Part shown: positions 1 through 30,126 of the stretch, piece after piece
How the letters are laid out: each line of letters begins with the position of its first letter
How positions within the stretch are numbered: position 1 is the first letter of the stretch
IMG/VR virus record: IMGVR_UViG_3300044858_000338
Span: 1-30,126 of that record
Reading direction: 5' to 3' (one strand)
DNA length: 30,126 bases
Source: a virus
Notes under the pieces: generated by a model
Databases searched by the model: none
Told to the model about the DNA's origin: nothing
The model's input: the letters and a program-made list of their open reading frames with translations, nothing else
Translations under genes and position numbers: made by a program

Positions 1-598
1 ACCGTTCCTTTGCCGTCATGGCATTGGCTACGGCGATGTAAAGGTCGTGGTCAGGGTTGACGAGTTCGTGGACGGCCAGCACCGCTAATGCGATGTCGTA
101 CTCGTCGGCGTCCATGTCAAACGCAGCGCGGAACTGGTTAACGAAGATATCCCGTTTGGCGGGGTCTACGTCCTGCCCTAGATCGCCCCTAGGATCAACG
201 GTGAGGGGCTTACGGCCTTGGGCTACCTCTGCGTCATCGTCCACCTGTGCAAGCCCCACAATGGCCGCTAATGCGTAACGGCGGGCATAGGTGATGCCAG
301 AGCCTTGCCCCTGCGGGCTGGCGTCCTTGGTCAATACTGGCATCTGCCCTGCGATCCACTCGCCCGAGGCGTGAGCCAGCGTCGTGACTAGCATCAAACC
401 TTGCTCAGTCATCTGCGTGGTCTGGATCACCGACAAGCCGTTAGCGGCTAACTGCTTACGACAAGCGTCCCAACACGACGCAAGGTCGGCGTATTTGCTT
501 TTAAAGAACGGGTTGCTGCTGTCTTTCAGCGCACCCGTGATGTCGGCTTGGGCTTTGCTCAATGCGGCGGCCAATGCGCCTATGGTTTCACTCTGCAT
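1..598 (-). CDS. ERF-family single-strand DNA annealing protein (3' end cut by window edge)
   Basis: 199 residues are visible and no stop is reached. The N-terminal two thirds match the ERF (essential recombination function) family: LSKAQADITGALKD, then NPFFKSKYADL, a GLSVIQT segment, HASGEWI, and GSGITYARRYALAAIVG followed by an acidic DDDAE. In this family the protein anneals complementary single strands and supports recombination or genome circularisation in phages. The start is the ATG at 598, set by AAGGAGAGAGAAG just upstream; it overlaps the end of the preceding mini-gene by 11 nt, so translation is probably coupled. It is the last visible gene of the leftward early cluster. The family call rests on recognised motifs; the C-terminal part, often variable, is only partly present. 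Confidence 0.9.
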   Translation of the reverse strand, partial: MQSETIGALAAALSKAQADITGALKDSSNPFFKSKYADLASCWDACRKQLAANGLSVIQTTQMTEQGLMLVTTLAHASGEWIAGQMPVLTKDASPQGQGSGITYARRYALAAIVGLAQVDDDAEVAQGRKPLTVDPRGDLGQDVDPAKRDIFVNQFRAAFDMDADEYDIALAVLAVHELVNPDHDLYIAVANAMTAKER

Positions 599-716
599 CT
601 TCTCTCTCCTTTAGTTCTGCTAATGCCTTGTTGCAGGCTTCTATGCGTTCTTGTTCTTCCAGTTCTTGCATCAATTGGTCTTGGTGATGCCACCAAGTCA
701 TATCGTCATCGTGCAT
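588..716 (-). CDS. 42-aa acidic/helical small protein, unknown
   Basis: A short reading frame of 42 codons that starts MHDDDMTWWHHQDQL and continues as a charged helix rich in Glu, Lys and Arg. It has a convincing ribosome binding site (GAGGAG, 12 nt before the ATG), its start overlaps the end of the upstream 40-aa gene by 11 nt, and its end overlaps the ERF start by 11 nt. The tiling of three genes with no gap is the main argument that it is translated. No family is recognised. It could be a small regulator or accessory of ERF, or simply a coupling ORF; function is unknown. Confidence 0.55.
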   Translation of the reverse strand: MHDDDMTWWHHQDQLMQELEEQERIEACNKALAELKEREDAE

Positions 717-828
717 GGGCTGCTCGCTCCTCTGCCGGGGTACAGCCGCCGTCGCCGCACGGGTCAAGGATGGCTGCTGTGGCGTATAGCACTACAAGCA
801 GGATGGCTTGAGGTAACCAGCGGCTCAC
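706..828 (-). CDS. 40-aa single-span membrane peptide, unknown
   Basis: A GTG-started frame whose start overlaps the stop of the upstream gene as GTGA, with GGGGAG eight nt before it. The product begins MSRWLPQAILLVVLYATAAI, a good hydrophobic span at residues 4-21, followed by a short Cys-containing segment (DPCGDGGC) and a charged tail. It resembles a small inner-membrane or lipoprotein-like peptide, but there is no clear lipobox. It lies between a 92-aa soluble protein and the 42-aa protein in the early unit. Function unknown; existence is inferred from the overlap, the binding site and the clean hydrophobic segment. Confidence 0.5.
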   Translation of the reverse strand: MSRWLPQAILLVVLYATAAILDPCGDGGCTPAEERAAHAR

Positions 829-1103
829 AGGTCGTCTCCCCACGGGCCGTTCATCAGCGCGTCGTTGGTGGCGATTTCTTCAAGCTCAAAGATGGCATCT
901 GCACCGAGGTCGCAAATGTCTAGCTTAATGTCGTGGTTAAGGGATGCGGCAACCTTGTCGTTATCCAAGAAGATGCCGATCAGGTCGGCAGCCTCAAGGA
1001 TGATGCCGCCATCTAGGTCTTGGGTGTACTCCACGCGCACCTCAAACTTGTTGCCGAGGGCGTAGAACGTACCGAAACCGTGGAATGTGTCTTTGCGTGG
1101 CAT
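825..1103 (-). CDS. 92-aa conserved-looking early protein, unknown
   Basis: The protein starts MPRKDTFHGFGTFYALGNKF and has a beta-rich first half (FEVRVEYTQDLDGG) and an acidic C-terminal half (ICDLGADAIFELEEIATND). I choose the ATG at 1103 because AGGAGC lies 8 nt upstream; the longer frame from 1133 would begin upstream of a binding site and overlap the promoter. It is the first gene of the transcription unit driven from 1138-1165, which carries the shared dyad operator, so it and the downstream 40-aa, 42-aa and ERF genes are probably controlled by the Cro-like protein. No family recognised. Confidence 0.7.
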   Translation of the reverse strand: MPRKDTFHGFGTFYALGNKFEVRVEYTQDLDGGIILEAADLIGIFLDNDKVAASLNHDIKLDICDLGADAIFELEEIATNDALMNGPWGDDL

Positions 1104-1137
1104 ATCTGTTGCTCCTGTTGTGTTTGTCAACAATTAC

Positions 1138-1165
1138 ATTTTACCAAAGTTAACAAGCAAATCAA
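1138..1165 (-). promoter_or_regulatory. Early promoter with dyad operator in the spacer (unit 825-1103 to ERF)
   Basis: On the minus strand: TTGATT (1160-1165), a 16-nt spacer, then TAAAAT (1138-1143). The 14-bp dyad TTTAC-CAAA-GTTAA (read on +, 1140-1153) fills the spacer and overlaps the -10. The geometry is the same as at 1791-1818 and 2179-2206. A protein on the dyad would block polymerase. Confidence 0.75.
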
Positions 1166-1752
1166 TAGTACGAACTCCAATAACGTTCTTTGTAAACCGG
1201 CTTGCCGCTGGTCATCGTTATCGGCTGTTCGTAATACGCTGTCGCACTCTGGTGAATCTTTACGCTTGGCGAGCCACCCACCATGCTGACTCGTCTTGAA
1301 AACGCTTCGCCAATGAACATGCCGGGCATCGGCTTGGTTTTGCCGCACAAGTACCCTTCTTCTTCACGGCTTTGGGCAATTTCTCGTAACTCAACCGTTT
1401 GGCCGCAAACACTTACAACTTCGTAATACTCAACATTGGTTTGCTCATAACCCCAACTGGTTCGGAACACTTCGCCGCCAACCAGTTTGTGAGGCGCAAA
1501 TCGGGCCTTGCGTCGCTCCGCCACCATCGCTTTGTGAGCTTCTAAACTTTCCACTTGGGATTTGATTTTTTCGGCTAACCGTTCAGCAGAACCAAAAATG
1601 TAATGCCATAACGGCTTGGCCGCTCTACCAGCAAACGCCATCGCAACAATCTTGCCGCGAGCAACGCTTTCGTGGGTGTAAACCACAAACTCCGTGGCTT
1701 CGTGAATGTAATGCAGCGAGTAGCTGGCCGGGATATGTCGTTCTTTCTTCAT
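1162..1752 (-). CDS. 196-aa conserved hypothetical early protein
   Basis: I recall proteins of this type in phages and plasmids but know no assigned function. Seen in the sequence: an N-terminal segment FVVYTHESVARGKIVAMAFAG followed by KPLWHYIFGS, a basic helix at about residues 56-88 (AHKAMVAERRKAR), then the motif SWGYEQTNVEYYEV at about residues 99-112 and a C-terminal region rich in Tyr and Ser. The start at 1752 is supported by AGAGAGG eight nt upstream. It is a one-gene unit with its own promoter and operator at 1791-1818; the promoter for the next leftward unit overlaps its 3' end. No membrane segments or catalytic signature that I can name. Confidence 0.75.
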   Translation of the reverse strand: MKKERHIPASYSLHYIHEATEFVVYTHESVARGKIVAMAFAGRAAKPLWHYIFGSAERLAEKIKSQVESLEAHKAMVAERRKARFAPHKLVGGEVFRTSWGYEQTNVEYYEVVSVCGQTVELREIAQSREEEGYLCGKTKPMPGMFIGEAFSRRVSMVGGSPSVKIHQSATAYYEQPITMTSGKPVYKERYWSSYY

Positions 1753-1790
1753 TTCAAGTACCTCTCTGTGGTATCAAAGTCAACAACGCT

Positions 1791-1818
1791 AGTTTACCAA
1801 GGTTAATACACTTGTCAA
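1791..1818 (-). promoter_or_regulatory. Early promoter with dyad operator in the spacer (196-aa gene)
   Basis: Minus strand: consensus -35 TTGACA (1813-1818), 16-nt spacer, -10 TAAACT (1791-1796). The dyad TTTAC-CAAG-GTTAA (1793-1806, read on +) lies in the spacer and overlaps the -10. It is 41 nt upstream of the ATG at 1752, matching 37 and 41 nt at the two sister promoters. Confidence 0.8.
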
Positions 1819-2141
1819 GCCGTTTTGGCAGGAAAATTCAAATATTTAAACATTTTTATTTCCCGCTCCAACGCCTCACGCGAACAACTAAAGTGCTGGT
1901 GGACTTCGCTATAAAACACCAGCAACGGGATTGCCATTTCGCAATCCTCCTCCCACCATTGCGGCTTGGGAGCATACAAACCGGGGATCGGCTTAGCCCA
2001 TTCGGGCAACTGCGCTTGGCGTTCGGGTGACAACCAGATGCCGCCGTGACCAGCCGTAAATACTTGAACAATGCCGGGGGCTAAAACTTTTTGCTTTTGG
2101 ACAGCGCCCCAAGGCGAATACTTAATGACTGACTCTTTCAT
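1815..2141 (-). CDS. DUF7007-like early protein
   Basis: 108 residues starting MKESVIKYSPWGAVQ. The core TAGHGGIWLSPERQAQLPEW, followed after about 20 residues by WWEEDCEMAIPLLVFY, resembles the DUF7007 domain (GHGG...LSPER...EEDC.WAI), which is found in phages, plasmids and conjugative elements with no known activity. The C-terminus is a short basic helix. The start at 2141 is chosen over the upstream ATG at 2165 because AGAGGTTGAT precedes it and the upstream one lies in the leader. It is the first leftward gene, divergent from the Cro-like gene, and is transcribed from the operator-containing promoter at 2179-2206. The family name is from memory of the motif, not a search. Confidence 0.7.
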   Translation of the reverse strand: MKESVIKYSPWGAVQKQKVLAPGIVQVFTAGHGGIWLSPERQAQLPEWAKPIPGLYAPKPQWWEEDCEMAIPLLVFYSEVHQHFSCSREALEREIKMFKYLNFPAKTA

Positions 2142-2178
2142 ATCAACCTCTCTATGGTTAATCACTATCTACGGTGCT

Positions 2179-2206
2179 ATGTTAACACAAGTTAAGTATC
2201 CGTCAA
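2179..2206 (-). promoter_or_regulatory. Early leftward promoter with dyad operator in the spacer (DUF7007 gene)
   Basis: Minus strand: TTGACG (2201-2206), 16-nt spacer, TAACAT (2179-2184). The dyad TTAAC-ACAA-GTTAA (2182-2195) is the most symmetric of the four copies (perfect 5-bp arms). Predicted start of transcription near 2172 gives a leader of about 31 nt. Confidence 0.8.
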
Positions 2207-2243
2207 TGGCAGATAGGTACATATTTCGCTATGTAATTTCTGA

Positions 2244-2272
2244 TTGCGGCAAGACGTAACCAAAGTTAACAT
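2244..2272 (+). promoter_or_regulatory. Promoter and operator of the Cro-like gene
   Basis: TTGCGG (2244-2249), 17-nt spacer, TAACAT (2267-2272). The fourth dyad copy, GTAAC-CAAA-GTTAA (2256-2269), fills the spacer and overlaps the -10. The -10 ends six nt before the ATG at 2279, so transcription would start at or very near the start codon: a leaderless mRNA. Autoregulation is the natural reading. Confidence 0.7.
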
Positions 2273-2278
2273 ACGAAA

Positions 2279-2446
2279 ATGGACATACAAACAGCATTAA
2301 AAGTTTTCGGTTCACCCGCAGGAATTGCCCGAGCGTTTAAGGTGACAGCGCCTGCTGTATCCCGCTGGATACGGAACGGCAAAGTGCCGCAACAACGGGT
2401 GTGGCAGTACAAGGCTGGGTTAGTCAAAGCGCCAAAAGGACGTTAA
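2279..2446 (+). CDS. Cro-like helix-turn-helix regulator, 55 aa
   Basis: A 55-residue protein beginning MDIQTALKVFGSPAGIARAF. Residues 12-22 (SPAGIARAFKV) and 23-34 (TAPAVSRWIRNG) form the two helices of a helix-turn-helix, with the pattern FG...IA.AF.V...AVS.W typical of small Cro/YdaS-type phage repressors such as P22 Cro. The C-terminal residues are basic. There is no ribosome binding site; the ATG lies six nt after a -10 box, so the message is probably leaderless. Four copies of one dyad (2256, 2182, 1793 and 1140) lie in the spacers of its own promoter and three leftward promoters, so it most likely represses all four. It could instead be an antitoxin-like or CII-like regulator, but size and context favour Cro. 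Confidence 0.85.
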   Translation: MDIQTALKVFGSPAGIARAFKVTAPAVSRWIRNGKVPQQRVWQYKAGLVKAPKGR

Positions 2447-2453
2447 TGGACGC

Positions 2454-2483
2454 TAAAACGAAAAGCCCCCGTGAAGGGGGCTT
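2454..2483 (-). terminator. Intrinsic terminator, better oriented for leftward transcription
   Basis: Perfect 8-bp stem AAGCCCCC / GGGGGCTT (2463-2470, 2476-2483) with loop GTGAA. On the minus strand the hairpin runs into CTTTTCGTTTTAG, a usable U-tract; on the + strand the hairpin is followed by GACGCTG, which is not. It lies just downstream of the Cro-like gene, so weak bidirectional use is possible. Confidence 0.65.
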
Positions 2484-2810
2484 GACGCTGCCGGGGGAAT
2501 GGCATTACGCTGAGGTTGCAGTTCGGCGTAGATGTAGTTTAGTCCTGTTAATGGACTTGTCAACCTACCTATACGCCTCGGCTCATCTGGTCGGGGAAAC
2601 CACGCGCAGACAGGGCTTAAATCTAGACCGGGGCAGCCAGCCTCTAGACACGCAGCGTATAGCGGGGAAGCGTGAATGGCACCGGGTAACCGGCAAATGT
2701 AGCCCGCAGCGGGTGAGGCTCCGAAAGGCTCACAATAAACCTGCACGAGTTTCCTTAGGCGTCCTCCGTCTAGAAACCGTGCGGGTTCCACAACCGAAGG
2801 CTCATAAGTT
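2484..2810 (+). ncRNA. Candidate structured non-coding RNA, class unknown
   Basis: About 330 nt with no credible protein but dense base pairing. In order: nested stem TGAG 2511-2514 / CTCA 2582-2585, GGCGTA 2525-2530 / TACGCC 2572-2577, GTAG 2534-2537 / CTAC 2565-2568, AGTCC 2541-2545 / GGACT 2553-2557; CACGC 2649-2653 / GCGTG 2670-2674; CCGG-GUAA-CCGG 2682-2693; CCCG-CAG-CGGG 2703-2713; TGAG..CC-GAAA-GG-CTCA 2714-2732; and a long hairpin 2738-2787. GUAA and GAAA are GNRA tetraloops only on the + strand, which fixes the likely strand. It does not resemble tmRNA, RNase P or group I cores as I remember them. The ends are estimates. It could alternatively be a long structured leader of the gene at 2833. 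Confidence 0.5.
2738..2787 (+). other. 50-nt near-perfect hairpin
   Basis: AACCTGCACG (2738-2747) pairs with CGTGCGGGTT (2778-2787) with one G-U; GTTTC (2749-2753) pairs with GAAAC; inner AGGCG (2757-2761) pairs with CGTCT (2767-2771) around loop TCCTC. It ends 45 nt before the ATG at 2833 and has no U-tract, so it is not a plain terminator. Confidence 0.75.
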
Positions 2811-2832
2811 CTAAACCATAGAGAGGTTATAT

Positions 2833-3156
2833 ATGGGAGATGAATTCACTTACTTTCCGACTAAACAAGCTCAACCGGAAAAGCCTAAGCCCAGTCACAA
2901 CCTAGAACACCAGTTTCACTCAAACCAAGTGATGTGGAACTCGGCAGTACAAGAATCCCCGCTAAACCGTCTGAAGTTCTACGACGCACAGTTAGCCCGT
3001 GGCGTTGAGGTCAACCGTGATAGGGTCGCTGAACTGATCCGAGAGGCTGGCGCTGCTGCCGTGCTGTCGGATAGGGATACTATCGGGCTGGTACGCCAGT
3101 TGTGGGGTGAAAAGGCTGTGGAGAGACTTCGTGCCAGAGTTAAAGCGGGGGAATAG
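2833..3156 (+). CDS. 107-aa hypothetical protein
   Basis: A soluble, charged protein starting MGDEFTYFPTKQAQPEKPKP with a low-complexity N-terminus, a middle segment SPLNRLKFYDAQLARGVEVN, and a C-terminal helical half (REAGAAAVLSDRDTIGLVRQ) ending in a basic helix. The start is supported by AGAGAGG six nt before the ATG. Its leader ACCATAGAGAGGTT is nearly identical to the leader of the DUF7007 gene at 2141 and close to that of the gene at 1752. It opens the rightward cluster that leads to the VRR-NUC nuclease, so a role in DNA metabolism is possible but unsupported. No family recognised. Confidence 0.75.
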   Translation: MGDEFTYFPTKQAQPEKPKPSHNLEHQFHSNQVMWNSAVQESPLNRLKFYDAQLARGVEVNRDRVAELIREAGAAAVLSDRDTIGLVRQLWGEKAVERLRARVKAGE

Positions 3157-3159
3157 AAC

Positions 3160-3207
3160 GTGGTGGATTATCTGGTTAGGGCGATGCGTAAACGAGGCAA
3201 GGCGTGA
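3160..3207 (+). CDS. Possible 15-aa coupling ORF
   Basis: GTG GTG start, then DYLVRAMRKRGKA, ending in TGA that overlaps the GTG start of the nuclease gene as GTGA. GGGGGAA lies just upstream, inside the end of the preceding gene. It may only serve to deliver ribosomes to the nuclease start. Existence as a real peptide is uncertain. Confidence 0.25.
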   Translation: MVDYLVRAMRKRGKA

Positions 3208-3524
3208 GGTACAAAGCGAGGCGGGATGCGAACGATGGCCTTATTGGCCGGGCGCTACACGCAGCAGGGTTTACCGTCCTCGACTACGCCTCAAACGGCG
3301 GCGTACCAGATCGTCTCGTCGTACGGAATCTGCCAGACGGAACACCGTGGGTTTGCTGGGTCGAAATCAAAGTCGAAAAGGGAAAGCTACGCCCAAGCCA
3401 AGAAAAGTTCCGACAGGTGTTTGAGCCTCGCGGTGAGTTCTACGTTGCGCGTGACCCCGAGGAAACGGTGCAAGAACTCATGGATCGGTACATTTGCGCC
3501 ATAAAACCCGAGCAGTTGCGGTAA
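3204..3524 (+). CDS. VRR-NUC (PD-(D/E)XK) nuclease
   Basis: 106 residues matching the stand-alone VRR-NUC domain: GGVPDRLVV with Asp36, WVEIKVEKGKLRPSQEKF with Glu54 and Lys56, and Gln66 in the LRPSQ motif, then G...V.RDPEE. D-ExK plus Q is the catalytic set of this PD-(D/E)XK superfamily branch. In phages these small proteins are taken to cut branched or junction DNA; with ERF it would form part of a recombination set. The start is GTG at 3204, because an in-frame stop lies at 3189; it overlaps a 15-codon frame as GTGA. Length is normal for the single-domain family. Substrate not deducible from sequence. Confidence 0.85.
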   Translation: MRYKARRDANDGLIGRALHAAGFTVLDYASNGGVPDRLVVRNLPDGTPWVCWVEIKVEKGKLRPSQEKFRQVFEPRGEFYVARDPEETVQELMDRYICAIKPEQLR

Positions 3525-3560
3525 AATACCGTAGGTAGTACCCTCGCCCACATACCGCAA
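3516..3560. repeat. 8-bp inverted repeat around the nuclease stop codon
   Basis: TTGCGGTA (3516-3523) and TACCGCAA (3553-3560) are exact inverted repeats separated by 29 nt; a smaller GGTA-AAA-TACC hairpin lies at the left arm. No U-tract follows. It could be a weak terminator, an mRNA-end structure or a protein site between the nuclease and the next gene. Confidence 0.45.
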
Positions 3561-3572
3561 AATGGGTTAATC

Positions 3573-3941
3573 ATGAAACACCAACAAGCCGGAATCTTCG
3601 TTTCAGCCCTGCTTCATAGCAGCACTATCACCCATTTCCTTCATTTGTCTTCGAAGTCGTACAGCGAACACAAAGCGCTGGGTAACTATTACGAGGACAT
3701 CCTCAACGTAGCCGACAAGTACGCGGAAGCCTATCAAGGTCATTTCGGCATCATCCCGATGACCGCCTACATCGACGACTTCAAGGTACAGAAGGACGCG
3801 AAGGCTTACGTCGGCGGCTTGCTGGACTTTGCCAAGAGTATGCGCGACCAGTTACCCGACGAACCCGACTTGCAAAACATCCACGACGAGATCGTGGGTC
3901 TGATCGCCTCCACGCTCTACAAGCTGGAAAATTTAAGCTGA
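3573..3941 (+). CDS. DUF5856-like helical protein
   Basis: 122 residues, almost all helical. The N-terminal part reads LLHSSTITHFLHLSSKSYSE, then HKALGNYYEDILNVADKYAE and a GHFGIIP turn, and matches the DUF5856 family seen in many large and small phages. The His/Glu/Asp spacing along long helices recalls ferritin-like or Dps-like four-helix bundles, but metal binding is an inference. It ends one nt before the zeta-like gene, so the two are co-translated. The ATG at 3573 has only a weak upstream site; the inverted repeat at 3516-3560 lies just before it. Function in the phage is unknown. Confidence 0.75.
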   Translation: MKHQQAGIFVSALLHSSTITHFLHLSSKSYSEHKALGNYYEDILNVADKYAEAYQGHFGIIPMTAYIDDFKVQKDAKAYVGGLLDFAKSMRDQLPDEPDLQNIHDEIVGLIASTLYKLENLS

Positions 3942-3942
3942 C

Positions 3943-4998
3943 ATGGCCGCGAAACGTGACCGTTTGGCTGCCGTTTTGGCTTATATGGACGAAAAAGCCA
4001 AAAGGTTTGCAAGCTTAAATCAGCCTCAATCGACGGACACGGCTGATGTTGCATTGGACATTGCAGCCGGATTTACGCCGCTGCAATACCCACAGGCGGC
4101 GCGAGATTTTGAGCGATCACGACGAACCGGCGACAAGCTCGGGCAATTACTAGCTGCCGCAGGCGCAATTCCTGTTGTCGGTGGCATCCCGAAAGCCGTA
4201 AAAGCAATTGATAAAGCTATTGAAACGCGATATTTCAAGCGGTTAGACCAAGATTACGAAGGATTAAAGACCGAGTACGCCACCCGTCCTGATAGTTTCG
4301 GCGGCAAAGTTTTAAACACGGACGTTGCACGGGAATTGTCGCCAGAATACTTGGCAGACCGCACAAAGTCGGCAGACGTACATGAGCCATCAAGCTCGTT
4401 CATTAAGAAACTTTATGCCGAGCGCCTCGCCCAACCGACCCCGCCAGATAAAGACCCGGTGGTGTTGTTTACCGCTGGCGGTACAGGCGCAGGCAAAAGC
4501 TCTGGTCTAACTCAGCTCCGCAAAGCCACGCCGAGTTTGAATCGGGTAGAGCTGGAATACGACACCAACATGAATGGGTACGAATCCAGCAAAAAGAAAA
4601 TTGACGAGGCACTCAAATCAGGACGCCAAGTGCAAATTGTGTTCACCTACCGCGATCCAGTAGAAGCATTAAGTCGAGGCGCACTTACTCGGGCAATGCG
4701 ACAAGAAGGCGAGTTTGGAACAGGTAGAACGGTGCCGCTGTCAGAGCATTTGAACACCCACATCGGTGCGCGTAGCACGATGGAACGTCTTGCAAAGGAC
4801 TACGCTAACAATCCTAAATTCAATTTAACCGTCATTGATAACAGTCGGGGCGAAGGCAACGCTGTTGTGTCGTCATTGGACAATTTACCCAAGTTAAGCG
4901 AAAATAAGGTGCGGAATGAATTACGAAATGCCCTTGAACAAGCTAGAAACGAAAAGCGCATATCCGAAAAAGTCTACCGGGGCTTTGCCGACTACTAA
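3943..4998 (+). CDS. Zeta-toxin-like P-loop kinase with extra N-terminal domain
   Basis: 351 residues. The C-terminal half has a Walker A loop TAGGTGAGKSSG (Lys185) after the strand PVVLF, an acidic residue Asp207 in VELEYDTNMN at the position of the zeta catalytic base, FTYRDPVEA (Arg237) and GRTVPLSEHLNTH (Arg262), an order typical of zeta/PezT-like kinases, which phosphorylate UDP-N-acetylglucosamine or other small substrates. The first about 165 residues are different: a charged start, DIAAGFTPLQYPQAARDFE, then a Gly/Ala/Val stretch AAAGAIPVVGGIPKAV (71-86) like pre-toxin linkers or membrane-active segments. It sits between DUF5856 and a 59-aa gene that overlaps its last 83 nt. An internal role such as DNA handling remains possible; no epsilon-type antitoxin is seen. 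Confidence 0.7.
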   Translation: MAAKRDRLAAVLAYMDEKAKRFASLNQPQSTDTADVALDIAAGFTPLQYPQAARDFERSRRTGDKLGQLLAAAGAIPVVGGIPKAVKAIDKAIETRYFKRLDQDYEGLKTEYATRPDSFGGKVLNTDVARELSPEYLADRTKSADVHEPSSSFIKKLYAERLAQPTPPDKDPVVLFTAGGTGAGKSSGLTQLRKATPSLNRVELEYDTNMNGYESSKKKIDEALKSGRQVQIVFTYRDPVEALSRGALTRAMRQEGEFGTGRTVPLSEHLNTHIGARSTMERLAKDYANNPKFNLTVIDNSRGEGNAVVSSLDNLPKLSENKVRNELRNALEQARNEKRISEKVYRGFADY

Positions 4999-5095
4999 TG
5001 CAACAAAATCGCATTGGGGTGTTGCGAACAATATCGGTCAGGCATTTGCAGCAGCGCTAAACCAAGCGGTGATGGAAAAAAAGATCAAACGATAA
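4916..5095 (+). CDS. 59-aa basic protein overlapping the zeta-like gene
   Basis: Starts MNYEMPLNKLETKSAYPKKS in a different frame from the kinase, with AAGG six nt before the ATG at 4916, and ends at 5095, five nt before the terminase small subunit. The C-terminal half (HWGVANNIGQAFAAALNQA, then VMEKKIKR) is a plausible amphipathic helix with a basic tail. The 83-nt overlap with the kinase end and the protein-like composition beyond 4998, where there would otherwise be a 100-nt gap, support it. No family is recognised. Position next to a toxin-like kinase makes a partner or antitoxin role conceivable; it is equally likely to belong to the terminase unit. Confidence 0.6.
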   Translation: MNYEMPLNKLETKSAYPKKSTGALPTTNATKSHWGVANNIGQAFAAALNQAVMEKKIKR

Positions 5096-5099
5096 GCGT

Positions 5100-5393
5100 A
5101 TGAACGCAGGCGCATTTAAAAAGGGCCAGAAAGGCGGGCCGGGTAGACCCAAAGGGTTGCCCAATAAGTCCACGCAGGCTGCCAGAGAGGCCATTGCAGC
5201 GTTTGTGGACGGTAACGCAGACCGCCTTCAAGGGTGGCTAGACGAGATCGCTGCGGAGAAGGGAGCGCAGGCTGCCTTCGACTCTTTTACAGCGCTGCTG
5301 GAATACCATGTTCCGAAGTTAGCCCGTACCGAAGTGACGGGAAATGAGGGTGGCCCACAGGAATTGGTTATCCGCTGGAAGGAGCCGACCTAG
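5100..5393 (+). CDS. terS: Terminase small subunit
   Basis: 97 residues. The N-terminus GGPGRPKGLPNKSTQAAREA is a basic, DNA-binding type start common in small terminase subunits, followed by helices (FVDGNADRLQGWLDEIA) and the conserved LLEYHVPKLARTEV near residues 67-80. The small subunit recognises the packaging site and hands DNA to TerL. Size is at the short end for the family. No good ribosome binding site precedes the ATG, so it is probably translated by coupling from the 59-aa gene ending at 5095. Its stop TAG overlaps the GTG of terL by one nt. Confidence 0.85.
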   Translation: MNAGAFKKGQKGGPGRPKGLPNKSTQAAREAIAAFVDGNADRLQGWLDEIAAEKGAQAAFDSFTALLEYHVPKLARTEVTGNEGGPQELVIRWKEPT

Positions 5394-6727
5394 TGGAGAT
5401 TGAAATGCCTTACCAACCCCGTAAGGCGTTTATGCCGTTCCACAACCGCACGAAGCGCTGGGCCTGCATCGTGGCTCACCGCCGTGCAGGTAAGACGGTA
5501 GCAGCCGTCAACGACATCATCCGAGCAGGGATAACCTACCAAGGGCCAAACGGGTTATTTGGCTACGTTGCCCCCTACATGAACCAAGCTCGCCGAATTG
5601 CTTGGGACTACTTTAAGTACTACGCCGCACCGATCACCCAAGACGCCAACGAAAGCCAGATGACCCTGACGCTGGTCAACGGGGTCAAGATCAGCCTGTT
5701 CGGTGCCGATAACGCCGACGCCATGCGTGGCCTCGGTTTCTCGGGCATTTACCTTGACGAGTACGGCGACTTTAAGCCGAGCGTATTTGGGAACGTAATT
5801 CGTCCTGCCTTGTCAGATAAACAGGGTTGGGCGGTCTTTGCAGGTACACCGAAAGGCAAAAACCAGTTCTGGGAAGTGTTTGATACAGCCACTCGAATCC
5901 CTAGCGAGTGGTTCCTGCTGCGCTTACCCGCTAGTACCAGCGGGCTTCTCCCGGCGTCAGAGCTAGCCGCCGCTAAAGCGCAATTGTCCGAGGATCAGTA
6001 CTTGCAGGAGTACGAGTGCAGCTTTGAGGCTGCCATCCTCGGAGCTTTTTACGGCACGGAGATGCGCCAAGCGCAAGACCAAGGCCGAATTGGAAAAGTG
6101 GATTACGACCCGTCCTTGCCCGTCTATACGGCATGGGACTTGGGTTACCGCGACGACACCGCCATCTGGTTCTACCAAGTGCTGCGTGGCGAGGTGCGCG
6201 TCATCGACTTCTTTGCCGTCTCGGGCGCTGACATCCATTACATTGCCGAGGTCGTCACCCGTAAGCCCTACGAGTACGTTAAGCACTACCTACCGCACGA
6301 CGCCCGCGCCAAGAGCTTGCAGACAGGCCGAAGCGTGTTGGAGCAGCTAGCCGCTTACCTTGACATCAAGAAGCTGGCGGTTGTCCCTGACATCGGCTTG
6401 CAGTCGGGTATCCAAGCGGTGCGTATGCTGCTGCCGCGTGTGTACTTCGACGCTGAGAAGTGCCACGACGGCATTGAGGCGCTGCGCCAATATCAACGCG
6501 AGTATGACGAGGACAAGAAAGCGTTTAGGCAGTCCCCGCGCCACGATTGGACGAGCCACCCTAGTGACGCATTCCGTATGCTTGCGGTATCATGGCAGGA
6601 GCAATCTGACAAGTCCCCGGCTACAGCGGAGCCGAAGCCGCTTATAGTCGGCCCAGAGAACACAGTCACACTCAACGATATGTGGGCTGTGCATGACCGC
6701 ACTACGAGCAAGAGGATACGGATATGA
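5393..6727 (+). CDS. terL: Terminase large subunit (packaging ATPase and nuclease)
   Basis: 444 residues with both domains. ATPase: Walker A AHRRAGKT (28-35), Walker B GIYLDE (118-123), coupling motif AGTPKGKN (150-157). RNase H-like nuclease: AWDLGYRDDTAIW with Asp249, PHDAR with Asp303, and DWTSHPSDAFRML with Asp392. It drives DNA into the prohead at the portal and cuts the concatemer. The annotated start is GTG at 5393, which has AAGGAG 8 nt upstream; an ATG at 5405 with GGAG six nt upstream (protein starting MPYQPRKAF) is an equal candidate. The stop overlaps the next ATG as ATGA. Confidence 0.97.
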   Translation: MEIEMPYQPRKAFMPFHNRTKRWACIVAHRRAGKTVAAVNDIIRAGITYQGPNGLFGYVAPYMNQARRIAWDYFKYYAAPITQDANESQMTLTLVNGVKISLFGADNADAMRGLGFSGIYLDEYGDFKPSVFGNVIRPALSDKQGWAVFAGTPKGKNQFWEVFDTATRIPSEWFLLRLPASTSGLLPASELAAAKAQLSEDQYLQEYECSFEAAILGAFYGTEMRQAQDQGRIGKVDYDPSLPVYTAWDLGYRDDTAIWFYQVLRGEVRVIDFFAVSGADIHYIAEVVTRKPYEYVKHYLPHDARAKSLQTGRSVLEQLAAYLDIKKLAVVPDIGLQSGIQAVRMLLPRVYFDAEKCHDGIEALRQYQREYDEDKKAFRQSPRHDWTSHPSDAFRMLAVSWQEQSDKSPATAEPKPLIVGPENTVTLNDMWAVHDRTTSKRIRI

Positions 6728-6990
6728 GTTTGTCGGTTACACAGTCCCAGAACTACAAGAACCTGACCGCGACAGGAACCGTATTCACGGGGCCGTGCGG
6801 AATGTTCGGTATTTTCGTGGCTTCTGCTTCCAGCACCCCGACCATCAAGGTCACCGATGGAGCCGCTACGGTCGTCAATACGTTCACCCCGGCGGGTGCG
6901 ACGTTCTACACGATCCCGGCCCGCGTCAATACGAGCCTCGTCGTGACGATTGGCGGCACGGTTGACTGCACGGTGTTCTGGACGCCATGA
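6724..6990 (+). CDS. 88-aa beta-rich structural-type protein, unknown
   Basis: Starts MSLSVTQSQNYKNLTATGTV and is built of short Thr/Val/Ser-rich beta strands (TIKVTDGAATVVNTFTPAGA, then SLVVTIGGTVDCTVFW) with hardly any charged residues, as in small head-decoration or spike-like proteins. It overlaps terL as ATGA and the next gene as ATGA, with AGAGGA upstream. Position between terminase and portal suggests a virion component, but I do not recognise a family. Confidence 0.75.
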   Translation: MSLSVTQSQNYKNLTATGTVFTGPCGMFGIFVASASSTPTIKVTDGAATVVNTFTPAGATFYTIPARVNTSLVVTIGGTVDCTVFWTP

Positions 6991-7145
6991 GCCGCAAAGC
7001 CGGTCTCTACGCAAACATCCTTGCCAAGCGTGAGCGCATAGCCGCCGGTTCGGGTGAGCGTATGCGTAAGCCCGGCGAGGAAGGCGCACCGACCGCTAAA
7101 GCGTTTCGGGAAAGCGCCAAGACCGTAAAGAAGGAAAACAAATGA
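6987..7145 (+). CDS. 52-aa basic conserved phage protein
   Basis: MSRKAGLYANILAKRERIAA, then GSGERMRKPGEEGAPTAKAF and a Lys-rich end. This short pattern (GLYANI..KR.RI..GSGE.MRKPG..GAPT) recurs widely near terminase and portal genes in tailed phages, with no known function that I can cite. It is very basic and likely to bind nucleic acid or a virion partner. It overlaps both neighbours as ATGA, a strong sign that it is a real coupled gene. Confidence 0.8.
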   Translation: MSRKAGLYANILAKRERIAAGSGERMRKPGEEGAPTAKAFRESAKTVKKENK

Positions 7146-7438
7146 GCGCAGCGTGGCAGCGGGAAGAAGGCAAGAACCCGAAAGGCGGTCTGAACGCCAA
7201 GGGTCGTGCCAGCTACAAGGCCGAGACGGGTGGCACCCTCAAGCCGCCGGTCAAAGCAGGCGATAATCCGCGCCGCGCGTCGTTTCTAGCCCGTATGGGC
7301 AACATGGCTGGCCCGATGGAAAAGAACGGGAAGCCAACACGCCTTGCGCTTGCCCTCCGTGCATGGGGAGCGAGCAGCAAGGAAGAAGCCCGCGCCAAGG
7401 CGAAGGCCATTAGCAGCAGGAACAAAGGTAAAGACTAA
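7142..7438 (+). CDS. DUF6321-like conserved phage protein
   Basis: 98 residues: AWQREEGKNPKGGLNAKGRA near the start, SYKAETGGTLKPP, then RRASFLARMGNMAGPMEKNG and GKPTRLALALRAWG. This motif order is that of DUF6321, a small basic phage protein usually found beside the preceding 52-aa family and the portal. Function is unknown; high Lys/Arg/Gly content fits a nucleic-acid-contacting or virion-internal protein. It overlaps the preceding gene by 4 nt and the portal gene by 1 nt. Confidence 0.8.
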   Translation: MSAAWQREEGKNPKGGLNAKGRASYKAETGGTLKPPVKAGDNPRRASFLARMGNMAGPMEKNGKPTRLALALRAWGASSKEEARAKAKAISSRNKGKD

Positions 7439-9627
7439 TGGAAAACCTCGTTAGCCCAGAGGTCGATAAGTACCTCCGCGTTATTGGCGCTTATGACAAC
7501 GAGTTCGCCAAGTGGACGGCTCGCACTAAGAAGATCATCAAGCGTTATCGGGACGACACCCGAGGCCAGACGGGCAACGAGACGGCTAAGTTCAACATTC
7601 TGTGGTCAAACGTCCAGACGTTGATCCCGGCTGTTTACGCCAAACTCCCGAAGGCTGACATCACCCGCCGCTTTGGTGACAACGACCAAGTAGGTCGCGT
7701 GGCTTCGCAAATCCTTGAGCGAGCCATCGACTTTGAGATTGAGCATTACCCTGACTTCCGCTCAACCATGAAGTACGCCGTAGAGGATCGGTTCCTCGGT
7801 GGGCGTGGCACGGCATGGGTGCGTTACGAGCCGCACGTTCGCCCGCAAGGCATTGAGGACGACGGCCTGCAAGTGACCGAGGACGTAGAGGCGGGCGAGC
7901 TTGCCGAAGTCCCCGAGGAAATCGAATACGAACGCGCCCCGGTGGATTACGTCCATTGGCGCGATTTCGGCCACTCACAAGCCCGCACATGGGAGGAAGT
8001 GAGTCAGGTATGGCGCTGGGTCTACATGAGCAAAGAGGCTCTTGTAGAGCGTTTTGGCGAGGAAATAGCGCGGAAGATTCCGCTTGACCAAGGCCCAGAG
8101 CCTCTTAACGCCTATAACGAGTCCAAGCGTTCGTACAACCGCGCAAAGATTTGTGAACTTTGGGACAAGGAAACGCTCAAGGTTTATTGGCTCTGTAAGG
8201 GTATGCCGCAGATCATCGACGTTCGTGATGATCCGCTCGGCTTGGAAGGGTTCTTCCCCTGCCCGAAGCCGTTGTACTCCACGACGACCAGCGACACGCT
8301 GGTTCCTGTTGCCGATTTCATCCTGTACCAAGATCAAGCGATGGAGTTGGACATCCTGTCTGACCGCATTGACGGCTTGGTTAAGGCGTTGCGAGTTCGT
8401 GGCGTATACGACGCAAGCCAACCGGCTTTGCAGCGCCTCTTAACTGAAGGTGACAACAATGCTCTCATTCCAGTTGATAAGTGGATGGCTTTCAGCGAAA
8501 AGGGAGGACTTAAAGGCTCTATTGACCTCCTTCCGCTGGATCAAATCGCCCAAACCCTGCTCAACTGCTACCAAGCCCGAGCAGACATCAAAGGCCAAAT
8601 CTACGAAATCACCGGCATCTCGGACATTATCCGTGGTCAGAGCGCCGCATCTGAGACGGCGACGGCCCAACAAATCAAAGGACAGTACGCGGGACTGAGA
8701 CTGCGTTCGATGCAGGAGGACGTAGCCCTCTTTGCGTCAGAGTTAATCCGGCTGAAAGCACAGGTCATGTGCGCCAAGTTCCAGCCGCAGACCATCCTTT
8801 CGTATGCCGCCGCACAACAGATGGCCGAAGTGGATCAACAGATGATCCCGCAAGCCCTCCAGTTGATGCAGGATCGCCCGCTTCGCAACTTCCGCGTGGA
8901 GATTGCCGCCGATAGCCTCGTCCAGATCGACGAGAACCAGATGAAGCAAGACCGCTTGCAGTTCATCCAAGCCTTCGGTGGGTTCCTGCAACAGGCTCTG
9001 CCGGTCGGCCAAGCCTCGCCGCAGCTTGTCCCCGTCATGATGGAATTGATGAAGTTCGGTACGCAGGCGTTCAAGGCATCGCGTCCGATTGAGGGCCAGA
9101 TTGACGTTGCGATGGAGCAGCTGAAGCAGGCCGCCGAGCAACCGAAGCCGAACCCCGAGGCCGAGGCTGCCAGCGCCCAGATGCAAGCCGAGCAGCAACG
9201 CGCACAAGCCGAAATGCAAATGGAACAGCAGAAGGCGCAGTTGGAACTTCAACTCAAGGCGCAGGAACTCCAACAGAAGGAACAGCTGGAGCGCTTCAAG
9301 GCCGAACTTGACGCTGCCACGAAAATCATGGTGGCTCGTATCTCGGCCAACCCCGGCATGGATGTACCGATGCTGGAGCAGCAACAAGCCGTTACTGAGC
9401 GCGTCGCGCAGGATGTGGGTACGTCGGTACAAGCGACGATGCAGCAGCTTGTCGGGCTGTATCAGAACCTAATGGACACGCAGGCGCAGAACATGGCCGG
9501 TATCCGTGCGGCTCTCGCCCAACTTGCCGCCCCGAAACGCATTGTTCGTGGCCCCGATGGCCGCGCAGCAGGAGTCGAAATCGCACCGGCTGTTCCGGTC
9601 GCTCAACCGCCGATGACGAGGCAGTAA
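7438..9627 (+). CDS. Portal protein, P22 type
   Basis: 729 residues, very close to the P22 portal length. The N-terminal part has KWTARTKKIIKRYRDD, then FNILWSNVQTLIPAVYAKLP and RFLGGRGTAWVRYEP, typical of the P22-like portal family; the stem/clip region carries SDIIRGQSAASETATAQQIK. After about residue 555 the chain becomes Glu/Gln/Ala-rich coiled coil (AQMQAEQQRAQAEMQMEQQK), comparable to the long C-terminal barrel of P22 portal. The dodecameric portal is the DNA channel and docking site for terminase and the adaptor. It starts at a TAATG overlap with the gene before. Confidence 0.93.
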   Translation: MENLVSPEVDKYLRVIGAYDNEFAKWTARTKKIIKRYRDDTRGQTGNETAKFNILWSNVQTLIPAVYAKLPKADITRRFGDNDQVGRVASQILERAIDFEIEHYPDFRSTMKYAVEDRFLGGRGTAWVRYEPHVRPQGIEDDGLQVTEDVEAGELAEVPEEIEYERAPVDYVHWRDFGHSQARTWEEVSQVWRWVYMSKEALVERFGEEIARKIPLDQGPEPLNAYNESKRSYNRAKICELWDKETLKVYWLCKGMPQIIDVRDDPLGLEGFFPCPKPLYSTTTSDTLVPVADFILYQDQAMELDILSDRIDGLVKALRVRGVYDASQPALQRLLTEGDNNALIPVDKWMAFSEKGGLKGSIDLLPLDQIAQTLLNCYQARADIKGQIYEITGISDIIRGQSAASETATAQQIKGQYAGLRLRSMQEDVALFASELIRLKAQVMCAKFQPQTILSYAAAQQMAEVDQQMIPQALQLMQDRPLRNFRVEIAADSLVQIDENQMKQDRLQFIQAFGGFLQQALPVGQASPQLVPVMMELMKFGTQAFKASRPIEGQIDVAMEQLKQAAEQPKPNPEAEAASAQMQAEQQRAQAEMQMEQQKAQLELQLKAQELQQKEQLERFKAELDAATKIMVARISANPGMDVPMLEQQQAVTERVAQDVGTSVQATMQQLVGLYQNLMDTQAQNMAGIRAALAQLAAPKRIVRGPDGRAAGVEIAPAVPVAQPPMTRQ

Positions 9628-9630
9628 AGC

Positions 9631-12600
9631 ATGGCATTGGTGCTGCAAGATCGCGTCAAAGAGACGACGACAACCGTTGGCACAGGCACTTTCACGTTAG
9701 GCGGCACATCCACAGGGTTTGTGCCGTTTAGCGTTATTGGCGACGGCAACGAGACGTACTACACGGCTGTGGATAACGCCACAGGCGCGTGGGAAGTCGG
9801 TATTGGCACTTATAACACCGGCACGTTAACCCGTGACACGGTGCTAGCTTCAAGCAACGGCGGCAGCAAAGTGCCGTTTGTTGCGGGTAGCAAGGACGTA
9901 TTCGTTGCGTATCCTGCCGAAAAGGCGGTTACGCTTGACACCGCACAAACGCTGTCCAACAAGACGCTATCGGCTGCCAATCTCGGCACCCCGACTGCGG
10001 GTGTTCTGACCAACGCCACGGGATTGCCGCTCACAACGGGCGTGACGGGTACGCTGCCCATCGCTAATGGCGGTACAGCGGTCACTTCTGCCCCGTCTAA
10101 CGGCCAACTGCTGATCGGCAACGGCGCGGGTTACACGCTTGCCACGCTGACCGCAGGCTCTGGCGTCACGATTACGAACGCACCGGGCAGTATCACGATC
10201 AACGCTCCCGAGGTTGGTACGGTTACGGCTGTCACGGCCACCGCTCCGCTTGCCTCCTCTGGCGGCAATACGCCTGATATCAGCCTCACAGGCGTCGTTA
10301 GCGTCCAGAACGGCGGTACAGGCGTTGCTACGCTTACCGGCTACGTTAAAGCCTCTGGCACGGCGGCATTCACGGCTGTTGCCCAAATTCCGGCAGGCGA
10401 TGTGTCGGGTCTTGGCACGATGGCGACCCAGAACGCCAACAGCGTTGCGATTACAGGCGGGTCAATTAACGGTACAACTGTCGGATTGACGACACCTAGC
10501 ACGGGTGCGTTCACGACCGTATCTGCTGCGTCAGGTTTCTACGGCAACTTGACCGGCGATGTTACCGGCAACGTCTCGGGTAACGCCGGAACCGTCACAA
10601 ACGGTGTGTATACAACCGGCGATCAAACGATTGGCGGTACTAAAACCTTTACCAACACCATTTCGGGGTCGATTACCGGCAACGCTGCCAACGTCACAGG
10701 GACGGTTGCAGTTGCGAACGGCGGCACGGGAGCTACGACCTTAACGGGTTACGTTAAAGCCTCGGGTACGTCTGCCTTCACGGCTGTTGCGTCAATCCCG
10801 AACACGGACATCTCTGGCCTCGGCACGATGTCCACGCAAAACGCCAACAACGTCGCCATCACAGGCGGCAGCATCAACGGCACGACCGTTGGCGCATCTA
10901 CGGCCAGCACAGGCGCATTTACCACGCTCTCTGCGTCTGGTGTGTTTACCGCCAAGAACGGTGGATCAGCCGCAACGCCTGACATTACGACATCGGGTGA
11001 TACTAATACGGGTATTTTCTTCCCTGCCGCTGACACGATTGCGTTTACTGAGGGCGGCGTTGAGTCAATGCGTATTGACTCGTCTGGAAATCTTGCTATT
11101 GGCACAACAACTGCATCATTCAAAATCACCAACAACTTTGATGCTCCTGCCACATGGGGTAATGCTGCCGGTAACTTTATTGAAATGTGGCAGAACAGCG
11201 GCACCAGTGCGCTTGGTGTTGCAATGGGCGACAACTCGATTGCGTCGTTTACCACCAACAACGGATATAACCTTGTATTGGCGACAGACGGCGTTGAGCG
11301 TATGCGCGTTGCTACGTCCACGGGCAACGTCGGTATTGGGACGACTACAGCCAACGCAAAACTTCAAATTCAATCTGGTACCTCGCCAACCCAGCCGACA
11401 TGGGCGGCGTCAGACGTTGTAATCGCGGGTAACTCTGCTGGTAACTCGTCTTTTTATCAATCGTTTTCCGATACGGGTGGCGGTCTTGTTTTCAGTACGC
11501 CAACCACTCGCGCTAGATCGTTTTTGTTGTGGAACGAAAATAACGGAAACTCCACTTGGCAGAACGGTTCAAGCGGTGCGCTGATTCTTAATAGTAACGG
11601 CGCAGAGAGAATGCGCGTCGGGGGTGACGGGAACGTCGGTATTGGCACTACGTCAACCACGTTAAGCGGCCAAGGATTTAGAGCCGCTATTCAAAATGCG
11701 GGCTTTGGAATTTTAGGGTTAAACAACAGCAACAACACAAACCAGAGTTGGGGCTTTGGAATAAACGATTCTGGCCTTGGCAATGCCGGTCGTTTTCATT
11801 TAGGTCAAATAATCAACGGTTCAACTGGCGGCCTTGCTGGTGGCCCGTTCTCACCGATCATTTCTTGCGATGTGCCATCGTCAGCAAGTACCGAAGGTGT
11901 TATTAACATCAGTTCGGCTCGCAACGTCGGTATTGGGACGGCTTCGCCAAGTGGCAATTTACAAGTTACCGCAGGAAACCCAAGAATTCGATTTAGCAAT
12001 ACGGCTGGAACGGCATCAACCTTGTTTTTTGGCGCTGATAGCGGTGTTGCATGGTTAGGCACGGAAACCAACGCAGATTGCTATTTTGTTACTAACAACG
12101 CGGAAAAAATGCGAATTACAGCGGGCGGCAGCGTTGGTATTGGAACTACACCGTCATCAAATGTTCGTTTAGATATTTATGCTGGAACCTCGGCAGCGGG
12201 AAGTTATTGCGTAGCGTTTCGAAATTCTTCTGCAACTAATCTTTTTTATATTGAAAACCACGGCACGATATTCACAGGCGGCGCCGCAAACTCTCCGTAC
12301 AATTTGACGACTGGCTCTGCGGCAAACTTATATGTTGATAGTGGGGGAGCCTTATACCGATCAACGTCGTCGCTTCGTTACAAGTCAGACATAACAAACG
12401 CAGAACACGGACTTGCTGACGTACTAAAACTTCGCAGCGTAACGTACAAAGCCAAAAACAGCGGGGACACCGTATTTGGCGGCTTGATTGCCGAGGAAAT
12501 GCATGATGCTGGGCTGACAGAATTTGTGTCTTATGACAAGGAAGGCCGACCTGATGCTATCCACTACGGCAACATGGTGGCTCTGCTGACCAAGGCCATT

Positions 12601-12663
12601 CAAGAACAGCAGGCGATAATTGACGAATTGAAGGCCAAGGTTGCCGCATTGGAGACTAAATAA
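9631..12663 (+). CDS. Long tail fibre with S74 intramolecular chaperone
   Basis: 1010 residues. N-terminal about 110 residues (starting [20 protein letters not shown]) form an attachment region; [20 protein letters not shown] and TLPIANGGT follow; residues about 225-440 hold a two-copy repeat; 460-900 carry five GNVGIGTT-type beta elements after RMRV or similar. The end is a peptidase S74 domain: Ser913 and Lys918 in SSLRYKSD are the self-cleavage dyad, then [13 protein letters not shown] and a final coiled coil ([15 protein letters not shown]). S74 domains trimerise the fibre and cut themselves off. It probably binds the host surface. Unusually it lies between portal and scaffold. DNA after about 11,050 is visibly richer in A and T. 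Confidence 0.92.
10303..10945 (+). repeat. Two-copy internal duplication in the fibre gene (408-nt offset)
   Basis: Copy 1 starts at 10303, copy 2 at 10711; each runs about 235 nt. Both encode [17 protein letters not shown], then SGLGTM.TQNAN, and [13 protein letters not shown]. The offset is 136 codons, so the frame is kept. DNA has drifted mostly at third positions. Confidence 0.85.
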
Positions 12664-12980
12664 TGGCTACATGGAAAATTGAAAACATGATCGTTAAGCC
12701 ACAAGACGGCTTGCACACCGACGTTGTGGTGACTGCCACTTGGCGTTGCATTGACAGCAGCGGTGAGTTTAGCGCCAGCAACTACGGCAGCATGGGCTTT
12801 GCCTCACCGGGCGATGACTTTGTGGCGTATCCCGACCTTACCGAAGCCGATGTGCTGGGCTGGGTGTGGGCGAACGGCGTGGATAAGGCCGAGGTTGAGG
12901 CGAACGTGGCGCGTGAACTAGATGCGTTAGTTAACCCGCCGACCGTGAGCAAACCGCTGCCGTGGGGTAACGCTGCCTAA
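12663..12980 (+). CDS. DUF7936-like fibre-adjacent protein
   Basis: 105 residues starting [20 protein letters not shown] with a VVVTATWRCIDSSGEFSAS strand pair and a helical end (DVLGWVWANGVDKAEVEANV). The motif W.I..M.V.P..G..DVV..A.WR is common in small phage proteins coded beside tail fibres and is listed, as I recall, as DUF7936. It starts at a TAATG overlap with the fibre stop and so is coupled to it; a role in fibre assembly or capping is an inference from position. Confidence 0.7.
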   Translation: MATWKIENMIVKPQDGLHTDVVVTATWRCIDSSGEFSASNYGSMGFASPGDDFVAYPDLTEADVLGWVWANGVDKAEVEANVARELDALVNPPTVSKPLPWGNAA

Positions 12981-13357
12981 TGTTTGCTATTGCGCCATTT
13001 TGCGTACTGCCTTTTGCAGTCACAGAGGTAACGGCACCCCCGCCGCCGCCTGTTGTCATTGTTGACGGACACGATGGCGGCAAAAACAAACGCAAGCAAC
13101 CGCGCTATGACGAGGATTCCAAGCGCCGCGAAGTTCGACGCAATGAGGTAATCGCTCTTTACGAGGAGCTTGTAGAGGGTCGCCCCCGTGTGGTGGCCGA
13201 GATCGTGGCTCCGTTTGTGGAAGCTGCTGCCCCGTTTGACGTTCCCCCGGTCAACGCCATTGATTTTGACGCCTTGCTTGCCGATGTGACGCGGGTAGAG
13301 GCGCTTTATAGAGAACTTGAAGAAATGGACGATGAGGAAGTATTGTTGCTCCTATGA
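12980..13357 (+). CDS. 125-aa acidic hypothetical protein
   Basis: The N-terminus (MFAIAPFCVLPFAVTEVTAP) is hydrophobic and followed by a poly-proline run PPPPP and a basic stretch GKNKRKQPRYDEDSKRREVR; the C-terminal half is acidic and helical, ending DDEEVLLLL. The start is at a TAATG overlap with the preceding gene. The hydrophobic start looks like a signal or membrane segment interrupted by Pro, but might also be a buried strand. No family recognised. It is part of the small insert between fibre and scaffold. Confidence 0.65.
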   Translation: MFAIAPFCVLPFAVTEVTAPPPPPVVIVDGHDGGKNKRKQPRYDEDSKRREVRRNEVIALYEELVEGRPRVVAEIVAPFVEAAAPFDVPPVNAIDFDALLADVTRVEALYRELEEMDDEEVLLLL

Positions 13358-13701
13358 AACGAACCTACGTTTTTATTGACGGCGAGTTTGTAGAGCGCAA
13401 AAAGGACGCCAAGGGGCGTTATCACTACGTTATGCCCGACATCGTGCCGTACAAAAGCATGATTGACGGCAAAATGGTCAGTTCTCGCTCAGAACACCGC
13501 CGTCACCTCAAGGCCAACAACTGCATTGAGGTTGGCAACGACGACCCGTCACGGCATATCCGGCACGAAAAGTCCGTGGATACCCGCCTTGAACGCATTA
13601 AGCACATGGTCAACACCCAACTGACCAATGAGCAAGCGGATCGCATCTTGCGCGATTTACGCCAACACGCGAACTTTACCAATCCCCACAGGAGAGGATG
13701 A
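13354..13701 (+). CDS. 115-aa conserved phage protein before scaffold
   Basis: The signature PDIVPYKSMIDGKMVSSRSE followed by HRRHLKANNCIEVGND occurs in small proteins placed directly upstream of scaffold and coat genes in many podoviruses. The start is YVFIDGEFVERK, and the C-terminal third is basic and helical (RILRDLRQHANF). The single Cys argues against a zinc finger. It overlaps both neighbours as ATGA. Function unknown; position suggests head assembly or packaging. Confidence 0.75.
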   Translation: MKRTYVFIDGEFVERKKDAKGRYHYVMPDIVPYKSMIDGKMVSSRSEHRRHLKANNCIEVGNDDPSRHIRHEKSVDTRLERIKHMVNTQLTNEQADRILRDLRQHANFTNPHRRG

Positions 13702-14678
13702 TGAGCGACCTTGATAATCAACCCACAGTTGACAACGAAACCGTAGACCGCAAAGAACTGCTTGCCCGCCAGTTTGAGGAAGCCGAGGCACAGCCCGAAG
13801 CGCCCCGCGAATCCGGGCGCGACGAATCTGGCCGATTTGCCAAGACCGTTGCCGAAGAACCCGCCCCCGAGCCTGCCGAGGAAGCCGTATGGCGTCGTCC
13901 TCCGGCCTCGTGGAAGAAGGATTATCACGAGGTTTGGCAGAAAGCCGACCCTCGCCTACAAGAATACGCTTACCAGCGCGAAGAACAGATGCGCCGTGGC
14001 GTGGAACCGCTGCTGCAAGCCAAGCAGTTTGCCGATTCCATCCAAGAAGCCATCAGCCCGTACATTTCGACCATTACCGGCCTTGGGCTTAAGCCCGAGC
14101 AGGCCATTGCGTCGTTGATGAAGGCCGATCACACCCTTCGCACCGCTGACCCTCAGACCCGTTACAACTACTTCATGCAGTTGGCCAACGAATACGGTGT
14201 CAGCCTCCAAGGGATGCCGCAGGGCCAAGCGCCTGCTGTAGACCCGACCATTTTTAACCTCAAAAACGAGCTTGCCAGCGTTCGTGGCGAAGTGCTGACT
14301 TGGAAACAGCAGCAGGAAGCCGCCGAGCAAGCCGTATTAAGCAACGAAATAGATTCCTTTGCCCAAAAGGCCGAGTACTTCGAAGAAGCACGGCCAGAGA
14401 TGATTAAGCTCCTCCAGAGCGGCGTAGCAGAAACGCTTGAGGACGCTTATGATAGGGCAGTTTATGGAAATAGAGATTTGCGGGAGCGCGTACTGTCAGC
14501 CCAACAGGCACAACAGGCCGCTAAAGCTTCCGCAGAGAAAAACCGAGCAGCGAAAGCCGCTCGGGCCGCTGCTGTGAGTGTCAGAAGCGCCACACCCGGC
14601 GCTAACACGGCTCCCAAAGCGCAAAGTCGTCGTGCGTTAATCGAAGAAGCCTTCGAAGAAACTAGCGCACGGTTGTAA
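13698..14678 (+). CDS. Head scaffolding protein
   Basis: 326 residues, highly charged and helical, placed immediately before the coat gene as scaffolds are. Features: acidic, Pro-rich first 65 residues (AEEPAPEPAEEAVWRRPPAS), WKKDYHEVWQKADPRLQEYA, a central helical region with QFADSIQEAISPYI, a coiled coil near 190-220, and an Ala/Lys-rich tail (AAKASAEKNRAAKAARAAAV) ending in RRALIEEAFEETSARL. In the P22 system the scaffold nucleates coat assembly through a basic C-terminal helix and is later released. ATGATG gives two adjacent starts (13698 or 13701). Confidence 0.88.
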   Translation: MMSDLDNQPTVDNETVDRKELLARQFEEAEAQPEAPRESGRDESGRFAKTVAEEPAPEPAEEAVWRRPPASWKKDYHEVWQKADPRLQEYAYQREEQMRRGVEPLLQAKQFADSIQEAISPYISTITGLGLKPEQAIASLMKADHTLRTADPQTRYNYFMQLANEYGVSLQGMPQGQAPAVDPTIFNLKNELASVRGEVLTWKQQQEAAEQAVLSNEIDSFAQKAEYFEEARPEMIKLLQSGVAETLEDAYDRAVYGNRDLRERVLSAQQAQQAAKASAEKNRAAKAARAAAVSVRSATPGANTAPKAQSRRALIEEAFEETSARL

Positions 14679-14701
14679 ACAACTGATATAGGAGCATCTA
14701 A

Positions 14702-15721
14702 ATGGCTTATGCCAACTCTAGTATCAGCGACATTATCGCTACTACGATTCAGAGCCGTAGCGGTGAACTCGCTGATAACGTGACCAACAACAACGCGTTG
14801 TTGCGTCGTCTCAAAGAGCGCGGGAATGTGAAGACATTTTCGGGAGGAAACCTCATCCTCCAAGAAATCATGTACACCGACCCGACCACCAACAACACCA
14901 ACTCGTACAGCGGCTATGAAGTGCTGAACGTCGGTCAGAACAGCCCCATCTCGGCGGCTCAGTTCTCGATCACGCAGTACGCTTCTGCTGTGACCATTTC
15001 GGGTCTGGAGATGATCCAGAACTCGGGTAAGGAGGCCATCATTGACCTTCTTGACGGTCGCATGGAAGTGGCTGAAGCGCAGCTTGCCAACCGCATCAGC
15101 GGTGACCTGTACGGCGACGGTACCGGCAACGCGGGTAAGAACCTCACGGGTCTTGCTGCTGCTGTGCCGGATGACCCGACCACGGGAACCTACGGCGGCA
15201 TCAACCGCGCTGTGTGGACGTTCTGGCAGTCGAAGAAGTACAGCGGCTTGACCGATGGTCTGGCTGCCGTGTCGTCTTCGAACATCCAAGCGTACATGGA
15301 CGCGCTGGCCGTTCAACTCGTTCGTGGCACCGACAAGCCTGACCTCATCGTTGCGGATAACAACTACTATCGGTTGTATCTCCAATCGTTGCAGGCCATC
15401 CAGCGTATTACTGACGCTGGTTCGGGCATGGCGGGCGCGGGCTTTGCTTCGCTTAAGTATTACGGTGCTGGTATGGCCTCCGACGTTGTGTTGGACGGTG
15501 GTATCGGTTCTTCGTCGTACAACAGCGGTGCTGGCAACGCGAACCACATGTGGTTCCTCAACACCAAGTACCTGCACTTCCGCCCGCACAAAGACCGCAA
15601 CTTTGTGCCGATCGGTGGCGAGCGGCAGGCCGTCAACCAAGACGCCATTGTTAAACTGATTGGCTGGGCCGGTAACCTCACCTGCTCGGGCGGTCAGTTC
15701 CAAGGCGTGTTGATTGCTTAA
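14702..15721 (+). CDS. Major capsid protein (HK97 fold)
   Basis: 339 residues with AGGAGC 8 nt before the ATG. The N-terminus (SDIIATTIQSRSGELADNVT) and LLRRLKERGNVKTFSGGNLI fit the N-arm and E-loop region of a coat protein family common in podoviruses; SGLEMIQNSGKEAIIDLLDG is the conserved P-domain helix region, and the end has NFVPIGGERQAVNQDAIVKL. It follows the scaffold and precedes a decoration-like protein. Assignment is from the neighbourhood, size and recognisable family sequence; the fold itself is inferred. Confidence 0.92.
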   Translation: MAYANSSISDIIATTIQSRSGELADNVTNNNALLRRLKERGNVKTFSGGNLILQEIMYTDPTTNNTNSYSGYEVLNVGQNSPISAAQFSITQYASAVTISGLEMIQNSGKEAIIDLLDGRMEVAEAQLANRISGDLYGDGTGNAGKNLTGLAAAVPDDPTTGTYGGINRAVWTFWQSKKYSGLTDGLAAVSSSNIQAYMDALAVQLVRGTDKPDLIVADNNYYRLYLQSLQAIQRITDAGSGMAGAGFASLKYYGAGMASDVVLDGGIGSSSYNSGAGNANHMWFLNTKYLHFRPHKDRNFVPIGGERQAVNQDAIVKLIGWAGNLTCSGGQFQGVLIA

Positions 15722-15733
15722 GGAGTAACGAAA

Positions 15734-16207
15734 ATGAGTGTTTCAACTTCTGGCGTCATTGGCGTTGCTCTTGGTAACACCGACACCTCCCCGCAGTTCA
15801 ATGTTGGCACGACTGTCAACTTGGACGACGGCGGTCAGGCTGTGTATGTGCAGGCTGCTTCGGCAGTCGCGCAATACGACGCCGTTTCCGTGCGTTTTAA
15901 CAACACGGTGGTGCCGATTACCACGACCAACTCTGCGAACAGCAAGGCGGTCGGTTTTGCTCAAACGTCGATTGCCTCTGCCGAGTATGGCTGGGTGCAG
16001 ATCGGCGGCAAGCCGGTTGTCAAACTTGCTGCGTCTTGCCTTCCGGCTGTCCCGCTCTACACGACGGCGACGGCTGGAACGCTTGACGATACTGCGGTTA
16101 GCGGTGGCCTTGTGGCGGGCATTGTTGCCGTCACCACGGCTTCCGGTGCTACTGCGCTGACTTGCGTTGCGGGTTACCCGCACGTTCTGTCGGGCGTGGC
16201 TGGCTAA
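15734..16207 (+). CDS. Head decoration / DUF2190-like protein
   Basis: 157 residues, Gly/Ala/Thr/Val-rich beta protein: VSTSGVIGVALGNTDTSPQF, YVQAASAVAQYDAVSVRFN, SKAVGFAQTSIASAEYGWVQ, then VKLAASCLPAVPLYTTATAG. The layout (a Q/A-rich strand, G-FAQ, YGWVQ-GG, a P-LYTTATAG turn) is that of small capsid decoration or DUF2190-type proteins that bind outside the coat lattice. GGAG is 9 nt before the ATG and it lies directly after the coat gene. Exact family not certain. Confidence 0.75.
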   Translation: MSVSTSGVIGVALGNTDTSPQFNVGTTVNLDDGGQAVYVQAASAVAQYDAVSVRFNNTVVPITTTNSANSKAVGFAQTSIASAEYGWVQIGGKPVVKLAASCLPAVPLYTTATAGTLDDTAVSGGLVAGIVAVTTASGATALTCVAGYPHVLSGVAG

Positions 16208-16209
16208 CC

Positions 16210-16986
16210 GTGCAACCTCTGGAGATCACGGTTGTAGCGGCGGGTACAGCGATGGAGCTTTGCTCCAACATTTGCTCGGCGCGTGGCCGTGGTCTGCCAG
16301 AACTGACCCTCGCTCCCATCAAGCACGATGGCAACATCGTCTTGGTGGCGAGCGGGTGGTCTATGCCGGACTACATTGACGAGATTAAGGCGCACCGCAA
16401 AGCTGGTCGCCCGATTGTGGCTGTAAAGGCTGCACACGACTTTCTGGTTGAAAACGGGGTAGAACCCGACCTGTGGATCAATCTTGACCCACGCGACCGT
16501 ACAAGCGGCATACAGCGGTTAAACGACCATACCGTTTATATGCCCGCCTCACGTTGCTCTCCCTCGACGTTTGAGCATTTGCAAGGGCGCAAGATTCTTT
16601 TGTGGCACTCATGGGCAGAAGGCCCAGAGATGGAGGCCATTGGCCCCAACAAAATTGCCGTTGGTGGTGGCACGACCTCGGGTCTGCGAGCCATCAACAT
16701 TGGATATTTGCTCGGTTTCCGTAACTTCATCATGTACGGCTATGACTCGTGCAATAGCCCTGCTGGTATCAAGCGATTTACGGGCGAAACGAGCGGCCCC
16801 ACGGTAGATGTGTACGTCGGCGGCCCGATGGGCAAGAAATTCACCTGTAATGCCGCAATGGCGCAGCAGGCTAACGAGTTTCAGAAGCTGTTTGAGGTGA
16901 TGGCTGACATCACCCTTGATGTGCGCGGCCCCGGCCTGATTGCCGAGATTATGCGCGTCAGGGACGAGCAGGCAAAGGCGGCCTAA
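16210..16986 (+). CDS. DUF115 / MptE-like Rossmann enzyme
   Basis: 258 residues from GTG at 16210, two nt after the preceding stop; an ATG at 16252 is possible, and the longer frame from 16162 would overlap the previous gene and is less likely. Motifs: NIVLVASGWSMPDYIDEIK (42-60), PIVAVKAAHDFLVENGVEPD (68-87), WINLDPRD, then VGGGTTSGLRAINIGYLLGF (151-170) and NFIMYGYDS. This is the DUF115 pattern, shared by flagellin-modifying accessory factors and the archaeal pterin diphosphokinase MptE. A nucleotide- or sugar-linked transfer reaction is likely; the substrate is unknown. Its place among head genes suggests modification of virion proteins or of host glycans. Confidence 0.78.
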   Translation: MQPLEITVVAAGTAMELCSNICSARGRGLPELTLAPIKHDGNIVLVASGWSMPDYIDEIKAHRKAGRPIVAVKAAHDFLVENGVEPDLWINLDPRDRTSGIQRLNDHTVYMPASRCSPSTFEHLQGRKILLWHSWAEGPEMEAIGPNKIAVGGGTTSGLRAINIGYLLGFRNFIMYGYDSCNSPAGIKRFTGETSGPTVDVYVGGPMGKKFTCNAAMAQQANEFQKLFEVMADITLDVRGPGLIAEIMRVRDEQAKAA

Positions 16987-17813
16987 TGGCTATCCCATCC
17001 CGAGTTTTGGGTAGTGGCATCAGCCAGTTATCCACAGTCTCTATTTGCGGCGATGGCACGGCGTCATTGACCGCTGCCGGTACGTCTGCGGGCGATGCCA
17101 CGCAACTTACATACGTTTATACCAACGTAACGACGGCTGCATCCGGTACGGGCGTAAAGCTGCCCAAGGCCGAAATGGGCGAAACTATTATCATCCGAAA
17201 TGGCGGCGCAAATCCGCTAACGGTGTACCCGTACAGCGCAACTGACACGATTAACGCAGCCGGGTTTGGAACCATCAATGTGGATTGCTCGGCTATGTTT
17301 TATGCCGTTAGCAATACGTTGTGGGAAGAATTGCAAGGCTTCGGTCGCTCGGTGCCAATCCTGCACTACGGTGCGTTTTCGGACACAACGCTGCAAGCAG
17401 CGGCGTCCATCAATACCGCCTACGGCATGACGTTCAACACGACCGATAGCAGCAATGGCGTGTCTATCGGTTCGCCGTCCTCTCGGCTTGTTGTGGCTAA
17501 CCAAGGCGTCTACAACGTGCAGTTTTCGGCACAACTAGACAAAACCTCGGGCGGCACGGGAAACATTTACATCTGGTTGCGTAAAAACGGCACTAATGTT
17601 GCCAACACGGCCAGCACAGTTGCTATTCAAGGCACGGCGGCGCGTACCGTTGCCGCTTGGAACTTTATTATCCAACTTGAACCCACTCACTACGTTGAAT
17701 TGATGTGGGCTACGGATGACACAAGCGTTAGAATTCTTGCAGCCAGCGCTACAAGCGTATGGCCTGCGATTCCCTCGGTTATTTGTACTTTGACCCAAGT
17801 CAATAACCTATAA
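16986..17813 (+). CDS. Structural protein with C-terminal C1q-like jelly roll
   Basis: 275 residues, starting at a TAATG overlap. The first about 120 residues are a beta domain (GETIIIRNGGANPLTVYPYS, TINVDCSAMFYAV). From about residue 125 the chain reads LHYGAFSDTTLQAAASINTA, MTFNTTDSSNGVSI, GVYNVQFSAQLDK, NIYIWLRKNGTNV and WNFIIQLEPTHYVELMWATD, the strand order of phage C1q/TNF-like trimeric domains. Such domains end capsid spikes or fibres and may bind the cell surface. With a DUF115 enzyme just before it, a decorated head or tail protein is a fair reading. Confidence 0.75.
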   Translation: MAIPSRVLGSGISQLSTVSICGDGTASLTAAGTSAGDATQLTYVYTNVTTAASGTGVKLPKAEMGETIIIRNGGANPLTVYPYSATDTINAAGFGTINVDCSAMFYAVSNTLWEELQGFGRSVPILHYGAFSDTTLQAAASINTAYGMTFNTTDSSNGVSIGSPSSRLVVANQGVYNVQFSAQLDKTSGGTGNIYIWLRKNGTNVANTASTVAIQGTAARTVAAWNFIIQLEPTHYVELMWATDDTSVRILAASATSVWPAIPSVICTLTQVNNL

Positions 17814-17839
17814 CCCCAATCCCCACAGGAGCAAGGAAA

Positions 17840-18388
17840 ATGCCATTAGATAGCGATGTTTCAAATGCTGACGCTCAGTTGCACGTTGAGTTCTACACCA
17901 AGGACAACGGTGCTAACGAAGGCAAGACCTACGTTCGGATCATGGCCCCCGGCGATAAGACGAACATTATTGACCAGCCTGCCCGAGACGATCACAAGGA
18001 GCGATTCCCGCGTCAATGGCTTTACTACCAAATGCAGCAAAGCGAAGGCGCAGCGTCGCAGATTGGAACGCCTATCTCAGAGTGGCACAAGGCTGCTCCA
18101 GAGGAAATTAACCGTGACCAGATTGCGGAACTTGCCATCCTCAAGTTCATCACAGTTGAACAGCTGGCCTTGGCATCTGACGCGCAATTACAACGTATCG
18201 GCATGGGTGGCGTGGGTTTGCGTGAACGCGCCCGCCAGTACCTCAACCGTAAAAACCGCATGGACAGCAGCGCGGAATTGGAAGAAACGAAAAAGCAGTT
18301 AGCGGAACTACAAGCGCAGATGGCAGAGTTTATTAGCTCGCAGCCGCGCCGTGGCAGACCGCCGAAGGAAATAGCCGCAGAGGGATAA
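17840..18388 (+). CDS. Conserved phage protein with basic RGRP tail
   Basis: 182 residues, with AGGAGCAAGGA before the ATG. The core has LHVEFYTKDNGANEGKTYVR, PGDKTNIIDQPARDDHKERF and PRQWLYYQM, then IGTPISEWHKAAPEEI, and FITVEQLALASDAQLQRIG, a combination I recognise from uncharacterised proteins coded between coat and adaptor genes. After a coiled coil (EETKKQLAELQAQMAEF) it ends in RRGRPPKE, an AT-hook-like motif. It could bind DNA in the virion or act in head completion; neither is proven. Confidence 0.7.
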   Translation: MPLDSDVSNADAQLHVEFYTKDNGANEGKTYVRIMAPGDKTNIIDQPARDDHKERFPRQWLYYQMQQSEGAASQIGTPISEWHKAAPEEINRDQIAELAILKFITVEQLALASDAQLQRIGMGGVGLRERARQYLNRKNRMDSSAELEETKKQLAELQAQMAEFISSQPRRGRPPKEIAAEG

Positions 18389-18391
18389 CGT

Positions 18392-19309
18392 ATGTCTACG
18401 ACCACGATGCTTCAACTCGTCCAGCAAGTCACGAACGAACTGGGCGTTGCTACACCGGCCACGGTAGCGGGCAACAGCAACCAAGATGTTATTCAAATCT
18501 TGGCGCTAATGAACGCTTCTGGCTACGAGTTGATGCGTCGTGCTGATTGGCGTGAACTGACCAAGCAGCATACGTTCTATACGGAAGCTATATCGACAAC
18601 CGGCACTTGGACGGACAGCGCGTATACGATTACGGGCATCCCTTCTACTGCCGGTCTGTCTACCGCCTACCAAGTGCAGGGCGATGGCATCCCCAACGCG
18701 ACGTACATCACAAGCGTAGACAGCGCCACCCAAGTCACGCTGAACTACGAACCGACCTCCAATCAGGTTAACGCTGAAGTCATTTTCCAGAAGGTTAAAT
18801 ACGACCTTCCGGCTGACTACTACAGCACGGTAAACCGCACCCATTGGGACAAGAGCAAGCGCTGGGAAATGCTCGGCCCTGAGTCAGCGCAACAATGGGA
18901 GTGGCTGCTGTCGGGCTATATCAGCACCGGCCCGCGCATCCGATGGCGTTTGCTCGGTCAATTCTTCCAGATTTGGCCGGGTATGAACGCGGGCGAGTTG
19001 CTCGGCTTTGAGTACCGCAGCAACGGGTGGGCTAATGCTGCTAACGGCACCCCCAAAACTAGCTTTACCGCCGACTCGGACACCTGCATCTACCCAGATC
19101 GGGTGATGGTGCTGTCCACCAAGCTCAAGTATTTTGAGGCTAAGGGCTTTGATACCACGGCCATCTACCGTGATTATCTGCAAGAGCTTGAAACGGCCAT
19201 TGCACAAGACACGGCGTCTGCAAACCTGTCGTTTGCGCCACGACCGGGTACGGTGCTGATCGGCTACGACAACATCCCAGACAGCGGTTACGGCTCCGAG
19301 GGCAACTAA
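18392..19309 (+). CDS. Head-tail adaptor (P22 gp4-like)
   Basis: 305 residues. The N-terminal helices with ILALMNASGYELMRRADWRE are typical of the gp4-like adaptor family; an inserted beta domain (TYITSVDSATQVTLNYEP) and the downstream YYSTVNRTHWDKSKRWEMLG, then RIRWRLLGQFFQIWPGMNAG and FEYRSNGWA follow the long version of this family found in many environmental podoviruses, longer than P22 gp4 itself. It should bind the portal ring and connect it to the hub coded next. GAGGG lies upstream; the gap to the hub gene is one nt. Confidence 0.85.
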   Translation: MSTTTMLQLVQQVTNELGVATPATVAGNSNQDVIQILALMNASGYELMRRADWRELTKQHTFYTEAISTTGTWTDSAYTITGIPSTAGLSTAYQVQGDGIPNATYITSVDSATQVTLNYEPTSNQVNAEVIFQKVKYDLPADYYSTVNRTHWDKSKRWEMLGPESAQQWEWLLSGYISTGPRIRWRLLGQFFQIWPGMNAGELLGFEYRSNGWANAANGTPKTSFTADSDTCIYPDRVMVLSTKLKYFEAKGFDTTAIYRDYLQELETAIAQDTASANLSFAPRPGTVLIGYDNIPDSGYGSEGN

Positions 19310-19310
19310 T

Positions 19311-20879
19311 ATGGCCGGATTGCGTCAACGTCGCTTCGTACAACGTGCGGTGGCGAACGTCGCATCGCTTCCGGCTCCTATTGGGGGTTGGAACGCCCGC
19401 GATTCGCTCGCCAACATGGCCCCGACCGATGCGGTCATTTTAGATAACCTGTTTCCGGGCGTTTCTAACGTCAATTTGCGTGGTGGATATGTTCGTCATG
19501 CAACGGGATTGCCGGGTCAGGTTGAGACGCTATTTAGTTATGCGGGTGCGGCAACTAATAAGCTGTTTGCCGTTTCTGACGGCAAGGTTTACGACGCAAC
19601 CTCGGCGGGTGCTGTGGGTGCGGCGGCGGTTAGCGGCCTAACCAACAGCCGGTGGGAGTACATCAACGTAACCACGCCGGGCGGCAATTATTTAATGGCC
19701 GTCAACGGCACCGACAAGCCGCTGCTGTACAACGGATCAACTTGGACAGCGTTAGATGGCGCATCAACGCCTGCCATTACCGGCGTTACGACTACCACGC
19801 TTTCCAATATCACGCTGTTTAAGAACCGCGTGTGGTTTATCCAAAAAGACACCCTAAAAGCATGGTATCTGCCAACCCTTGCGGTGGGCGGTGCGGCGCA
19901 GGAAATTGACTTGTCAGCCGTTGCTAGGCTTGGCGGCACGTTAGTTGCCCTTGGCACATGGACGATTGACGCTGGTTACGGCGTAGACGACAACCTTGTT
20001 TTTGTCACCGACAAGGGCGAGGTCATTGTTTATCGCGGAACCGATCCCTCTAGCGCCTCAACATGGGCGCTGATTGGCGTTTGGATGGTGGGTGCGCCTA
20101 TCTCCAAGCGCTGCATGATGAAGTACGGCGGCGATTTGCTGTTGTTGACGCTTGACGGGCTGTTCCCGCTTGCCTCGGCGCTGCAATCGTCCCGCCTTGA
20201 CCCCAACGTGGCGTTGTCAGACAAAATTCAAGGCGCGTTTGCTGCTGCCGCTCAGAATTACAAGAACAACTTTGGTTGGGGCATGATTTACAACGCAAAC
20301 AACAATGCGTTGATCGTCAACGTCCCCGTTAGTACGGGCAGCCAAGAGCAATTTGTGATGAACAACATTACAAAGGCTTGGTGCCGGTTTACGGGGTGGA
20401 CAGCTAACTGTTTTAACATCCTTAATGATGACCCGTACTTTGGCGGCAACCAGTTTGTCGGCAAGTGTTGGACGATTGGCACCACGGGCTATGTGGACAG
20501 CACCAACAACATTGATGGGCGGGCGCTACAGGCGTTTAACTACTTTGATTCGCGTGGCGTAAAGAAATACTTTACCCGCGCACGGCCTAGCTTGTTCAGC
20601 AACGGGCAACCAGCCGTCAATATCGACATTAACGTGGACTTTGACCTCGCCCCCTCTACGGCGGCTCTGTCCTATTCGCCCTCCACGGCGGGCCTTTGGG
20701 ACACCGCCAAGTGGGACGACGGCACATGGGGTCAAGACACGATTATTAGCAACAACTGGCAAGGCGTTACGGGTATTGGCTACTGCGCTGGCATCCAAAT
20801 GAGCAGCACTAGCAAGAACCTGCAACTTCAATGGGCATCCACAGACATTGTGTTCCAAATCGGATGGGCTGGCATATAG
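19311..20879 (+). CDS. Tail hub / DNA stabilisation protein (P22 gp10-like)
   Basis: 522 residues. The start has LPAPIGGWNARDSLANMAPT and DAVILDNLFPGVSNVNLRGG, the hallmark of gp10-type hub proteins; repeated strands follow (KLFAVSDGKVYDATSAG, NYLMAVNGTDKPLLYNGSTW, FKNRVWFIQKDTLKAWYLP, DDNLVFVTDKGEVIVYRGTD), as expected for a beta-propeller-like core. The C-terminal region with GRALQAFNYFDSRGVKKYF resembles the same family. It plugs the tail after packaging and holds the fibres. It is somewhat longer than P22 gp10. Confidence 0.87.
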   Translation: MAGLRQRRFVQRAVANVASLPAPIGGWNARDSLANMAPTDAVILDNLFPGVSNVNLRGGYVRHATGLPGQVETLFSYAGAATNKLFAVSDGKVYDATSAGAVGAAAVSGLTNSRWEYINVTTPGGNYLMAVNGTDKPLLYNGSTWTALDGASTPAITGVTTTTLSNITLFKNRVWFIQKDTLKAWYLPTLAVGGAAQEIDLSAVARLGGTLVALGTWTIDAGYGVDDNLVFVTDKGEVIVYRGTDPSSASTWALIGVWMVGAPISKRCMMKYGGDLLLLTLDGLFPLASALQSSRLDPNVALSDKIQGAFAAAAQNYKNNFGWGMIYNANNNALIVNVPVSTGSQEQFVMNNITKAWCRFTGWTANCFNILNDDPYFGGNQFVGKCWTIGTTGYVDSTNNIDGRALQAFNYFDSRGVKKYFTRARPSLFSNGQPAVNIDINVDFDLAPSTAALSYSPSTAGLWDTAKWDDGTWGQDTIISNNWQGVTGIGYCAGIQMSSTSKNLQLQWASTDIVFQIGWAGI

Positions 20880-21307
20880 AAAGCGGCAAGGATGTGGGCG
20901 AGTGGGTTTGCTCCCAGACCGAAGGGGGCTACCACGACGCTCGCTCCAATGCCCTTGGCTTACGAAAAGACGACGATTTGGTGGCCGGTGTGGTGTACGA
21001 GAACTGGAACGGTCGTTCCGTCGTCTGCCATATCGCGGTACAGGGTCGCATGATCCCTGCTTACCTAGCGGCCATATTCGATTACCCCTTCAATGTGTGT
21101 GGGGTTGACAAAATTATCGCTCCCGTGTCAAGCGGGAATAGCAAAGCATTGCGATTAGTGGGTAAAATGGGGTTCACCGAGGAAGCGCGTATCCATAACG
21201 CCGACACCGCCGGGGACATCGTGTTTTTAACTATGACACGGGAGTCGTGTCGGTTCTTAGGAAGGCGTTATGGGCAAAAAGTCACCGAAACCACCTCCAG
21301 CACCTGA
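20864..21307 (+). CDS. GNAT-fold acetyltransferase
   Basis: 147 residues from the ATG at 20864 (MGWHIESGKDVGEWVCSQTE); the longer frame from 20831 would overlap the hub by 49 nt. Motifs: LVAGVVYENWNGRSVVCHIA, a central YLAAIFDYPFNVCGVDKIIA, and VSSGNSKALRLVGKMGFTEE, which is the acetyl-CoA-fold end of GNAT enzymes (N....L...GF). Virus-coded GNATs of this type lie between hub and ejection genes in several podoviruses. The target is unknown: a virion protein, a host protein or an antibiotic-like molecule are all possible. It overlaps the next gene by 38 nt. Confidence 0.8.
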   Translation: MGWHIESGKDVGEWVCSQTEGGYHDARSNALGLRKDDDLVAGVVYENWNGRSVVCHIAVQGRMIPAYLAAIFDYPFNVCGVDKIIAPVSSGNSKALRLVGKMGFTEEARIHNADTAGDIVFLTMTRESCRFLGRRYGQKVTETTSST

Positions 21308-23486
21308 TTACGCCGCTGCGGCACAAGCGCAGGGACAGGCGAATCTAGATGCAGCGCGGCTAACTGCTCGCATCTCCAACCCGAACATTTCCACGCCTTA
21401 TGGCGGTCAGAAAGTCACATTCGGCAAGTCCGTGTTTGACGAAACTGGCTACAACAAGGCGATGGAGGATTACAACAAGCAGCTTGAGGCGTTTAACCAG
21501 CAGCAGATTGAAGGCGCTGGAGCCATTGACCGTGACGGCGATATGTATGGGTTATACGGCGGCGGCGTAAATCGCGTTGGCGGCTTAACAAAGCCGACTG
21601 CTCCGACCCGCGAACAATTCACCAAGCTGACCGACCAAGATACGCCCTACATTGAGCAGTATCTTTCACCTGAACAACAGAAGATTTTAGAAGCCCAGCA
21701 AGAAGTTGAACTTGGGCTTTCTGGCCTCGGCAAAACCGCCTTAGGAACCGCACAGCGCGTTATAGGGCAACCGTTTAACCCCAACCTCCGCGACTTGCAA
21801 ACCGAGCTTGGCGGGTATGGTCAAGTTCAAGGCGCGCCCGACTTAATGGGCATGGGCCGTTCGTCCGGCGATGTACGGGCGTTTGATTACACCGCTGCCC
21901 CGAATTTGGCGCAGCTTGGCATGGCCGGTGGTGGCCCTGCCGGTGGGTTATTCGGTCTTGCCGAAGGTGGTTTTAACGCACCGCAGTTGCGTAGCCAGTT
22001 TGATGCTGACCGTTACGAAGCCCAAGCGGGCATGATACCGCCAGAGCTTCGCGCTCAATTTGAAGCCAACCGATATGAGGTTGGCGGCGACGTTGCCCCG
22101 CTTCAACAGCAAACCGCATTGGATACGTCTGGGGTCGCTGATGTCCAATATGCCCCGAATCTGTCAGCGTTTGGTTTTGCTCGCGGTCAGGTTCCCACAG
22201 AGCGACTTCAACGTGGTTTTGATACGTCTCAATTGGCTGCCATGCCTGTATCCGCTGGCACCACGGGACAGCAGGCAATTCTTTCTAGGGTCTTGCCGCA
22301 AATCCAAGAGCAGCGGCAAATGCTGGAAACGCAGTTAGCGAACCAAGGCATCCCGAGAGGATCGGAAGCCTACAACCGCGCTATCCGCGAACAGCAGCAG
22401 CAAGAGAACGATGCGATTCAGCAGGCCGCCCTCCAAGGCTTGCAGTTGGATATGGCCGCCCGTCAGCAAGGCTTCAGCGAGGCGCAGGCCGCAGCGCAAT
22501 TTGCCAATCAAGCTGCCCTTGGGCAGTTTGGGATGGGGGTGCAAGGCACCGACGTTTACAACCAAGCGTTGCAACAAAACGTCCAGACGGCCTTGGCGCA
22601 ACAACAATCGCAAAACGCCGCCCAACAGCAAGACTTTGCCCAGCGCGTAGCCGCAGGCGAGTTTGGCAATGCCGCCCAACAAGCGTTGTTTGGCGCTGGG
22701 GTGCAAGCCGGTCAGTTTGCCAATCAGGCTGCTGCACAAAACTTCGCACAGCAAATGGCAGCGCAACAGGCTGGCAACCAAGCGCTACAAGCGCAATTTG
22801 GCATGGGTATGGACGCGCAAGCCGCTCGAAATGCCGCGTTGGCGCAGAGCTTTGGTCAGCAGATGACCGCGCAACAAGCCGGAAACCAAGCGTTGCAGTC
22901 CCAATTCGGGATGGGCATGGAATCGCAAGCGGCTCGCAATGCCGCCATCGCGCAAAACTTTGGGCAGTTCCAAGGCGCACAGCAGATGCAGAATCAAGCG
23001 CTTGCCCAAAACCAAGATGCCGCCCTTCGCGCTTACCAAGCGTTGTTGGCGGGTCAGGGTCAGGCGTTTGGTCAGCAGATGGATACGCAAGCCGCTCGCA
23101 ACGCTGCATTGGCGCAGAATCAAGCCATTGCCGCCCAACAGCAGCAAATGGCAAATGCCGCGCAACTTCAGCAGTACAACCAAGCCCTGCAAAACGCGCA
23201 GTTTGGCAACACGGCTCTGCAACAGTCGTTGCAGCAACAGCTTGCGCTGCGTAACCAGCCGCTTAACGAGATCGCGGCGCTTATGTCAGGCGTCCAAGTC
23301 AATATGCCGCAGTTCCAAGGCTACCAAGGTGCCAACGTGGCGGCGGCTCCGGTGTTTGCCGGTACGCAAGCGCAAGGCGACTTTGCCCAACGTAATTACG
23401 CCAACCAAACTGCTGCATACAACGCCAAGATGGGATTGCTTGGTGACATTGCTGGCGCGGCTGGCGGTTACTTTGGAGGTCGGTAA
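21270..23486 (+). CDS. Gln/Ala-rich internal virion (ejection) protein
   Basis: 738 residues. The N-terminus GKKSPKPPPAPDYAAAAQAQ, then LTARISNPNISTPYGGQKV is a widespread start for podovirus internal proteins. Residues about 340-690 are made of Gln, Ala, Asn and Gly helices, with a 36-residue repeat (QQ.AQQAGNQALQ.QFGMG, ..QAARNAA.AQ.FG) at 22749-22964 and fragments of it further on. It likely lies inside the capsid and is ejected with the DNA to form a channel across the cell envelope. The ATG has AGGAAGG upstream and overlaps the GNAT gene. Confidence 0.8.
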   Translation: MGKKSPKPPPAPDYAAAAQAQGQANLDAARLTARISNPNISTPYGGQKVTFGKSVFDETGYNKAMEDYNKQLEAFNQQQIEGAGAIDRDGDMYGLYGGGVNRVGGLTKPTAPTREQFTKLTDQDTPYIEQYLSPEQQKILEAQQEVELGLSGLGKTALGTAQRVIGQPFNPNLRDLQTELGGYGQVQGAPDLMGMGRSSGDVRAFDYTAAPNLAQLGMAGGGPAGGLFGLAEGGFNAPQLRSQFDADRYEAQAGMIPPELRAQFEANRYEVGGDVAPLQQQTALDTSGVADVQYAPNLSAFGFARGQVPTERLQRGFDTSQLAAMPVSAGTTGQQAILSRVLPQIQEQRQMLETQLANQGIPRGSEAYNRAIREQQQQENDAIQQAALQGLQLDMAARQQGFSEAQAAAQFANQAALGQFGMGVQGTDVYNQALQQNVQTALAQQQSQNAAQQQDFAQRVAAGEFGNAAQQALFGAGVQAGQFANQAAAQNFAQQMAAQQAGNQALQAQFGMGMDAQAARNAALAQSFGQQMTAQQAGNQALQSQFGMGMESQAARNAAIAQNFGQFQGAQQMQNQALAQNQDAALRAYQALLAGQGQAFGQQMDTQAARNAALAQNQAIAAQQQQMANAAQLQQYNQALQNAQFGNTALQQSLQQQLALRNQPLNEIAALMSGVQVNMPQFQGYQGANVAAAPVFAGTQAQGDFAQRNYANQTAAYNAKMGLLGDIAGAAGGYFGGR
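22749..22964 (+). repeat. Tandem 108-bp repeat (36 residues) in the ejection protein
   Basis: Two adjacent units, 22749-22856 and 22857-22964, each coding QQM.AQQAGNQALQ.QFGMGM, then .QAARNAA.AQ.FG. A degenerate third piece (QQMDTQAARNAALAQNQ) lies near 23076-23126. Confidence 0.85.
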
Positions 23487-23752
23487 TGAACGGTCGATAC
23501 CAAACCTTTAGTGGCCCGATGTCACGCCAACAGAAGCTGGCTAACGCCCTTCAGCAGCGCGGCAGCATGGATAATTTCACGCCTACTCAAGATATGCAGT
23601 ATTCGCCAAATCCGATGACGATGGCTCCTGCACAACCGCAGTTTGGGCGCGTATTTCCTAAAACTCCGTTATCCCAACCCAAGCCTAAGTCACCCGGCAT
23701 GACCACCCCGCAAGGCGGTAGTTACAGAGGGGATTTTGAAAATGCCAGTTAA
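23486..23752 (+). CDS. 88-aa Pro/Gln-rich small protein
   Basis: Starts at a TAATG overlap with the ejection gene: MNGRYQTFSGPMSRQQKLAN, then ALQQRGSMDNFTPTQDMQYS and a Pro/Met/Gln-rich tail with KTPLSQPKPKSPGMTTP. Little secondary structure is expected. It lies among ejection genes and overlaps the next gene by 11 nt, so it is probably a virion-internal or assembly accessory. No family recognised. Confidence 0.65.
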   Translation: MNGRYQTFSGPMSRQQKLANALQQRGSMDNFTPTQDMQYSPNPMTMAPAQPQFGRVFPKTPLSQPKPKSPGMTTPQGGSYRGDFENAS

Positions 23753-24953
23753 TTACGTTCCTACGTTTCAAATGCCCTCAGAGTACGAGCGCCAAGTAGC
23801 CGAGGCTCGCCGTCGTCAAGCGATGGCAGAAGCCCTTGAAGCGCAGGCATACCGCCCGCTGTCGGGATCGGACGCGCCGACTCCTGCCGCAGCGCCGCTT
23901 GTTTCAGCATTGCAATCGTTTATGTCAGCCCGCCAGCGCAAAAAGGCGATGGAAGCGGCAACAAAGGCCGAGGAAATGGAAAGCACGGCAGGCAAGCAGA
24001 TTGCCGGTCGGTTGCGCGGTGGTTATGTGTACGACCCGAAGGCCGCTACCCCTGCCGCCATTCCCGAGCAAACCGAATTGGAAGAATTCCAGCCTACGTC
24101 GCAATACCGCCAAGACGTAGAGGGCGCAATGGGCATGGCGATGACGCCGGTCGGCACGGCTGCGCTGAAGCGCGCACCGTTGCTCGCCGCAGCCCTTGAG
24201 CGGTCTATGACCCCCGCAGAGGCCGAGGAGTATTACGCCCCGGTTGTTGATGAAAGCGGCAAATACATCCAGTTTGGAAAGCGTGGTGGCACTCGCACTT
24301 CAACTGTTGCTGCCAAAAAGGATGAAGCAAAAGGTAGTCAATTAGCGCAGTTGATCGCCGAACGTGCCAACTTGAAACCGGGTGATCCGGCCATTGCGTA
24401 CTATGATGCTGCAATCGCAAAAGAAACGACAAGGCCAACAGGGCCGGTAACAAACGTATATAGCGGTTCAGCAATTTCTGGCGTTGATGAAGAAGGAAAC
24501 CCAATATTTGCACAGTTAAGTAGAACTGGCGGTGACGTTGCGGTTGTGAAAGGAATTCGCCCCGCACCAAAGGGCATGAATGAAGGCCAAGCTAAGGCCG
24601 CTGGTTTTGCTGATCGCATTGTTGAGGCAAATCCGGTGCTAGATACCGCGCCGCCAAGCGTGGGTGCTTCGTTCTTATCAAACGCGCCGGGTGGCAACTT
24701 TGCGCTAACGCCAGACCAGCAAACTTTCTTTCAAGCGGAACGCAACTTTATCAACGCTGTTTTGCGTCGTGAATCCGGCGCTGTTATTAGCGATGAGGAG
24801 TTTTCAAACGCTCGTAAGCAGTACATCCCGCAACCGGGAGATAGTGCCCAAGTGCTTGAGCAAAAGCGCCGTAACCGCGAAACAGTCAAACGATCTTTCT
24901 CGCGTGACGCAGGCCCGTCGTATCAGCCCGTCATTGATCTGCCGCCGAGGTAA
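23742..24953 (+). CDS. Internal virion / ejection protein with conserved C-terminal domain
   Basis: 403 residues from the ATG at 23742 (MPVNYVPTFQMPSEYERQVA); a TTG two codons earlier is also open, but the ATG is preferred. The N-terminal half is charged helix with Ala/Pro linkers. The C-terminal part carries GQAKAAGFADRIVEANPVLD, GASFLSNAPGGNFALTPDQ and NFINAVLRRESGAVISDEEF, then QYIPQPGDSAQVLEQKR, a domain I recognise from proteins beside podovirus ejection genes. A Pro/Gln-rich small gene precedes it and another ejection gene follows after 6 nt. Confidence 0.72.
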   Translation: MPVNYVPTFQMPSEYERQVAEARRRQAMAEALEAQAYRPLSGSDAPTPAAAPLVSALQSFMSARQRKKAMEAATKAEEMESTAGKQIAGRLRGGYVYDPKAATPAAIPEQTELEEFQPTSQYRQDVEGAMGMAMTPVGTAALKRAPLLAAALERSMTPAEAEEYYAPVVDESGKYIQFGKRGGTRTSTVAAKKDEAKGSQLAQLIAERANLKPGDPAIAYYDAAIAKETTRPTGPVTNVYSGSAISGVDEEGNPIFAQLSRTGGDVAVVKGIRPAPKGMNEGQAKAAGFADRIVEANPVLDTAPPSVGASFLSNAPGGNFALTPDQQTFFQAERNFINAVLRRESGAVISDEEFSNARKQYIPQPGDSAQVLEQKRRNRETVKRSFSRDAGPSYQPVIDLPPR

Positions 24954-24959
24954 TCAGCA

Positions 24960-26663
24960 ATGCCGACATACCGCATTGAGGGGCAAGTTTACGATGCAGC
25001 GTCACCTGACGAGGCTTACGCTAAACACGATCAATTTAAGGCCAAAAAACCGCCTACCGCTCGCCCAGCAGCGCCAACGCAAAGCAAATTAGGTACGGGT
25101 CAGATGCTTGCCCAAGCCGTTGCCAATTTCCCGAGCAGTGCGTATGAGCTTGGTAAGTCCACGTTTGAAGCTGTCACTAGCCCTATTCAAACGGGCAAAG
25201 CTATTGTTGATTTAGGTAGTAGCGTTTTGGGCAAGATGGGTGTTACCAACGCCAGCCCCGAAATGGCTGACCGTGTTGGTCAGTTTTACAAAGACCGATA
25301 CGGTAGCGTAGAAAACGCCAAAACCACGTTTGCTAGTGACCCTGCCGGGTTTTTGGCAGATGCCGCCACTATTTTGACGGGTGCTGGCGGTGCGTTACGC
25401 GCTGCACCTAGGGCAATGGGCCGATCAGGCGGCGCTGTTTCTCGTGCTGGCGAGAAGTTGCAACGAGTAGCCGATGTGGTTGACCCCCTATCAGTTGCCA
25501 CAAAAACCGTCAAAGGCGCTGGCAAATTAACTTCAGCGGGGCTTGGATTTACAACGGGTGCGGGCGCTCGCGCCGTTGAAGAATCCGCTAAAGCTGGGTT
25601 TAAAGGCGGCAAGCAAGGGCAAGCGTTTGTCGCTCAAATGCGCGGCAACGAGCCGGTGCAAGCGGTCGTTGATGAGGCTGGTCAAGCGGTTGATGTATTG
25701 CGGCAACAACGTGGTCAGCAGTACCGATCCGGCATGGCTAACGTCTCGCAAGACGCTACCGTTTTGGATATGGCCCCAATTCGCTCTGCATTTAACCAAA
25801 TTCAGCAAATGGGTCAGTATCGAGGCCGGTCAGGCGGTGGCGCTGCTCAAACGCTTAACGAGCCTGCCGTTGATGCTGTTAACAAACTCAACAAAATTAT
25901 CACTGATTGGGAAAACCTTGATCCCGCAGAGTTTCACACCCCAGAGGGATTGGATGCTCTTAAGAAAAAGATTTACAACCAATCAAAAGGCTATCAGCCG
26001 GGAACTCCAGAGCGCCTCGTAGCTGACCAAATGTACAAATCGGTGCGTCAGGTTGTCGCAAACCAAGCGCCGGAATACACGCGGGTAATGAGCGATTACG
26101 AGCAAGCAACTGACTTGTTACATGAGCTTGAAAAGTCGCTATCTATTTCTGACCGCGCAACAGCCGATACGACGCTTCGCAAATTGCAGTCAATTTTGCG
26201 TAACAACGCGAACACCAATTACGGTCAGCGCGTCGCGTTAGGTGAGCAGCTTGTTGGGGCTGGCGCGGAAACTTTGTTCCCACGATTGGCGGGACAAGCA
26301 ATGAGTTCTGCATTGCCTCGTAGCTTGTCTGGTCAGCTTACTGGCGCAGGCGTAGCCACCAACATACTGCAAGACATTCCCGCTGCTTTAGCAGAGCCAA
26401 ACACGCTACTGCTTGCCGGATTAACTAGCCCTCGCGTTGTTGGCGAAACGGTTTACGCTGCCGGTCAAGCCGTTGGTAAACCCGCTCAACTTGCCAAGCT
26501 GTTAGCGCAGCGCGGGGATGAGTTAGTGCGCCGCAATCCAGAAATGGCTATGGCCGTAGACATGGCAAAACGGGCTGGCGGCAAGGTCGATCCCAGAACG
26601 GCAAAAATGTTGGCATATCAACTGGCGCAACTTGACCGTGCGACAGAGGAGGAAGAAAAGTGA
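24960..26663 (+). CDS. Large helical ejection-type protein
   Basis: 567 residues. The first 20 (MPTYRIEGQVYDAASPDEAY) look like a short SPOR- or peptide-type motif; then comes a long Gly/Ala-rich, mildly hydrophobic helical region (AGFLADAATILTGAGGALRA, LTSAGLGFTTGAGARAVEES) that could insert into membranes, a charged helical middle, and a C-terminal hydrophobic stretch (AALAEPNTLLLAGLTSPRVV). The pattern suits the third of the three ejection proteins of P22-like phages. It starts 6 nt after its neighbour and overlaps the next gene as GTGA. Function by position and composition only. Confidence 0.7.
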   Translation: MPTYRIEGQVYDAASPDEAYAKHDQFKAKKPPTARPAAPTQSKLGTGQMLAQAVANFPSSAYELGKSTFEAVTSPIQTGKAIVDLGSSVLGKMGVTNASPEMADRVGQFYKDRYGSVENAKTTFASDPAGFLADAATILTGAGGALRAAPRAMGRSGGAVSRAGEKLQRVADVVDPLSVATKTVKGAGKLTSAGLGFTTGAGARAVEESAKAGFKGGKQGQAFVAQMRGNEPVQAVVDEAGQAVDVLRQQRGQQYRSGMANVSQDATVLDMAPIRSAFNQIQQMGQYRGRSGGGAAQTLNEPAVDAVNKLNKIITDWENLDPAEFHTPEGLDALKKKIYNQSKGYQPGTPERLVADQMYKSVRQVVANQAPEYTRVMSDYEQATDLLHELEKSLSISDRATADTTLRKLQSILRNNANTNYGQRVALGEQLVGAGAETLFPRLAGQAMSSALPRSLSGQLTGAGVATNILQDIPAALAEPNTLLLAGLTSPRVVGETVYAAGQAVGKPAQLAKLLAQRGDELVRRNPEMAMAVDMAKRAGGKVDPRTAKMLAYQLAQLDRATEEEEK

Positions 26664-27634
26664 GTTTTAACGGTTCCGGTACATTCCTCATCAATACGGC
26701 GGGGCAACCTGTCGTATCAGGCACCGTCATTAGCAGCACGGCCTTTAACGCCCTGACCGCTGACCTTGCCACGGGTCTTTCCACCTGTATCACCAAAGAC
26801 GGTCAAACGACGCCCACGGCCAACATCCCGATGGGCAGCAACCGCATCACCGGGTTGGGTTCTGCCGTAGACGCCACGGACGCCGCTACGTTTGCCCAAG
26901 CGCAAAGCACGGCAGCCAAGCTAATCGGCGGTATCAGCGGCGCAGACACGATTACAGGCGCTTTAACGCCCGCCATTACGGCCTACGCTGCCGGTCAGAT
27001 GTTCTATTTCGTGGCCGCAGGAACCAATACCGGCGCTGTCACGCTCAACATCAACAGCCTTGGTGCCAAAGCCGTTACCCGCGACGGATCAACGGCGTTA
27101 GTGGCTGGAGACATTGCATCTGGAGAAATCGTTGTCGTTGTATATGACGGCACTCGATTCCAGATGATTAGCCCAAATACGTTTAACGGGACATTGCCCG
27201 TTGCAAATGGCGGTACGGGGCAAACAAGCTACACCAACGGCCAGTTGCTGATCGGTAACACGACCGGCAACACGCTGACCAAAGCAACTTTGACGGCAGG
27301 CACCGGAGTTACCATCACCAATGGTGCGGGATCAATTACGATTGCTGCCGCTGGTTTGCCGGTGATGAACATTGTTAGCGGAACCACGCAAACTGCCGTA
27401 GCCGGTAATCAGTACGTTTTGACTAACGCATCTGCAACTACCGTTACGTTGCCCGCAAGCCCGTCAGCAGGCGACACGGTATATATTACTGTTGCGAACT
27501 CGCTCACAACAAACGTGGTTGCTCGTAACTCGCAAAATATACAATCGCTCGCGGAAGATATGACACTTAATGCGGCTTACGCGGCGGTGCAGTTACGTTA
27601 TGCCGATTCAACCAGAGGATGGGTTCTGACATGA
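26660..27634 (+). CDS. Tail fibre protein 2
   Basis: 324 residues from a GTG with GAGGAGG upstream. An N-terminal region with AGQPVVSGTVISSTAFNALT and IPMGSNRITGLGSAVDATDA is typical of fibre starts that dock on a tail hub; a middle strand region (GQMFYFVAAGTNTGAVTLNI) follows; then LPVANGGTGQTSYTNGQLLI and GTGVTITNGAGSITIAA, a module shared with the fibre at 9631; and a beta end (TVTLPASPSAGDTVYITVAN). There is no S74 or pectinase end. The adhesin-like gene follows with an ATGA overlap. Confidence 0.85.
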   Translation: MSFNGSGTFLINTAGQPVVSGTVISSTAFNALTADLATGLSTCITKDGQTTPTANIPMGSNRITGLGSAVDATDAATFAQAQSTAAKLIGGISGADTITGALTPAITAYAAGQMFYFVAAGTNTGAVTLNINSLGAKAVTRDGSTALVAGDIASGEIVVVVYDGTRFQMISPNTFNGTLPVANGGTGQTSYTNGQLLIGNTTGNTLTKATLTAGTGVTITNGAGSITIAAAGLPVMNIVSGTTQTAVAGNQYVLTNASATTVTLPASPSAGDTVYITVANSLTTNVVARNSQNIQSLAEDMTLNAAYAAVQLRYADSTRGWVLT

Positions 27635-28674
27635 GTGTTTTTACGCAATTCGTTACTGGCGGCAATAATTTCCCGAGCAATTCAAGGGTTTTTAGAGCGT
27701 CCGACACGTTTGTTGTTCCGGCATCTGGTTGGTACAACGTCGTTGTTATCGGCGGTGGTGGATCGGGCGGTGCAGCTTCGGGTGGATATACCAACCCCAG
27801 CGAAACGACGGCTCGTCGTGCAACGGGTGGCGGCGCAGGCGGCCTTTGTTATAAACGGCAATACCTTACATCAAGCACTTCATTGACGGTTACCGTCGGT
27901 GCGGGTGGTTCTGCGGTTTCTATTGCGGCGGCAGTTGAAACTGCAACCAACGGCAATCCGGGCGGTAACTCAAGCATTTCTGGCACCGGCTTTACGACCA
28001 TGACTGCTAACGGCGGTGGCGCTGGTCAGGCTTCTTCGGGTACTGGCGCGGTTTCTGGCGGTACGGGCGGCACGGCAAGCGGCGGTGATTTGAACATTAC
28101 TGGCGGCGCTGGTGGCGATACTGCTTCCACTTCTCACAACCGCTATGGGTTAGCCACAGGTGGTGGCTCCGTTGGCGTGTATGGAGTCACAGGTTTTGAT
28201 GGCGGCGATATTTCCACAGATTTCTCTATTTATAAGGCCACCGGCGGCGCAGGCGTTGGCGGTGGGGGTGGAAACCTGACCAATACATCCCGACAAACTG
28301 GCGGTGGTGGATCGGGCGGCGCTGCCCCGAACAATACCAACGCTCAAACAAGTGGATTGTCTGCAATAGGCCTCGGCACTTTGGCGTTTTTTGGCGCACC
28401 GCTGCAAGGCGGTTCTGACGGTACTGGCACGGGCGGCCTCGGCGGTGCTGGCGCTGCGGCCCCGAGCAACACATCTTCGGGAAGCCCCGGCGCAGGCGGT
28501 CTTTTTGCTGGCGGTGGCGGCTGCTCAACGTATGACGGTACGTTTGCCGGTGGTGCAGGCGGTTCTTACGGCGGCGGCGGGGGTGGCGCTGTTGTAACTA
28601 ACTGGGAAGGCTATGGCATCAGCAGCGGCGCGGGCGGCGGCGGCGCTGTCGTATTCCAATTTTTAGGAACCTAA
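27631..28674 (+). CDS. Glycine-rich tail-tip adhesin-like protein
   Basis: 347 residues from the ATG at 27631 (MSVFTQFVTGGNNFPSNSRV), which overlaps the previous stop as ATGA; an ATG at 27619 is in frame but less likely. After residue 45 the chain has repeated Gly blocks (VVIGGGGSGGAASGG, GGAGVGGGGGNL, GGLGGAGAAAP, GGSYGGGGGGAVV) separated by variable loops. This resembles polyglycine-II sandwich adhesins such as the gp38 tips of T-even phages, where Gly helices carry recognition loops. It is probably the tip on fibre 2. PGII folding is an inference from composition. Confidence 0.75.
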   Translation: MSVFTQFVTGGNNFPSNSRVFRASDTFVVPASGWYNVVVIGGGGSGGAASGGYTNPSETTARRATGGGAGGLCYKRQYLTSSTSLTVTVGAGGSAVSIAAAVETATNGNPGGNSSISGTGFTTMTANGGGAGQASSGTGAVSGGTGGTASGGDLNITGGAGGDTASTSHNRYGLATGGGSVGVYGVTGFDGGDISTDFSIYKATGGAGVGGGGGNLTNTSRQTGGGGSGGAAPNNTNAQTSGLSAIGLGTLAFFGAPLQGGSDGTGTGGLGGAGAAAPSNTSSGSPGAGGLFAGGGGCSTYDGTFAGGAGGSYGGGGGGAVVTNWEGYGISSGAGGGGAVVFQFLGT

Positions 28675-28675
28675 A

Positions 28676-29050
28676 ATGATTTACGAAATACTCAGCGATT
28701 CGGGCCAAGTCGTTAACACGATCATTGCGGATGAGGCATTTGTAGAGGCGCATTATCCGGGGCATTACCGCCTTGTTGGGCCAGAACCTGTCACCACGCC
28801 TCGCATCGTCACCAAACTGGCGTTTCGTTATCGCCTAACCGATGCGGAATACGTTGGCATCCTAACTGCCGCCAAAACCGACGTTTCGGTGGCTGCATGG
28901 GTAGAGACGTTTAACATCGTCAACCAAGTCAATTTAGACGATCCGCGCACCAAGTCCGGTCTTGACATGATGGTGTCAAAAGGCCTGCTGACAGCAGAGC
29001 GCGAAACCGAAATTCTGACCGCTCCGGTTCAATCTGACGAGCGTCCATAA
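28676..29050 (+). CDS. 124-aa fibre-adjacent protein, unknown
   Basis: Starts MIYEILSDSGQVVNTIIADE with a short ligand-like N-terminus (FVEAHYPGHYRLVGPEP), then RIVTKLAFRYRLTDAEYVGI and helices (KTDVSVAAWVETFNIVNQVN) ending near LTAERETEILTAP. It looks like the small conserved proteins next to phage fibre genes (some are fibre assembly factors). It starts one nt after the adhesin stop. Family not assigned. Confidence 0.7.
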   Translation: MIYEILSDSGQVVNTIIADEAFVEAHYPGHYRLVGPEPVTTPRIVTKLAFRYRLTDAEYVGILTAAKTDVSVAAWVETFNIVNQVNLDDPRTKSGLDMMVSKGLLTAERETEILTAPVQSDERP

Positions 29051-29060
29051 GGGGCAGATA

Positions 29061-29255
29061 ATGACAACGGTGCAGGAGTTAGAGGTGACTGTTACGAGTC
29101 ACATTGACGTTTGTGCGGTGCGGTATGAAGCCATTAATGCCCGTCTTAAGCGTCTGGAGCAATTAGTATTAAAGGTTGGCGGCGCAATCATCATTATTTT
29201 GCTTGGCGCACTTGGCAGCATGGCGTTATTGCTCCTTGAGGCTATGCAAAAGTGA
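29061..29255 (+). CDS. 64-aa membrane protein, lysis-region type
   Basis: A charged coiled-coil half (TTVQELEVTVTSHIDVCAVR, then INARLKRLEQLVLKV) precedes one hydrophobic span at about residues 39-60 (GGAIIIILLGALGSMALLLL). This layout recurs in small phage proteins coded just before holin-lysozyme cassettes, similar to XhlA-type proteins. It could assist the holin or anchor a partner. Start ATG at 29061 with GGGG upstream; its end overlaps the next gene as GTGA. Confidence 0.75.
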   Translation: MTTVQELEVTVTSHIDVCAVRYEAINARLKRLEQLVLKVGGAIIIILLGALGSMALLLLEAMQK

Positions 29256-29509
29256 ATATGCAGAAGATTGTGGATATGTTGTTTCCGGTGCTGCTGGCCG
29301 CTGTCGGCTGGCTGTTGTCGGAGATCACATCGTTCAACAATCGTCTGATCGCTATAGAAGGCAAAATGCCCGCCCTGATTACGCCCGAGGGTGTGCCAAC
29401 GGACAGCCCCATTAGTGCTGCTAATCGCCAAAAGCAAAAGGAAGAACTGCTAGATAAGATTTACGACCTACAATTGCGGGTCAAATTGCTTGAGGAACGC
29501 AACAAATGA
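29252..29509 (+). CDS. 85-aa single-span membrane protein, lysis region
   Basis: GTG start (MNMQKIVDMLFPVLLAAVGW) overlapping the preceding stop; ATG at 29258 is a minor alternative. One hydrophobic span at about residues 9-23, a short periplasm- or cytoplasm-facing middle with KMPALITPEGVPTDSPIS, and a C-terminal coiled coil (KEELLDKIYDLQLRVKLLEE). Layout mirrors the preceding gene with the span moved to the N-terminus, so the two may pair. Probably a holin partner or Rz-like element, but no firm family. Confidence 0.7.
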   Translation: MNMQKIVDMLFPVLLAAVGWLLSEITSFNNRLIAIEGKMPALITPEGVPTDSPISAANRQKQKEELLDKIYDLQLRVKLLEERNK

Positions 29510-29991
29510 TGACGATGATCAGCACGTTCCTGTCGTTCCTCGCAGGCGGCCTTCCCAAGATTCTGGAGATTTTCCAAGACCGCCAAGACAAGAAGCATGA
29601 GCTTGCCCTTGTCGCCGCCCAAAAGGAGCGTGAATTAGCCCTCGCAGAGCGGGGGTTTATCGCGCAAGCGCGGGTTGAGGAAATTAAGCTAGAGCAAATC
29701 CAGACGCAGACGGCAGGCGAGGAGCGCCAAGCCCTATACCAGCACGACGTTGAGATCGGCAAAGGCGCAAGCCAATGGATGATTAACCTTCGCGCCTCGG
29801 TGCGCCCCGTCGTTACCTACATCTTCGTGCTGGAACTCGTTGCCATCAACATTGCAGGCGTCTGGTATGCCTACAACACGGGTGTGCCGTTTGCTGCTGC
29901 AATGGCTGAAGTTTTCTCTGACGACGAAATGCTGATTTTGAGCAGCATCATTGCTTTCTGGTTTGGTACGCAGGCTTTCGGCAAAAAGTGA
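29506..29991 (+). CDS. Holin of the GTA three-helix type
   Basis: 161 residues starting MMTMISTFLSFLAGGLPKIL. An amphipathic start, a long charged helix (KKHELALVAAQKERELALAE), then LRASVRPVVTYIFVLELVAI at 97-116 as a membrane span and the end MLILSSIIAFWFGTQAFGKK. The HE-rich helix, RASVRP-TY and FWFG..AFGK signature match the 3TM holin family named from gene transfer agents (PF11351, from memory). It would make the membrane hole that releases or triggers the lysozyme coded next. Overlaps both neighbours (ATGA and GTGA). Confidence 0.85.
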   Translation: MMTMISTFLSFLAGGLPKILEIFQDRQDKKHELALVAAQKERELALAERGFIAQARVEEIKLEQIQTQTAGEERQALYQHDVEIGKGASQWMINLRASVRPVVTYIFVLELVAINIAGVWYAYNTGVPFAAAMAEVFSDDEMLILSSIIAFWFGTQAFGKK

Positions 29992-30126
29992 AGGTTAGTC
30001 CTGCCGCGATCCACATGATTAAGCATCATGAGGGCGTAAGGATGCGCCCTTATCGGTGTCCGGCCCTGCTATGGACGGTCGGGGTCGGCCACGTTATTGA
30101 TCCTAACCACGCCAAGGTGCCGTTTG
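29988..30126 (+). CDS. Endolysin, GH24 lysozyme (cut by window edge)
   Basis: 46 residues visible from a GTG overlapping the holin stop as GTGA. MKVSPAAIHMIKHHEGVRMR, then PYRCPALLWTVGVGH match the active-site region of T4/P22-type lysozymes. The triad E-8aa-(D/C)-5aa-T is Glu15, Cys24, Thr30, so Cys replaces the usual Asp. There is no signal-anchor start, so it should depend on the holin to reach the cell wall. The rest lies beyond the window. Confidence 0.9.
   Translation, partial: MKVSPAAIHMIKHHEGVRMRPYRCPALLWTVGVGHVIDPNHAKVPF

Follow-up and report, generated by a model that had tools for sequence, protein, structure and literature searches.

The DNA analysed here, hereafter the window, comprises positions 1 to 30,126 of the IMG/VR virus record IMGVR_UViG_3300044858_000338 (30,126 bp). 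It holds a short cro-like gene from which genes for VRR-NUC, DUF5856, Zeta-like, terminase and structural proteins follow rightward, and from which a leftward arm runs through a DUF7007 gene and genes without assignment to an Erf-like annealing protein gene (Table 1). Family searches gave no match for leftward gene 3, and the Erf-like gene probably shares the leftward early transcription. In one relative (L021) the leftward arm extends to SSB, NinB, HNH and ferredoxin-like genes. DNA and protein searches of the window sequence against named phages returned no match for the Cro gene and the early region. The Zeta-toxin-like protein (3943-4998; PF06414, E 1.5e-14) is encoded shortly 5' of the terminase genes. 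A leader string, ACCAYAGAGAGGT, recurs around the Shine-Dalgarno sequence of genes on both strands (2141-2160, 1752-1775 and 2815-2832).

Table 1. Genes, promoters and predicted operators around cro in the window.
Feature	Position	Strand	Detail
Erf-like ssDNA annealing protein	2..598	-	truncated by window edge; phrog_2324, E 2e-37
Leftward gene 3	825..1103	-	no assigned function; ATG at 1103
Leftward promoter 3	1138..1165	-	TTGATT-16-TAAAAT
Operator (predicted), leftward gene 3	1140..1153	.	TTTAC-CAAA-GTTAA
Leftward gene 2	1162..1752	-	phrog_37844, no assigned function
Leftward promoter 2	1791..1818	-	TTGACA-16-TAAACT
Operator (predicted), leftward gene 2	1793..1806	.	TTTAC-CAAG-GTTAA
Leftward gene 1	1815..2141	-	DUF7007 domain, PF22653, E 3e-22; ATG at 2141, Shine-Dalgarno GAGAGG
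Leftward promoter 1	2179..2206	-	-35 TTGACG 2206-2201, 16-nt spacer, -10 TAACAT 2184-2179
Operator (predicted), leftward gene 1	2182..2195	.	TTAAC-ACAA-GTTAA, perfect
cro promoter	2244..2272	+	weak -35 TTGCGG 2244-2249, 17-nt spacer, -10 TAACAT 2267-2272
Operator (predicted), cro's own promoter	2256..2269	.	GTAAC-CAAA-GTTAA, imperfect upstream half
cro, Cro-like repressor gene	2279..2446	+	55 aa; P22 Cro family

The initial annotation had reported four 14-bp dyads beginning at 1140, 1793, 2182 and 2256, and all four are present there. Its consensus, TTWAC-N4-GTTAA, describes the first three exactly and the fourth with one mismatch (GTAAC). Each dyad lies in a promoter spacer with one edge overlapping the -10 hexamer, as had also been claimed, and in most promoters, in both directions, the -10 starts at dyad position 12 (offset +11). 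The proposed 16-nt spacers are exact in the three leftward promoters of the window and range from 16 to 18 nt in relatives, and the distance of 37-41 nt to the start codon is correct if counted from dyad edge to ATG (41, 41 and 37 nt for promoters 1, 2 and 3; from the -10, 37, 38 and 34 nt).

Perfect copies of TTWAC-N4-GTWAA occur at four places in the window (1140, 1793, 2182 and 4884), compared with a mean of 0.11 and a maximum of 2 in 100 dinucleotide shuffles. With up to one mismatch, five dyad starts fall inside 1150 nt, and none of 100 dinucleotide shuffles of the window held more than three. At two mismatches there was no enrichment (42 in the window against 33.8 in shuffles), so the signal is confined to the strict form of the dyad. 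Only L005-L011, the close clade of the window, have a counterpart of the 1140 operator at the corresponding position. We rejected 4884-4897 as an operator: this copy is internal to the coding sequence of the Zeta-toxin-like protein and is confined to the window's clade.

The 55-aa protein belongs to the P22_Cro family by its Pfam profile (PF14549; 31.9 bits against a curated cut-off of 30.2), and falls below the cut-off for the YdaS toxin family (PF15943; 26.3 bits, cut-off 30). Its predicted structure (mean pLDDT 84) is an all-helical Cro fold of four helices with a helix-turn-helix, in which the recognition helix spans residues 24-33 (TAPAVSRW at 23-30). The closest fold matches were N15 Cro (Z 6.4; rmsd 1.7 over 49 residues) and P22 Cro (Z 5.7), with Xfaso 1 Cro also matched; the scores are modest, as expected at 55 residues, and the top matches were Cro proteins throughout. 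As in a Cro-type system, predicted operators overlap the early promoters of both arms, including that of cro itself. We consider it very probable that the protein is a repressor of the P22 Cro family which would bind the dyads as its operators and repress from them. A regulon of cro and two to three neighbouring early genes is well supported by comparison across relatives.

Viral contig searches yielded 43 close relatives and additional distant ones, and after removal of redundancy loci were grouped by recognition helix: group A (..AVSRW, 24 loci), group B (..A[IV]S[QL]W with R two positions ahead of A, 46 loci) and group C (..AVQLW, 4 loci). In groups A and B the cro operator lies at -23 to -10 and the -10 hexamer at -12 to -7. 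Within group A the dyad stands at -23/-22 of cro in most loci; in the exceptions (L028-L031, L033, L100 and L101) the nearest site is at -48/-49. All 74 loci of groups A-C have the -10 of cro ending exactly 6 nt before the ATG and lack a Shine-Dalgarno-like sequence. Because of this short gap and the missing Shine-Dalgarno sequence, the cro mRNA is predicted to be leaderless, for which the cro mRNA of PY54 provides a measured precedent (PMC4488713). The cro operator is also the more degenerate one, with a mean of 1.42 mismatches against 0.29 for the first leftward operator in group A, and 2.22 against 0.80 in group B; in both groups the degeneracy is in the upstream half, and the first leftward operator is almost perfect. 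Since the cro operator is weaker by sequence than the leftward ones, this suggests that the leftward genes are repressed ahead of cro. Three points go beyond the initial annotation: cro is predicted to be leaderless, its own operator is the weaker one, and no CI partner was found.

It could be argued that the locus is a lysis-lysogeny switch whose CI-type partner was missed by our searches or lies in an unsequenced part: P22 Cro is the protein of a temperate phage, and two named phages with relatives of the Cro-like protein, Flu_PA14_4 and MPK9, have a CI-like gene divergent to cro. The gene divergent to cro in the window, however, encodes DUF7007 and is not of CI type. Thirteen contigs of 29.5-37 kb gave no match to integrase (PF00589), resolvase (PF00239) or an S24 CI-type repressor; these contigs were called linear and may be incomplete, so the missing families are not proof of absence. 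HTH_3 matches in the same 13 contigs were weak and below cut-off, nearly all at or near the Cro gene, and apart from one weak match in a 640-aa frame there was no sign above noise of a further HTH_3 regulator. Among 84,980 genomes of bacteria and archaea, peptide patterns also detected no prophage with the Cro-like protein. We therefore regard a switch as unlikely. As neither a CI-type repressor nor an integrase was found, the circuit looks like Cro without CI, and is best interpreted as early-gene shut-off with negative feedback.

We searched the three groups for dyads in an unbiased manner, using 1,024 five-base half-sites with spacers of 0-12 (13,312 word/spacer combinations). The top dyad in group A was TTAAC-N4-GTTAA, with 47 matches in 24 of 24 loci (1.0 in shuffled sequence), and in group B it was TTAAG-N4-CTTAA, with 63 matches in 39 of 46 loci (0.8 in shuffled sequence). 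The two dyads have identical 5-4-5 geometry and differ by one base per half-site. Once this fifth half-site base is specified, strict counts of TTAAC against TTAAG sites are 68:0 in A and 2:68 in B, and the strict dyad is missing in 6 of the 46 group B loci. Conservation of the dyad in promoters of relatives that keep cro had been set beforehand as a check, and the dyad was found upstream of cro in all 24 group A loci. A scan of the whole collection with the strict promoter-plus-dyad pattern gave 16 matches. As a positive control, the annotated OR and OL regions of P22, whose Cro helix reads S-Q-W, hold TTAAG-N4-CTTAA. Pseudomonas phage Flu_PA14_4, with a Q-type helix (RPSAVTQW), carries TTAAGACAGCTTAA between its annotated CI-like repressor and Cro-like genes. 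Because the dyad word tracks the helix class at constant geometry and position, this clade-wise covariation speaks for recognition of the dyads by the Cro-like protein itself.

The covariation has limits. Each of groups A, B and C forms one clade in the tree, so the A/B specificity change is essentially one evolutionary event, and since helix positions 1, 2 and 6 differ jointly, the responsible residue is not isolated. Groups C and D gave no clear TTAAS dyad. Five further named phages whose Cro proteins are weakly similar (PdC23, Kp4865-4, GB2A, MPK9 and P52) showed no dyad of the TTAAG/TTAAC kind, so the helix/operator rule does not hold throughout the wider family. Group C (L107-L112, AVQLW) apparently has another dyad, approximately AGGCT-N4-AGCCT, between the divergent promoters upstream of cro. 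We did not count this dyad, or L113 (helix HKW, site GTAAC-CCAT-GTTTC), as independent tests, as they are too few.

Dyads also occur at promoters other than that of cro, and the 5-4-5 plan is shared by FNR-type boxes, which would fit a host regulator or another phage protein that reads the dyads and has the Cro-like gene as one target among several. Such a reader would not explain why clades with different Cro helices have different site words, P22-like helices going with the P22 site. A contig carries only a few exact sites, which in 13 group A contigs lie near cro except in the window's clade; together with the lack of a second HTH_3 regulator noted above, this makes another reader highly improbable. 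That the dyads are a by-product of -10 and spacer preferences, bound by no protein, is scarcely credible: one half-site does overlap the -10, which AT-rich TAAC/TTAA strings fit, but sigma70 makes no such demand on the spacer where the upstream half-site sits, the AAC/AAG core of that half is kept (-20/-19 in A; -21 to -19 in B) around a mostly free 4-nt centre, and the dyad counts in both groups far exceed those in shuffles. Conservation of the -10 half-site is partly expected from promoter function alone.

Under regulation by the Cro-like protein, the leftward early promoters and the cro promoter would fire at the onset of infection, leftward transcription leading to the DUF7007 gene and towards the single-strand annealing and recombination genes. 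A dimer of the protein would put one recognition helix in each TTAAC/GTTAA half-site. With the -10 overlapped by the downstream half-site and the spacer filled by the remaining dyad, the bound protein would be expected to exclude RNA polymerase. As its concentration rises, it may close the leftward promoters first through their near-perfect operators, and lastly its own leaderless gene through the weaker operator.

The window resembles P22 in the Pfam family and closely similar predicted fold of its Cro, in 5-4-5 dyads with a TTAA outer part (P22 OR3 and OL1 contain TTAAG-N4-CTTAA) and in operators within the early promoters of both arms. It differs from P22 in that its half-site ends in C (TTAAC) and not G, its helix reads S-R-W and not S-Q-W, each promoter has one operator where P22 has three, cro is predicted to be leaderless, and no CI gene was found in its lineage. 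N15 Cro, solved with operator DNA, is the closest solved fold, but the telomere phages N15, PY54 and phiKO2 are temperate and have a CI/CB partner. PY54 Cro has one operator and apparently leaves its own promoter unrepressed, whereas the window has a site in each early promoter. The best sequence matches among solved structures, Xfaso 1 Cro and XPH1, have 73-79 aa, compared with 55 aa for the window protein; the first comes from a prophage and the second is an engineered hybrid.

The four dyads of one metagenomic phage thus extend to a predicted regulon that a large group of phages shares (some hundred relatives were compared), and that marks out the early, Cro-controlled genes. On balance we favour the view that a widespread, apparently non-integrating lineage of metagenome phages carries a solitary, leaderless and autoregulated Cro without CI, and that in the wider family a helix change from S-Q-W to S-R-W, with neighbouring positions, goes along with an operator change from TTAAG-N4-CTTAA to TTAAC-N4-GTTAA. 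If true, the paired change is a natural test of the Cro recognition code, and the many natural protein/operator pairs, which differ by one base in the operator and by a few residues in the helix, make Cro recognition rules directly testable. It also suggests that Cro may persist as a simple feedback repressor where CI and integrase are not found.

The region 3' of cro showed several further features. Between cro and the next gene is a gap of about 386 nt (2447-2832) without a convincing gene. Its RNA fold has a z of -2.2, with 5 of 100 shuffles equally stable, and it is possibly a structured RNA; relatives have it swapped for at least two other versions, and Rfam gave nothing above gathering scores near cro and in 2447-2832. 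The partial dyad at 2538-2551 (TTTAGTCCTGTTAA), which precedes a leftward TTGACA-16-TAAACT match, was not accepted as a further operator: it is unproven as such, its G at position 5 is off consensus, and it is a probable RNA hairpin, because relatives carry paired arms there (AGTCC/GGACT, GGACT/AGTCC and similar). Downstream of that promoter match (2563-2536) is a strong GC hairpin (2463-2483) whose T-rich tail is present only on the minus strand, and the two could yield a small leftward RNA of about 70 nt. Directly 3' of cro, 2482-2511 reads as a promoter-like TTGACG-N18-TACGCT, and its hexamers are conserved in 22 of the 24 group A loci, in the window and in all four group C loci. Its spacer holds a GC-rich inverted repeat whose arms covary between phages (TGCC/GGCA, GGCAG/CTGCC, GGTTG/CAACC, GACTC/GAGTC and others), so that the pairing, and not the sequence, seems to be under selection.
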